Source: an uncultured Maricaulis sp. (GTDB taxonomy: Bacteria; Pseudomonadota; Alphaproteobacteria; Caulobacterales; Maricaulaceae). Taken from it: a stretch of DNA of 55,572 bases. The stretch covers positions 1 through 55,572 of the forward strand of contig NZ_CAJQOO010000040.1 of assembly GCF_905480005.1 (NCBI RefSeq). The letters run 5' to 3'. Shown piece by piece: positions 1 to 55,572 of this stretch; the first letter of the stretch is position 1; the number at the start of each line of letters is the position of its first letter. The notes beneath the pieces were generated by a model. It saw only the letters and a list, made by a program, of their open reading frames with translations. It ran no database searches and was not told the DNA's origin. A program made the position numbers and the translations under genes.

Positions 1-569
1 TCATCGCGCTGATTCATGCCGTCCCAGAAAAACTGATCGAGCAGATAGCCATGGGCGCCGTGCAGCTCGATGGCGTCAAAGCCGATTTCGGCGGCCGCCT
101 TGGCGGCCTTGGCGAAGGCCGCGATCGTATCGGCGATATCCTCGGCGCTCATCGCTTCGCCGACCTGTTTGCCACCGGGGACGATGCCGGACGGGCTGTC
201 GGACTTGGCTTCAGGGTGAGGGCCGGTGCCCGGCTTGCGGGCCAGGCCAACATGCCAGAGCTGCGGCGCGATCTTGCCACCGGCGGCGTGGACCGCGTCC
301 ACGACGGTTTTCCAGCCGGCCAGCGAGTCGGCCTCATGAAAATTCGGTATGGCCGGGTCGAAACTGGCGCCGGGGCGGTCGACCGTTGTTCCCTCGGTGA
401 TGATCAGGCCGACCGCATTCTCGGCCCGGCGGCGATAATAATCGACGACCGGTTGTCCGGGCACGCCGCCCGGGCTTTTGGACCGGGTCATCGGTGCCAT
501 GACGATCCGGTTTGGAAGGGTGAGCGAGCCCAGGGAGAAGGGGCGGAAAAGAGCGTCAGTGGCGGTCAT
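1..569 (-). CDS. Old Yellow Enzyme family NADH:flavin oxidoreductase (C-terminus beyond window)
   Basis: N-terminal 189 residues of an FMN-dependent ene-reductase; the gene runs off the left edge. Seen: the N-terminal LFRPFSLGSLTLPNRIVMAP strand, the MAPMTRS motif, ITEGTTV, APQLWHVG, and IELHGAHGYLIDQFFWD, all typical of the OYE TIM barrel that reduces activated C=C bonds with NAD(P)H. The start ATG (567-569) is preceded by a GAGG ribosome binding site. It diverges from the ATP-grasp gene at 743. The family is clear; the physiological substrate cannot be told from sequence, and these enzymes often act in electrophile detoxification. Confidence 0.93.
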   Translation of the reverse strand, partial: MTATDALFRPFSLGSLTLPNRIVMAPMTRSKSPGGVPGQPVVDYYRRRAENAVGLIITEGTTVDRPGASFDPAIPNFHEADSLAGWKTVVDAVHAAGGKIAPQLWHVGLARKPGTGPHPEAKSDSPSGIVPGGKQVGEAMSAEDIADTIAAFAKAAKAAAEIGFDAIELHGAHGYLLDQFFWDGMNQRD

Positions 570-637
570 GCGGTGATCCTCGCGAAATGAACTGGCCCAA
601 CAGGTAGGGAAGTTCGCGACAAAATCGACCCTTCGGT

Positions 638-656
638 ATGTATTTCACCCATACAT
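638..656. promoter_or_regulatory. Possible operator: ATGTAT-N7-ATACAT inverted repeat
   Basis: A 6-bp inverted repeat with a 7-base spacer, about 70 bp upstream of the oxidoreductase start and in the spacer it shares with the divergent ATP-grasp gene. OYE genes are often controlled by TetR- or ArsR-type repressors, so an operator is plausible, but no regulator is adjacent and the arms are short. Confidence 0.25.
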
Positions 657-742
657 TTTGCGGCGGTGCAGCGTGAACCGGCGCGCAGGAGCGCGCGACT
701 GCCGAGACTAGGCGCGGTCCGGTCGGCTCGGTACAAAGCCGC

Positions 743-1759
743 ATGGCGTCACGCTCCCAACCCGATTCCCGGCCGGTATCCCGACCGTTCAATGCCCGCA
801 TGGTGGCGCAGGTCTGCGCGGAGCAGGGCTGGCGCTATGCCGATCTGGATGGTGGCGCAGGCTATCTCTTCGCAGTGGAAGATGCGGGGCGGCGAGTCCT
901 GTCAGGCAGCGGCGCGGTGTGCGCCTATCCAACCAATCCGGCCAGCGCTTACTCGATCGCCCGGGACAAGTCTTTCACCCATGCCGCGCTGGTGGCGGCG
1001 GGTCTGTCGAGCATCCCGACCGAGCTGGTCTTTCTGGAAAGCGCGCGCCGACATTTGCGTGCGCCCGGTCGCGAGGGTGAAGACTTGCTGGCGCGCGCGG
1101 ACCGGATGAACTTCCCGCTCTTTGTCAAACCCAATCGTGGCGCCCATGGCGACTTCGCCGAAACTGTCGCCGATCGCGCCGCACTCGCGGATTATCTGGG
1201 GCGTGTGGCCCGGCGCCATGACCAGATCGTCGTACAGCCCGTCATTGATGCGCCGGAATACCGCGTCCTCGTCGTCGGTGGTCAGGCGCGGTTTCAATAC
1301 CGCAAGGCCGAGGGCGGGCTGGCCGGAGCGGCGGACGAGTCCTGGCAGGCTGTGTTCGAGCGGCTGAATACCGATCTGAAGCGGGAGGCGCTGAGCCCGA
1401 TTCCGCACGGCCAGTTTGTGGCGGCGCTGGAGCATGCAGGCCGGCGCGCGGAGGCGATATCGGGCGACGGCGCCTGGCTGGAATTGCCCGGGCGGCGCAA
1501 TCTCGCAACAGGCGGACATCCGGTCGATTTCCGCGTGGAGGCGGAGGCCGAGCCAGCCCAGCTTGCCATCGCCGCGACCGCCGCCCTGGGTCTTGACGTC
1601 GCCGGTGTCGATCTCTTCTGGTCCAAGGGCAACCCGCCGCGCGTCCTCGAGGTCAACGCCAATCCCAGCTTCGCCTCGCTGGAGAAGCTGGGTCAGACGG
1701 CGCTCGCCAGGCAGATATGGACGGACATCCTGGCGGCGGCCCTGGGCAGCGCAGGATGA
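743..1759 (+). CDS. ATP-grasp amino acid ligase, cyanophycin-synthetase/RimK-like
   Basis: 338 residues. ATP-grasp signatures in order: FPLFVKPNRGAHG (about 124-136, nucleotide-binding Lys129), the QYRK strand near 185, then NLATGG (253-258), DVAGVD (285-290) and VLEVNANPSF (301-310), which carries the metal-ligand Glu303/Asn305. The NLATGG..LGLDVAGVD..EVNA succession resembles the glutathione/cyanophycin synthetase ATP-grasp module more than RimK. Such enzymes form an amide bond through an acyl-phosphate. The stop overlaps the next start (ATGA at 1756-1759), so it is translationally coupled to a Mur-ligase/FolC-like gene. The reaction is inferred; the fold is secure. Confidence 0.85.
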   Translation: MASRSQPDSRPVSRPFNARMVAQVCAEQGWRYADLDGGAGYLFAVEDAGRRVLSGSGAVCAYPTNPASAYSIARDKSFTHAALVAAGLSSIPTELVFLESARRHLRAPGREGEDLLARADRMNFPLFVKPNRGAHGDFAETVADRAALADYLGRVARRHDQIVVQPVIDAPEYRVLVVGGQARFQYRKAEGGLAGAADESWQAVFERLNTDLKREALSPIPHGQFVAALEHAGRRAEAISGDGAWLELPGRRNLATGGHPVDFRVEAEAEPAQLAIAATAALGLDVAGVDLFWSKGNPPRVLEVNANPSFASLEKLGQTALARQIWTDILAAALGSAG

Positions 1760-3072
1760 GGCGGACAACGCTCGACCTGCCTCGCTTCGGCGCCGGCCCG
1801 GGCCTGGTTCGCACAGCGCGGCTGGCAGCCCGGCTGGACCTGGACCTCGCCGCGTTGGGCCAGCGCGCCGTCGTGATCACCGGCAGTAATGGCAAGGGCA
1901 GCACGGCGAGCCTTCTGACGGCGCTTCTGGCCGAGGCGGGCGAGCATGTCGGAAGCTTTATCTCCCCGCATCTCTTCGCTTTCAACGAGCGGTTTTGCGT
2001 GCAGGGCCTGCCGGTTGGTGACGGGCCATTGGCCGCTGCAGAAGCGCGTGTGGCAGCGGCAATCAAGGCGGATGTCGCCGATCACCCCGAGGACCAGTTC
2101 GGGGAGTTCGAGGCCTGGTTTCTCACGGCGCTTTGTCTCTTCGACGCGGCGGCCTGTAACCGGCTTGTGATCGAGGCAGGCATTGGCGGGCGCTATGATC
2201 CCTGTCGATTGTTGCAGGCACCGGTCACGGCCATCGTCAGCCTGGATCTGGAGCATACTGCCCTGCTTGGTGAGACGCGCCAGGCCATTGCGCTCGACAA
2301 GCTGGACGCTGCCCCACCGCGCGCTCGGGTTTTCCTGGGGCGCGGCTTTGATGATGTCCACGCGGACCTGGAGAGCGCTTGCGCGTCAGACGGTCGGGAG
2401 CTTGTGGACGCCTTGGCCAGCTATACTGCGGTGAGGCGACGGGATGCGGTGTCCGGACAGCAGGTTTCAACCATCCACGCGCGCCAGGGCGAGTTTGACT
2501 TTAGCCTGAATCTGCTTGGCGCCCGACAGGCCGAGAATGCGCTCCTGGCGCTTGAGTTGGCCCGCGCCGTGAGGCCCGATATCGCGGATGCGCGCTGGCC
2601 CGTTCTTGCGAGATCGGCATTCGCGCGGGCGCGGTGCGCCGGTCGATTGGAAGTCCTGCCGGGACAACCGCCTCTGCTGATAGATGTCGGTCATACGCCG
2701 GCGGCGGTCGGGTCCGCGATCGAGGCCGTTGCCGACATTCTGGATGTCGGCCGGACCGTCCTTCTTCTCGGCCTGTCGAAGAGCAAGGATGTCGATGGCA
2801 TGCTGGCGCGCATCCTGCCGCATTTCGACCGGGTGATCATCGGAGCGGGCTATCAGGGTGTTGCCCCGCAGGTGCTGGGCGAGCGGGTCAGAAACTTGCG
2901 ACCCGAAATCGAGGTACTGGCGGTTTGCGAGGATGCTGGTGCCTCGCTTGCGGCGGCGCGGCGCCTCTGCCGGGCCGGGGATGTTCTGGTCGGGCTCGGC
3001 GGATTGTTCTGGGCCGCGGCCTTGCGCGCACAGGTGCTGGGACTCGATGCCGACGGCCCGGACTTCACCTGA
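1756..3072 (+). CDS. FolC/Mur ligase family protein
   Basis: 438 residues. P-loop ITGSNGKGST (41-50), SPHLFAFNERF (70-80), VIEAGIGGRYD and IALDKLDA match folylpolyglutamate/dihydrofolate synthase, including the lysine equivalent to the carbamylated one in FolC. The C-terminal DGAHN motif of FolC is replaced by DVGHT near residue 311. It begins inside the stop codon of the CphA-like ATP-grasp gene, a pairing that is not the usual accD-folC setting. Either a bona fide FolC in an odd location, or a paralogue that joins amino acids together with its ATP-grasp partner. The family is certain; the substrate is not. Confidence 0.82.
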   Translation: MRRTTLDLPRFGAGPGLVRTARLAARLDLDLAALGQRAVVITGSNGKGSTASLLTALLAEAGEHVGSFISPHLFAFNERFCVQGLPVGDGPLAAAEARVAAAIKADVADHPEDQFGEFEAWFLTALCLFDAAACNRLVIEAGIGGRYDPCRLLQAPVTAIVSLDLEHTALLGETRQAIALDKLDAAPPRARVFLGRGFDDVHADLESACASDGRELVDALASYTAVRRRDAVSGQQVSTIHARQGEFDFSLNLLGARQAENALLALELARAVRPDIADARWPVLARSAFARARCAGRLEVLPGQPPLLIDVGHTPAAVGSAIEAVADILDVGRTVLLLGLSKSKDVDGMLARILPHFDRVIIGAGYQGVAPQVLGERVRNLRPEIEVLAVCEDAGASLAAARRLCRAGDVLVGLGGLFWAAALRAQVLGLDADGPDFT

Positions 3073-3102
3073 TCAGGGCGCAACCGCCTCTTGCGCAGAA
3101 AA

Positions 3103-3117
3103 GAAAACGGTGTTCAC
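3103..3117. promoter_or_regulatory. Operator-like inverted repeat GAAAAC-N3-GTTCAC
   Basis: Lies 36 bp upstream of the monooxygenase ATG. Near-copies are found at 38276-38290 and 47520-47534, the latter just upstream of the fatty acid desaturase. The architecture (6-3-6 inverted repeat) fits a TetR-type repressor site; the regulator itself is not in the window. Confidence 0.5.
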
Positions 3118-3153
3118 TTTTCTCTCCCACCGAAGATGCGGTACGGAGGAAAC

Positions 3154-4647
3154 ATGTCCGATCACGATCTCGATGTCCTGATTGTCGGGGCTGGCCTGTC
3201 TGGTATTGGCGCTGCCTATCACCTGCAGACCCGATGTCCTGGCCGGCGCTATGCCATTCTCGAGGCGCGCGACGCGATCGGCGGGACCTGGGACCTGTTT
3301 CGCTATCCGGGTATTCGTTCGGACAGTGACATGTACACATTCGGCTATGCCTTCCGGCCCTGGACGGGTGGCAAGGCCTTCGCCGACGGTCCGTCCATCC
3401 GCCAATATGTCCGCGACACGGCCAGCGAAAACGGGATCGACCAACATATCCATTTCGGTCACACCGTGGTTTCGGCGAACTGGGAGAGTGACGCCGCGCG
3501 TTGGACGGTCACCGCGACCGATGCCAATGGTGACACGCAAGTCTTCACGGCGCGCTTCGTCATGCTGTGTTCGGGCTATTACCGCTACAAGCAGGGCTAT
3601 TTGCCGGAATTTGCGGGCTATGATGATTTCAAGGGCGCCATCGCGCATCCCCAGCACTGGGATGGCGAGCTGGATTATGCCGGCAAGAAAGTCGTGATTA
3701 TCGGCTCTGGCGCTACCGCCGTGACGCTGGTTCCTGCCATGGCGGAGACCGCGGGCCATGTGACGATGCTGCAGCGTTCGCCGACCTATATCGCCGCGCG
3801 TCCCTCACGCGATGCGATCGCCGAAACCTTGCGCAAGGCGCTGCCCGCCAAGCTCGCCTACCTTTTGGCGCGCATCAAGAATATCGGTCTTTCCATCTAT
3901 GTTTATCAGCTCTCCCAGCGCTGGCCGAATGTCGTCAAGAAGGCGGTCATCAAGGCGGTGAAGGACGAGCTGGGCGAGGGCTTCGATGTCGAGAAGCATT
4001 TCACGCCGAATTATAATCCCTGGGACCAGCGCTTCTGCCTGGCGCCGGATGGCGACTTCTTCCAGACGCTGAGATCCGGCAAGGCGGACATTGTCACCGA
4101 CCAGATCGAGCGTTTCACCGAAACCGGCATTCAGCTCGTCTCGGGCGAACATATCGATGCCGACATCATCGTGCCGGCAACCGGTCTGGAAATGCAGCTG
4201 GCGGGCGGGGCCGAGATTTCGCGCGACGGCGCGGTGATCGATCCGGCGGATCTCTATACCTATCGCGGCATGATGCTTGGCGATGTGCCCAATCTGGCGC
4301 TCGCATTCGGCTATACCAATGCCTCCTGGACGCTGAAGGTCGATCTGACCTGCGAACGCGTCTGCCGCATGCTCAATCACATGAAGAAGACCGGCACCGA
4401 TATCGCTGTCCCGCAAGTGCCCGCTGACATCACGCCGGAGCCGTTGCTGAACTTCTCGTCCGGCTATGTCCAGCGCGCCATCGCGCACCTTCCCAAGCAA
4501 GGTGATCGCGCGCCCTGGAAGACCTATCAGAACTATGTCCAGGACATGCTCACCATTCGCTTCGGCAAGCTCGAGGATGGCTATATGAATTTCTCCAGGG
4601 CACCGGATCCGGTGTCGGATGAAGCCATGAAGGCGGCGGCCGAATGA
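3154..4647 (+). CDS. Flavin-containing Baeyer-Villiger-type monooxygenase
   Basis: 497 residues. FAD Rossmann motif VGAGLSGIG near residue 11, GGTWDLFRYPGIRSDSD near 43, the Baeyer-Villiger fingerprint FKGAIAHPQHWD (159-170, matching FxGxxxHxxxW[P/D]) and the NADPH motif IGSGATA (183-189). The enzyme class inserts oxygen next to a ketone to give an ester or lactone, using NADPH and O2. The start was placed at the ATG behind GGAGGA (3145-3150), not at the upstream in-frame start at 3091. It overlaps the SDR gene by ATGA and heads a three-gene operon. The natural ketone is unknown. Confidence 0.92.
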   Translation: MSDHDLDVLIVGAGLSGIGAAYHLQTRCPGRRYAILEARDAIGGTWDLFRYPGIRSDSDMYTFGYAFRPWTGGKAFADGPSIRQYVRDTASENGIDQHIHFGHTVVSANWESDAARWTVTATDANGDTQVFTARFVMLCSGYYRYKQGYLPEFAGYDDFKGAIAHPQHWDGELDYAGKKVVIIGSGATAVTLVPAMAETAGHVTMLQRSPTYIAARPSRDAIAETLRKALPAKLAYLLARIKNIGLSIYVYQLSQRWPNVVKKAVIKAVKDELGEGFDVEKHFTPNYNPWDQRFCLAPDGDFFQTLRSGKADIVTDQIERFTETGIQLVSGEHIDADIIVPATGLEMQLAGGAEISRDGAVIDPADLYTYRGMMLGDVPNLALAFGYTNASWTLKVDLTCERVCRMLNHMKKTGTDIAVPQVPADITPEPLLNFSSGYVQRAIAHLPKQGDRAPWKTYQNYVQDMLTIRFGKLEDGYMNFSRAPDPVSDEAMKAAAE

Positions 4648-5498
4648 GCCGGCGTTTCGAATTTTCCGGTCGTACAGCCCTGATCACAGGGGCAGCCAGT
4701 GGTATCGGTGCCGCGCTGGCGGCTGGACTGGCCGCGCGCGGTGCGCATCTGATCCTGGCCGATATCAATGCCGAGGGGCTGGAGGCCGTCGCAGCGCCGC
4801 TGCGCCAGTCGGGCCATCGCGTCACGACGCATGTCGTCGACATGGCGGACGCCGAGGCGATTTCCGGCCTGGCCCGGGATGTGGCGACGGCCGGTGAGCC
4901 GGTTCATCTTCTGATCAATAATGCCGGTATTGCCCTGGGCGGCCTGTTTGAAGAGGTCGACATGGCCGACTTTGAGCGTCTCCTGGATATCAATCTCTAT
5001 GGCGTCATCCGAATGACCCGCGCCTTCCTGCCTCGCCTCCGGGCCGTCGAGGAAGCGCATATCATCAATATTTCCAGCATTTTCGGGATCGTCGCACCGG
5101 CGGGGCAAGCGGCCTATTCGACGGCCAAGTTCGGGGTGAAGGGTTTTTCCAACGCCCTGCGTCACGAGCTCGCCGGATCGACCATTGGCGTGACCACGGT
5201 GCATCCCGGCGGTGTGTCCACCAATATCGCCGCCAGTGCCAAACCGCCGCCGAATTCCAGCGCGGCCGAGATCGAGGCGGGCAAGAAGCAGACCCAGCGC
5301 CTGCTGGTCATGCCGCCAGCCGAGGCGGCGCGCATCATCCTCGACGGTGTGGCCCGCAAGAAGCCGCGCATTCTCGTCGGCCGGGATGCCCACACAATGA
5401 TGTGGTTCGAGCGTCTGTTTCCGACCCGCTATTGGTCCCTGATGCAATCCATCATCGGCTCGCGCCGGTCCGGTTCCAAAACGCCGTCACAGGGGTAG
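4644..5498 (+). CDS. Short-chain dehydrogenase/reductase (SDR)
   Basis: 284 residues. Classical SDR elements: TGAASGIG (15-22) for NAD(P) binding, NNAG (92-95), the catalytic Ser in INISS (about 144), and YSTAK with Tyr158 and Lys162. It probably interconverts an alcohol and a ketone. It starts inside the stop codon of the Baeyer-Villiger gene and ends three bases before the hydrolase start, so the three are almost certainly co-transcribed. Asp40 after the second strand suggests NAD rather than NADP preference (inference). The substrate is unknown. Confidence 0.92.
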   Translation: MSRRFEFSGRTALITGAASGIGAALAAGLAARGAHLILADINAEGLEAVAAPLRQSGHRVTTHVVDMADAEAISGLARDVATAGEPVHLLINNAGIALGGLFEEVDMADFERLLDINLYGVIRMTRAFLPRLRAVEEAHIINISSIFGIVAPAGQAAYSTAKFGVKGFSNALRHELAGSTIGVTTVHPGGVSTNIAASAKPPPNSSAAEIEAGKKQTQRLLVMPPAEAARIILDGVARKKPRILVGRDAHTMMWFERLFPTRYWSLMQSIIGSRRSGSKTPSQG

Positions 5499-5501
5499 TT
5501 C

Positions 5502-6467
5502 ATGCTCACCATCATCCTTTCCGTCATTGGCGGCATTATCGGGTTGGTCCTGGTCGGACTTCTCGTGGCCTGGCGCTTTTCGCACTCGGTCGCGGCCAAG
5601 GCGGCAGCAGCCATTCCCCCAAAGGGGCATTTCACAGAGGTCGAGGGCGGGCGGCTGCACTGGATCGAAAAGGGCGAGGGGCGCCCGGTCGTGATGATCC
5701 ATGGCCTGGCCGGTAATCTGCACAATTTTTCCTACGCGATGGTCGATCGACTGGCCGAGGCGGGGTATCGCGCCATTGCCATCGACCGACCGGGTTGTGG
5801 CTGGTCCGAGCGCGACAGTGATGAGCAGGCGCGCATTCCCGAGCAGGCCCGCATGATCGCCGAAATGCTGGCCAAGGAGGGCATCGAGAAGCCGCTTCTC
5901 GTCGGGCATTCGCTGGGCGGGGCCGTGTCGCTGGCCCTGGCGCTGAACCATGCCGATCAGGTTGGCGGACTGGCGCTGGTCTCGGCGCTCATCACGGCGC
6001 CGGAGACGCCGTCCGAGGCCTTTTCGGGCATCAATGTCGCGAATCCGGGGATGCGCCGTTTCATCGCCGAGACCCTGGCTGTCCCGATGTCCATCCGCAG
6101 TGGCGCCAAGACACTGGCGATTGTCTTCGGACCGGATGCGGCGCCGGAGGATTTCCGTTTCAAGGGCGGTGGCTTGTTGTCGCTTCGCCCGAACGCCTTT
6201 TATGCCGCGGCGACCGACATGCATGCCGTGGGCATCGACATGGGCAGCATTACTGCGCGCCTGAGCGAGATCGACCTGCCGGTTGGTCTGTTTTACGGCA
6301 TGGACGACCGCATCCTCTCGGCCTCCGAGCAGATCGAGGCCCTGACGGCCGCTCTACCCGATGCCGATGTCGAGACAATGGAGGCGCGCGGCCACATGCC
6401 GCCGGTCATCGAGCCGGAGCGGTTGCAGGGCTTCATCCAGCGCATGGCTGGCAAGGCCGGCCACTGA
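5502..6467 (+). CDS. Membrane-anchored alpha/beta hydrolase
   Basis: 321 residues. An N-terminal hydrophobic segment (about 3-24) suggests an anchor in the inner membrane. HGLAGN (67-72) forms the oxyanion loop, GHSLGG (135-140) carries nucleophile Ser137, GMDDRI supplies an acid residue and EARGHMPP the catalytic His. It is the third gene of the monooxygenase-SDR-hydrolase operon, where an ester or lactone hydrolase would open the Baeyer-Villiger product. The specificity (esterase, lactonase, epoxide hydrolase) is inferred only from context. Confidence 0.88.
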   Translation: MLTIILSVIGGIIGLVLVGLLVAWRFSHSVAAKAAAAIPPKGHFTEVEGGRLHWIEKGEGRPVVMIHGLAGNLHNFSYAMVDRLAEAGYRAIAIDRPGCGWSERDSDEQARIPEQARMIAEMLAKEGIEKPLLVGHSLGGAVSLALALNHADQVGGLALVSALITAPETPSEAFSGINVANPGMRRFIAETLAVPMSIRSGAKTLAIVFGPDAAPEDFRFKGGGLLSLRPNAFYAAATDMHAVGIDMGSITARLSEIDLPVGLFYGMDDRILSASEQIEALTAALPDADVETMEARGHMPPVIEPERLQGFIQRMAGKAGH

Positions 6468-6547
6468 CGTCGAAACCGGGCGCACACACTGGTTTCAAGG
6501 TGATATAAAAATTAGGGTTTCACCGAATGGTCCGGGCGTGAGGGGCA

Positions 6548-7000
6548 ATGGCCAAGTCGATACATTTGCGCATTGATCAGGGTTCACCGGCCGCGCGGGT
6601 GCTGTCGGTGGTTCTGTGGGTTCGAGCACTCTGGGCCTTTGGCCTGTTTTTGGTTCTGATCGGCTATCGTGGCGGCGTGCCGTGGCTGCAATTTGTCGAC
6701 GGCGCCATCGGCCAGTTCGTCGGCATTGTCCGCCTGCCATTCCTGTTTCTCTGGTTTGGCTATGTGCTGGGATATCTGATCGCAGCCTGGCGTTTTCCCC
6801 GAAATCCAGGTCAGGCGCTACTGGTCTATTTCCTGGCCACCGCGCTCGACTTCTCGCTGTGGCTGATCGCTTCCATGTTCGTGGAATATGAATTCCTTCT
6901 CGGCGGTACGGCGCCTGTCATCGATTTCGTGTTCAACGCGCTGGACCTGCTATTGCTGTCATGTCTGCTCATCGCCGCCCTCTCCAGTCGCGCTCGATAG
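6548..7000 (+). CDS. Hypothetical four-helix membrane protein
   Basis: 150 residues with four strongly hydrophobic stretches (about 15-40, 55-80, 90-110 and 120-145) and a short basic N-terminus (MAKSIHLRI), so an inner-membrane protein. No family is recognised. It lies 80 bp after the hydrolase and may be the last gene of that transcript. An interspersed palindromic repeat begins 26 bp after its stop. Confidence 0.6.
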   Translation: MAKSIHLRIDQGSPAARVLSVVLWVRALWAFGLFLVLIGYRGGVPWLQFVDGAIGQFVGIVRLPFLFLWFGYVLGYLIAAWRFPRNPGQALLVYFLATALDFSLWLIASMFVEYEFLLGGTAPVIDFVFNALDLLLLSCLLIAALSSRAR

Positions 7001-7025
7001 GGCCGAGCGGCTGGCGCGCACCGCA

Positions 7026-7156
7026 CCATGGACCGCTTGCCGAGACTTCGCCGTCTCCGCTTCTTCAGGTCAAGGGCGCCGCAGGCGCCGCTTCGCGGTT
7101 CCACCCTTGAGCTGAAGAAGCGGATACGGCCTGCTGGCTGACAAGTGATCTATGGA
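7026..7156. repeat. Interspersed palindromic repeat, family 1, copy A
   Basis: About 130 bp that folds on itself. The left arm (through TTCTTCAGGTCAAGGG) is matched by the right arm (CCCTTGAGCTGAAGAA then GGATACGGC and GGCTGACAAG), closed by a GC-rich loop GGCGCCGCAGGCGCC. Related copies are at 15908-16039, 16946-16996 (half), 42478-42610 and 52155-52283. It sits between convergent genes. The outer ends (CATGG and CTATGG) are the most diverged of the set. Confidence 0.8.
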
Positions 7157-7193
7157 TGGCTCCGCGCAGAGCGCCGCGCGCTAAACAACGTGT

Positions 7194-7309
7194 TCCCTCT
7201 CCCTTGGGAGAGGGTGGCCGGAGGCCGGGTGAGGGGGGAGCCCCGGTGCCGTCCGAGTTGATCCCCCTCATCCGTCGCTTCGCGACACCTTCTCCCCGGG
7301 GAGAAGAGC
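7194..7309. repeat. GC-rich inverted repeat between convergent genes
   Basis: Contains the perfect hairpin CCCTCTCCC-TT-GGGAGAGGG (7195-7214), then GGCCGGAGGCCGGGTGAGGG, and ends with CTTCTCCCCGGGGAGAAG (7290-7307). No T tract follows, so it is probably a dispersed repeat and not a standard terminator. It fills the rest of the 7001-7317 gap before the end of the carboxylase gene. Confidence 0.5.
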
Positions 7310-7317
7310 CCGCCCGC

Positions 7318-10300
7318 TTACTCCACCACCGCCAGCAGATCCTTCGCGTCGACCTGGGTCCCGGCGCTGACGGGCAGGCGTTTCACCGTGCCGGCCTGCG
7401 GCGCAGTGATCGAGGTTTCCATCTTCATCGCTTCCAGCGTCATCAGCAGCTCGCCGGCCTTGACGGTCTCGCCTTCCTTGGCGGCAAGCGTGGCGATCAG
7501 GCCCGGCATCGGTGCAGGGATATGCGCCGTATTGGCCATGTCCGCCTTCTCGTTGGCGATGACGGTCGAGGCGACCGACTTGTCGTCGACGCGGACAACG
7601 CGCGGCTGGCCATTGAGCTCGAAGAAGGCCTCTCGCTCGCCGTGATCATTCGGTTCGCCCATGGCCATCAGGCGGATATTGAGCGCCTTGCCCGGATCAA
7701 TATCGACGGAGATCTCCTCGCCCGGTTCCATGCCGTAGAAGAAGACCGGCGTCGGCAGGCGGTCGACCCGTCCGAATTCGCGGCGGTGATCCTCATAATC
7801 GGCGAAGACCTTGGGGTACATGATCGCGGAACACAGATCATTATCGTTCACGCTGCGCTCGCCATGACCCATGAGGGTCTTGCGAACCGCGTCGAAATCG
7901 ACCGGCTCGAGATGCTGGCCCGGGCGTCCCGTGACTGGCATCTCGCCCTTCAGGGCCTTGGCCTGCAGAGCGGGAGGCCAGCCGCCGGGCGGTTGACCGA
8001 GATCGCCGCGCAGGAGGCCGATCACGCTTTCGGGGAAATTGATCTCGGTCTCATGGTCGAGCACATCCTCCGGGGTCAGGCCGGATGAGACCATGTAAAG
8101 CGCCATGTCGCCGACCACCTTGGAGGAGGGCGTCACCTTGACGATATCGCCGAACATCATGTTCACCGCGGCATACATCTTGGCGACCTCATGCCAGCGC
8201 TCGGCGAGCCCCATTGAGCGCGCCTGTTCCTTGAGATTGGTGAATTGTCCGCCGGGCATTTCGTGCAGGTAAACCTCTGACGCACCGGCGCGGAGGTCAG
8301 GCTCGAAGGCGGCATATTGGGTGCGCACATCCTCCCAGTAATCCGAGAAGCGGCGAATGACGGCGGGATCGAGACCGCTGGCGCGCGGCGTGTCGCCCAG
8401 TGCCGTGACGATCGAGCCCAGATTGGGCTGGGAGGTGAGACCGGAAAAACTGTCCATCGCCGCATCGACGGCATCAGCGCCCGCCTCGCAGGCCGCCAAG
8501 ACGGTCGCGGCGGCGATGCCGGAGGTGTCATGGGTGTGATAATGGACCGGCAGGCCGGTCTCGTCCTTCAGCGCCTTCACCAGGGTGCGGATCTGGGCGG
8601 GACGGCACAGGCCGGCCATGTCCTTGATGCCGATGATGTGGGCGCCGGCGGATTTGAGTTCGCGGGCGAGGCCGAGATAATAGTCGAGCTGGTATTTGGG
8701 CCGTTCGGGATGCCCGAGATCGCCGGTATAGCAGATCGCCGCTTCGCAAAGCCGGTCGGTCTTGAGCACGGACTCCATGGCGACTTTCATGTTGTCCGCC
8801 CAATTGAGGCTGTCGAAAACGCGGAAGACATCAATACCGGTCTCGGCCGCTTGGCGGACGAACAGGTCAACCGCATTGTCGGGATAATTCGTGTAGCCGA
8901 CGGCATTGGAGGCGCGCAGCAGCATTTGCAGCATCACATTCGGCATCCGTTCGCGCAGATCGGCGAGACGGTCCCAGCTATCCTCCTTCAGGAAGCGCAA
9001 GGCGACATCGAACGTCGCACCCCCCCAACACTCCACCGAGAAGAGCTGTGAGAGGTGTTCGGCATAGGCGTCCGACACGGTGACCATGTCGTGCGAGCGC
9101 ATGCGCGTTGCCAGCAGGGATTGATGGCCGTCGCGCATCGTCGTGTCGGTGATCAGCACGCGCTCCTGGGCCAGCATCCAGTCGCGAAAGCCTTCCGGTC
9201 CGAGCCGGTCGAGCAATTGCTTGGTGCCGTCCGGTGCCTTGCCGGTGCTGGCGGGCGGAACCGGAATGACCGCATGGGCGGGCGGCAGCGGGCGTCCGGC
9301 GACTTCCGGATTCCCGTTGACCGAGACATTGGCAATATAGCCGAGCAGACGGGTGGCCCGGTCCCGGCGCTTGGGAAAGTCGAACAGGGCCGGCGTGGTG
9401 TCGATGAAGCGGGTGGTGATATTGCCCGAGACGAAGTCCGGGTGATTGATGACGTTTTCCAGGAAGGCGATATTGGTCGAGACGCCGCGGATGCGAAACT
9501 CGCGCAGGGCCCGATCCATGCGGCGCACGGCTTCCTCGGGCGTGGCGGCCCAGGCGGTGACTTTCTCCAGCAGGCTGTCGAAATAGCGGGTGATGACAGC
9601 GCCCGAATAGGCGGTCCCGCCATCAAGCCGGATACCGAAACCGGTGGCACCCCGATAGGCGGTGATGCGGCCATAATCCGGCGTGAAATTATTCTGCGGG
9701 TCTTCCGTGGTGACCCGGCATTGCAGGGCGTGACCGTGCAGCACGATTTTCGACTGTTCGGGGACGCCGGTCTCGGACTCGATACCGATATGGCCGCCGC
9801 GGGCGATCTGGATCTGGGCCCGGACGATGTCGATCCCGGTGACCTCCTCGGTCACGGTGTGCTCGACCTGGACGCGCGGATTCACCTCGATGAAGTAGAA
9901 TTTACCGGTTTCGGCATCGAGCAGGAACTCCACCGTGCCGGCGCCGCAATATCCGGCATGACGCACCAGTCGCAGGGCGGCCTCGCAAATGGCGCTTCGG
10001 GTCTCTGCAGCCATGTCCGGCGCCGGCGCGCGCTCGACGACTTTCTGATTGCGGCGCTGGACCGTGCAGTCACGCTCAAACAGGTGGACGAGATTGCCAT
10101 GGCTGTCGCCGAGGATCTGGACCTCGATATGGCGTGCCTTGCGGATGAGTTTTTCCAGATAGACCTCGCCATTGCCGAAAGCCGCTTCGGCCTCCCGGCG
10201 TCCGGCCCGGGCCTGGTCATGCAGCTGGTCGGCATTCTCGATCACGCGCATGCCGCGACCGCCGCCGCCCCAGCTGGCCTTCAGCATGAGCGGATAGCCC

Positions 10301-10758
10301 ACCTCATCCGCCCGTTTCGCCCAATCGTCCTCGCCGTCGGGCAGGGGGCCGGTTGCCGGCACGACAGGCACATCGGCCTCGACCGCCATATTGCGGGCGG
10401 CGACCTTGTTGCCGAGTGATTTCATGACATCGGGTGAGGGGCCGATAAAGGTCAGACCGGCCGCAGCGCAGGCTTCGGCGAAGTCCGGGTTTTCCGACAG
10501 GAATCCATAGCCGGGATGGATCAGGGTCGCGCCGCACTTCCTGGCGATGGCGATGATGCCCTCGATATCGAGATAGGCTTTCACCGGACCCAGCCCGGCC
10601 CCGACCCGATAGCTTTCATCCGCCTTGAAACGGTGCAGGGCCAGCTTGTCCTCTTCGGCATAGATCGCGACCGTCCGCAGGCCGAGCTCGGTGGCGGCCC
10701 GCATGATGCGGATGGCAATTTCACTACGATTGGCGATGAGGAGTTTTTCGGTGGGCAC
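7318..10758 (-). CDS. pyc: Pyruvate carboxylase
   Basis: 1146 residues, the normal length of a single-chain pyruvate carboxylase (pyruvate + HCO3- + ATP to oxaloacetate; anaplerosis). Domains in order: biotin carboxylase (KLLIANRSEIAIRIMRA at the N-terminus, GGGGRGM, EVNPRVQVEHTVTEE), carboxyltransferase (TDTTMRDGHQSLLATRMRS, FDVALRFLKE), then a C-terminal biotinyl domain with the biotin lysine in EAMKMETS. The start is taken as the GTG at 10756-10758 behind GGGAGA; this removes 21 upstream residues that do not look like the family. A LacI-like palindrome lies 50 bp upstream. Confidence 0.97.
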   Translation of the reverse strand: MPTEKLLIANRSEIAIRIMRAATELGLRTVAIYAEEDKLALHRFKADESYRVGAGLGPVKAYLDIEGIIAIARKCGATLIHPGYGFLSENPDFAEACAAAGLTFIGPSPDVMKSLGNKVAARNMAVEADVPVVPATGPLPDGEDDWAKRADEVGYPLMLKASWGGGGRGMRVIENADQLHDQARAGRREAEAAFGNGEVYLEKLIRKARHIEVQILGDSHGNLVHLFERDCTVQRRNQKVVERAPAPDMAAETRSAICEAALRLVRHAGYCGAGTVEFLLDAETGKFYFIEVNPRVQVEHTVTEEVTGIDIVRAQIQIARGGHIGIESETGVPEQSKIVLHGHALQCRVTTEDPQNNFTPDYGRITAYRGATGFGIRLDGGTAYSGAVITRYFDSLLEKVTAWAATPEEAVRRMDRALREFRIRGVSTNIAFLENVINHPDFVSGNITTRFIDTTPALFDFPKRRDRATRLLGYIANVSVNGNPEVAGRPLPPAHAVIPVPPASTGKAPDGTKQLLDRLGPEGFRDWMLAQERVLITDTTMRDGHQSLLATRMRSHDMVTVSDAYAEHLSQLFSVECWGGATFDVALRFLKEDSWDRLADLRERMPNVMLQMLLRASNAVGYTNYPDNAVDLFVRQAAETGIDVFRVFDSLNWADNMKVAMESVLKTDRLCEAAICYTGDLGHPERPKYQLDYYLGLARELKSAGAHIIGIKDMAGLCRPAQIRTLVKALKDETGLPVHYHTHDTSGIAAATVLAACEAGADAVDAAMDSFSGLTSQPNLGSIVTALGDTPRASGLDPAVIRRFSDYWEDVRTQYAAFEPDLRAGASEVYLHEMPGGQFTNLKEQARSMGLAERWHEVAKMYAAVNMMFGDIVKVTPSSKVVGDMALYMVSSGLTPEDVLDHETEINFPESVIGLLRGDLGQPPGGWPPALQAKALKGEMPVTGRPGQHLEPVDFDAVRKTLMGHGERSVNDNDLCSAIMYPKVFADYEDHRREFGRVDRLPTPVFFYGMEPGEEISVDIDPGKALNIRLMAMGEPNDHGEREAFFELNGQPRVVRVDDKSVASTVIANEKADMANTAHIPAPMPGLIATLAAKEGETVKAGELLMTLEAMKMETSITAPQAGTVKRLPVSAGTQVDAKDLLAVVE

Positions 10759-10807
10759 GCGGCGTCTCCCGGTAGAGTCAGGGGTGGCGCGCGCGAGGCA
10801 GCGCGCC

Positions 10808-10819
10808 GTTATCGGTAAC
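10808..10819. promoter_or_regulatory. LacI-family-like operator GTTATCGGTAAC upstream of pyc
   Basis: A 12-bp imperfect palindrome 50 bp upstream of the carboxylase start, differing at one base from the core of the perfect palindrome at 14478-14495 before the transaldolase gene. Operators of the TTACCGGTAA type are known for LacI/GalR-family sugar regulators. Shared control of the two genes is inference. Confidence 0.4.
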
Positions 10820-11312
10820 ATACAACCCGCTTCGCGTGGCTGATGGAAGCGAAATGTTGCACTGCGAAAGATGGGCGCGCGCTTTCACCGTCGCCGCGTC
10901 TTCCATCGGCCTGGGTAGACGGTGCGCCAGAGGACGGATCAGGGAGGCGTCGCGCGGAGGCCGGGTTTTCACCCTCATCCCGACCCGCTGCCGGGGGTGA
11001 GGGGAAGTCGCTGGTTCGGGCAGGTTCACAAACCCGCCCCGGCTCCCGGCACTGAGATGGGCTGAGCCGAAAGGCGTGGTCGCAGTCTGCTTGCCGGGCC
11101 TGACCGGGTGCGGGGTGGGTGCGAAACGGGTGTGTGCCGCCATTAATCAGGGCGCCTTGCCCGTGCGTGCGCCCTCCCGGAGAGCCGCTGGCCCGGAGCG
11201 TCGTTGGTCCCTGGCGGTTAGCAGTTGAAATTATGAAGCTTTTTGGGATCGCTTGTTTCTGCTTGCGCCGCGCGCCCCAATAGGTAACATGATCATTACA
11301 TATGAGGATGAA
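10820..11312. other. Gene-free spacer between pyc and the arsR-type gene
   Basis: About 490 bp between divergent genes. Open frames here read as arginine/proline-rich or low-complexity shadows. It holds GC-rich inverted repeats (a CCCTCATCCC...GGGTGAGGGG element around 10972-11003 and AGGGCGC...GCGCCCT around 11148-11174). The part next to the regulator turns AT-rich from about 11225 and probably carries its promoter, including the 8-bp palindrome ATGATCAT at 11289-11296. No gene is supported. Confidence 0.5.
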
Positions 11313-11702
11313 ATGATATCTCCGGCTTCCATGGATGCGGTTTTCCAGGCGCTCGCCAATGCGACGCGGCGCGAAATGCTGGACATCGTGCGCGATGATC
11401 CGGGCATTTCGGTGGGCGCGGTTGCCAGCCGTTTCGATGTCAGCCGGATCGCGGTGATGCGTCATCTTTCCGTGCTGGAGGAGGCCGGCCTGGTCATTTC
11501 CGACAAGCGCGGCCGGACCCGCCATCTCTACATGAATGCCGTGCCGATCCAAATGATCCATGATCGCTGGACGAGTGAGTATTCGGCCCTGTGGGCCGGT
11601 CGCATGCTGGATATCAAATATCTTGCCGAACAAAGGCGCGCTCGCGAGGGGCGCGATGATAAGGCGGATACCGACGCTCGCAACAAGGGGGAAATGTCAT
11701 GA
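11313..11702 (+). CDS. ArsR/SmtB-family transcriptional regulator
   Basis: 129 residues. Winged helix-turn-helix typical of ArsR proteins fused in operons with SRPBCC genes: FQALANATRREMLDIV (helix 1-2), the recognition segment VSRIAVMRHLSVLEEAGLV, then a wing GRTRHLY. No metal-binding cysteines are seen, which fits the non-metal subgroup. The start is the ATG at 11313 behind GAGG; an in-frame ATG at 11289 lies in the palindrome ATGATCAT. The stop overlaps the SRPBCC start (ATGA). Probably autoregulatory. Confidence 0.85.
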   Translation: MISPASMDAVFQALANATRREMLDIVRDDPGISVGAVASRFDVSRIAVMRHLSVLEEAGLVISDKRGRTRHLYMNAVPIQMIHDRWTSEYSALWAGRMLDIKYLAEQRRAREGRDDKADTDARNKGEMS

Positions 11703-12289
11703 CAGAGGCTGCTGCCAAACACATGTCCGGCGAGGTGCGAACCTCGATGTACCGGGTCATCATCAAGGCCGGTATCGACCAGGTCTGGTCGGAACTGATC
11801 CGGACCGACCGGCCCATGCCGTTCTTCTTCAACGGACAGTATGACACGCCCGGCCTGGGCGAGGGCGCGGCCTTTGCCATGCGCACGCCGGATGGCAAGC
11901 ACACCCTGGTCATGGGCAAGGTGATCGAGTTCGAACCGCCGCACCGTTATGCCCACACCTTCCGCTTCACCACCTCGGATGATCCGGTTTCGATCGTGCG
12001 CTACGTCCTCAAGCCGGTGGATGGCGGGGTCGAATTCACCCTCATCAATGAGCATGCCGCGTCTGATCCGGTCTCGAAGTCCGAAAAGCAGATGGCGCAG
12101 GGCGCGAAGTTTATCTGTGAAAATCTCAAGGCGCTGGTGGAGACCGGCAAGGCGACGATGGGTGGGCGCATGATGCTCTTCATGTTCTCGTTGATGGCGC
12201 CCATGACACCGAAGGCCGCGCTGTCGACCAACTGGCCGCTTGAGCGCGCGCCGGACCTGTCCGAGAATTCCGTCAAAGAGGAGGCTTGA
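11699..12289 (+). CDS. SRPBCC/AHSA1-domain protein
   Basis: 196 residues. The first 140 residues match the START-like AHSA1 fold (IIKAGIDQVWSELI at the start, GKVIEFEPPHRYAHTFRF in the middle, GGVEFTLINEH near the end), a hydrophobic-ligand-binding cup. The remaining 55 residues are a low-complexity, Met-rich tail. It is translationally coupled to the ArsR gene, a widespread pairing whose ligand is generally unknown. The third gene follows after two bases. Confidence 0.83.
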   Translation: MTEAAAKHMSGEVRTSMYRVIIKAGIDQVWSELIRTDRPMPFFFNGQYDTPGLGEGAAFAMRTPDGKHTLVMGKVIEFEPPHRYAHTFRFTTSDDPVSIVRYVLKPVDGGVEFTLINEHAASDPVSKSEKQMAQGAKFICENLKALVETGKATMGGRMMLFMFSLMAPMTPKAALSTNWPLERAPDLSENSVKEEA

Positions 12290-12291
12290 TC

Positions 12292-12861
12292 ATGGCGCAA
12301 TCACCGGAAGACATGGCGCGGTCCATGATTGCCAACATGCCGGAAAAGACCGGCAAGCCACTCGCCGACTGGGTGGCGATCGTCAAGGCGAGCGGGCTGG
12401 AAAAGCATGGCGAGATGGTCAAGCTGCTCAAGTCCGAGCACGGCATGACCCATGGCTTCGCCAATCTTGTGGCGCATGAAGTGAAGGGCCGCGTCGTCTC
12501 TGCGCCGGCCGCCGCAACGGATCTCGTCGAGGCGCAATATGCCGGACCGAAGGCCGGGCTGAGGCCGATCTATGAGGCGCTGGCGTCTGCCGCGACCGGC
12601 TTTGGCGGGGATGCCGAGCTGGCGCCCAAGAAGGCCTATGTCTCGCTGCGACGGGCCAAGCAATTCGGTCTGGTCCAGCCCTCCACCAGGACACGGGTCG
12701 ATCTGGGGCTGAATCTGAAAGGCATCGAACCGGCCGGCCGTCTGGAGGCCTCCGGCTCTTTCAACGCCATGTGCACCCACCGGGTTCGACTGGACAGCGA
12801 GGAGGCCGTCGACGCCGAGGTCATCGCCTGGCTCAAACAGGCTTATGACGCGGCCGGGTGA
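12292..12861 (+). CDS. DUF4287/DUF5655 domain protein
   Basis: 189 residues. The N-terminal half (SPEDMARSMIANMPEKTGKP and the LKSEHGMTHGFANLVAHE region) fits DUF4287. The C-terminal half (YVSLRRAKQFGLVQPSTRTRVDLGLNLK) fits DUF5655, a fold linked to a putative transport or binding role of unknown chemistry. Start ATG at 12292 with GAGGAGG upstream. Third gene of the ArsR-SRPBCC operon, where proteins of this type recur. No biochemical function is known to me. Confidence 0.8.
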   Translation: MAQSPEDMARSMIANMPEKTGKPLADWVAIVKASGLEKHGEMVKLLKSEHGMTHGFANLVAHEVKGRVVSAPAAATDLVEAQYAGPKAGLRPIYEALASAATGFGGDAELAPKKAYVSLRRAKQFGLVQPSTRTRVDLGLNLKGIEPAGRLEASGSFNAMCTHRVRLDSEEAVDAEVIAWLKQAYDAAG

Positions 12862-12940
12862 GGGGGCGACCGTTTAAGCGCTGGACAGGATTGTCGGGTT
12901 TGGGCATGGTGACGGTGAAATCTTGTTGGAGATTGGCGTC

Positions 12941-13081
12941 ATGCGCCTGAATGCGAGCAAAATCATGCAGAGGCAGTCGGCGGGCACACGAGCCGCTTGC
13001 TCGCGCATGGCCGCTCGCTTTCCGCTTATTTCGATTATCACCGTCATAGCGCCGTCTGGAGCGATGACCGCCACGACCTGA
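12941..13081 (+). CDS. Putative ilvA leader peptide
   Basis: A 46-codon frame with GGAG 9 bases before ATG 12941; in-frame alternative starts are at 12965 and 13007. The last 24 residues include LISIITVIA and then TATT, a run of Ile/Leu/Val/Thr encoded partly by ATT and ATA codons that look uncommon in this genome. The stop (13079-13081) precedes a strong intrinsic terminator by 27 bases, and the next gene is threonine dehydratase. This is the composition and geometry expected of an isoleucine-type attenuator peptide. Not confirmed by homology. Confidence 0.6.
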   Translation: MRLNASKIMQRQSAGTRAACSRMAARFPLISIITVIAPSGAMTATT

Positions 13082-13121
13082 CCCCTTTTTAGGTATCGTG
13101 CAGTTTCACCCCGCTTCTGAC
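13043..13121 (+). promoter_or_regulatory. Attenuator: alternative hairpins of the ilvA leader
   Basis: Segment 1:2 hairpin: GTCAT (13043-13047) with ATGAC (13064-13068), enclosing GC/GC and CC/GG pairs. Segment 2, GTCTGGAGCG (13054-13063), can instead pair with segment 3, CGCTTCTGAC (13112-13121), at 9 of 10 positions counting one G-U. Segment 3 is also the 5-prime arm of the terminator at 13109-13134. Segment 2 directly follows the Ile/Val codon run, so a ribosome stalled there would favour the 2:3 antiterminator. Pairings were read by eye. Confidence 0.6.
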
Positions 13122-13140
13122 ACCAGAAGCGGGGTTTTTT
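13109..13140 (+). terminator. Intrinsic terminator in the leader, upstream of threonine dehydratase
   Basis: An 11-bp perfect stem CCCCGCTTCTG/CAGAAGCGGGG (13109-13119 and 13124-13134), loop ACAC, followed by six T. It ends 25 bases before the threonine dehydratase ATG, too close for an independent promoter, which supports a role as attenuator. It could instead end the DUF4287 transcript 250 bp upstream. Confidence 0.85.
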
Positions 13141-13165
13141 CTGTGCGGTCTGCCGGAGACCGACC

Positions 13166-14440
13166 ATGCCCACGACTGCCCAATCACCGATGATGGACAG
13201 GCGCACCGCGCCTGAGCCTCGCGACGCTGCCATCGAGGCGGCCTTTGATCATGTCGAGCAATTGCGCGCGGACGGGTTTGGCGGGATTTTGCGGGCGCCG
13301 CTGATCGCCTCGCCGGGCCTGTCGGACGTGGCCGGCTGCGAGCTGTTCGTGAAGCTGGAGAACCTGCAGGTGACCGGCTCCTTCAAGGAGCGCGGCGCCT
13401 TTGCCAGGCTCGCGGCCCTCAGTGCCGATGAGCGCGCGCGCGGGGTTGTGGCCGCCTCTGCCGGTAATCACGCCCAGGGTGTGGCCCGCAGCGCAGCGGC
13501 GATGGGGGTTCGCGCGCGGATCTTCATGCCGAACGGCACGCCCATGGTGAAAGTGCATGCAACCCGCGCCCTGGGCGCCGAGGTCGAGATCGCCGGGGCT
13601 GATTTCGATGCCGCCAAGGCGCTGGCCCTGACCGAGGCGGAGACGGGCGGTGCGGTGTTTATCCATCCCTTTGACGACCCGGTCGTGCTGGCCGGGCAGG
13701 GTACGCTGGCCATGGAGATGCTCGAGGACCGGCCTGATCTCGATGTGCTGGTCTTCCCGGTGGGCGGCGGCGGCCTGGCAGCCGGTGCCGGGCTGGCCGC
13801 GCGTCGGATCAATCCGGACATCGAACTGGTCGGGGTCCAGTCCGATCTCTTTCCGTCCTTCGCCAACCGGTTTCATGGCGAAGACCGCCCGGTCGGGGGT
13901 TTTACCCTTGCCGAGGGGATTGCCGTGCGTGAACCGGGCGGGCTGACCAGTCGCCTCCTCATGGACCTTCTCGATGATGTCCTCCTGGTCGATGAGCGAC
14001 AGATCGAGCGGTCGCTCAATCTCTTCATCTCGCAGATGCGGGTTCTGCCGGAAGGGGCCGGCGCGGTCGGCCTTGCGGCAGTGCTCGCCCACCCTGAACG
14101 CTTTGCCGGCAAACGGGTCGGACTGGTCCTGACCGGCGGCAATGTCGACACCCGCCTCCTGTCCTCGCTCCTCCTGCGCGACCTGGCGCGCTCACACCGG
14201 CTGGCGCGTTTCCGGATCGAACTCGTGGATGTGCCGGGGCAATTGTCGGCGGTCTCGGACATCATCTCCGGTGCCGAAGGCAATGTGACCGATGTCGCCT
14301 ATCACAAGACCTTCTCGGATCTGCCCGCCAAGGTGACCTATATCGATATCTCGCTGGAGGCCCAGGATGGCGCCCATATGGACCGGATCCAGGCGGCCCT
14401 GCAGGCGGCCGGCTTCCGGGTCGAACTGGCGGGCTACTGA
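13166..14440 (+). CDS. ilvA: Threonine ammonia-lyase (threonine dehydratase) with ACT domain
   Basis: 424 residues. PLP-dependent deaminase converting threonine to 2-oxobutyrate, the first step to isoleucine. PLP lysine Lys74 in GSFKERGA, substrate loop SAGNHAQG, glycine-rich phosphate loop VGGGGLAAG. The C-terminal 80 residues (FRIELVDVPGQLSAVSDIISGAEGN...) are a single ACT regulatory domain, the shorter architecture of about 400 residues, not the two-domain E. coli IlvA. GGAG lies upstream of the chosen ATG. The attenuator-like leader argues for a biosynthetic role over a catabolic one (inference). Confidence 0.92.
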   Translation: MPTTAQSPMMDRRTAPEPRDAAIEAAFDHVEQLRADGFGGILRAPLIASPGLSDVAGCELFVKLENLQVTGSFKERGAFARLAALSADERARGVVAASAGNHAQGVARSAAAMGVRARIFMPNGTPMVKVHATRALGAEVEIAGADFDAAKALALTEAETGGAVFIHPFDDPVVLAGQGTLAMEMLEDRPDLDVLVFPVGGGGLAAGAGLAARRINPDIELVGVQSDLFPSFANRFHGEDRPVGGFTLAEGIAVREPGGLTSRLLMDLLDDVLLVDERQIERSLNLFISQMRVLPEGAGAVGLAAVLAHPERFAGKRVGLVLTGGNVDTRLLSSLLLRDLARSHRLARFRIELVDVPGQLSAVSDIISGAEGNVTDVAYHKTFSDLPAKVTYIDISLEAQDGAHMDRIQAALQAAGFRVELAGY

Positions 14441-14477
14441 GTTGATCTGCCCATCGGGCTTTGAAATGTCACATCCG

Positions 14478-14495
14478 GCCGTTACCGGTAACGGC
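14478..14495. promoter_or_regulatory. Perfect 18-bp palindrome GCCGTTACCGGTAACGGC
   Basis: Centred 44 bp upstream of the transaldolase ATG. The core TTACCGGTAA is the kind of site bound by LacI/GalR-family regulators of sugar and gluconate use. A one-mismatch relative lies before pyruvate carboxylase at 10808-10819. The regulator is not in the window. Confidence 0.55.
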
Positions 14496-14530
14496 AAGCA
14501 AATACACTGACCGACCGCGAGGAGCGCATC

Positions 14531-15184
14531 ATGAAATTCTTTGTCGACACGGCCGAAACCGCAGAGATCGCCGAGCTGGCTGAAGCCGGTCTGGTCGACG
14601 GGGTCACCACCAACCCGTCCCTCATCGCCAAATCAGGCCGCGACTTCCTCGAAGTGGTCAAGGAGATCTGCGATCTGGTCGAGGGACCGGTCAGCGCCGA
14701 AGTCACCGCGCTCGACGCGCCGGCCATGATCGCCGAAGGCAAGAAGCTGGCCCAGCTGGCCGACAATGTCGTGGTCAAGCTGCCGCTGACCTTTGAAGGC
14801 CTCAAAGCCTGCCAGGCGCTGACGGCCGAGAATATCCAGACCAATGTCACGCTGTGCTTTTCCGCCAATCAGGGCCTGCTCGCCGCCAAGGCCGGAGCGA
14901 CCTATGTCTCGCCCTTCATCGGCCGGCTCGATGATCTCGGCGTTGACGGCATGGAGCTGATCGCCAATCTGCGCCTGATCTTCGACAACTACGCCTTCGA
15001 CACCCAGATCCTGGCCGCCTCGATCCGCTCGGCCGATCACATCCAGCAATGCGCCCTGCTGGGCGCCGACGTCGCCACCGCCCCGCCCTCAGTCCTGAAA
15101 GGCCTGGTCAAGCACCAGCTGACCGACAAGGGCCTGGAAGCCTTCATGGCCGATTGGCAGAAGACGGGTCAGAGCATTCTCTAG
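14531..15184 (+). CDS. tal: Transaldolase / fructose-6-phosphate aldolase family protein
   Basis: 217 residues, the length of the short bacterial transaldolases (TalC/FSA type). [12 protein letters not shown] (25-36) and VVKLPLT (81-87) with Schiff-base Lys83 are diagnostic, followed by [28 protein letters not shown] and ILAASIRS. The likely role is transfer of a dihydroxyacetone unit between sedoheptulose-7-P/F6P and aldose phosphates in the non-oxidative pentose phosphate pathway. AGGAG lies upstream of the ATG. Transaldolase and F6P aldolase activities cannot be separated by eye. Confidence 0.93.
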
Positions 15185-15388
15185 CGGGGCTGTCGGGGGC
15201 AGGGCGGAGCGGCTTGTTTGGTCGCTTTGAGGGACAACGGTCTGAACCCAACCCGATCATTCCCGGTCCGTGGCGCAGTTATTTTTGCTTTCGGTTGTCG
15301 AGGATGCCACAGCAGTAGTGAATAACTGGGGCATGAGCGATAGGCTTCCTGAGTAAACTGGATCCATTCAAAAGCGGGAGGTGAATCC

Positions 15389-15823
15389 ATGTTGAATTCG
15401 AATTCGACCATGGCATTGAGCTTTAGTGTTCATTTTGCATTCGCTCTTGTGGCGAATGTTTATAAATTTGAAATTGGGGGCCTGCTTCCTGCTTTTGTGC
15501 TGGTCGGCTTTTTGTCGTCACTTTCTTTGTCTGTTTCTGCATTACTCTCGTTTGGGCCGGTGGGCCTGAAAAAGTATCTTCTTTCGCGGGGGGTAGGCGA
15601 TGTGTCGATCACATCGCAATTCCTAATATTACTCTTCCTAACGGCCGGGATGATACTTTTTTTAGCCACGGTAGCGGTGCCAATACGATGTGAGTTCAGG
15701 TATTTAGATGGTTGTTACAGTAACGGGATTTCGGAATTTGCGTGGGGCATGACGCTAGTCGGTCTTGTCGCATTTCTCTTGTGGGTGGTTTTGGAGTGGT
15801 TACAACGCTTTCTGCGCAAGTGA
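15389..15823 (+). CDS. AT-rich hypothetical membrane protein
   Basis: 144 residues with four hydrophobic segments (about 8-24, 31-54, 75-97, 119-138). A strong GGGAGGTG ribosome binding site precedes the ATG. Codon choice (TTT, ATA, TTA, CTT) and base composition are clearly more AT-rich than in the flanking genes, and the gene borders a 1.2-kb repeat tract, both consistent with acquisition by transfer. No family is recognised. Cysteines flank a probable external loop (IRCEFRYLDGCYSNG). Confidence 0.6.
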   Translation: MLNSNSTMALSFSVHFAFALVANVYKFEIGGLLPAFVLVGFLSSLSLSVSALLSFGPVGLKKYLLSRGVGDVSITSQFLILLFLTAGMILFLATVAVPIRCEFRYLDGCYSNGISEFAWGMTLVGLVAFLLWVVLEWLQRFLRK

Positions 15824-15907
15824 CGCATACTTCAAACTTTCTTGACGCTCATTTTTGTAAAAAAATCGAAGCTTACGCCAATCTTCGGCGCCCAGGCGTA
15901 GCCTGAG

Positions 15908-16039
15908 CCATTGATTTCTGGCCAGCGAGCGGGCCGTATCCGGTTCTTGAGGTCAAGGGCGCCGCAGGCGCCGCTGCGCGGTTGAAACCCTTGAGCTCGA
16001 GAACCGGCTACGGCGAACTCCCGGCAAGGGATTTATGGG
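15908..16039. repeat. Interspersed palindromic repeat, family 1, copy B
   Basis: Left arm GCCGTATCCGGTTCTTGAGG then TCAAGGG; right arm CCCTTGAGCTCGAGAACCGG then CTACGGC and a tail CCGGCAAGGGATTTATGG. Central loop GGCGCCGCAGGCGCC. Same overall structure as copies A and D. Confidence 0.82.
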
Positions 16040-16084
16040 CGGGCGTGCGCATTACGTCGGCTTTTAGTCCCTCCAACACCTCAC

Positions 16085-16183
16085 CACCGTCATCCCCCGG
16101 CTTGTCCGGGGGACCTCGTCCACCCGCTCGACGGGGAAGCGCAGGTCCCCCGGATCGCGGCTTGTCCGCGACCGTGGGATGAC
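16085..16183. repeat. Interspersed repeat, family 2, copy 1
   Basis: Nested palindrome: outer GTCATCCC (from 16089) with GGGATGAC (to 16183), and an inner hairpin CCCCCGGCTTGTCCGGGGG followed by ACCTCGTCCAC. The second copy is at 42662-42740. In both places it lies about 50 bp downstream of a family-1 palindrome in the same orientation. Confidence 0.75.
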
Positions 16184-16597
16184 GCCGGTGTGGGTGCGAA
16201 GAGGCTGGGACCATGGCACAGACCTTCGTCTCCGCACGCCAATGCGCCGGAGGATGGGAGGGAACGGGATGCCGGTGGACACCGGGGTGTCCGTTTGGCT
16301 GGTAGGCGGTGTCCGTGGTGTCCTCGGCATCCCGCTCGCGGAGTTTTCCCGGGCTGTCTCCACCCCGATTCCAATGCGTCAGGTAGATGGGGTCGGTCGT
16401 TTAGTGCCCCGCGACCTGGTCGCACGCCCTGCCGGAGCTCTGGACTGTCACATCCATCGCGCGGACAGGCTCCGCTCGTTTCCGGGCACAAGTGACTGAG
16501 CTCGTGCCTCCCGTCCCGAAAACCGAAGGCATTATGGGTCGGCTATCGAGGGGTGGGGATAAGTTCACCTCTATCCCCGCCCCACACACCGTCAACC
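16184..16597. other. Gene-free stretch, nothing recognised
   Basis: Open frames of about 100 codons exist on both strands but lack ribosome binding sites, domain signatures and normal composition. A hairpin GGGGTGGGGATA/TATCCCCGCCCC lies at about 16550-16583 with no T tract. I see no gene. Confidence 0.5.
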
Positions 16598-16700
16598 CGA
16601 TGACAATCGGGACCCAGACTGCGACGCGAAGTGGTTGCCATTCTTGGTGAAATCCAGCTTGCGAGACTGGGTCCTGACCTTCGTCAGGATGACGGTTGAT
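16598..16700. repeat. Inverted repeat element
   Basis: Outer GTCAACCCGATGAC and GTCAGGATGACGGTTGAT, inner GGGACCCAGACTGCG with CGAGACTGGGTCC. It looks like a solitary member of a dispersed palindromic family; only this copy is in the window. Confidence 0.55.
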
Positions 16701-16734
16701 GGCAGGTTGTGCGGGGGATAAGTCGGCTCACACA

Positions 16735-16891
16735 GGTCCTTCCCCTTGATGGGGAAGGTGGGCCGAGGCGTAGCTTCGGGTCGGATCGGGTGAAACGCGG
16801 CAGCGTTCCGGCACCGACGGCAGATCACCCACTCCGTCTCGCCGCTGCGCGGCGATCCACCTCGCCCATCAAGGGCGAGGACCTGTCAGGG
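16735..16891. repeat. Long inverted repeat element
   Basis: The ends are AGGTCCTTCCCCTTGATGGG and CCCATCAAGGGCGAGGACCT, about 110 bp apart, with internal smaller palindromes (CGCCGCTGCGCGGCG). No open frame with coding character. Probably another dispersed palindromic element. Confidence 0.6.
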
Positions 16892-16945
16892 GGGCTTCCC
16901 CACAGCTTCCGGGACCCATCCTTTCGCGAGCTTCGCGCGCAATCA

Positions 16946-16996
16946 TCCATAGACCCCTTGTCAGCCAGCGGGCCGTATCCGGTTCTTGAGCTCAGG
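16946..16996. repeat. Family 1 palindrome, half copy C
   Basis: Only one arm is present: CCATAGACCCCTTGTCAGCC, then GGGCCGTATCCGGTTCTTGA and GCTCAGG. It stops where the loop should begin and lies 14 bp from the stop codon of the DUF2855 gene. Probably a deletion derivative. Confidence 0.75.
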
Positions 16997-17010
16997 CGCG
17001 CCCTACCCGA

Positions 17011-18084
17011 TCAGACCTTGATGCTCACCCCGTCCCGCGGCTTGGCCTGACCGTCCAGCAAAGACTTGTAGACCGATAGCGCGCCGTCGCTTCCCGCCTC
17101 ACTCCGAAAGTCGAAATAGCCCGGTGCCGCGTCGGCAAACTTGCGCCAGGCGGCCTTGTATCTCTGATCGAACGCTTCCGGTCCCCATTGCTTGATGAGG
17201 GTGCGCGCGGCGTCCGGGGCGAAGAAGAATTGCGGCTTGGGTGGTGGCAGGTCGCGCGGCGGGGCGGATTGCTCCCAATGGGCGCCGCCGACGCGGATAT
17301 TGGCGGCGAGCTGGCCGGCGAGACTCTCGTGGAGCGCACGGTTCACATTGGCATCGCCGGCGAAGTCGACGATTGCCGCCGGTGCGTCGGTCGCGAGCGT
17401 ATCGATCGCATCATAGGTCGCGACCGCGTCATAGAGGCCCAGGCCCGACACGAAGTCGGCATTTCCCTTCGAAGTCAGTGCGATCGCCTGGCGTCCGCCG
17501 CCGGCCTTGAGCGCGAAGGCGAGGGCGATGGCGGTCTTGCTGGAGGCGCTGGTCAGGATGACCGGGGCGTCGGTGAGGCCGTTCTCCGGGTCGCGCAGGA
17601 AGAAGTCGAGCAGCCAGGCCGTGATGAAGAGCGGCTGCAACACCATTTGCGCGGCCTCGCCCGCAGGTGACCAGCCGGGATCGGCGGCGCAGCGGACGTA
17701 ATTATTGTAGGCAGGCGGCAATTCGGCGCGATGAGCGGCCATGTCGACAAAGGCGCCGGGGCTGACCTTGCCCGGCTGGACGATGAGTTCACCGCCAGCG
17801 GGGAAATAGCCGTATATCCGCTCGCCGACACTCAGCCCGTCAGCGCGGCTTTCCGCGACATCCGCGAATCCCCAGACCGGAAGCCGGCAGCGACCATCTG
17901 CGCCCGGGAAGAAGTCCCAGTAGCGCATTGCATCGCCGAAGGCGGCATAGGTGATATTATTTGCAGTCAGCGCGAAGCTGTTGATGGCGAGGCGGACCTC
18001 GCCGTCATCGAGGGCGCGGACCGGCTCCTCGACCAGTTGCACGTCGGTAATGGTTTCGCGGTCAATGGACAGGGCCCAAGTCAT
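17011..18084 (-). CDS. DUF2855 family protein
   Basis: 357 residues. The sequence (FALTANNITYAAFGDAMRYW, PVWGFADV, GYFPAGGELIVQP, and the ILTSASSKTA stretch) matches DUF2855, proteins distantly like medium-chain dehydrogenases with a degenerate nucleotide-binding fold; no zinc ligands are seen. Function is unknown to me. The start is the ATG at 18084 with GGGAGAG upstream, which removes 26 residues of an open extension. It is divergent from ccoN. Confidence 0.85.
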   Translation of the reverse strand: MTWALSIDRETITDVQLVEEPVRALDDGEVRLAINSFALTANNITYAAFGDAMRYWDFFPGADGRCRLPVWGFADVAESRADGLSVGERIYGYFPAGGELIVQPGKVSPGAFVDMAAHRAELPPAYNNYVRCAADPGWSPAGEAAQMVLQPLFITAWLLDFFLRDPENGLTDAPVILTSASSKTAIALAFALKAGGGRQAIALTSKGNADFVSGLGLYDAVATYDAIDTLATDAPAAIVDFAGDANVNRALHESLAGQLAANIRVGGAHWEQSAPPRDLPPPKPQFFFAPDAARTLIKQWGPEAFDQRYKAAWRKFADAAPGYFDFRSEAGSDGALSVYKSLLDGQAKPRDGVSIKV

Positions 18085-18260
18085 CGATCTCTCCCGTTGG
18101 CGGCTGTCTGTGCAGCCTGATCGGGGAGAGTTGACGGGTTCAGGCACGCGATCAACCCGCAAGGCTCACAGGCGCGCATTTTTGTCCGGAATATCCGGGT
18201 GCCGGGACGCGTGTGCAGGGCGCGTCAGGCTCGCTCCAGGGATGTGGCAAAGGTCCGCTG

Positions 18261-18274
18261 TGTCGCACGTGACA
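18261..18274. promoter_or_regulatory. Possible CRP/FNR-family site TGTCG-N4-TGACA
   Basis: A near-symmetrical 5-4-5 motif 70 bp upstream of the ccoN start. cbb3 oxidase operons are usually activated by FNR/FixK-type proteins binding TTGAT-N4-ATCAA; that canonical box is not seen in the spacer, and this is only a weak alternative. Confidence 0.25.
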
Positions 18275-18344
18275 AATTGCCATAGATATTTTGGGGGAAA
18301 CTGCGTTACACCCGGATCATGAAAGCCAATCTCCGGGGGCGCAC

Positions 18345-19997
18345 ATGATATCCGCTCAAGGGCTGAAGCGGGCGGGTTCCGACCCAAGCACAGCCATCGT
18401 TCTTCTCATCACCATTCTCGGTGCCATCTGGTCGCTTTTCGCAGCAGCCTATGCGCCGGACGCCGCTATGCGAGGTCAGTCCTGGCTGATCCTCGGCGGT
18501 TTCCTCACCGGGATATTCCTGCTTGTCGGTTCGATCGCCGGCGGCGGCGTCATCACGGATGAGCGCGAGTACAATGAAAACCTTATAAAAGCTGGTGTCA
18601 TTGCCTCTCTATTCTGGGGTGTGGCCGGGCTTCTGGTCGGTGTTGTCATCGCCTTTCAGCTCGCTTTTCCGGTCCTGAACATCGAAGCTTTCGGGTTCAC
18701 CAATTTCGGCCGTTTGCGCCCGCTGCACACCTCGGCGGTGATCTTTGCCTTCGGCGGCAATGTCCTGCTGGCCACGTCCTTCTACGTTGTCCAGCGAACC
18801 TGCCGGACGCGCATCGCCGGCGGGATCTGGCCCTGGTTCGTGTTCTGGGGATATCAATTCTTCATCCTGATCGCCGCTTCGGGTTATCTGATCGGGATTA
18901 CCCAGGGCAAGGAGTACGCCGAGCCGGAATGGTATGCCGATATCTGGCTGACCCTCGTCTGGGTGGTTTATCTCCTCGTCTTCCTCGGCACGCTGTGGAA
19001 GCGCAAGGAAAAGCACATCTATGTGGCGAACTGGTTCTTCCTGGCCTTCATCGTCACGATCGCTGTCCTGCATGTGATCAACAATCTGTCGATGCCGGTC
19101 TCCTGGGTCGGATCGCGCTCCTATTCGGCCTTTGCCGGGGTGCAGGATGCGTTGATCCAGTGGTGGTACGGCCATAATGCGGTTGGCTTCTTCCTGACCG
19201 CCGGCTTCCTCGGGATCATGTATTATTTCATCCCCAAGCGGGTGAACCGGCCGGTCTATTCCTACCGCCTGTCGATCATCCACTTCTGGTCGCTGATCTT
19301 CATCTATATCTGGGCCGGTCCGCACCACCTGCACTATACGGCCCTGCCGGAATGGGCGCAGACACTGGGCATGACCTTCTCGATCATGCTGTGGATGCCG
19401 TCCTGGGGCGGGATGATCAACGGCCTGATGACGCTCTCGGGCGCCTGGGACAAGCTGCGTACCGACCCGGTGGTCCGCATGCTGGTCATGTCGGTCGCCT
19501 TCTACGGCATGTCGACCTTTGAGGGTCCGGTCATGTCGATCCGTGCCGTGAACGCGCTGTCGCACTACACGGACTGGACGATCGGGCATGTGCACTCCGG
19601 TGCGCTCGGCTGGGTCGGCTTCGTCTCCTTCGGTGCGCTCTATTGCCTGGTTCCATGGTTGTGGAAGCGCAAGGGCATGTACTCCAAGGCGCTGGTCGAC
19701 TGGCACTTCTGGATCGCGACGATCGGCATCCTGCTCTACATCACCTCGATGTGGACGGCCGGTATCCTCCAGGGCCTCTGGTGGCGCACCTATGACGCGC
19801 TCGGCTTCCTGGAATACTCCTTCGTGGAGACCGTAGAAGCCATGTTCATTCCATACGTGATCCGGGCGGTGGGCGGCGTGCTCTACCTCGCTGGTGCCCT
19901 GATCATGGTCTATAATGTGTACCGCACCGTTCGGGGCGACGAGGTTGAGGACGACGAGAATGTCGTCGAGCAACCCGCCCTCCAGCCGGCGCAATAG
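18345..19997 (+). CDS. ccoN: Cytochrome c oxidase, cbb3-type, subunit I
   Basis: 550 residues, a polytopic heme-copper oxidase catalytic subunit in the inner membrane that reduces O2 at low tension. Seen: [16 protein letters not shown] with a low-spin heme histidine, the active-site region [39 protein letters not shown] with the CuB histidines, and [17 protein letters not shown] near the C-terminus. The start is the ATG at 18345; the 18 extra upstream codons do not fit the family. First gene of ccoNOQP. Confidence 0.97.
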
Positions 19998-20006
19998 GAG
20001 GTCGCA

Positions 20007-20765
20007 ATGTCAGGGAAAAAATCTCTCTGGAGCGATCTGCACAAATCGCTCTTCGAAAAGAAACCGCTCGTCCTCACCGTTGGTGTTCTGGTGACCGTGT
20101 CCATCGGCGGCATCGTCGAGATTGCACCGCTCTTCTACCTCGACTCGACAATCGAGGAAGTCGAAGGGGTGCGGCCATACACGCCGCTCGAACAATTGGG
20201 CCGGGACATCTATATCCGCGAGGGCTGCTATAATTGCCACTCGCAGATGATCCGCCCGCTGCGCGATGAGGTGGAGCGTTATGGCCACTACTCGCTGGCG
20301 GCCGAGAGCATGTATGACCATCCCTTCCAGTGGGGGTCGAAACGGACCGGGCCGGACCTGGCCCGCATCGGCGGGCTCTATTCGGACGAATGGCATCGCG
20401 ACCATATGCGACGCCCGCAATCCGTGGTCCCGGAATCGGTGATGCCGGCCTATCCCTTCCTGGAGAATTCCGAGCTCGCTTTCGACAATGTCGAAGCCAA
20501 TCTGCGCGCCTTGCGCACGGTCGGCGTGCCCTATGATAACGGCATGCTGGAAGCGGCTGTTTCGGACGTGGAGACCCAGCTGGATCCCTATGCCGAGGAT
20601 TATGATGGCTTCCAGGAACGCTATCCGGGCGCGGTCATGCGTGATTTCGACGGCAATCCGGATCAGGTGACCGAGCTCGATGCGCTCATCGCCTATCTGC
20701 AGGTTCTCGGCACCATGGTGGACTTCTCCACCTATGAGGCCGAAGCCGATGAAAATCTGAGGTAG
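20007..20765 (+). CDS. ccoO: Cytochrome c oxidase, cbb3-type, subunit II (mono-heme)
   Basis: 252 residues. One N-terminal membrane anchor (about 20-44) and a periplasmic cytochrome c domain with the heme motif CYNCH (74-78) and a downstream Met ligand in [10 protein letters not shown]. It passes electrons from CcoP to CcoN. It starts 9 bp after ccoN with AGGAGG just upstream of the ATG. Confidence 0.97.
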
Positions 20766-20769
20766 GCCG

Positions 20770-20967
20770 ATGTATGAGATCCTCTCAACCTTCGCGCAGA
20801 CCTGGGGCTTGCTGATCTTCGTGGCCTTGTTCGCCGCGGCGCTTGTCTATGCGCTCTGGCCGCGCAACCAGGCGCTGTTCGACGCGGCTGCCAGCGCCCC
20901 GCTCACTGAAAACGATACGCCGGCTGCGGCCGACGAGACCGAGGACGAGACCCATGTCCGAGCATGA
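20770..20967 (+). CDS. ccoQ: cbb3-type cytochrome oxidase subunit CcoQ
   Basis: 65 residues. A single transmembrane helix (about 10-28) followed by a short hydrophilic tail (LWPRNQALFDAAA). This is the small stabilising subunit of the cbb3 complex. Located between ccoO and ccoP, 4 bp after ccoO, overlapping ccoP by 14 bp. Confidence 0.92.
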   Translation: MYEILSTFAQTWGLLIFVALFAAALVYALWPRNQALFDAAASAPLTENDTPAAADETEDETHVRA

Positions 20968-21877
20968 TGAAACGCGTGAAACCGACGCTCATTCCGGCAC
21001 CGAGACCACTGGTCATGAATGGGATGGCATCAAGGAACTCGACACGCCCCTGCCGCGCTGGTGGCTGTATATCTTCTACGCCAGCTGTGTCTGGGCCGTA
21101 ATCTACTGGGTGCTCATGCCGGCCTGGCCGGCGCTTCCCGGTCTGGCGGGCGAGACCGATCACACCCGCGGGCTGCGCAATCACTCCGAACGCGCCAATG
21201 TGGCCGAAGCGCTTGATGCGCTGGCCGAGCAGCGCGCGGTCGGATTCGCCGCCCTGGAAGGCGCCTCGATCGGCGAGATCGAGAATGACCCGGAATTGCT
21301 CGGCTTCGTGCTGGCAGCCGGTGAGACCGTCTTCCGGGACCGCTGCGGCACGTGCCACGGCGTCGGCGGGCAGGGCTTTGTCGGCTATCCCAATCTGAAT
21401 GATGATGTCTGGCTGTGGGGCGGGTCCTATGACGATATCCGTCATACGCTCCAGGTCGGCATTCGCTCCGAGCATCCTGACACCCGCTTCTCGCAAATGC
21501 CGGCCTTTGGTCGTGACGAGCTGCTGAGCCGCGCCGAGATCGGTGAGGTCACCGATTATGTCCTCTCCCTTTCCGGGACCAGCGCCGATGCCGGCGCGAT
21601 CAGTCGCGGGCAGGCGATCTATGACTCGCAATGTGCCAGCTGCCATATGGCTGACGGACGCGGTGACCGTGCGCAGGGCGCACCGAGCCTGACCGATCAG
21701 GACTGGCTCTACGGCGGAAGTCGCGAGCAGATCATGGCCTCCATCCATCGCGGTCCATACGGTGTCATGCCGGCCTGGGAAGACCGCCTGGAGGAGACCA
21801 CGCTGGACGCGCTCGCGGCCTATGTCTTCCTGCGGGGCGGCGGCGAGGATGCGACAGCTGGTCCCACGGGGCAGTAG
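20954..21877 (+). CDS. ccoP: Cytochrome c oxidase, cbb3-type, subunit III (di-heme)
   Basis: 307 residues. One membrane helix (about 36-57) after the WDGIKELDTPLPRWW signature, then two cytochrome c domains with CGTCH (131-135) and CASCH (227-231). It receives electrons from soluble or membrane cytochrome c. The ATG at 20954 lies inside ccoQ. Met ligands are likely in MPAFG and VMPAW. Confidence 0.97.
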   Translation: MSEHDETRETDAHSGTETTGHEWDGIKELDTPLPRWWLYIFYASCVWAVIYWVLMPAWPALPGLAGETDHTRGLRNHSERANVAEALDALAEQRAVGFAALEGASIGEIENDPELLGFVLAAGETVFRDRCGTCHGVGGQGFVGYPNLNDDVWLWGGSYDDIRHTLQVGIRSEHPDTRFSQMPAFGRDELLSRAEIGEVTDYVLSLSGTSADAGAISRGQAIYDSQCASCHMADGRGDRAQGAPSLTDQDWLYGGSREQIMASIHRGPYGVMPAWEDRLEETTLDALAAYVFLRGGGEDATAGPTGQ

Positions 21878-21918
21878 GTCGCATAGTGACCCTATGAGAA
21901 ATCCGGTTTAACGCTGTC

Positions 21919-23400
21919 ATGTCCAACGCCACTCCCAAGAACATGGCAGCGCCCGGGATCTCCCGGTCCAAGGCCGAGGCGGTCAATGCCGCCGACACGC
22001 GTGAGCTCTACAAGAAGCGCGAGCCGATCTATCCCAAGCTGGCGCACGGCAAGTTCCGCTTCGTCAAATGGGTGATCATGGCGCTCGCGCTGGGGGTGTA
22101 TTACCTCATCCCCTTCCTGCGCTGGGACCGGGGTCCCGGGGCGCCCGACCAGGCCGTCCTGGTCGATTTCGCCCATGGCCGCTTCTACTTCTTCTTCCTC
22201 GAGATCTGGCCGCAGGAAATCTACTACGTCACCGGCTTGCTCATCATGGCGGCGCTGGGCCTGTTTCTGGCCAGCGCGCTGTTCGGTCGGGTCTGGTGTG
22301 GCTATGCCTGCCCGCAGACCGTCTGGACCGATCTCTTCATCATGGTCGAACGGATGTTCGAAGGGGATCGCAATGCCCGGATGAAGCTGGACCGCGCGCC
22401 CTGGTCGCTGAACAAGGCCTGGCGCAAGGTCGGCAAGCACGCCATCTGGCTGATCATCGCCTTTGCGACCGGGGGCGCCTGGATCCTCTATTTCCATGAT
22501 GCCTGGGACACGCTCGCGAATTTCTTCGCCGGCACGGCTGCGCCGTCCTCCTACGTCTTCGCCGGGGTTCTTACCTTCACCACCTATACGCTGGCCGGCA
22601 CGATGCGTGAGCAGGTCTGCACCTATATGTGCCCCTGGCCGCGCATCCAGGCGGCGATGACGGATCGCGACGCGCTCAATGTCACCTACCGGATCGATCG
22701 TGGTGAGCCGCGCGGTGCCCACAAGAAGACCGAGAGCTGGGACAATCGGGGCGATTGCATCGATTGCAAGCAATGCATCGCGGTCTGCCCGATGGGGATC
22801 GATATTCGTGACGGGGCGCAGCTGGAGTGTATCCAGTGCGGGCTTTGCATTGATGCCTGCGATGACATCATGGGCAAGGTCGGGCGTCCGACCGGACTGA
22901 TTACCTATGAGACAGACGACAATGTCGACCGCTTCGTGAGGGGCGAGAAACCCCGCTATCCCTTCATCCGGCCGCGCACCATGGTCTATGCGGTCTCGCT
23001 GGCCATTGTGAGCGCCCTGATGCTGGGCGCCCTGGTGACCCGGACCCATCTGGAACTGAATTCCCAGCGCGACCGCAATCCGAATTATGTGCGCCTGTCC
23101 GATGGCGCCGTGCGCAATGGCTATACCGTCAATGTCATCAACAAGGCCAATGCGCCACGCGTGATGGAGCTGGCGGTGGAGGGCGATCCGGCGATCGGCG
23201 TGCGCATCCTCGGCGCGGCTGACATGACGCCGGACCGGATCGAGATCGGTCCCGACCGCTCGCAGGACTATGTCGTCTATCTGACCCTGCCAGGGGCGGC
23301 GATTGATGGCCCGAGCGAAGACATTGCCTTCGTCGTGACCGACCGGGAAACCGGCGAGACGGCACGATCCTCATCCGTCCTGATTACCGGAGCCGAGTGA
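21919..23400 (+). CDS. ccoG: cbb3 oxidase assembly protein CcoG (RdxA/FixG), polyferredoxin-like
   Basis: 493 residues. Inner-membrane protein with several helices (GRVWCGYACPQTVW lies between helices) and a double 4Fe-4S ferredoxin segment, CIDCKQCIAVCP and CIQCGLCIDAC, then a C-terminal Ig-like periplasmic domain. CcoG is linked to copper reduction during cbb3 assembly. It starts 41 bp after ccoP, so it is probably on the same transcript, and its TGA overlaps the ccoH ATG by one base. Confidence 0.96.
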   Translation: MSNATPKNMAAPGISRSKAEAVNAADTRELYKKREPIYPKLAHGKFRFVKWVIMALALGVYYLIPFLRWDRGPGAPDQAVLVDFAHGRFYFFFLEIWPQEIYYVTGLLIMAALGLFLASALFGRVWCGYACPQTVWTDLFIMVERMFEGDRNARMKLDRAPWSLNKAWRKVGKHAIWLIIAFATGGAWILYFHDAWDTLANFFAGTAAPSSYVFAGVLTFTTYTLAGTMREQVCTYMCPWPRIQAAMTDRDALNVTYRIDRGEPRGAHKKTESWDNRGDCIDCKQCIAVCPMGIDIRDGAQLECIQCGLCIDACDDIMGKVGRPTGLITYETDDNVDRFVRGEKPRYPFIRPRTMVYAVSLAIVSALMLGALVTRTHLELNSQRDRNPNYVRLSDGAVRNGYTVNVINKANAPRVMELAVEGDPAIGVRILGAADMTPDRIEIGPDRSQDYVVYLTLPGAAIDGPSEDIAFVVTDRETGETARSSSVLITGAE

Positions 23401-23870
23401 TGCGAAACCCCTTCAACCCCCTGCGCGGCTGGCATGTCCTGATCCTCATCCTGGCCTTTTTCGGGGTCACGATCGGGGTCAATGCGACCTTCATCACCCT
23501 CGCCCTGCGGACCCATCCGGGCGAAGACGTGCCGCGCTCCTATGTCCAGGGGCTGAACTACAATGACACGCTGGACCGCCGCCGCGCGCAGGAAGCCCTG
23601 GGCTGGACGGCTCGTGTGAACCTGGTCGAGCGCGATGTCGTCCTGGCCATCAGTGCCGCCGATGGCAGCCCGGTCGCAGGGCTCGATCTCGTCGGGACGC
23701 TGATTCATCCCGCCGACACGTCGCGCGACTGTCCGCTGGCCTTCGCCGAATCCCGACCGGGCGTATACCGTGTGACCCTGCCCTGTGACGGGCAGGGCGA
23801 TTGGCGCCTTGAGGCGCATAGTCGCGATGATGCCCCGTTCGAGATGGTCAGTGAGTTATGGCTGCCTTAG
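23400..23870 (+). CDS. ccoH: cbb3 oxidase assembly protein CcoH (FixH)
   Basis: 156 residues. An N-terminal helix (GWHVLILILAFFGVTIGVN) and a periplasmic FixH domain with the SYVQGLNYNDTLDRRRAQ segment and LGWTARV. Needed for stable assembly of cbb3 oxidase. It overlaps ccoG by 1 bp and ccoI by 13 bp, which points to tight translational coupling. Confidence 0.93.
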   Translation: MRNPFNPLRGWHVLILILAFFGVTIGVNATFITLALRTHPGEDVPRSYVQGLNYNDTLDRRRAQEALGWTARVNLVERDVVLAISAADGSPVAGLDLVGTLIHPADTSRDCPLAFAESRPGVYRVTLPCDGQGDWRLEAHSRDDAPFEMVSELWLP

Positions 23871-26053
23871 ATGCCACCCATTCCGGTCTCGCCGCCGCCA
23901 GCGGTGCGGACCCGCAAGCCTTTGTTCGCCGCAGTGAGGGGCTCTGCGAGCTTGACCTGATGGTGCGCGGGGCGACCTGCGCCGGGTGTATCGCGCGGAT
24001 CGAAGGCGGGTTGCGCGAGGATGATCGCGTCCAGCAGGCGCGGCTCAACCTGTCGACCGGGCGCCTGGCCCTGGCCTGGCGCGGCGATCCGGCGATGGCA
24101 GCCGATTATGTCGGCAAGCTCGGCCGTCTCGGCTATCCGGCCACGCCCTACGAACCCGAGAGCGAGGCTGATCCCAATCGCGAGGAGGAGAAGCGTCTCC
24201 TGCGTGCGATGGCGGTGGCCGGCTTTGCCATGATGAATGTCATGTTGTTGTCGATCTCGGTCTGGTCCGGCGGACTGGAGATGAGCGAGACCATGCAGGC
24301 GCTCATGCACCGGATATCGGCTCTCATCGTCCTGCCCGCTGCCGCCTTTGCCGGTCAGCCCTTTTTCCGTTCGGCCGTGCGGGCTCTGCGGGTCGGTCAT
24401 GTCAATATGGATGTGCCGATTTCGCTGGCGGTCCTGCTCGCCTGCGGCCTGTCGGTCTGGGAAACATTCATCGGTCACGGCCAGACCTATTACGACGCCG
24501 CGGTCATGCTGCTCTTCTTCCTGCTCATCGGCCGCTTTCTCGACATGCGACTGCGCGCGCGTGCGGGAGAAGCCGCACGGGGTCTGGCCGCCATGCAGGC
24601 GGCGACGGCAAACCTGCTCGATGCGGATGGGCATATCCGGGCCATTCCGGCCCGAGACGTAAAGGCCGGCGACCGCCTGGTCCTGGCCGCCGGCGACCGG
24701 GTTCCCGTTGATGCCCGCATCCTGGAAGGCGAGGGCGCGCTGGACGGTTCTCTGGTCACCGGAGAAACCGCGCCGGTGACCGCCAAGCCCGGTCTCGACG
24801 TCTGGTCGGGCATGCTCAATCTTGATGGCAAGCTGGTGCTTGAAGCGCGAGCGGATCGCGACAATTCCCTGCTCGCCGAGATTACCCGTCTCGTTGAAGC
24901 GGGCGAACAGGCTCGCTCGCGCTATGTGCGTCTCGCTGATCGCGCGGCCCGCCTCTATGTGCCGGTCGTGCACGGGCTGGCGGCGTTGACCGTGATCGGT
25001 TGGCTGCTGATCGGCGGTGAGGTGCGTCCGGCAATCATCAATGCCATCGCTGTCCTGATCATCACCTGCCCCTGTGCGCTGGGGCTGGCGGTTCCAGCGG
25101 TACAGGTCGTGGCGTCAGGACGGCTCTATCGCGAAGGCGTGCTGGTCAAGTCCGGAGATGCGCTGGAACGCCTCGCCGGGGCAGACACCATTGTCTTCGA
25201 CAAGACCGGGACGCTGACAGAGGGGCGTCCACGACTGGTCGATGCGGACGGATTGCCGGCAGGCGCGCTCGAGGCCGCGGCCCGGCTGGCCCGCACCAGT
25301 CGCCACCCGCTTTCGCGCGCGATTGCCGACGCTGCGGGCATGGGGGAGGCGGCTGCCGATGTCAGGGAAATCCCCGGCGGCGGACTGGAAGCCAGGGTGG
25401 AGGGTCAGCGAGTGCGTTTCGGCGCGGCCCGCTGGCTGGGCGTTGATGCCGCCAGCGATCCGCATACTGAATCCTGGCTGGTCATTGGAGACGAGGCGCC
25501 GGTCCGCTTCTGTTTCGAGGATCGTCTGCGCGAGGATGCAGCGGACGTGATCGCGGCGCTCAAGGCGCGCGATTGCCGAATTCATCTCCTGTCGGGAGAC
25601 CGGACCGGGCCGGTGGAGGCCGTCGCCGCCGCGCTCGGCATTGATGGCTGGCAGGCCGAGATGCAGCCCCAGGACAAGATCGCGCGCCTGGAAGACCTGA
25701 AGGCGGCAGGCGGTACCATTGCCATGGTCGGTGACGGGATCAATGACGCCCCGGCCCTGGCCGCCGCGCACGTCTCGATCTCGCTGGCCTCGGCCGCCGA
25801 AGTCTCCCAGGCCGCTGCCGATTTCGTGCTGCAGGGCGATCGTCTTGCGGCCAGTGTCGTGGCGCTGGACGTGTCCCGCGGTGCCAAGCGGCGCGTGCTC
25901 GAGAATTTCGGTCTGGCCGCCGCCTATAACGCCATCGCCGTTCCGATGGCCGTGGCCGGTCTGGTCACGCCCCTGATCGCGGCCATCGCGATGTCGGCCT
26001 CGTCCATCCTGGTCACGTTGAACGCGCTGAGACTGGCGCGGGGAGGCCGCTGA
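23858..26053 (+). CDS. ccoI: Copper-translocating P-type ATPase CcoI
   Basis: 731 residues. N-terminal heavy-metal domain with CAGC (41-44), six to eight transmembrane helices, the intramembrane metal site CPCALG, phosphorylation motif DKTGTLTEG and hinge GDGINDAP. Position between ccoH and ccoS identifies it as CcoI, which exports Cu(I) for the CuB site of CcoN, not a general copper-efflux CopA. It overlaps ccoS by one base. Confidence 0.96.
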   Translation: MAALDATHSGLAAASGADPQAFVRRSEGLCELDLMVRGATCAGCIARIEGGLREDDRVQQARLNLSTGRLALAWRGDPAMAADYVGKLGRLGYPATPYEPESEADPNREEEKRLLRAMAVAGFAMMNVMLLSISVWSGGLEMSETMQALMHRISALIVLPAAAFAGQPFFRSAVRALRVGHVNMDVPISLAVLLACGLSVWETFIGHGQTYYDAAVMLLFFLLIGRFLDMRLRARAGEAARGLAAMQAATANLLDADGHIRAIPARDVKAGDRLVLAAGDRVPVDARILEGEGALDGSLVTGETAPVTAKPGLDVWSGMLNLDGKLVLEARADRDNSLLAEITRLVEAGEQARSRYVRLADRAARLYVPVVHGLAALTVIGWLLIGGEVRPAIINAIAVLIITCPCALGLAVPAVQVVASGRLYREGVLVKSGDALERLAGADTIVFDKTGTLTEGRPRLVDADGLPAGALEAAARLARTSRHPLSRAIADAAGMGEAAADVREIPGGGLEARVEGQRVRFGAARWLGVDAASDPHTESWLVIGDEAPVRFCFEDRLREDAADVIAALKARDCRIHLLSGDRTGPVEAVAAALGIDGWQAEMQPQDKIARLEDLKAAGGTIAMVGDGINDAPALAAAHVSISLASAAEVSQAAADFVLQGDRLAASVVALDVSRGAKRRVLENFGLAAAYNAIAVPMAVAGLVTPLIAAIAMSASSILVTLNALRLARGGR

Positions 26054-26229
26054 TGACAGCCCTCATCTGGCTCATCCCGGTCGCGCTCATCATGGGCGCG
26101 CTCGGCCTTGCGGGCTTCCTGTGGAGCCTGCGCAGTGGCCAGTTCGACGACATGGATGGGGCTGCCCATCGCATCCTGATGGATGATGACCAACCGCTCC
26201 CCGGCAATGATGAGAGCCCGGACGACTGA
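26053..26229 (+). CDS. ccoS: cbb3 oxidase maturation protein CcoS
   Basis: 58 residues. One transmembrane helix (LIWLIPVALIMGALGLAGFL) followed by the CcoS signature LRSGQFDDMDGAAHRIL and an acidic tail. Required for cofactor insertion into cbb3 oxidase. The ATG shares its A with the TGA of ccoI (26051-26053). Last gene of the ccoGHIS unit, convergent with the next gene. Confidence 0.93.
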   Translation: MTALIWLIPVALIMGALGLAGFLWSLRSGQFDDMDGAAHRILMDDDQPLPGNDESPDD

Positions 26230-26247
26230 GGTCAGCCGGTGAGTGGA

Positions 26248-27000
26248 TCAGCCCTCTTCCTTCGGCATGAAGTCGCGATAGGCGTGCCAGGTGGCCAGCG
26301 CGATCCACGGGAAGGCAACAGCCAGGCCGACCCCGAAGACGGCGATTCCGGCGCCGATGATGAAGGCGATCAGCCAGGCCCAGGTGAACATCACGAAGGG
26401 CTGTTTCAAAACCGCATTGAAGCTGGTGGCGAGCGCCGTGATGGCGTCGACATCGCGATCCACCAGCAGCGGGAAGGCGATCACGGAAATCGCAAAGGAA
26501 AGCGTGGCCAGCACGCCGCCGAAGACGGTTCCGACAGCCAGCAGTGTCAGTCCGGATCCATCGGTGAAGAGGAAGTTGAGAAAGGCGCTGGGTTCCAGTG
26601 GCGCAAAAGGCGCCAGCACGACCAGCAGGATTTGCGCGACGCGCATCCAGATCATCAAGAGCAGGCCGAGCAGAATGCTCAGGAAGCCGATTTGCGCGAT
26701 GCGCTGGGGAAAGCGGGAAATGATCACCCGAAAGCGCGGAATCTCGCCCTTCTCGAAGGCCCGGCTGACCTGGTAGATCCCGACTGCCAGCGCCGGTCCA
26801 ACAAGCGCGAAACCGCTTAGCGCCACGGGAATGGTGGAACTCATTCCCACAGCCACCAGTCCGAAGACGAATAGCGCGCCGATGGCCACGAAGATGGCGC
26901 CATAGGCGAGACAGACACCGGGCGCCATGCGGAAATCATTCCATCCGGCGCGCAGCCATTGCCAGGGCGCATCACGCCTGACGGTTCGAAGTGGCATCAT
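26248..27000 (-). CDS. DUF2189 family membrane protein
   Basis: 250 residues with about six transmembrane helices. WQWLRAGWNDFRMAPGVCLAYG at the N-terminus, PALAVGIYQVSRAFEKGE, and a C-terminal TWHAYRDFMP fit DUF2189, a polytopic family often found beside cytochrome oxidase genes. Role unknown. The start is the first of two tandem ATGs, with GGGGAG upstream. It converges on ccoS with an 18-bp gap. Confidence 0.82.
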   Translation of the reverse strand: MMPLRTVRRDAPWQWLRAGWNDFRMAPGVCLAYGAIFVAIGALFVFGLVAVGMSSTIPVALSGFALVGPALAVGIYQVSRAFEKGEIPRFRVIISRFPQRIAQIGFLSILLGLLLMIWMRVAQILLVVLAPFAPLEPSAFLNFLFTDGSGLTLLAVGTVFGGVLATLSFAISVIAFPLLVDRDVDAITALATSFNAVLKQPFVMFTWAWLIAFIIGAGIAVFGVGLAVAFPWIALATWHAYRDFMPKEEG

Positions 27001-27128
27001 CTTGCTCTCCCCCAGGCATCTTAGCGGCCCGATTGAATTAGGCTTTGCGTCATTACGCCACACTTTTTCTATGGCTTTCCAGCCTTTCCCGCAGTGGCCC
27101 GGTCGAGTGGGCCATGGCAAGGAGGGGT

Positions 27129-27842
27129 ATGACCGCGAACCTGCTTTCCCAATTGAGTCTCGCCGGCGGGCTTCTCGCCGGTCTGGCCTCCAGCCTGCAC
27201 TGTGTCGGGATGTGTGGCGGGATAGCCTCCAGCCTCACCCTGACCCTCGCGCCCGGAGCCGGGCCGATGGCGCGGGCTCGGACCCTGATGCTGGCCCAGG
27301 CCGGACGTGTTCTTGCCTATGTGATCGCCGGCTCCGTGCTCGCGGCTCTCGGCTCGCAGGTCTATTTCGGCTTTGACCGATCCGTCGCCCATGTCGTTTT
27401 GCGTTGGGCGGGCGCGCTGGTCCTGGTTTATATCGGCCTGTCGGTGATCGGCTGGGCTCCGTCACTGGCCGGGCTGGATCGGCTCGGACACGGCGTCCAG
27501 CGCGTCATCCATCAGCGGTTCGGGGGCGGGTTCAGCGCCACGACGCCGGTGCTGGCAGGGCTGGTCTGGGGGCTTTTGCCCTGCGGTATGGTCTATGCGG
27601 CGCTCTTCTATGCCCTGTTATCGGCCAATCCGGTCTCGGGCGGTCTGATCATGCTGGGCTTTGGCCTGGGAACGCTCCCCGCCGTCACCGCCGCGGCCTT
27701 TGGCGTGTCGCGATTTGTTGATTTCGCGCAGTCGCCGCGCAGCCGATTCGCGATCGGCGCCGCCATCATCGCCCTCGGTTTTGCGTCCGCCGCACTGCCC
27801 TGGCGCGCGATCGCGGCCTTTTGCGGAATCCCGCTCGATTGA
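27129..27842 (+). CDS. Sulfite exporter TauE/SafE-like (DsbD_2-type) membrane protein
   Basis: 237 residues and six helices. Near the N-terminus is SLHCVGMCGG, and GLLPCGMVYAAL lies in the second half; the paired Cys-containing helices are typical of the DsbD_2/UreH-like family found next to cco genes and thought to act in metal or redox delivery during oxidase maturation. Start chosen at the ATG behind GGAGGGG. A 7-bp hairpin (TCAGGCA-CTGA-TGCCTGA) lies 7 bp after the stop, without a T run. Confidence 0.85.
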   Translation: MTANLLSQLSLAGGLLAGLASSLHCVGMCGGIASSLTLTLAPGAGPMARARTLMLAQAGRVLAYVIAGSVLAALGSQVYFGFDRSVAHVVLRWAGALVLVYIGLSVIGWAPSLAGLDRLGHGVQRVIHQRFGGGFSATTPVLAGLVWGLLPCGMVYAALFYALLSANPVSGGLIMLGFGLGTLPAVTAAAFGVSRFVDFAQSPRSRFAIGAAIIALGFASAALPWRAIAAFCGIPLD

Positions 27843-27967
27843 CCACAGTCAGGCACTGATGCCTGAAGGCCGCGCAGGGGCCAGAAAGCTCAATGTTTCG
27901 GTTGCTTTATAGGTGCTTTCTGGCTGGCCCTGTCGTAAGGTCCCGGGGTGTCGACAGGGGAGAGGGC

Positions 27968-30900
27968 ATGATGGGGAAATGGTCAGCAAAATGGTTGGTC
28001 GGCGCATTGGCGCTGGCTGTCGCGGCCTGTTCGGGCGGGTCCGAGGACGAGATTGCAGGACCGGAACTGGCCAGTCGTGAGGCCGCGGCACCGCGCGCCG
28101 AGACCGGAACACCCAGCCAGTTTGCCTTCCTGCGCTATTCCGTCGGCGTTGATGGCGATGCCCCGAGCCTGTGTCTGGGCTTCACCCACCCGCTCGACCC
28201 CGACGCTGATTATTCGCCCTATGTCGCGATCTCCCCGGACCGGCCTATTGCCCTCGATGCTGACGGCCAGACCCTGTGCGTTGGCGGGCTTGGTTTCGGC
28301 GAGGACCAGACCCTCACCCTTCGCGCCGGATTCCCGGCCGCCAATGGGGATGGCCTCCTGGTCGATGAAGATGTGGTCGTCGATTTCGGCGACCGACCGG
28401 CCTATGTCGGCATTGCTGGTGATGGCGTCATCCTGCCGCGTCTCGATGCCGACGGGCTCGCGATCGAGACCGTCAATGTCGACAGTGTCGATGTCACCCT
28501 GCGCCGGATCAATGACCGGGCCCTCGCATTCCGCTCGATCACTTCGGGCGCCAATATTGCGGCTGGCGATTACTACTGGTCCGGCCAGGAAGAGAACCCG
28601 GACGCGGTCGGCGAGATCATCTGGCGCGGCGAAATGGACACGGCCGGCCTGCTCAATACGCCGGTCACGACCGTCTTTCCGCTTGCCGAGACAATCGGCA
28701 CACTGACCCCGGGCGCCTATCACATCACGGTGGTCGACGCGGCGCTCGCCGATGATGACGTGCGTCAGCCGGCGCGCGCCAATCGCTGGCTGGTGATTAC
28801 CGATCTGGCCCTGACCGCCTATCGCGGCGCCGACGGCGTCGATTTCATGGTGCGCTCTTTGCAGACCGCGCGTCCGGTCGAGGATGTGCGTGTGGAACTC
28901 GTCGCGCGCTCCAATGAAGTCCTCGCCTCGGTCGTGACCGATGCCAGCGGGCGGGCCCGATTCGACGGGCCTTTGACCCGCGGCGAGGGTGCCATGGCGC
29001 CGCGCCTGCTCACGGCTTACGGACCGGACAATGATTTCGCCGTGCTCGATTTCCAGCGCAATCCGGTCGACCTCTCCGGTCTCGATACGGCTGGTCGCCA
29101 GCGCCCGGACGGGGCGGATGGCTTCGTCTATCTCGACCGCGGTATCTATCGACCTGGCGAGACGGTTCATGTCTCCGCCCTGGTGCGCGATATCGAGGCG
29201 CGGGCCATCAGCGACCGTCCCGTCGAACTGACGGTTTTCGGACCCAATGGCATTGAATCCGCCAATATCCGTTTCCCCGAGGCGGCGGCAGCGGGCGCCG
29301 TCAGCTGGAGCTGGGATGTGCCGCGCACCGCGGCGCGCGGTGAGTGGCGGATTGTCGCCGAAATGGATGGTTTTGGCCGCGTCGGCCAGGTCCGTTTCTC
29401 GGTCGAGGACTTCGTGCCGCAGCGCGTTGGACTGGAGCTGGATGCCGATGACGAAACCCCGGTTCGTGCCGGCGAAACCCGCGACATTGATGCGCGTGTG
29501 CGCTTTCTCTATGGCGCCCCTGGCGCCGGTCTCGTGGTGGAAGGGCGGGTGCGGATCGAGACCGACCCCGCTCCATTCCCCGACCATGCGGATTTCAGCT
29601 TCGGTCGCCCTGACGAACCCTTCCGAGAATTCACGCGCGATCTCGCCGACACCGTTGCCGATGGTGCCGGGCGTGCGGTCCAGACCATCGAGCTGGGCGA
29701 TGCCGGTCGCGATGCCAGCCAGCCCCTGCGTCTCCGGGCGGTGATCTCGGCCATCGAACCGGGCGGACGTCCGGTCGCCGATGATGTTCGCATTCCCTAT
29801 CGTCCGGCCGACCTTTATCTCGGCCTGCGCCCGCAATTCGACGGGCGGGCCCAGCGCAATAGCGAGACCGCGATTGATGTGGTCGCGCTCGGGGCGGACG
29901 GTGGCGCGCTCGAAACCTTGCTGAACTGGCAGCTGGTCCGTATCGACTGGAATTACGACTGGTACCGCGTCGATAATGGTCGCTGGCAGTGGCGCCGCAC
30001 GCGCGAGGTCGTCGCGATTGAACAGGGCGTGGTCACCACCGGCGCTGATGGTCTGGCCGAGATCGGCATTCGTGCGCTCGACTGGGGCAGTTATCGTCTC
30101 GTCGTTGAAGCGGCGGACGCCGGCCAGAGCGCCTCCACCGACTTCTGGGTCGGCTGGGGTGCCAATGCCGAAGAGGGCAGTGAGGCGCCGGACCGGATTG
30201 CCTTGTCCATTCCCGATCAGGCGACCGCCGTGCGCGACACTGTCACGCTGAGTCTGCTGCCGCCCTATGCCGGCGAGGCCGAGATCGTGATTGCGAGCGA
30301 CCGGGTCATCGAGACGCGATCGCTGACCATTCCGGAAGGCGGCACGGAAGTCAGTTTCACCGTCACCGAGGCGTGGGGCGCCGGGGCCTATGCCATGGTC
30401 TCGCTCTTCACCCCACGCCATCCGGTTGATCAACCGGTACCGCGCCGGGCGGTCGGGATTGCCTATCTGCCGGTCGATACCGGCGAGCGGACATTCGACA
30501 TCGCGCTGGATGCGCCGGAGCGGATTGAGCCGCGCCAGAGCCTGGATCTCGGCGTGACGCTTGAGGGGCCGATGCGAGGCGGCGCCTGGGTGACGGTTGC
30601 GGCCGTGGATGAGGGTATTCTCGCCCTGACCCGTTTTGCCTCACCCGATCCGGTGGACTGGTTCTTCGGTCAGTCGGCGCTGGATGTGGATCTTTATGAC
30701 GACTACGGACGCCTGCTCGACCCGAACCAGGGCGCCGCGGCGGCGGTTCGCTCGGGCGGTGACCAGATAGGCGGTGCCGGTCTGACCGTCGTCCCGACAC
30801 AGACGGTCGCGCTGTTCAGCGGTCCGGTCGAGGTGGACCGCAATGGACGGGCGACGATCGCGCTGGACATCCCCGACTTCAATGGCGAGCTGCGCCTGAT

Positions 30901-32833
30901 GGCGGTCGCCTGGAGCGAGACCGGTGTCGGCGCGGAGAGCCGGCCGCTTACCGTACGTGACGACGTCCCGGCCGAGCTCATCCTGCCGCGCTTCCTGGCG
31001 CCAGGCGATGTCTCGACGGCGACTTTGACCATCGACAATGTCGACGGCGCCGCCGGGACCTATGAAGCGGTTATCGAGGCCGAAGGATCGGCTGTGGCGT
31101 CAATCTCGGATGCGGTGGAACTGGCCAGCGGCGAGCGTGTCGATCGACGTTATCCGTTGAGCGGTGAGGATGCCGGCATCGGCTCGGTGGGTCTGGCTGT
31201 GACCGGACCGGACGCATTCACCGCCGCCCGCAGCTACCCGATCGAGGTGAGAACCGCCTGGTTGCCATCGTCCAGTGTCAATCGCGGCCGCTTGCTGCCG
31301 GGAGAGAGCTGGACCCTGAGTGCCGAGGCACTGGCGGCCTATCTGCCGGGGAATTCGGCTGTGACGCTCAGCTTTTCGCCGACCCCGCTCGACGAGACGG
31401 CCCTGCTGAGCTCGCTCTCACGCTACCCCTATGGCTGTACCGAGCAGATCACCAGTCGGGCCCTGCCGCTTCTGATGGCCGACCCGCTTGCCCGGGCTGC
31501 GGCACTGGACGGTGTCGATGGCAGCCGCGCGATCATCCAGGAGGCGATTGCCACCTTGCTCAACCGGCAGGCCAATGACGGCGCGATCGGTCTGTGGCGG
31601 ATCGGGGATCGCGATGCGCGGTCCTGGGTCGGGGCCTATGCGGTTGATTTCCTGTCGCGCGCCCAGGAGGCCGGTTACACCGTCCCTGACGCGGCGCTGG
31701 AGCGTGCCTATCGCGTACTCGAACATATCGCGGCGCAGGAAGCCTGGCGCGCGAGCGGCTATTCAACCCGCATCTATAGCTGGCGTGGCCAGACCGATAC
31801 GGCCGAACGCCTGTCCGACCGCAGCGCGGCCTATGCGCTCTACGTGCTCGCCCGGGCCGGTCGGGTCGATCGCTCACGCCTGCGCTACATGCATGATGAA
31901 CGGCTTGATCAGATCAGCAGCCCGCTGGCGCGGGCTCAACTCGGCGCGGCCCTCTATCTGATCGGTGACCGGGCCCGCTCGCGCAGCGCCTTTGACGCGG
32001 CCGAAGCAGCCCTGGGCTATGAGAATCGCGGCGATTGGTACCAGTCTGCCCGCCGGGACCTTGCGGCGGTCGTCGCCTATGCCGCAGAGGCCGGTGATGC
32101 CGAGCGTGTCGCCCGCCTGGCCGAGCGCCTTGTCTCGGACCTGCCCGAGCCGGCGCGTCTGACAACGCAGGAGAAAGCCTTTCTCCTGATGGCCGCGCAG
32201 GGCTTGTCCGGTGGCGCTGATGCGCTGTCCGTCGAGGGGCCGCTCAGCCATCCCGAAGGCGGACGCCCGGTCTTCGAGGTGACGCCGGACATGCTGGATG
32301 AGCCATTGACCTTCACGGCGTCCGGCGAGGGGCCGGTCTGGGTCACCCAGCTGGCTCATGGTGAAACCCGCATGGCGCCGGATGAGGCGTCGGAAGGTGT
32401 TTCCGTACAGAAGCGTGTTCTCGGGCTTGATGGCAGCGCGGTGGATCTGGAAGCGCTGGTCCAGGGCGACCGCCTGATGATCGACATCACGGTGATGCCG
32501 CACGAGCAGCGTCTGATTCCGGCCATCCTGGTGGATCTTCTGCCGCCGGGTTTCGAGATCGAAGCCGAGATCTCCCGCGGTGATGCCGGGCCTCGCGGTC
32601 CTTACCGCTGGCTGGGCGAGATCTTCACGCCCTCCATGAGCGAGGTCCGCGATGACCGCTATGCGGCGGCGATGGATCTGACCAATGCCCGTCCGCGGCG
32701 TCTGGCCTATATCGTCCGCGCTGTGACCCCGGGAGAATACACCCTGCCCGGCGTCGCGGTGGAAGACATGTATCGCCATGATGTCTTTGCGCGCTCGGAG
32801 ACGCGCCGCATCGTGATCGCTCCGCGCGACTGA
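27968..32833 (+). CDS. Bacterial alpha-2-macroglobulin, thioester lipoprotein
   Basis: 1621 residues, the usual length. A lipoprotein signal with lipobox AVAAC (Cys21) places it in the periplasm, probably membrane-anchored. The MG2-type segment FVYLDRGIYRPGETVHVSAL is clear, as is an intact thioester motif CTEQ (Cys1157) in YPYGCTEQITSRALPLL. It traps and disables proteases entering the periplasm. pbpC follows after two bases, the same pairing as yfhM-pbpC in E. coli, where the pair is proposed to guard and repair a breached cell wall. Start by GGGGAGAGG before the ATG. Confidence 0.95.
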   Translation: MMGKWSAKWLVGALALAVAACSGGSEDEIAGPELASREAAAPRAETGTPSQFAFLRYSVGVDGDAPSLCLGFTHPLDPDADYSPYVAISPDRPIALDADGQTLCVGGLGFGEDQTLTLRAGFPAANGDGLLVDEDVVVDFGDRPAYVGIAGDGVILPRLDADGLAIETVNVDSVDVTLRRINDRALAFRSITSGANIAAGDYYWSGQEENPDAVGEIIWRGEMDTAGLLNTPVTTVFPLAETIGTLTPGAYHITVVDAALADDDVRQPARANRWLVITDLALTAYRGADGVDFMVRSLQTARPVEDVRVELVARSNEVLASVVTDASGRARFDGPLTRGEGAMAPRLLTAYGPDNDFAVLDFQRNPVDLSGLDTAGRQRPDGADGFVYLDRGIYRPGETVHVSALVRDIEARAISDRPVELTVFGPNGIESANIRFPEAAAAGAVSWSWDVPRTAARGEWRIVAEMDGFGRVGQVRFSVEDFVPQRVGLELDADDETPVRAGETRDIDARVRFLYGAPGAGLVVEGRVRIETDPAPFPDHADFSFGRPDEPFREFTRDLADTVADGAGRAVQTIELGDAGRDASQPLRLRAVISAIEPGGRPVADDVRIPYRPADLYLGLRPQFDGRAQRNSETAIDVVALGADGGALETLLNWQLVRIDWNYDWYRVDNGRWQWRRTREVVAIEQGVVTTGADGLAEIGIRALDWGSYRLVVEAADAGQSASTDFWVGWGANAEEGSEAPDRIALSIPDQATAVRDTVTLSLLPPYAGEAEIVIASDRVIETRSLTIPEGGTEVSFTVTEAWGAGAYAMVSLFTPRHPVDQPVPRRAVGIAYLPVDTGERTFDIALDAPERIEPRQSLDLGVTLEGPMRGGAWVTVAAVDEGILALTRFASPDPVDWFFGQSALDVDLYDDYGRLLDPNQGAAAAVRSGGDQIGGAGLTVVPTQTVALFSGPVEVDRNGRATIALDIPDFNGELRLMAVAWSETGVGAESRPLTVRDDVPAELILPRFLAPGDVSTATLTIDNVDGAAGTYEAVIEAEGSAVASISDAVELASGERVDRRYPLSGEDAGIGSVGLAVTGPDAFTAARSYPIEVRTAWLPSSSVNRGRLLPGESWTLSAEALAAYLPGNSAVTLSFSPTPLDETALLSSLSRYPYGCTEQITSRALPLLMADPLARAAALDGVDGSRAIIQEAIATLLNRQANDGAIGLWRIGDRDARSWVGAYAVDFLSRAQEAGYTVPDAALERAYRVLEHIAAQEAWRASGYSTRIYSWRGQTDTAERLSDRSAAYALYVLARAGRVDRSRLRYMHDERLDQISSPLARAQLGAALYLIGDRARSRSAFDAAEAALGYENRGDWYQSARRDLAAVVAYAAEAGDAERVARLAERLVSDLPEPARLTTQEKAFLLMAAQGLSGGADALSVEGPLSHPEGGRPVFEVTPDMLDEPLTFTASGEGPVWVTQLAHGETRMAPDEASEGVSVQKRVLGLDGSAVDLEALVQGDRLMIDITVMPHEQRLIPAILVDLLPPGFEIEAEISRGDAGPRGPYRWLGEIFTPSMSEVRDDRYAAAMDLTNARPRRLAYIVRAVTPGEYTLPGVAVEDMYRHDVFARSETRRIVIAPRD

Positions 32834-32835
32834 TC

Positions 32836-34896
32836 ATGTTCGGGCTGGGTCGGGCATACTGGATCATCCTGGCTGCGCTCGGCGGGCTTGTCGGCCTGCT
32901 CGCGCTCGACCGTGCCCTGCCGCCGCCCCTGCCATCGGCGGACGCGGTGTCAGCCGCGGTTCGCGATCGCCATGGCGAGGTCTTGCGCGCGTTTCCCGTC
33001 GAGGAGGGGCGCTGGCGTCTCGCCGCTGATCTTGACCGGATCGATCCTGACTTTCTCGACGCCCTGCTGGCCTATGAGGATGAGCGCTTTCACCAACACT
33101 GGGGCGTTGATTTTCCAGCCCTGGTTCGTGCCAGCCGGGATAGTCTGGCGGCCGGTCGCATCGTCTCCGGCGGCTCGACCATCACCATGCAGCTGGCGCG
33201 CCTGATCGAACCGCGCGAGCGGACCCTTGGCGCCAAGCTGATCCAGATGGCGCGGGCGCTGCAGCTGGAAATACGTCTCAGCAAGACTGAAATTCTCGAG
33301 CTTTACCTCACCCTGGCGCCCTATGGCGGCAATCTGGAGGGGGTGAGGGCGGCCAGCTGGGCCTATTTCGGGCGCGAACCGGATGACCTGACCATCGACC
33401 AGATCGCGATGCTGATCGCCTTGCCGCAATCGCCGGAGGCGCGTCGACCCGACCGCCAGCCCGAGCGCGCGGTTCGGGCTCGCGGGCGGGTTCTCGAACG
33501 GCTCGCCAGCGTCGGTCTCGCCTCACCGCAGGCGGCCGCTGACGCAGCCGGTGACCCGGCGCCGATGCGTCGACCCTTTCCTGCCGATGCCTGGCATGCC
33601 GCCGATGCGATCCGGCGCGCGGCCCCGGACATGCGCGAACCGGTCTCGACTCTGGATCGCTCGCTCCAGCTCATGCTGGAGGACAGTCTGGCGGATGAGC
33701 TCGCCGACACGGATGAAACGGTCCAGTTCGCGGCCATGATCATCGAGACCGAGACCCGCGCCGTGCGCGCTATGGCCGGTTCTGCGAGCCGGGCGCGACC
33801 GGGAGGCTGGATCGATCTGACCGACCGGCCCCGCTCACCCGGCTCGACCCTGAAACCCTTCATCTACGGCATGGCTTTTGATGATGGCCTGGCCGCGCCC
33901 GGGACCCGGATCGCAGATCTGCCGCGACGCTTCGCCGGCTATCAACCGGACAATTTCGACCGCAGTTTCCGCGGCGATGTAACCATCGCCGAGGCGCTGC
34001 AGCACTCGCTTAACATCCCCGCCGTCACCACGCTGGACGGGGTCGGCGCGCGCCGGTTCAATGCGGCCCTCGGTTTTGCCGGTGCCAATCCGCTGCGCCC
34101 GCGCCAGGCCGGTCAGGATGACGGTCTGGCCGTTGCACTGGGCGGTGCGGGACTGACCCTGCGCCAGATCGGTGTGCTGTACGCGGCGCTTGCCGATGGC
34201 GGGGAGGCCCGGCCATTGGCCTGGCAGGAAACCGCACTGGACGATTTCGCCCCGGTCGGGAGTTTCCGCCTGCTGTCTGCCGAGTCCGCCGACGAGATCG
34301 TACGGGTCTTGCGCCGGGCGCCCCATCCCGGTGGTCGGATGCCGGCGCTGTTGGCCCGCGGCGCTCCGGATATCGCGTTCAAGACGGGGACATCCTACGG
34401 GTTTCGCGATGCCTGGGCGGCGGGCATTGTCGGCGGCTATACGCTTGTCGTCTGGACCGGGCGGGCCGACGGCGCGCCGCGCGAAGGCGTGACCGGTCGT
34501 GCCGCTGCCCTGCCAGTCCTCTTCCGGCTTGCCGACGGGGTCAGTCAATTGGCGCCGCGGGGTGATATGGGCGTGGATCGTCAGGCCGAGCCGCCGGAAG
34601 AGACACCGCAAACCCTCGCCGATTTCCGCGCGGATGCCGCCCCGCACATCCTGTTCCCGCCGGATGGTGCCGAAGTCTGGTCCGATCGCGCCGGTCGCGG
34701 CTTCATTCTCGCAGCCCAGGCGCCCGGGCCCGTGCGCTGGTTCGCGGATGGCGAGACCGTGTCGGAAAATGCCCTGGGCGAACCGGTCTGGATCGCGCCG
34801 GGACCCGGATTTTACGCCGTCAGCGCGGTTGATGAAGCCGGGCGTACCAGCGAGGTCCGGGTCCGGGTTCGCGGCGCAGGGCAAGGTGCCAATTAG
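32836..34896 (+). CDS. pbpC: Penicillin-binding protein 1C
   Basis: 686 residues. N-terminal anchor helix (about 8-26); GT51 glycosyltransferase with catalytic Glu81 in EDERFHQHWGVD and GGSTITMQL; transpeptidase with SxxK at Ser337-Lys340, SLN in LQHSLNIPA and KTGTS at 516-520; C-terminal BiPBP_C-type beta domain (LFPPDGAEVW onward). A bifunctional peptidoglycan synthase in the periplasm. All catalytic motifs are intact. Confidence 0.95.
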   Translation: MFGLGRAYWIILAALGGLVGLLALDRALPPPLPSADAVSAAVRDRHGEVLRAFPVEEGRWRLAADLDRIDPDFLDALLAYEDERFHQHWGVDFPALVRASRDSLAAGRIVSGGSTITMQLARLIEPRERTLGAKLIQMARALQLEIRLSKTEILELYLTLAPYGGNLEGVRAASWAYFGREPDDLTIDQIAMLIALPQSPEARRPDRQPERAVRARGRVLERLASVGLASPQAAADAAGDPAPMRRPFPADAWHAADAIRRAAPDMREPVSTLDRSLQLMLEDSLADELADTDETVQFAAMIIETETRAVRAMAGSASRARPGGWIDLTDRPRSPGSTLKPFIYGMAFDDGLAAPGTRIADLPRRFAGYQPDNFDRSFRGDVTIAEALQHSLNIPAVTTLDGVGARRFNAALGFAGANPLRPRQAGQDDGLAVALGGAGLTLRQIGVLYAALADGGEARPLAWQETALDDFAPVGSFRLLSAESADEIVRVLRRAPHPGGRMPALLARGAPDIAFKTGTSYGFRDAWAAGIVGGYTLVVWTGRADGAPREGVTGRAAALPVLFRLADGVSQLAPRGDMGVDRQAEPPEETPQTLADFRADAAPHILFPPDGAEVWSDRAGRGFILAAQAPGPVRWFADGETVSENALGEPVWIAPGPGFYAVSAVDEAGRTSEVRVRVRGAGQGAN

Positions 34897-34990
34897 GGCC
34901 TGATCGCGCGCACGCGCTTGTGATTGATATGTGTGCGGACAAAATCACCTCGAATGCCTAGTGTGCCAGCATGAGGAGGCGCGAATCCCG

Positions 34991-35512
34991 ATGCTGAAGG
35001 CACTTGTCCTGTCACTGGCGGTGACATTCGGAGTGGTCGGCGAAGGTGAGGAAATGGTGGTCGGTACGAGTACCGATTTCCACTCCAGCCTGATCGCTCT
35101 GCCCGGGCATGATTTCCACGGCTTGCAGATCGCGGTACGCCGCGCGCGCCCCTGCCAGGTCCGCGCCTTTTTCCAGGGCGCGCCGCCGCGTGCGGCCCAG
35201 TTCTGCGCCGGACGCGTGACGCAAAGACATGTCGAAGAGGCCGGTCGTGCGATTCTGGAGGATGGTGCACGGGTCAACGGTATTGCGGCCTGCCTGACCG
35301 CGCGTGAACGGATCGGCGCTGTGCGGCTCTATACCTTCTCGGGCGAAGCCGTGACGGCGCGGGTCGGCGAATGCGTCACCGAATTTCGGACGGTCTGGTG
35401 CCAGCGCGGCTGGACGGTGCAGGGGCTGCAGCTCTATTTCGACCGTCCCGCCGGCGGGCTCGCCCATGGCGGCCTGGTCGGCCTGCGGCCACTCTGCGTC
35501 GACTCGGCCTGA
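34991..35512 (+). CDS. Secreted cysteine-containing hypothetical protein
   Basis: 173 residues. The first 20 residues (MLKALVLSLAVTFGVVGEGE) look like a signal peptide. Six cysteines in the mature part (PCQVRAF, QFCAG, AACLT, GECV, WCQRG, PLCVD) could form disulfides in the periplasm. No family recognised. GAGGAGG lies about 13 bp upstream, rather far, so the start is tentative. Confidence 0.6.
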   Translation: MLKALVLSLAVTFGVVGEGEEMVVGTSTDFHSSLIALPGHDFHGLQIAVRRARPCQVRAFFQGAPPRAAQFCAGRVTQRHVEEAGRAILEDGARVNGIAACLTARERIGAVRLYTFSGEAVTARVGECVTEFRTVWCQRGWTVQGLQLYFDRPAGGLAHGGLVGLRPLCVDSA

Positions 35513-35580
35513 AGCCAGCCCTTGCCAGACTGTCACGGGCGCGGGACCCTGCTGTCACGACAGATGGGGGAGCAATCATC

Positions 35581-36645
35581 ATGTTTCGAGTCCTGATTTC
35601 CGCAGCCGCCCTGGCGGCATCTTCCTTCGCGATTGCGCACGCACAGGAGTCCGATGACGCGTCCTGGGCTCTGGTGATTCACGGCGGCGCCGGTGTCATC
35701 GAGCGCGGCGCCATGACGCCGGAGCGTGAAGCCGAGTATCGCGCCGCCATGGCTGCCGCCCTAGAGCGCGGCGAGGCCGTCCTGAGCGCGGATGGCAGTG
35801 CGCTGGATGCGATCGAGGCGGTGATCCACGGGATGGAGGATGATCCGCTTTTCAATTCCGGGCGCGGCGCGGTCTTCACCGCCGCCGGGCGGAATGAGCT
35901 CGATGCCTCGATCATGGACGGAGCCACGCTGAATGCGGGCGCCGTGGCAGGTGTGACGCAAGTCCGCCACCCGATCTCCCTGGCCAGGCATGTGATGGAT
36001 AATTCCCGTCATGTGATGCTGCAGGGCGAGGGCGCCGAGACCTTTGCGCGTGAGCAGGGCCTCGAGATCGTGCCGCCGGCCTTCTTCTTCACCGAGCGCC
36101 GCTGGGCCGCCATGGAACGGACCCTGACCTCGCTCGGTCTGGATATTCCCGCCCGCCCGGACGGAGCACCGGACGCGGCTGAAATCGATCATGGCGAACT
36201 GGATCGCGATGCGCGCGAACACCGTTTCGGGACTGTCGGCGTGGTCGCGCTCGACCGGGCCGGCAATATCGCAGCCGGGACCTCGACCGGCGGGACGACG
36301 GCCAAGCGGTGGGGCCGGGTTGGCGACAGCCCGATCATCGGCGCCGGCACCTATGCCAATAATCAGAGCTGCGGTGTCTCGGCGACCGGAACGGGTGAAT
36401 TCTTCATCCGCCTCACTGTGGCCAGCCGGATATGTGCTCTGGTCGAATTCCAGGGCCTGGATCTGCAGGCGGCCGCCGATCGCGTCATCATGGATGAACT
36501 GACCGCGATGGACGGGGATGGCGGTATTGTCGCGCTGACCCCCTCGGGCGAAATCGCCTGGAGTTTCAATACGCCGGGCATGTATCGCGCCCGCCTCAGC
36601 GAGGGTGGCTTTCCGGTTGTTGCGATCTACGGAGATGAGGACTGA
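35581..36645 (+). CDS. Isoaspartyl peptidase / L-asparaginase, Ntn-hydrolase
   Basis: 354 residues with a Sec signal peptide (cleavage likely after AIAHA), so periplasmic. WALVIHGGAG opens the mature domain; the nucleophile Thr218 lies in HRFGTVGVV, where autoproteolysis yields alpha and beta chains; TSTGGTTAKRWGRVGDSPIIGAGTYA supplies substrate residues. It releases isoaspartyl residues or asparagine. The signal peptide departs from cytosolic IaaA of E. coli. GGGGGAG precedes the ATG. It overlaps the next gene by one base. Confidence 0.9.
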   Translation: MFRVLISAAALAASSFAIAHAQESDDASWALVIHGGAGVIERGAMTPEREAEYRAAMAAALERGEAVLSADGSALDAIEAVIHGMEDDPLFNSGRGAVFTAAGRNELDASIMDGATLNAGAVAGVTQVRHPISLARHVMDNSRHVMLQGEGAETFAREQGLEIVPPAFFFTERRWAAMERTLTSLGLDIPARPDGAPDAAEIDHGELDRDAREHRFGTVGVVALDRAGNIAAGTSTGGTTAKRWGRVGDSPIIGAGTYANNQSCGVSATGTGEFFIRLTVASRICALVEFQGLDLQAAADRVIMDELTAMDGDGGIVALTPSGEIAWSFNTPGMYRARLSEGGFPVVAIYGDED

Positions 36646-37298
36646 TGGCAGACTGGAATTTGGCGCCACGACAGACGGTCCACCACCTGTTTGCGACTCC
36701 GGTGATCGAAGTCTGGCCTGCCCAGGGCAAGACGTGGCTGGGTGCCTTGCGCGACCGGGTTCTGGCGCGCCGTGCCGAGGATCCCGGAATCGCCCGCTCC
36801 AACATCAATGGCTGGCATTCTGATACCCGCATGCTCGAATGGGGCGGCGATGCCGCGATCGAGCTGGCACGCGAGACCTTGGCTGTGTGCGCGCGCTATA
36901 CCAGCGATGTATCAGCGGCCCAGGGGCAGTCGCGTTATGAAATGGGCATGGAGATGTGGGCCAATGTGTCGCCGGCCTCCGCGTCCAACCAGATGCATTG
37001 CCATCCCGGTTCCTTCTGGTCGGCGAGCTTCTATGTCGATGACGGGGGCTGTACCGAGGATGGCTTCTTCGTGGCCCAGGATCCGCGCTTTCCCAGCATT
37101 CGGATGAATGCGCCTGACCTGGTCTATCAGGATGAGACCGGCACCAAGCAGATGTCCCAGCACCGGATTCGCCCGGAGCCCGGCAAGCTGGTTATTTTTC
37201 CATCCTGGATGATGCATTCGGTTCGCCCGCACAAAGGGCCGCGCGAACGCATCTCCATTGCCATGAATGTGCTGGCCTTGCCGACCGCGCCGCAATAG
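36645..37298 (+). CDS. Putative 2-oxoglutarate/Fe(II)-dependent oxygenase (TIGR02466 type)
   Basis: 217 residues. Likely iron ligands in MHCHPGSFWSASFYVDD (His118/His120) and in the distal HSVRPH (His191), with Arg201 in RERISIAMN as the 2-oxoglutarate anchor, the order seen in the double-stranded beta-helix oxygenases of this family. The substrate is unknown. It starts on the last base of the asparaginase stop codon, so the two are co-translated, although one is exported and the other cytosolic. Confidence 0.8.
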   Translation: MADWNLAPRQTVHHLFATPVIEVWPAQGKTWLGALRDRVLARRAEDPGIARSNINGWHSDTRMLEWGGDAAIELARETLAVCARYTSDVSAAQGQSRYEMGMEMWANVSPASASNQMHCHPGSFWSASFYVDDGGCTEDGFFVAQDPRFPSIRMNAPDLVYQDETGTKQMSQHRIRPEPGKLVIFPSWMMHSVRPHKGPRERISIAMNVLALPTAPQ

Positions 37299-37304
37299 CC
37301 GCGT

Positions 37305-38213
37305 CTACAGGATGGAGGGCGCGCCGCGGCTGAAATAGGCCGCGTCAGCATTCATCTGCGAGATGATGTGGTCAAAGGCGGCGCGAACCCGCGCGCTCTT
37401 GCGCACGGTTTCGTGGGCGACGACCCACAAGTCCAGCGAGCTCTCGAAGTCCGGCAGGATACGTTCCAGGACGTCGCTGCTGCGGGCCAGTCGGTGCGAG
37501 GTCACACCGACGCCGAAACCGGCTTCCAGGCCTTTGACATGGCTCGCCGGGCTGTTGGACTTGAAGGAGACATGGCGCGGCAGGACAGGCGCTCCGGTCT
37601 CGGTTGCCGGCCAGCCGAAATAATCGCCGATCGACCAGCCGACACCGGCATGGTCCGCGAGGTCATCGACGCGCTCGGGACGGCCATGCTTGTCGAGATA
37701 GCTGTGCGAGGCATAGAGACCCGCGCCGACTGTGGCGCCGCGTCGGCCGACCAGGCTCTGCTGTGTGCCCGGACCGTTCCAGCGCAGGGCGATATCCGCT
37801 TCACGGTCGGCGAGATTGGCCGAGTTATTCTTGATCGTGATGTCGATCCCGATGCCCGGATTGGCCACCTGGAAGGAGGCGAGGGCGCGTGGCAGCCAGT
37901 CGGCGCCCAGGCCTTCGGAGGCCGAGACCACGACGAGACCGGCCAGCGTCTGGTCCTGCGCCACGGCGGCGCGTTCAATGGCCGAGGCCTCGTCGCGCAT
38001 GCGAGCCGCGTGGGCGGTGACCTTCTGGCCCAGCGGGGTGAGTCGGGTCTGCCCCTGCTCGCGCTCGAACAGCGGTTCGCCGAACCGGGTCTCGAGCGCC
38101 TGCAGGCGGCGCGTGACAGTGGGTTGGCTGACGCCGAGCTGGTGGGCCGCGGCGGTCAGGCTGCCAGCCTCGGAAACGGCGAGGCAGACGAGATAATCAG
38201 ACCAGTCATCCAT
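37305..38213 (-). CDS. LysR-family transcriptional regulator
   Basis: 302 residues. N-terminal winged helix (YLVCLAVSEAGSLTAAAHQLGVSQPTVTRRLQALE) and a LysR substrate-binding domain starting near LAGLVVVSASEGLGADWLP. Start chosen at the ATG at 38213; no clear ribosome binding site precedes it, so the message may be leaderless, and an upstream GTG (38258) is possible. It converges on the oxygenase with a 6-bp gap and diverges from the TPR gene, which it may regulate. Confidence 0.88.
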   Translation of the reverse strand: MDDWSDYLVCLAVSEAGSLTAAAHQLGVSQPTVTRRLQALETRFGEPLFEREQGQTRLTPLGQKVTAHAARMRDEASAIERAAVAQDQTLAGLVVVSASEGLGADWLPRALASFQVANPGIGIDITIKNNSANLADREADIALRWNGPGTQQSLVGRRGATVGAGLYASHSYLDKHGRPERVDDLADHAGVGWSIGDYFGWPATETGAPVLPRHVSFKSNSPASHVKGLEAGFGVGVTSHRLARSSDVLERILPDFESSLDLWVVAHETVRKSARVRAAFDHIISQMNADAAYFSRGAPSIL

Positions 38214-38258
38214 ACGAATATGTATTCTGATGATCCTGATATCGTCAATTCCATTCAC

Positions 38259-38290
38259 AGAACTTTGTTCTAAATATAAACGCTGTTCAC
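38259..38290. promoter_or_regulatory. Tandem operator-like repeats AGAAC-N3-GTTCT and ATAAAC-N3-GTTCAC
   Basis: Two inverted repeats with the same 3-base spacer: a perfect 5-bp pair at 38259-38271 and a 6-bp imperfect pair at 38276-38290. The second matches the sites at 3103-3117 and 47520-47534. They lie in the divergent spacer between the LysR and TPR genes, 28 bp before the TPR start. Confidence 0.5.
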
Positions 38291-38318
38291 CGCGTTATTC
38301 GTGTCAGAGGGAGTGATC

Positions 38319-38786
38319 ATGCGCTCTATGTTTCTTGCCGCCGCCCTGGCGGTCCTAGCTACCCCCATGTCTTTCGCCCAGTCCTGCCAGACAGAGCCGA
38401 GCCTGGCCGGCCATCGCACCGCCAATGGCGCCGTGCGGGCCCAGTACACGGCAGTCGAACGGGCCGAGTGGCACAATGTGGTCCATATCGGTGAAGGTCT
38501 TGTCGAGACCGGCCTGTCCGCCCGCAATCGCACGGCGGCCTGGTCGAATCTGTGCGCCGGATATGCGGCGACCGGCGAAGTGGATGCCGCGGTCGCTGCC
38601 TGCGATTCGGCCCTCGAACTGCGCGCCACGGCGTGGCGTGCGCTCAATAATCGCGGTGTGGCCCATTGGGTGGCCGGCAATCGGGAGGCAGCCCTGGCTG
38701 ACTTCGAGGCTGCCAATGCCGCCTCGTCCGGAGAGGACGAGGTCGAGGCCAACATCGCCATGGTGACGTGCACACCGGCAAGCTGA
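38319..38786 (+). CDS. Secreted TPR-repeat protein
   Basis: 155 residues. Signal peptide MRSMFLAAALAVLATPMSFA with likely cleavage before QSCQT. Two or three tetratricopeptide-like helix pairs (AAWSNLCAGYAATGEVDAAV, then RALNNRGVAHWVAGNREAAL). Probably a periplasmic protein-protein interaction module; partner unknown. AGAGGGAG precedes the ATG. A strong terminator follows 33 bp after the stop. Confidence 0.72.
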   Translation: MRSMFLAAALAVLATPMSFAQSCQTEPSLAGHRTANGAVRAQYTAVERAEWHNVVHIGEGLVETGLSARNRTAAWSNLCAGYAATGEVDAAVAACDSALELRATAWRALNNRGVAHWVAGNREAALADFEAANAASSGEDEVEANIAMVTCTPAS

Positions 38787-38819
38787 TCCTCCCAGACTGG
38801 TAAGTCGCTGCACACACTG

Positions 38820-38853
38820 GCGGCCGGGGCGTGTTGTGCCCCGGCCGCTTTTT
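38820..38853 (+). terminator. Intrinsic terminator after the TPR gene
   Basis: An 11-bp perfect GC stem GCGGCCGGGGC / GCCCCGGCCGC with a 7-base loop (GTGTTGT), followed by TTTTT. It ends the monocistronic TPR transcript. Confidence 0.9.
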
Positions 38854-38980
38854 CATGTCTGGCGCCCAGGCCGCACCGGCTGCGGGCGCAGGCTTCTAAA
38901 TGCGTCCAATTGCAATTAGAACAACGGCATGGATGTGATCGACCGGCACACGCCTTGCCGGGACGATGCGGGGGAAGGCC

Positions 38981-39610
38981 ATGACAATCCAACCACCCAA
39001 GCCTCTGCTGGACGGCTATCGGGCCTTTTGCCGCGATGCCTACAAGACCCAGCGCGCGCATTATGAAGAGCTGTCCAAGGGGCAGAGCCCGCATACGCTG
39101 ATCATTGCGTGTTCGGATAGTCGCGTGGATCCGGCCGTGGTGTTCAACGCCCGGCCCGGAGACCTTTTCGTGGTTCGGAATGTCGCCAATCTCGTCCCGC
39201 CGATGGATGATGATGGCGGACGTCACGGCGTCTCTGCCGCCATCGAGTTCGCGGTCCGCGCGCTGGGCGTCGATCATATCGTCGTCATGGGACATGGTCA
39301 GTGTGGCGGGGTTGCCGCCAGCGTGGCCGGCCTGGACACGCTGTCTTTCAAATATCTCGGCCCCTGGCTGGAGCCGCTCGAGCCTGCCCGTGCCGAAGTG
39401 CATGCCGAGCACGCGGGCGGTGACAATGAGACGCTGTGTGACGCGCTCGAGCTCAACTCGATCCGCCATTCTATCGAGCGCCTGCACCAATTCGACTTCA
39501 TCGAGCGCGCCATTGCAGACCGGGGTCTGCAATTGCACGGCGCCCGCTTTTCCATCCATGACGGCGTATTGGAGTGGATGGGGGCAGACGGCGCCTTCGC
39601 GCCGGTCTAG
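38981..39610 (+). CDS. Beta-class carbonic anhydrase
   Basis: 209 residues. Zinc ligands Cys44, His105 and Cys108 in ACSDSRVDP and MGHGQCGG, with the Asp46-Arg48 dyad. Interconverts CO2 and bicarbonate in the cytoplasm; it could supply bicarbonate to carboxylases such as the pyruvate carboxylase in this window (inference). The start is the ATG behind GGGGAAGG; five upstream codons were dropped. Length and motifs are normal. Confidence 0.95.
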   Translation: MTIQPPKPLLDGYRAFCRDAYKTQRAHYEELSKGQSPHTLIIACSDSRVDPAVVFNARPGDLFVVRNVANLVPPMDDDGGRHGVSAAIEFAVRALGVDHIVVMGHGQCGGVAASVAGLDTLSFKYLGPWLEPLEPARAEVHAEHAGGDNETLCDALELNSIRHSIERLHQFDFIERAIADRGLQLHGARFSIHDGVLEWMGADGAFAPV

Positions 39611-39719
39611 ATTCTTTCACTGATCGAGCGGGCGGCTCATCGCGCCGGCGCCACTCGTCATTGCTTCCTCAAACCGGTCGAGACAGGCCGGACCCACTCC
39701 ACAAGCAGGGAATAACAGG

Positions 39720-40727
39720 ATGAAACTCGCAACGCTCAAATCGGATGGTCGCGACGGCCGCCTGGTCGTCGTCTCCCGTGATCTGGCCTGGTGTGCCGAT
39801 GCCCATCAGGTTGCCCCGACCTTGCAGGCGGCCCTGGATGACTGGGAGCGATGCGAGCCGGAATTGCGGTCGCTGTCCGACGAGCTCGAGCGCGAGACCA
39901 TCCCGCGCGAACGCTTCCACGAGCGTGACGCGCTCTCGCCTCTGCCACGGGCCTTCCAGTGGGCGGATGGCTCAGCCTACGTCAATCACGTCGAACTGGT
40001 CCGCAAGGCGCGCAATGCGGAAATGCCGGCGACGTTCTGGACCGATCCGCTGATGTATCAGGGCGGATCCGATGCCTTCCTGGCCCCGCGGGCCGAAATT
40101 CCGCTCGGTGATACGGCCTGGGGCTGTGACATGGAGGGCGAAGTCGCCGTCATCACCGGTGATGCGCCGGCGGGGTGTTCGGTCGAGGATGCGGCCAAGT
40201 CGATCCGCCTCGTCATGCTGGTCAATGATGTGTCCCTGCGCGGCCTGATCCCCGGCGAGCTGGCCAAGGGCTTCGGCTTCTTCCAGGCCAAGCCGCCGAG
40301 CGCCTTCTCGCCGGTCGCGGTGACCCCGGACGAGCTGGGTGAGGCCTGGGACGGCAAGAAGCTGCACCTGCCACTGCTGGTGAAATACAATGGCGAGCTG
40401 TTCGGCAAGGCCGAGTGCGGCGTCGACATGACCTTCGATTTCGGCCAGCTGGTCGCGCATCTGGCCAAGACGCGTCCGGTCACGGCCGGCACGATTGTCG
40501 GATCCGGCACGGTCTCCAACAAGCTGGATGACGGACCGGGCAAGCCGATCAGCGAAGGCGGCGTCGGCTATTCCTGCATCGCCGAGATCCGCATGATCGA
40601 GACCATCAATGACGGCAAGCCGACCACGCCTTTCATGCAGTATGGCGATACGGTCCGGGTCGAGATGAAGGACAAGGACGGCAAGTCCATCTTCGGCGCG
40701 ATCGAGCAGGAAGTGGTCAAGGCCTGA
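39720..40727 (+). CDS. Fumarylacetoacetate hydrolase family protein
   Basis: 335 residues. The FAH catalytic core is visible: metal-binding DMEGEVAVI (equivalent to the E-x-E site), VNDVSLRG, GFGFFQAKPPSAFSP and GSGTVSNK. It cleaves C-C bonds in 2,4-dioxo acids. In fumarylacetoacetase this is the last step of tyrosine breakdown, and the length and FQAKPPSAFSP suit that assignment, but no hmgA or maiA neighbour is present. An acyl-CoA synthetase follows 114 bp downstream. Confidence 0.85.
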   Translation: MKLATLKSDGRDGRLVVVSRDLAWCADAHQVAPTLQAALDDWERCEPELRSLSDELERETIPRERFHERDALSPLPRAFQWADGSAYVNHVELVRKARNAEMPATFWTDPLMYQGGSDAFLAPRAEIPLGDTAWGCDMEGEVAVITGDAPAGCSVEDAAKSIRLVMLVNDVSLRGLIPGELAKGFGFFQAKPPSAFSPVAVTPDELGEAWDGKKLHLPLLVKYNGELFGKAECGVDMTFDFGQLVAHLAKTRPVTAGTIVGSGTVSNKLDDGPGKPISEGGVGYSCIAEIRMIETINDGKPTTPFMQYGDTVRVEMKDKDGKSIFGAIEQEVVKA

Positions 40728-40841
40728 TCCGGACCGCTGATTGGACGGCTTCCATACCGCGTCGTCGATCAATAGACTTCTTTGCAAGTACGGAGAGGCG
40801 GGGTGGCATACCTCGCCTCCAATTACGTCGGGGAGTCCATC

Positions 40842-42407
40842 ATGTCCGCCATTCAGGCCTACGCCGAGGAGCCCTTCGGGACCTTCTCTGACTTCGTCGC
40901 CATGCAGGCCGTCGCGCGTCCGGACCAGGACGCGCTTTGCTGCGCTGAAATGCGGCTGGACTATGCGGGTTTCGATGCGCGGGCGAACCAGATCGCCGCC
41001 CGCCTGCAGGCCGATGGCGTTCGCCCCGGCGGTGTGGTTGCCATCTGTGCGGCCAGTTGTGTCGACTATCTCTGCGTCTTTCTTGGAACCCTGCGGACCG
41101 GTGCGGCCATCGCGCCGCTCTCGCCCTCGGCAACGCCGGCGCAGCTGGCGGCCATGATCAATGATTGTGGCGCCAGCCATGTCGTGCTCGATGCGGCTGT
41201 ATCAGATCATCTCTCCGAGGCTCTGGCCGCCCGCCCGGGCGGGCTCAAGGCGGTCCCGCTGGCGCTTGAAGCCGGTGCCGTGGGGACGCGGCTGGATGCC
41301 TGGCTTGCGGACGCTCCCGCGCGCCCGGAACCGGTGACCATCACGCCCGACATGGCCTTCAACATCATTTATTCCTCCGGCACGACGGGGACGCCCAAGG
41401 GGATTGTCCAGTCACACGCCATGCGCTGGCCGCACAATCATCTCACCGACCCGGTCGGATTCGGTCCCGATGCTGTAACGCTGTGTGCGACGCCGCTTTA
41501 TTCCAACACCACGCTGGTCAGTGTCCTGCCGACCCTCGCGGGTGGAGGCACGCTGGTTTTGATGCCAAAATTCGACGCGCACGGCTTTCTCGAGCTCGCC
41601 GAGGCCCACCGGGCGACGCATTCCATGCTGGTCCCCGTCCAGTATCAGCGCATTCTCGCAGAGCCGGACTTCGATCAGTTCGACCTCTCATCCTACCGTC
41701 TGAAATTCTGCACTTCGGCGCCTTTCTCGGCGGCGCTCAAGGCCAAGGTTCTGGAGCGATGGCCGGGCGGGCTGGTAGAGTATTACGGCATGACAGAAGG
41801 CGGCGGATCCTGTGTCCTGGTCGCCCACGAGCATCGCGACAAGCTGCATACGGTCGGCAAGGCCATGCCGGGCCATGATCTGCGCGTGATCGATGCGGAG
41901 GGTCAGGAATGCGCGCCCGGCGAGATTGGCGAGGTCGTTGGTCGATCCGGCGCCATGATGACCGGCTATCACGGTCAGCCGGAAAAGACCCGCGAGGCGG
42001 AATGGTATGGCCCGGACGGCGAGCGTTTCATCCGCACCGGCGATCTGGCCTCACGCGATGCGGACGGCTTCTTCACCATTGTCGGCCGCGCCAAGGACAT
42101 GATTATTTCCGGCGGCATGAACATCTACCCCGCCGATCTCGAAGCCATCCTGCGCGAGCATGACGCCGTGGCAGATGTTGCGGTGATCGGTGTGCCGTCG
42201 GAGGATTGGGGCGAGACGCCGGTGGCCTGTGTCGTGCCGGTGGCGGGCCGTCCGGTGACGCCCGAAACGCTCAAGACCTTCGCCAATGCGCAATTGGGCA
42301 AGATGCAGCGGATCAGCGCGGTGCGCCTGATGGACGAGCTGCCGCGCAGCGCCATCGGCAAGGTGTTGAAACGGGAATTGCAGGATGGTTGGTCAAAGGC
42401 AGGGTGA
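40842..42407 (+). CDS. Acyl-CoA synthetase (AMP-forming)
   Basis: 521 residues. ANL-superfamily motifs: YSSGTTGTPKGI (A3 loop, AMP binding), YYGMTEGGG (A5), DGERFIRTGDLASRD (A7) and the C-terminal catalytic lysine in RSAIGKVLKREL (A10). It activates a carboxylic acid to acyl-AMP and then to acyl-CoA. The C-terminal FTIVGRAKDMIISGGMNIYP is well conserved. The chain-length preference is not evident. Start at the ATG behind GGGGAG. Confidence 0.92.
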   Translation: MSAIQAYAEEPFGTFSDFVAMQAVARPDQDALCCAEMRLDYAGFDARANQIAARLQADGVRPGGVVAICAASCVDYLCVFLGTLRTGAAIAPLSPSATPAQLAAMINDCGASHVVLDAAVSDHLSEALAARPGGLKAVPLALEAGAVGTRLDAWLADAPARPEPVTITPDMAFNIIYSSGTTGTPKGIVQSHAMRWPHNHLTDPVGFGPDAVTLCATPLYSNTTLVSVLPTLAGGGTLVLMPKFDAHGFLELAEAHRATHSMLVPVQYQRILAEPDFDQFDLSSYRLKFCTSAPFSAALKAKVLERWPGGLVEYYGMTEGGGSCVLVAHEHRDKLHTVGKAMPGHDLRVIDAEGQECAPGEIGEVVGRSGAMMTGYHGQPEKTREAEWYGPDGERFIRTGDLASRDADGFFTIVGRAKDMIISGGMNIYPADLEAILREHDAVADVAVIGVPSEDWGETPVACVVPVAGRPVTPETLKTFANAQLGKMQRISAVRLMDELPRSAIGKVLKRELQDGWSKAG

Positions 42408-42477
42408 GTGTCCGGCAAGGGATGGGCGTCAGGCCCGGGACACACACCATTTTGCGCGCTCGCCGCGCGCGGACCTG

Positions 42478-42610
42478 CCCATAAATCCCATGTCAGCCAG
42501 CGGGCCGTATCCGGTTCTTGAGGTCAAGGGCGCCGCAGGCGCCGCTTCGCGGGCAAGCCCCTTGAGCTCAACAACCGGATACGGCTTTCTCCCGGCAAGT
42601 GATTTATGGA
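42478..42610. repeat. Interspersed palindromic repeat, family 1, copy D
   Basis: The most regular copy: terminal CCCATAAATCCC and GTGATTTATGG, arms GCCGTATCCGGTTCTTGAGG and CCCTTGAGCTCAACAACCGG then ATACGGC, loop GGCGCCGCAGGCGCC. It begins 70 bp after the acyl-CoA synthetase stop. With the family-2 copy it accounts for nearly all of the 42408-42787 gap. Confidence 0.85.
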
Positions 42611-42661
42611 TCGGCGGGCGCGCTGCGCCCGCCTTTCCCTTCCCCGCAATATCCCCTAACC

Positions 42662-42740
42662 ACCGTCATCCCCCGGCTTGTCCGGGGGACCTCGTCCACA
42701 CAGTCGACGGGGAAGCGCAGCTCCCCCGGATCACGGCGTT
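42662..42740. repeat. Interspersed repeat, family 2, copy 2
   Basis: Shares ACCGTCATCCCCCGGCTTGT, CCGGGGGACCTCGTCCAC and CGACGGGGAAGCGCAG with copy 1 at 16085-16183 but lacks the outer closing arm, so it appears truncated. It lies 52 bp after family-1 copy D, the same order and orientation as at 15908-16183. Confidence 0.75.
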
Positions 42741-42787
42741 GATATGCGACGAGGCAGGAGTGCGTCGGCGCTGGGCCTGACGCCCCG

Positions 42788-43123
42788 TCAGTGCGCCTGG
42801 TCCGGGCTGGTCTTGAGCTGATAGCGCGTGCCGTCAAAGCCTTCGAAGGCTTCGGCGATCTGGGGGTGCTCGACAGGCCCGTTTTCGGAGTCCGGCAGAA
42901 GATTGCCCTCGGAAACATAGGCGCCGTAATAGCTGTCGTCGTTCTCGGCCAGCAAATGATAGAAAGGCTGGTCCTTGGACGGGCGGACATTTTCCGGAAT
43001 GGATTCGTACCATTCCTCGGTATTGGCGAATTCCGGATCGACATCGACCACCACCCCGCGGAAGGGGAAGAGACGGTGGCGCACCACATCGCCGAGACCG
43101 AATTTGGCGTTGCGAACGATCAT
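42788..43123 (-). CDS. hspQ: HspQ / hemimethylated-DNA-binding (YccV) family protein
   Basis: 111 residues. FGLGDVVRHRLFPFRGVVVDVDPEF, then QPFYHLLAENDDSYYGAYVSEGNLLPD, is the YccV/HspQ domain with its typical acidic C-terminal part. HspQ is a small heat-shock protein that modulates Lon in enterics. The start is the ATG at 43123; a GTG nine bases upstream is in frame. Divergent from ppx. Confidence 0.9.
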   Translation of the reverse strand: MIVRNAKFGLGDVVRHRLFPFRGVVVDVDPEFANTEEWYESIPENVRPSKDQPFYHLLAENDDSYYGAYVSEGNLLPDSENGPVEHPQIAEAFEGFDGTRYQLKTSPDQAH

Positions 43124-43344
43124 GCTCAACACTCTGACACAAACTTGACCGCGCGGACCATCCTCGCGCTCGGACCCCTATCTAGGGTGTTTCGAGCAAT
43201 AAGCTACGGCCTCTGCTGCCAGACGTCACGCATCCTTGCAGGCGCGACGCTTCCTTGTATCCTGAAGCCAACACTGAGTTCAGTCCGACTCGAGCCGCGC
43301 CGTGCGACCCTGCATGTGGCGCGCTGATCGGCGAGAGGTATATC

Positions 43345-44469
43345 ATGGCGGAGCCATCCGCCCGGTCCGCGCCGGGCAATGATGCCGCCGCACGCAAGCG
43401 GAAAGGGCGCCGACGCGCACCCTCTCCCGTGTACGGCGCAATCGATCTTGGAACGAATAATTGCCGCATGCTGCTGGCCCAGCGGTCCGGCAGCAGTTTC
43501 CATGTTGTGGACGCTTTCTCGCGCGTCGTGCGGCTGGGCGAGGGCATTACCGGCACCGGCGCCCTGTCCCAGGGGGCGATGGATCGCGCTGTGGAGGCGC
43601 TCAAGGTCTGTGCCGACAAGATCCGTCGCCAGAATGTGGTCAAGCATCGTTCCATCGCAACCCAGGCCTGCCGCATGGCGGATAATGGCGCGGAATTTCT
43701 CGAACGGGTGGAACGCGAGACCGGACTCAATTTTGACCTGATCTCGGCCGAGGAAGAGGCGCGGCTGGCGGTTCATGGCTGTGTCGACCTGCTCGATGAG
43801 GAGAAGGACGCCGCCCTGGTGATCGATATCGGCGGTGGCTCGACCGAGCTGTCCTGGGTCGATCTGGCTGAATGGCGCCGTCGGGGCGGACGCGCCAGTG
43901 GCGGGCGCCCGCCGATGAAGTCCTGGACCTCGACACCGGTGGGTGTGGTCACGCTGTCGGAACGCTTCCCGGAGCGGGAGGACAGGGCCGAATGGTATGA
44001 CGAGATGAAGACCTATGCGCGCGACCTGATGAAGACGCCGCGCGGCGCCCGGGCGATGCGGCCGATCTTCGACGATGGTCGGGCGCATCTGGTCGGCACA
44101 TCGGGCACCGTGACCTCCATGGCCGGTGTGCATCTGCGCCTGCCGCGCTATGACCGCTCGAAGGTCGATGGCTTGTGGATGAGCGGCGATCAGGCCCTTG
44201 ATGCCTGCAAGCGATTGCGAGAGCTGGATATTCACGGTCGATCCCAGGAGCCGACCATTGGTGCTGATCGGGCCGAGCTGGTGCTGGCCGGGTGCGCGAT
44301 CTACGAGGCCGTTGCCGAGCTCTGGCCGGCCCATCGCCTGCGGGTCGGCGATCGTGGCTTGCGCGAAGGCATGTTGCTCAATCTCATGCGAAAGTCCAAG
44401 AAGCGCAGGCGTCGGCGCCGCAAGCCCGGCGCGGACGCCGCAGAGACAGCGACAGGATCGGGCGAATGA
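43345..44469 (+). CDS. Ppx/GppA exopolyphosphatase family protein
   Basis: 374 residues. Actin-like ATPase fold: AIDLGTNNCRMLLA (phosphate 1), DIGGGSTELSW (phosphate 2), STPVGVVTLSE and GTSGTVTSMAG. It hydrolyses polyphosphate or pppGpp. The C-terminus is a basic tail (KSKKRRRRRRKPG). The family's short single-module form. Coupled to rlmE by an ATGA overlap, a gene order I recall from other alphaproteobacteria. Start at the ATG behind GAGAGG. Confidence 0.92.
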   Translation: MAEPSARSAPGNDAAARKRKGRRRAPSPVYGAIDLGTNNCRMLLAQRSGSSFHVVDAFSRVVRLGEGITGTGALSQGAMDRAVEALKVCADKIRRQNVVKHRSIATQACRMADNGAEFLERVERETGLNFDLISAEEEARLAVHGCVDLLDEEKDAALVIDIGGGSTELSWVDLAEWRRRGGRASGGRPPMKSWTSTPVGVVTLSERFPEREDRAEWYDEMKTYARDLMKTPRGARAMRPIFDDGRAHLVGTSGTVTSMAGVHLRLPRYDRSKVDGLWMSGDQALDACKRLRELDIHGRSQEPTIGADRAELVLAGCAIYEAVAELWPAHRLRVGDRGLREGMLLNLMRKSKKRRRRRRKPGADAAETATGSGE

Positions 44470-45245
44470 GCGACGACGACGATCAGACACCGGATGATGA
44501 GGGTGAACGCGAAGGCGAAAACCTTCCCGGCTGGGGCAGTAGCGACAAGCGTCGACGCCGTCAGGGCGGCCCGGTCAAGAAGGGCGGCGATGCCCGCGCG
44601 GCCAAGCAGATGTTCGAGCGCGTCAAGACAGCGCGCGGCCGCAAAAGCTCGTCCACGCGCTGGCTGCAGCGTCAGCTCAATGATCCCTATGTGAAGAAGG
44701 CCCAGATGGAAGGCTATCGTTCGCGCGCGGCCTACAAGCTGCTGCAGCTGGATGAGCGTTTCAAACTTCTCAAGCCGGGCATGCGCGTGGTCGATCTCGG
44801 CTCGGCGCCGGGTGGCTGGGTGCAGGTGGCGCTGAAAGCCGGTGCCGCCGAAGTGGTCGGTATCGACTTGCTGGAGATCGAGGCCATCGCCGGCGCCACC
44901 CTGCTGCAAAAGGATTTCACCGAGGATGATGCGCCGGCCCTGGTGAAGGCGGAAATGGGCGGCAGCGCTGATGCGGTCATCTCTGACCTCGCGCCCTGGA
45001 CCACCGGTCACAAGAGTACCGACCATTTGCGCATCGTCGCCCTGGCCGAGATGGCCGCTCATTTCGCCGTCGAAACGCTCACGCCCGGTGGCTTCTTCAT
45101 CGCCAAGGTCTTCCAGGGCGGTTCCGATGACGGGCTCCTCAACCTTCTCAAGACCAATTTCGAGAAGGTCCGGCATTTCAAGCCGGATGCCAGCCGCTCG
45201 GAAAGCGCCGAGACCTTTGTTGTGGCGATGGGGTTCAAGGGCTAG
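44466..45245 (+). CDS. rlmE: 23S rRNA (uridine-2-prime-O) methyltransferase RlmE (FtsJ/RrmJ)
   Basis: 259 residues. A 50-residue acidic/basic extension precedes the FtsJ core. K-D-K-E tetrad visible in SRAAYKLLQLDE (K), SDLAPWTTG (D), FIAKVFQGG (K) and SRSESAETF (E); SAM site VVDLGSAPGGWVQVA. It methylates U2552 of 23S rRNA. It starts in the ppx stop codon. Its TAG shares three bases with the TAG of the convergent exbD (CTAG at 45242-45245). Confidence 0.94.
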   Translation: MSDDDDQTPDDEGEREGENLPGWGSSDKRRRRQGGPVKKGGDARAAKQMFERVKTARGRKSSSTRWLQRQLNDPYVKKAQMEGYRSRAAYKLLQLDERFKLLKPGMRVVDLGSAPGGWVQVALKAGAAEVVGIDLLEIEAIAGATLLQKDFTEDDAPALVKAEMGGSADAVISDLAPWTTGHKSTDHLRIVALAEMAAHFAVETLTPGGFFIAKVFQGGSDDGLLNLLKTNFEKVRHFKPDASRSESAETFVVAMGFKG

Positions 45246-45661
45246 GGCTCTCCGCCATCCCCGTCCGTTCGTTGGATCGAGACCGGCACGCCATTGGCGC
45301 CCATATCATCCCAGATCCGCACCACGATGCCGTGACTGCTCTCGTCATGGACTTCGAGCAGGACAGCGCTGTCCGGCTGTTCGGCGCGATGCCTGTTGAT
45401 GGCGGCGAGCACGCGCTCGACATCGGTCCGGTCGCCATTGACGAATATCTGGTTGTCATCATCCACTTGAACGACGATGGGCGGAGGGCCTTCGACACAG
45501 TCCGGGCCGGTGCAATCCGGCGGCGGACGCATGTCGATACCCTCTTCCGACAGGAAGGTGGCGGTGACGATGAAGAAGATGAGCAGGATGAAGACGATAT
45601 CCAGCATCGGGGTCATATTGACCTCGGCCTGGTCATCGCGTTTGCGATTGCGTTTACGCAT
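45242..45661 (-). CDS. exbD: ExbD/TolR-family protein
   Basis: 139 residues. VNMTPMLDIVFILLIFFIV carries the membrane helix with the proton-relay Asp of ExbD/TolR, followed by a periplasmic domain. Normally part of an ExbB-ExbD-TonB energy complex, but no exbB, tolQ or tonB is nearby. The linker has a closely spaced cysteine pair (DCTGPDC) that I do not associate with this family. GGAGG precedes the ATG. Confidence 0.9.
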   Translation of the reverse strand: MRKRNRKRDDQAEVNMTPMLDIVFILLIFFIVTATFLSEEGIDMRPPPDCTGPDCVEGPPPIVVQVDDDNQIFVNGDRTDVERVLAAINRHRAEQPDSAVLLEVHDESSHGIVVRIWDDMGANGVPVSIQRTDGDGGEP

Positions 45662-45831
45662 GTGGGCCTCCCCATTGGCCGTTGTGATGCGCCAGCCTCA
45701 CCCGGCGCCTGATCACTGCAACGCCCGTCCGGGGCAAGAGCGGGGAGGCGGGAAGGTGATTTGCTGGCCGGAATGGGGCGAGAGGCGGGTGCGTGCTTGT
45801 CCTGGCCGTGCCCGGCGCCTAGCCTGACAGC

Positions 45832-46545
45832 ATGGACACTCAACCGGTCAGTTCGACGCTGCAATGGATGTCAGATGGTCTGTGGACCGCATCCGGTGAC
45901 GTCGTCACGGCCGTTGCGGGGTTTCACTATCCAACCCGGATGATTGTCATCCGTCTCGATGATGACCGGCTGTGGGTGTGGTCGCCGGTAGCGCTCACCG
46001 AGGCCCTGAAGCGCGAGGTCGACGCGCTCGGACTGGTCGCCCATATCGTCGCGCCGAACAGCCTTCATCATCTTTCCTTGCCGGACTGGCAGTCCGCCTT
46101 TCCGACGGCCCGCCTGCACGGGGCGCCGGGCATGGCGGCCGTGTTGCCAGATCTGCAATTCGACACCGAACTGACCGACGTCGCCGATCCGGCCTGGGCG
46201 GGCCAGATCGATCAGGTCGTCGTGCGCGGCAATGCGATCACCACCGAGATCGTCTTCTTCCACCGGGCCAGCGGCACCGTGATCTTCACCGACCTCATCC
46301 AGCACCTGCCGGACGACTGGTTTTCCGGCTGGCGGCGCTGGGTCGCCCGCTGGGACCGGATGACCGGCCCGGAGCCGGCCGTCCCCCGCAAATTCCGCCT
46401 TGCTTTTCGTGACCGGAAACAGGCGCGTGCCGCCATCGACCCGATCCGCGCCTGGCCGGCCAGAACCGTCCTGTTTGCGCATGGTGAGCCGGTGGTGGAG
46501 GAGGCGCAGGCTTTCTTGACCCGGGCCTTTGCCTGGTTGCGGTGA
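45832..46545 (+). CDS. DUF4336 family protein (metallo-beta-lactamase-like fold)
   Basis: 237 residues. LWVWSPVALTEALKREVDALG, then HIVAPNSLHHLSLPDWQSAFP, fits DUF4336, a family remote from metallo-beta-lactamase hydrolases; the histidines in NSLHHL would correspond to the metal site. The C-terminal half includes FTDLIQH and VLFAHGEPV. No biochemical role is known to me. Single gene, no close operon partner. Confidence 0.82.
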   Translation: MDTQPVSSTLQWMSDGLWTASGDVVTAVAGFHYPTRMIVIRLDDDRLWVWSPVALTEALKREVDALGLVAHIVAPNSLHHLSLPDWQSAFPTARLHGAPGMAAVLPDLQFDTELTDVADPAWAGQIDQVVVRGNAITTEIVFFHRASGTVIFTDLIQHLPDDWFSGWRRWVARWDRMTGPEPAVPRKFRLAFRDRKQARAAIDPIRAWPARTVLFAHGEPVVEEAQAFLTRAFAWLR

Positions 46546-46592
46546 GTGCAGGCCCAGCTGCACCGCCCGGATGCGGCCATGCTCGTCTTCAC

Positions 46593-47510
46593 TTATTCGG
46601 CGGCTTGCGGCCCGGACGCGTGAATCGGGCCGGCCTTCGGAACAACGCCTTCCTCATGCCGCGCGCCCTTGTCCTCGAGGATCGGCTGTATGCGGTGGTA
46701 GAGGCGTTCGTAATTATAGAAGGGCACACCGGGCCAGAGGTGGTGCATCAGGTGCCAGTTCTGCCAGATGAAAACGGCATTGAGCCAGCGGCGCCCGGTA
46801 TTGCGGGTGGCGCGATAGCGGCTGGTTTCACTGAACGGGTGGTGGGGCAGCCACTGGAAGAAAATGATCAGGAGATTGGCGGCAAAATAGACCGGCAGAT
46901 AGTATAGCAGCAGGACCTGCCAGCCATATCCGGCAAGCACGAATCCCCACATCGCCAGGACCAGCGCGATATTGGCGGCATGGTGCTGGATGCGCTCGGA
47001 CCGGCTCATAATCTCATCGGCATTAATATAGCCGCGGGACAGGGAGCGGTCCTTGAAGACCTGTCTCAGCAGCAGGATCGGCAAGGCCTGCAGCGCCCAG
47101 CTGACGAGATTGCGAAGCAGGAGTCGCGGGAAACTCATCTTCACATAGAGGTCCGGATCCTTCTCGCTATTGACGTGGGAGTGGTGGTTCTTGTGGGTGC
47201 GAGACAGCAGCGGCCAGGTGAGCGACAGCATCAGCGAACCATACCAGCCGATCAGGGTGTGCAGCCAGGCGAGGTTCCGATCCCGCAGGATATTGCCGTG
47301 GATGCTCTCATGGACCAGCGTGTAATGGGCATAGGTGGTGAAACCGAGAGGCAGGACCAGTGCCAGCATGGGCACGCGGCCACTTAAGCCGAGCCAGACC
47401 ATGCCCCAATGCACGATGATCAGGGCCGTCATGAAGCTCAATGTCGGCCACGCTATCCGGGGCATCAGCGCCTTGGCTTCGGCTTTCTCATTGATCGTTT
47501 CGCGCGTCAT
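46593..47510 (-). CDS. Membrane fatty acid desaturase
   Basis: 305 residues. Three histidine boxes that bind the di-iron centre: HESIH (67-71), HKNHH (106-110) and the C-terminal HLMHH, plus an additional HHPFSETSRYRATRN. Four or more membrane helices. The start is the ATG at 47508-47510; it has no ribosome binding site, and the operator-like repeat at 47520-47534 ends only nine bases before it, so the mRNA may be leaderless and repressed at the promoter. The alternative GTG at 47534 lies inside that repeat. Confidence 0.9.
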   Translation of the reverse strand: MTRETINEKAEAKALMPRIAWPTLSFMTALIIVHWGMVWLGLSGRVPMLALVLPLGFTTYAHYTLVHESIHGNILRDRNLAWLHTLIGWYGSLMLSLTWPLLSRTHKNHHSHVNSEKDPDLYVKMSFPRLLLRNLVSWALQALPILLLRQVFKDRSLSRGYINADEIMSRSERIQHHAANIALVLAMWGFVLAGYGWQVLLLYYLPVYFAANLLIIFFQWLPHHPFSETSRYRATRNTGRRWLNAVFIWQNWHLMHHLWPGVPFYNYERLYHRIQPILEDKGARHEEGVVPKAGPIHASGPQAAE

Positions 47511-47519
47511 GCGGGAACG

Positions 47520-49098
<1,579 letters not shown>

Positions 49099-49217
49099 TC
49101 ATGTGATCGGTGAGGGCAAGCCACCATGTTCGCATGGAGGCCATGCCGGAGCAGAGATTGCCGGGTGAGGGTGGGGTGGCTACCCCGTCCTCATCCATGT
49201 TCTCAAGGAGGTTTCCA

Positions 49218-49634
49218 GTGTCTGACGCTCTGATTTACCCGCTTCTGCTGCAAGTTGCCCTGACCTTTGTCCTGCTCTTTGCCAATGCGCTGATGCGGAC
49301 TGGCGCGGTCGGGGCCGGCAAGGTCAAACCGGCCGATATCGTGCTGGGCCAGCGCGCCTGGCCGCGCCAGGTTCAACAGGTTTCCAACGCGTTCCAGAAC
49401 CAGATGGAAACGCCGACACTGTTCTTCGTCGGCATCATCCTGGCGGTGATCCTGGGCGTTGGTGGTCCGATCCTCCTGTCGCTGGCCTGGCTGTGGGCCG
49501 GGCTGCGCATTGTCCATGCGGTGATCCACACCACGACCAATCATCTGCGCTGGCGTTTCTACGCCTTTGCGGCCGGCTTCTTCGTCTTGCTGGCATTCTG
49601 GGTCACGCTCGCCATAGGGATTGTCACGCGATGA
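49218..49634 (+). CDS. MAPEG family membrane protein
   Basis: 138 residues, four helices. ANALMRTGAVGAGKVKPADI and QVSNAFQNQMETPTLFFV match the MAPEG superfamily (eicosanoid/glutathione metabolism proteins); bacterial roles are mostly unknown. The GTG start at 49218 follows AAGGAGG at a good distance and is preferred over an upstream ATG. The stop overlaps the next start (ATGA). Confidence 0.85.
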   Translation: MSDALIYPLLLQVALTFVLLFANALMRTGAVGAGKVKPADIVLGQRAWPRQVQQVSNAFQNQMETPTLFFVGIILAVILGVGGPILLSLAWLWAGLRIVHAVIHTTTNHLRWRFYAFAAGFFVLLAFWVTLAIGIVTR

Positions 49635-49996
49635 TGCAGGAACAGCCGATGATCGAGACCGGCAAGGATGTCCTCTTCCTGCTGACCGGCGCCTGGGATG
49701 ACGGCGAGGGCGGTCACCGTCTGTGCATAGATTGCTGCACGATGGAGGGCGCGCTGAAGGTCAATCCGCACTGGCGCGATGCGGTCACGCTTGTGCGGGT
49801 CGAGCATGCGCGCCCGCGGGCAGCGATCGTCGACCTGCTCGACGATGACAACCAGAATGCCCCGACCCTCGTCCTGGCCGATGACACGATCGCCCATGTC
49901 GAGCCCGAGGCTGTTATTCAGGGGCGTCGTATCTACACCGAGCCGAGGCTCATCTGCGCCCAGCTGGCGGCGTGCTATACCGGCGCCAAACCCTGA
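49631..49996 (+). CDS. DUF3088 family protein
   Basis: 121 residues. A thioredoxin-like pattern: DVLFLLTGAWDD then CIDC, RPRAAIVDLLDDDNQNAPTLVLADD and a C-terminal ICAQLAA. It resembles DUF3088, whose CxxC is retained here (CIDCC). Function unknown; a redox role is only suggested by the motif. Coupled to the MAPEG gene by ATGA overlap. Confidence 0.72.
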   Translation: MMQEQPMIETGKDVLFLLTGAWDDGEGGHRLCIDCCTMEGALKVNPHWRDAVTLVRVEHARPRAAIVDLLDDDNQNAPTLVLADDTIAHVEPEAVIQGRRIYTEPRLICAQLAACYTGAKP

Positions 49997-50039
49997 TCTA
50001 TTCGCGCCTTCGTGCGCCCTTACAAGACGGATATCCGAC

Positions 50040-51353
50040 ATGAGAGACGGCGCTCGCATTGCTGCGGCCATGGAAATTCTCGACACGCTCCAGACCCAGC
50101 ACCGACCGGTGAAGGATGCCGTGCGTGACTGGGGCAAGGCCAACCGCTTTGCCGGCTCCGGCGATCGCGCCTGGATTGGCGGGCTGGTTCTTGACGCGCT
50201 GCGCCATCAGTCCTCGATCACCCATGCCATGGGTGAGGGCACGGCCCGGGCCCTGGCAATCGGGACGGTTGGCCGCGTCTGGGGGCTTGAGGCGGATGCC
50301 ATCGACGCCCTGTTCGACGGTGATGATCATGCTCCTGACAGGCTCACCAATGCCGAGCGCGAAGGCCTGGCACGCGACATTTCCGACGCGCCCCTGCACA
50401 TTCGCGGCGACGTGCCGGAATGGCTCGAAGGGAGCCTGATCCGGGCCTTTGGTGAGGCCGCGGCGGAAGAGGGCTCCAGGCTCTCTTCGCGGGCCCCTGT
50501 CGATCTTCGGGTGAATGAAGTAAAGGTCGAATTTGACCGTGCTTTCAAAGAGGTATCGTCAAAACTGAAAGCGGCTGAGAATAGCCCCCTGGTTCGCTCG
50601 GGTATTCGGATTCCGCAGCGGGATCCGCGTGGCAAGGCTGCCGCTGCCGAGAGCATCCCGGCCTATGGCAAGGGCTGGGTCGAGGTCCAGGACATGGGGT
50701 CCCAGCTGGCAGCGCTCGCCTCGGGCGCGCGTTCAGGCCAGCAAATACTGGACTATTGCGCCGGTGCGGGCGGCAAGACGCTGGCCTTGTCGGCCCTTCT
50801 TCACAATACCGGACAGGTTCATGCCTGGGATATCGACTGGCGCCGCCTGCGCGCCATCTGGCCGCGCCTCAAGCGCGCCGATGTGCGCAATGTCCAGGTC
50901 CATGATGACAGTGAAGACAAGGCCTTGGGTGACTTTGTTGAGAAAATGGATGTCGTTTTCTGCGACGCACCCTGCACCGGAACCGGCACCTGGCGCCGTC
51001 GTCCCGACGCCAAATGGCGCCTGAAGCCGGCCGCCCTCGAGCGTCGCATGAAAGAGCAGGACATCGTGCTGGAACGCGGCCATCGCTATGTGAAGCCGGG
51101 CGGTCGTCTGGTCTACATCACCTGCTCGGTCCTGCCGGAAGAAAACGGCGACCGGGTCAATGCCTTCCTCGACAAGGTCGCGGGTTTCAAACCGGTGCCG
51201 GTGATGGATGTGCTCAAGTCGGGCGGCGGACTGGCCGAGGGCGCCGAGGAATTGCTGGAATCCTGCCTCACCGAACACGGCGCCCTCCAGCTCTCCCCGG
51301 GGCGGACGGATACGGACGGGTTCTATATCTGCGTGATGGAGCGGGTGGGGTGA
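50040..51353 (+). CDS. RsmB/NOP-family 5-methylcytosine rRNA methyltransferase
   Basis: 437 residues. SAM motif DYCAGAGGKTLALSALL, motif IV DAPCTGTGTWRRRPDAKW and motif VI TCSVLPEEN, each with its conserved Cys. An N-terminal NusB-like helical region covers about the first 130 residues. Likely 16S rRNA m5C967 methyltransferase or a relative. The gene order guaB...rsmB is familiar from Caulobacterales. GTGA overlap with the next frame. Confidence 0.92.
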   Translation: MRDGARIAAAMEILDTLQTQHRPVKDAVRDWGKANRFAGSGDRAWIGGLVLDALRHQSSITHAMGEGTARALAIGTVGRVWGLEADAIDALFDGDDHAPDRLTNAEREGLARDISDAPLHIRGDVPEWLEGSLIRAFGEAAAEEGSRLSSRAPVDLRVNEVKVEFDRAFKEVSSKLKAAENSPLVRSGIRIPQRDPRGKAAAAESIPAYGKGWVEVQDMGSQLAALASGARSGQQILDYCAGAGGKTLALSALLHNTGQVHAWDIDWRRLRAIWPRLKRADVRNVQVHDDSEDKALGDFVEKMDVVFCDAPCTGTGTWRRRPDAKWRLKPAALERRMKEQDIVLERGHRYVKPGGRLVYITCSVLPEENGDRVNAFLDKVAGFKPVPVMDVLKSGGGLAEGAEELLESCLTEHGALQLSPGRTDTDGFYICVMERVG

Positions 51354-51838
51354 GTGAGGGCAGCTGGCCAGTTATTGAGGTCTTTCCGGAGCGGACCAGA
51401 CCCGCTGTCCAGTTGAGCTTGGAGAGCTATGACGGAGGTACCGCGCAAGATGTAAAATATCACACATCAGACCTGGTCCAGGGCGAGGTGATCGGTGGTT
51501 TCGCAGAGCGCCATCCGGGCGCGCCGGGTGTCCTGATTGTTTATTATGTTGTGCGTGCACTGCAGGACGCGACGCTGTCTTCCACAAACCGCCAAGCGAG
51601 CCTCGAGTCCGGAAGGGCTTACGTGGTGCGACAGCAGCAGAAGGAAGGTGAACTCAACTTCCGTCGGATTGCCGAGGCTTGCGATGAATATCCGATGTCG
51701 CTGCGTCGCGGGTCAGAGCTTGAGTGGTTAAGCGCCCCATTTGACCGGAGCGACTGCCTCTCTGGCAGCCCGGGAGCAACGCTGTGTGTCGCGCCCGGCC
51801 TGGAGCTGTCTCTGCCTGCGGGTTGGCAAGTGATTTAA
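51350..51838 (+). CDS. Hypothetical protein, GTG start coupled to the RsmB gene
   Basis: 162 residues, starting with GTG that overlaps the RsmB stop (GTGA). No signal peptide, no membrane helix and no recognised domain; it has a central VLIVYYVVRALQDA strand-helix segment. Codon use is more mixed than in neighbours. It may be a lineage-specific gene. The absence of a clear separate ribosome binding site lowers confidence, though coupling could replace it. Confidence 0.5.
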   Translation: MSEGSWPVIEVFPERTRPAVQLSLESYDGGTAQDVKYHTSDLVQGEVIGGFAERHPGAPGVLIVYYVVRALQDATLSSTNRQASLESGRAYVVRQQQKEGELNFRRIAEACDEYPMSLRRGSELEWLSAPFDRSDCLSGSPGATLCVAPGLELSLPAGWQVI

Positions 51839-51947
51839 AAGGGAATCCGCTGTGCCTTACCGTTCCAGGACTGTGGGTCACTAGGGCGGTCTATTTCGTG
51901 TGATGCGGCACACGCGTACCATCGGAGCGGCCGGTTTATCCTGTGGA

Positions 51948-52116
51948 ATGCCTATCGTCTCGGTCTTCTTCGGCATCACGATCGGGATGTAATTCGGCGA
52001 TCACCCGCCGCCGCACATACATGTGGCCACAGGAGCTGGCCGATCTATTGAACAAATACCGCGATGCCGCGCTCAGCGACACGCTCGATAGTGTTGGGAA
52101 ATGCGAGCGATCTTGA
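51948..52116 (+). pseudogene. Degenerate DUF4160 gene
   Basis: ATG at 51948 begins MPIVSVFFGITIGM, then TAA at 51990-51992 where intact DUF4160 proteins have the Tyr of MYFxDHNPPHxHV, then FGDHPPPHIHV in the same frame. After that the frame changes, and a +1-shifted segment ELADLLNKYRDAAL, ending at TGA 52114-52116, resembles the family's C-terminal helix. So there is one nonsense change plus a deletion or frameshift. It lies in the 51839-52392 gap next to a palindromic repeat. Confidence 0.65.
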
Positions 52117-52154
52117 TCGTCCTCATTCCCTTCTGCGCACGCGCGCATGCCCCA

Positions 52155-52283
52155 CCATAAATCGCTTGCCGGGAGGTCGCCGTATCCGGTTCTTCAGGTC
52201 AAGGGGTCTTCCCGCTTTGCGGCCCCTCGGGCCCTTGACCTGAAGAACCGGATACGGCCTGCTGGCCGACAAGCGAATTATGG
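52155..52283. repeat. Interspersed palindromic repeat, family 1, copy E
   Basis: Terminal CCATAAATCGCTTGCCGGGA and CGAATTATGG, arms GCCGTATCCGGTTCTTCAGG then TCAAGGG and CCCTTGACCTGAAGAACCGG then ATACGGC, nearly perfect over about 30 bp. The loop (GTCTTCCCGCTTTGCGGCCC) differs from the GGCGCC loop of the other copies, so the arms are conserved and the loop is not. Confidence 0.82.
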
Positions 52284-52392
52284 ATAGCGCCGCGTCGTGC
52301 GCCGTTTCATCAGATTTGGATTGGTTTCCGCTATTGGCCGCTGGTTGCCTATTCCCGGTGCGGCAATGAATGGTTTTTTGGGGGGCGGTGAA

Positions 52393-52923
52393 GTGTTGAG
52401 CTATGTGGCGGGGTATGTCTTGGGCTTTGCCTTGGTTGCGGCCATTCATTGGCGGCACCGAGCGAGGCGACGTCTTCGACATCCGGGGTTTGCGTTCGTT
52501 GAGGCAATCCCAACTCCGATGTTGTTGGGCATTCTGTTGCTTGTCATCACCCTGCACAATGTGGTCACCGGCCCGACCGGATTGGCGGCACAGGAGGGGC
52601 GCGAAGTTGCACTCGTGACTGTCGGATTGGGGCTCTTCGTGGCCTGCGCTCTGCTCTATCTGACCCGATCAGAGATCCGGTGGTCCGATGATACCCTGGC
52701 CGCGCGGCGATGGCCTGGCCCGGATATCGAGCTGGCCTGGGACGATATCCGGCAGGCGGGCATCTCCGAGATATTCATGCGCGTGTGGGTCATCGATGCC
52801 CAAGGACGAACACTCGTGATCGGCAAGGCGACAAAACCATCAAGCCTCGCTGACGAAATGGCGGCGCGCTTGGGCGACCGCTTCATCGGCATCCGAAAGC
52901 CACAGCCTGCGGCGGCGGAGTAA
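52393..52923 (+). CDS. Hypothetical membrane protein with PH-like C-terminus
   Basis: 176 residues from the GTG behind GGGGGG (52379-52385); an ATG at 52366 and a GTG at 52297 inside the palindromic repeat are in frame and also possible. Three hydrophobic helices (about 1-18, 38-56, 72-92 from this start) and a soluble C-terminal half (SEIRWSDDTLAARRWPGPDIELAWDDI) that looks like a bacterial PH-type domain. No named family assigned. Confidence 0.6.
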   Translation: MLSYVAGYVLGFALVAAIHWRHRARRRLRHPGFAFVEAIPTPMLLGILLLVITLHNVVTGPTGLAAQEGREVALVTVGLGLFVACALLYLTRSEIRWSDDTLAARRWPGPDIELAWDDIRQAGISEIFMRVWVIDAQGRTLVIGKATKPSSLADEMAARLGDRFIGIRKPQPAAAE

Positions 52924-52932
52924 TCGATACAC

Positions 52933-53652
52933 TCAGCCCCCCACATCCTTCATCAGCAACATCTCGCGCACCTTGAACTCGCGGTCGGCCGCAAAGCCAC
53001 ATTCCACTTGGCCTTCACGCGGATTGCGCCAGGTTCCGAACACCATGTCCCACAGCGGCAGTCCGTAATTCGAGCGATGGCTGTGCCGTTCATGATGAAG
53101 ACGGTGCATCTCCGGGCGCTGCAGGAGATAGCCGAGCCACCACGGTGTCCTCTGGTCGGCATGGGCGACGAGGTTGAAAACCGAGACGAGGGCCAGGACG
53201 AGCGCCGCTGTGAGCGGGCTGGCACCAAAGACCCAATAGGCCACGATCGCGTTCAGCAAGGTGGCCAGGAAGCTGTCCAGCGGGTGAACATAGAAGGCGG
53301 TCAGGGCCTCGATGCGCGAGGGGCTGTGGTGGAGCTGGTGTACGCAGCGCCACAGGGTGTCGGACGCGTGGGTCAGTCGATGCCAGCCATAGGCCAGAAG
53401 GCTGGCGACCAGGAAAATGATCAGGCTCTGTACCGGAACGGGCATGCTGTCGGGCAGGGGCAGCAGGGCGTGGCGCCCGATCCAGCCGCTGAACAGCCAA
53501 CCGGCAGCGAGGACGACGACCAGATTTGCGAGGTTGAGGCTGCCGGCGAATATCCGCCAACGCTTGTCGCAAGACGCACCTGATGCCGGTGCGATGACTT
53601 CGCGCGTGAAAATCAGCGTGAACAGGGCTGCAGTGAAGAGGTAGACCAGCAT
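52933..53652 (-). CDS. Sterol desaturase / fatty acid hydroxylase superfamily protein
   Basis: 239 residues, four or five helices. Histidine clusters HRLTH, HQLHH and HRLHHERH in the spacing of the di-iron FA_hydroxylase family. It would hydroxylate or desaturate a lipid at the inner membrane; the substrate is unknown. The ribosome binding site is weak. It ends 9 bp from the stop of the convergent membrane protein gene. Confidence 0.9.
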   Translation of the reverse strand: MLVYLFTAALFTLIFTREVIAPASGASCDKRWRIFAGSLNLANLVVVLAAGWLFSGWIGRHALLPLPDSMPVPVQSLIIFLVASLLAYGWHRLTHASDTLWRCVHQLHHSPSRIEALTAFYVHPLDSFLATLLNAIVAYWVFGASPLTAALVLALVSVFNLVAHADQRTPWWLGYLLQRPEMHRLHHERHSHRSNYGLPLWDMVFGTWRNPREGQVECGFAADREFKVREMLLMKDVGG

Positions 53653-53718
53653 GGCGCCACACTGGCCCGCGCGTTGTCAGGCGGCAAGTTGCGTTGTCGT
53701 CGCAGGTTCCAATTTGCC

Positions 53719-54588
53719 TCAGCGCGTACCCAGCCGGTTCCGCCTCCGTCCAGGCTTGGCGCTGCCCGCCCCATAACCCAACTCGTCCAGCCTCTGCCGC
53801 GTCGGCGCCGTGACCCGACCGTCCAGGCCCGCACCGGCCCCGACCCGGCGCCGGGTCAGGGGCTGGTTGATGAGCGGCAGGCTGTCCAGTTCCAGACCAT
53901 GCAGCTCGATCTGGCGTGTGGCGTAGTGGAGCTGGGTCGGTTCGAATTTCAGGCCGAGAAAGCGCATCAATCCGGTGATGGTCGCCTTGGGCCGGGTCGC
54001 GAGGTCTTCATAGCGGATACGCAGGATGCGACCGGCCAGCGCGCGCTCGGCGGCGAGGCCGATTCCGGTGAGGTCGGTCCAGTATTTCAGGGCCGCGCCC
54101 GTGTCGCTGACATGGGGGAAGGGGCGGCCCTGAGGGTCGCGCCAGTCGCGGGCGAGCAGGGAGTTGGCGACATCGCGGCCATCGCGCACGACATGGATGA
54201 AGCGCGCCTCGGGCAGGAGCCGCCCCAGCGGGCCGAAGGCGGCGACATTGAGCGTGGTTTTTTCAACCAGGACATCAATGTCCGCTGCCTCCAGCGGGGC
54301 GCCGATCATGCCGGTCAGGAGATCCGCCATGGTGCGCTGCATATCCTCGGCCCCGAGATCGAAATCCCGGGCATGCAGCGGTCCCAGCTCGCGGGCGAAA
54401 TTCTGCCATTGCATGGCGATCGATGGCGGCAGGCCGGTATCCGGGCCGCAATGCACCTGGCGGTGCGGTTCGATCAGGCGACGCAGCAGGGTCAGGCCGG
54501 AGCGTGGACAACCGCCGGCAAAGACCAGACCGGCCCCGTCGCGGCGGCCGTCCGGCAGTTCGGGGGCCGAAACTTCAGGGTCAGGCAT
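53719..54588 (-). CDS. Sulfotransferase family protein
   Basis: 289 residues. Variant 5-prime phosphosulfate loop GGCPRSGLTLLRRL (usual form PRSGTTLL, here with Leu at the first Thr) and the 3-prime phosphate motif FIHVVRDGRDVANSLL. PAPS-dependent sulfation is the expected chemistry, though the P-loop substitution might affect it. It overlaps the preceding sulfotransferase by 8 bp, so the two are co-translated. Confidence 0.88.
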   Translation of the reverse strand: MPDPEVSAPELPDGRRDGAGLVFAGGCPRSGLTLLRRLIEPHRQVHCGPDTGLPPSIAMQWQNFARELGPLHARDFDLGAEDMQRTMADLLTGMIGAPLEAADIDVLVEKTTLNVAAFGPLGRLLPEARFIHVVRDGRDVANSLLARDWRDPQGRPFPHVSDTGAALKYWTDLTGIGLAAERALAGRILRIRYEDLATRPKATITGLMRFLGLKFEPTQLHYATRQIELHGLELDSLPLINQPLTRRRVGAGAGLDGRVTAPTRQRLDELGYGAGSAKPGRRRNRLGTR

Positions 54589-55381
54589 AGCCAAGCTCGC
54601 GCAAATGCCCCCCGGCAATGCCCATGACCGTGTCGATTTGCGCGGCGGTGAGCTTGCTCTGCCAGCGCCCGATGGCGCTGCGGTCAATCGGTTGGGCGAC
54701 ACGCGCCGCACTCGACTCGCCGGTCCCGGCCGCGACATCGAAATCGCGGGCATGGTCGAGGGCGCGCGCCTTGGCGGCGTCAGTCTCGCCCAGCGCGTCG
54801 AAGAGCGGAGCGATTGTCCCGACCGGGTCGGTGGCGAGCGCCTCATAGCGAAGCTCGAAGTAAGCCGGGTCGTCCTGCATGCGGCGCCCGGCCTCGATAC
54901 TGGCGCACCAGAGACGCGCGGCCGCCGCGGCGTCGCGGGTGATGGCCATGGGTTGGCCAGTGGCGCTGTCCGTCCAGTCCATCGACAGGAGCGACGCGAC
55001 GACATCGCGCCCGTCACGGACAATGCCGATCAGCGGGCTGTCCGGAAAGATCTGACGCAGGCGCGCAAAGTGGAGAATGTTGGCCGGGGTCTTCTCGGCG
55101 ACGCGGGCGCCGGTGCGGGCATGGAGCGGAGCCAGAAGGGTGTCGATGGCCCGGGCGAACTGGGTGTGCAGGGCTTCGCGGTCGACGCCGTATCCGCTCT
55201 CCAGGACGCTGGCCTGGTTCCGGTCGATCTGTTCAGCGAGGTGACACAGGGCCGGGATGACCCGCATTTCCGGACCGCAGACAATATTGCGGCTCGCATT
55301 GACCATCGCCCTCAGCAGCGTCGTACCGGATCGCGGGGCACCACCGATAAAGATGGGGGACTTGCCGACCGCATACTGCAT
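54581..55381 (-). CDS. Sulfotransferase family protein
   Basis: 266 residues. Standard PAPS loop GGAPRSGTTLLRAM (about 13-26) and the IGIVRDGRDVVASLL motif. Start at the ATG behind GGAG; a longer GTG form is possible. It is the first gene of a two-gene sulfotransferase unit. The upstream sequence 55430-55465 is AT-rich and probably contains the promoter. The acceptor is unknown. Confidence 0.9.
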   Translation of the reverse strand: MQYAVGKSPIFIGGAPRSGTTLLRAMVNASRNIVCGPEMRVIPALCHLAEQIDRNQASVLESGYGVDREALHTQFARAIDTLLAPLHARTGARVAEKTPANILHFARLRQIFPDSPLIGIVRDGRDVVASLLSMDWTDSATGQPMAITRDAAAAARLWCASIEAGRRMQDDPAYFELRYEALATDPVGTIAPLFDALGETDAAKARALDHARDFDVAAGTGESSAARVAQPIDRSAIGRWQSKLTAAQIDTVMGIAGGHLRELGYA

Positions 55382-55524
55382 GAGGAACTCCGGACACACG
55401 AAAGAGTGTCTCAGGTTAGCAGTCCGGTTCTCGCTTTATAAGTTACAATAAATCAATAGGTTACGGAAAGTTCATGGCGAAGCAACCCGGCGTCAATCTG
55501 CTCCCGTTCGGGGCCGGTTTCCTG

Positions 55525-55572
55525 TCATTCGTCGCGTTTGAGTTTGGCGATCTGCTTCTTTCCGGCCGCCAG
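55525..55572 (-). CDS. Possible C-terminal end of a further minus-strand gene
   Basis: The last 15 codons before a TGA read LAAGKKQIAKLKRDE, a lysine-rich C-terminus of ordinary composition, entering from beyond the right edge. Too short to identify. A plus-strand frame from 55474 (MAKQPGVNLLPF) overlaps it and is the alternative. Confidence 0.3.
   Translation of the reverse strand: MAAGKKQIAKLKRDE

Follow-up and report, generated by a model that had tools for sequence, protein, structure and literature searches.

In the window analysed here, a stretch of 55,572 nucleotides from an uncultured Maricaulis sp., the threonine ammonia-lyase gene ilvA is very probably controlled by ribosome-mediated, isoleucine-specific attenuation, judging from its sequence and that of its relatives, and it probably acquired this control through a copy of the attenuator of the ilvD-ilvC-ilvB-leuA cluster that was re-coded to isoleucine. 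Between positions 12882 and 13140, on the 5' side of ilvA, the sequence runs from a TGGACA-N17-CATGGT pair through a Shine-Dalgarno-like site and an open reading frame (ORF) of 46 codons to a 1:2 hairpin, then to a hairpin spanning the stop codon and finally to a terminator. In silico, the parts of an attenuator are thus present: an ORF with an Ile run, an intrinsic terminator, and an antiterminator that excludes the terminator. The features are as follows.

12882–12887, plus strand: promoter -35-like element TGGACA (TGGAC[AT]-N17-CAN3T in 12 of 13 genus leaders)
12905–12910, plus strand: promoter -10-like element CATGGT of the same conserved pair, with transcription expected to start near 12917
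12925–12931, plus strand: GTTGGAG, Shine-Dalgarno-like site of the leader ORF, from the sequence
12941–13081, plus strand: leader peptide ORF, 46 codons plus TGA, reading MRLNASKIMQRQSAGTRAACSRMAARFPLISIITVIAPSGAMTATT and stop
13034–13048, plus strand: putative control codons ATT ATC ACC GTC ATA (I I T V I), with an Ile run at this place, chosen by eye, in 13 of 13 relatives
13043–13053, plus strand: segment 1, the 5' arm of the 1:2 hairpin 13043–13068 (minimum free energy (MFE) folds; hairpin at such a position in clade A, absent from clade B)
13058–13063, plus strand: segment 2 core GGAGCG, the Gly-Ala codons and antiterminator strand (GGA GCG in 12 of 13)
13072–13100, plus strand: hairpin spanning the leader stop codon, inside the antiterminator (folds; clade A, with mostly other small post-stop hairpins in clade B)
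13108–13140, plus strand: intrinsic terminator, with segment 3 at 13108–13119, segment 4 at 13124–13135 and a T run to 13140 (scan and fold; 13 of 13 genus leaders)
13155–13158, plus strand: GGAG, Shine-Dalgarno-like site of ilvA, from the sequence
13166–14440, plus strand: ilvA, single-ACT threonine ammonia-lyase, 424 aa (NF005600, 508.5 bits; TIGR01127, 395.6 bits; each above its cut-off)

The coordinates of the preliminary description proved correct, and the leader ORF, the 1:2 hairpin and the terminator were recovered, the hairpin in an MFE fold. Our scan gives the terminator, with its six T, 12 pairs, namely the 11 described before plus a closing A-U, and the T run ends 25 bases upstream of the ilvA ATG. 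Segment 2, originally delimited as 13054–13063, pairs with 13113–13122 at nine of ten positions, counting one G-U; only its core 13058–13063 is conserved, which leaves a 6-bp antiterminator. The MFE fold also contains the hairpin at 13072–13100, missing from the earlier list. Other leaders (L011–L015) likewise have a small hairpin at or past their stop codon, with sequences that differ between clades A and B; examples of the stems are CATCC..GGATG, CGTCC..GGACG and CATCT..AGATG. Such a hairpin may serve to juxtapose segments 2 and 3 or to make the polymerase pause.

Conservation and pairing across the genus

Fourteen of the 19 genus genomes compared carry this ACT-bearing ilvA, one copy of which (L018) is cut by a contig end; the proteins of the 13 intact orthologues are 62 to 100% identical to that of the window. 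A leader ORF and a terminator precede all 13. Each leader contains an Ile run, with at least three Ile per eight codons in 12 of them, and in 12 of the 13 the run starts 24 nt before segment 2. The distance from segment 2 to the stop codon is 15 nt throughout, the segment of L017 (AGGGTG) having been chosen by eye. Persistence of the Ile run and of segment 2 in close relatives had been named beforehand as the test of leader-peptide attenuation of ilvA by isoleucine, and with both kept in such relatives that proposal is supported. Counts of species differ from counts of events here because the species are not independent.

The promoter-like pair, from which L017 deviates, has its -10-like element ending 24–30 nt upstream of the leader ATG. 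A generic sigma-70 scan called no promoter at 12882–12910; since 12 of 13 relatives conserve the pair ahead of the leader, a leader transcript is nevertheless expected.

Codon choice in the leaders is distinctive. ATT accounts for 46 of the 73 Ile codons in the 13 leaders, compared with 21% in 33 ORFs of the window, and segment 2 is written GGA GCG in 12 of the 13, although GGA makes up 9.1% of the Gly codons in the same ORFs. The reference ORFs were chosen by length and GC3 > 0.7 and are biased toward ATC and GGC; since they are GC3-filtered and the leaders are related, the binomial codon figure is no independent-case probability.

Conservation carries the argument since the window alone says less. 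The leader folds have z scores of -3.35 and -5.12 (the latter for 13020–13145), with none of 200 shuffles equally stable, and at least four Ile within one given stretch of eight codons has a p of about 3e-4, for a single stretch and the Ile frequency of the 33 window ORFs. The pairing of segment 2 is not significant in the window (shuffle p 0.055) and has single-sequence p values of 0.001–0.14 across the 13 species. The window value would not suffice, and conservation was therefore used to settle the antiterminator.

In a 12-row alignment (A5; L017 left out, and L015 off by one column, which lowers the paired percentages), the antiterminator columns hold standard pairs in 95.8% of cells, as against 50–65% when slid by 1–3 columns. 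Row L183 was dropped from a further alignment, A7. The terminator has two-sided changes at 3 of 12 pairs; the number of cells with a two-sided change and the covariation score were each matched in 1 of 500 shuffles, the number of pairs with such a change in 101 of 500. In the antiterminator, the 12 rows of A5 show no two-sided change, and its shuffle control was uninformative (500 of 500). In L017, the segment AGGGTG and the arm CGCCCT are both altered yet able to pair, as judged by eye. This leader, from G010, is the most divergent of the ilvA set: it keeps the terminator and the stop distance, its run is only WIITC, and its segment 2 is changed. It is possibly a decaying or re-tuned attenuator.

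In clade B (L011–L014), leader mismatches at the three codon positions are 0.18, 0.13 and 0.43, a clear third-position excess. In clade A (L001, L006–L010), to which the window belongs, there is no clear excess, with 0.16, 0.17 and 0.22 over the final 18 codons and 0.44, 0.46 and 0.49 over the preceding 27. The evenness of the mismatches in the N-terminal half of the window leader thus gives little sign of selection on the peptide there, and its end is constrained at all codon positions, which is what a further role of RNA pairing would lead one to expect.

To delimit the range of the element, we searched ilvA loci outside the genus, and none of 116 has both an Ile-rich ORF and a terminator. 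These comprise the best 80 of 588 relatives, 16 loci of the order (none from the genus itself, and one from a different genus of its family) and 20 distinct family loci. The last come from the 21 of 37 outside-genus family matches that had loci, L164 and L034, which are one gene, being counted once. Two members of the set (L067 and L081) have almost no upstream DNA, and some genomes may be of the same species. Of the 37 family matches, 31 have an open frame of at least 503 residues, a longer form of the enzyme.

A probably related attenuator before ilvD-ilvC-ilvB-leuA

In the window's own genome, IlvD, IlvC, IlvB and LeuA are encoded in a row on one strand of another contig (C11), each family match lying above a cut-off and the leuA match ending 356 bases from the ilvB match. 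The cluster has a putative leader-peptide attenuator of its own.

G000:C11:59940–60058, minus strand: Leu/Val/Ile leader-peptide attenuator before ilvD-ilvC-ilvB-leuA (L182, L190)

A leader such as MINAYALPVAPAAALTGERVNALGLLLLVLVLIIPTITGAVSAPA and a terminator lie upstream of ilvD in all six genomes examined, and most operon leaders carry the rare codon GTA plus an ATA codon. A model built solely from six operon attenuators (R1) matches the operon element in 18 of the 19 genus genomes at 92–129 bits, the six model members included; the one genome without a match, G006, is 90% complete. Wider searches ran with stricter filters. At E 1e-6 in 99 family genomes, R1 found matches in 14 genomes outside the genus, 13 of them before ilvD (1) or ilvC (12); the G080 match, like the second matches of G079 and G121, does not precede either gene. 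At E 1e-7 in 150 order genomes, it gave one match in another family (G032, 38.8 bits), about 2.8 kb before the ilvB of that genome.

The two attenuators share their pairing parts. In the 16 operon leaders read, segment 2 is GGAGCG in 10 and GGAGTG in 6, the terminators are of the same type (CCCCGCTCC..GGAGCGGGG), and Gly-Ala followed by five or six codons and a stop occurs in 10. They differ in the control run, which in the operon leaders is Leu/Val followed by Ile, and in their genes, those of the operon serving all three amino acids. We consider it somewhat probable that one attenuator was duplicated and re-coded, giving a Leu/Val/Ile version before ilvD-ilvC-ilvB-leuA and a paralogous Ile-only version before ilvA; the descent would run from a copy of the operon attenuator, with control codons narrowed to Ile.

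Similarity to the operon element is graded among the ilvA leaders. R1 matches six of the 13 ilvA attenuators over its whole length (L014, L012, L016, L013, L011 and L015; 41.8 to 22.1 bits), only the terminator of the window's attenuator and of those of five clade A relatives, and L017 not at all; its best score in the 26 outside-genus loci searched is 10.5 bits. Counting the two strands of the operon attenuator as one place, the ilvA attenuator is the best R1 place after it in four of these six genomes, and other places outscore it in G001 and G003. Leader peptides of clade B, L015 and L016 resemble operon leaders at a best shuffle p of 0.0005–0.001 (best of ten leaders each, uncorrected), clade B finding its best operon match in genus g23. 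For clade A the best p is 0.03–0.16, and for L017 0.02, again the best of ten and uncorrected. Because of these p values and of the R1 match to the terminator only, kinship of the clade A leaders with the operon attenuator is argued from shared geometry.

A possible but less credible reading is convergence, in which the ilvA and operon attenuators are alike merely through a shared mechanism. Pairing with a GC-rich terminator could by itself impose GGAGCG, the clade A leaders have no clear peptide similarity to operon leaders, and the operon stretch from segment 2 to the stop is variable (4 of 16 leaders have five codons there, 9 have six and 3 have one), as is segment 2 itself with its GGAGTG variant. 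Yet the exact arrangement of Gly-Ala, five codons and stop is common to 12 of the 13 ilvA leaders and to 4 of the 16 operon leaders, that of the window's own genome included, and L016 agrees with the operon leader of the window's genome at 21 of 26 bases without gaps, from GGGAGCGG to beyond the stop. The peptide matches of clade B, L015 and L016 also speak for common descent, with the above reservation that ten leaders were tried for each, as does the lack of any R1 match to the apparent ilvB attenuators of two other families of the order, f2 and f4 (L115–L118).

If the two attenuators are indeed duplicates, Ile-only control puts the sole enzyme needed only for isoleucine under isoleucine alone. 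Two leaders that share pairing parts and differ in control codons would then be a natural codon-swap experiment on specificity: a paired system in one genome, with pathway logic written in control codons and relatives of graded divergence.

Proposed mechanism and the controlling amino acid

We then propose the following model for ilvA. Transcription would begin near 12917, and a ribosome would follow the polymerase closely while translating the leader peptide. Under a shortage of charged tRNA-Ile, this ribosome would stall on the Ile run, with its front edge over segment 1 but not yet on GGAGCG, whose first base follows that of the run by 24 nt. GGAGCG would then be free to pair with the terminator's 5' arm while the 3' arm is still unmade, so that the terminator is blocked and transcription continues into ilvA. 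With ample Ile, the ribosome would reach the stop codon, 15 nt beyond GGAGCG, with its rear covering part of segment 2; after its release the 1:2 hairpin would keep segment 2 occupied, the terminator would form, and the transcript would end at about 13140. If this is true, the conserved distances of 24 nt and 15 nt are a ruler for the reach of the stalled and the terminating ribosome.

Folding in silico agrees with the stalled state. When the Ile run is masked by a ribosome, the transcript preceding the 3' arm is predicted to form the antiterminator in 11 of 13 leaders; a ribosome placed at the stop codon leaves none of the 13 paired, which is partly a consequence of the mask. The two exceptions in the stalled fold are L009, which pairs when the upstream leader is omitted from the fold, and L017, whose weak run WIITC lies 15 nt from the segment chosen by eye. 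With no ribosome, the same transcript still favours the antiterminator in 11 of 13. Ribosome-free RNA thus leans to readthrough, and repression must therefore come from kinetics, from the ribosome at the stop codon together with the 1:2 hairpin, and from how stable the terminator is once complete.

It is highly improbable that the terminator merely ends transcription of the upstream gene (12286–12861) and that the small ORF is a chance frame. Terminators before genes are common, shuffled sequence yields as many terminator-like sites as the window (mean 2.1 against 2), and clade A, the window's own, shows no clear third-position excess; this reading must, however, accommodate a conserved promoter-like pair between the upstream gene and the terminator, an Ile run, segment 2 and stop at fixed distances in 12 to 13 of 13 species, and clade B leaders that change mainly at third codon positions. 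We also regard it as very unlikely that the leader acts mainly on translation, by reinitiation at or occlusion of the ilvA start, or via Rho, instead of through the intrinsic terminator: its stop codon is just 84 bases upstream of the ilvA start, which speaks for such control, but the stem and T run are present in 13 of 13 relatives and the stem carries the two-sided changes described above. Multivalent control, with starvation for Thr and/or Val relieving termination as well, is unlikely too. The window leader does bear IITVI and a TATT tail, and from these the preliminary description had suggested that threonine might be sensed as well. This part of it was not upheld. The tail comes after segment 2, so that a ribosome stalled on it would hide that segment, and six relatives have PTPV, LAPA or IASA in place of the tail (VLPV in L017). 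Within the run, the Thr of IIT becomes Ile or Pro in several other relatives, and the Val after the Ile run becomes Gly in clade B, so that neither residue is conserved outside clade A. Threonine control is rejected on conservation, and among the genus ilvA leaders only Ile is constant as a control codon. The 12 codons before Gly-Ala/Gly-Val hold 1–4 Leu/Val and 3–5 Ile in ilvA leaders (12 of 13 read), as against 5–7 Leu/Val and 2–3 Ile in operon leaders (16 of 18 read; the script behind these counts missed L198 and L201).

Ile-specific attenuation of ilvA can be set beside known systems. The E. coli ilvGMEDA (ilvL) attenuator has an Ile-rich leader, alternative 2:3 and 3:4 pairing and multivalent control by Ile, Val and Leu of a five-gene operon. 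The leader described here shares the Ile-rich peptide, the choice between 2:3 and 3:4 pairing, and ilvA as a target, which in E. coli is a member of the operon; unlike that multivalent element over five genes, the window ilvA appears to have an Ile-only leader to itself. Leader-peptide attenuation is an old kind of control, and its Ile-only form before a stand-alone ilvA appears to be new to us. Our literature search found no ilvA attenuator in Alphaproteobacteria; the main comparative study (Vitreschak 2004) lay outside its scope, and absence in print is not established. As described in a later paper, the ilvBN attenuator of Caulobacter crescentus (Tarleton 1994) has tandem Ile and Val codons, a Rho-independent terminator, and stalling that leads to readthrough (PMC4117421). 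It is like the present one in belonging to an Alphaproteobacterium and in its leader peptide and Rho-independent terminator, and unlike it in serving acetolactate synthase and responding to Ile plus Val, a likeness by that description and not by sequence (PMC4117421). An alphaproteobacterial ilvB leader peptide is also mentioned in another paper (PMC1273637). No known Rfam leader, T-box or riboswitch matches the window at gathering score, which is weak evidence because Ile/Val attenuators are reported to have been absent from Rfam in 2013 (PMC3766115).

The ilvA product and its paralogue

A single-ACT threonine dehydratase is a form often called catabolic, as the preliminary description noted. 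That label fits poorly here: a genome search detected no other ACT-bearing IlvA in the window's own genome, none of the 19 genus genomes has a citramalate synthase match at E 1e-60 (a limit that hides even LeuA, which scores 1.8e-54 against the model), and control by Ile suits a biosynthetic enzyme. Attenuation by Ile, if true, would point to the single-ACT IlvA of the window as the biosynthetic enzyme. The runner-up in the own genome is 37% identical to IlvA, aligned over query residues 39–338; its ORF of 331 codons covers positions 1–297 of a 380-position profile, and its closest family is threo-3-hydroxyaspartate ammonia-lyase, with a score below the cut-off.

In five genus genomes (G002, G005, G006, G007 and G008, two of them at most 90% complete), no ACT-bearing IlvA was found, just the paralogue without the ACT part. 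Citramalate synthase was considered as the source of 2-oxobutanoate in genus members lacking this ilvA and was set aside on the search result given above. In the paralogue loci of G017, G018 and G009 (L154, L158 and L160), in-frame stops are listed within the reported matches.
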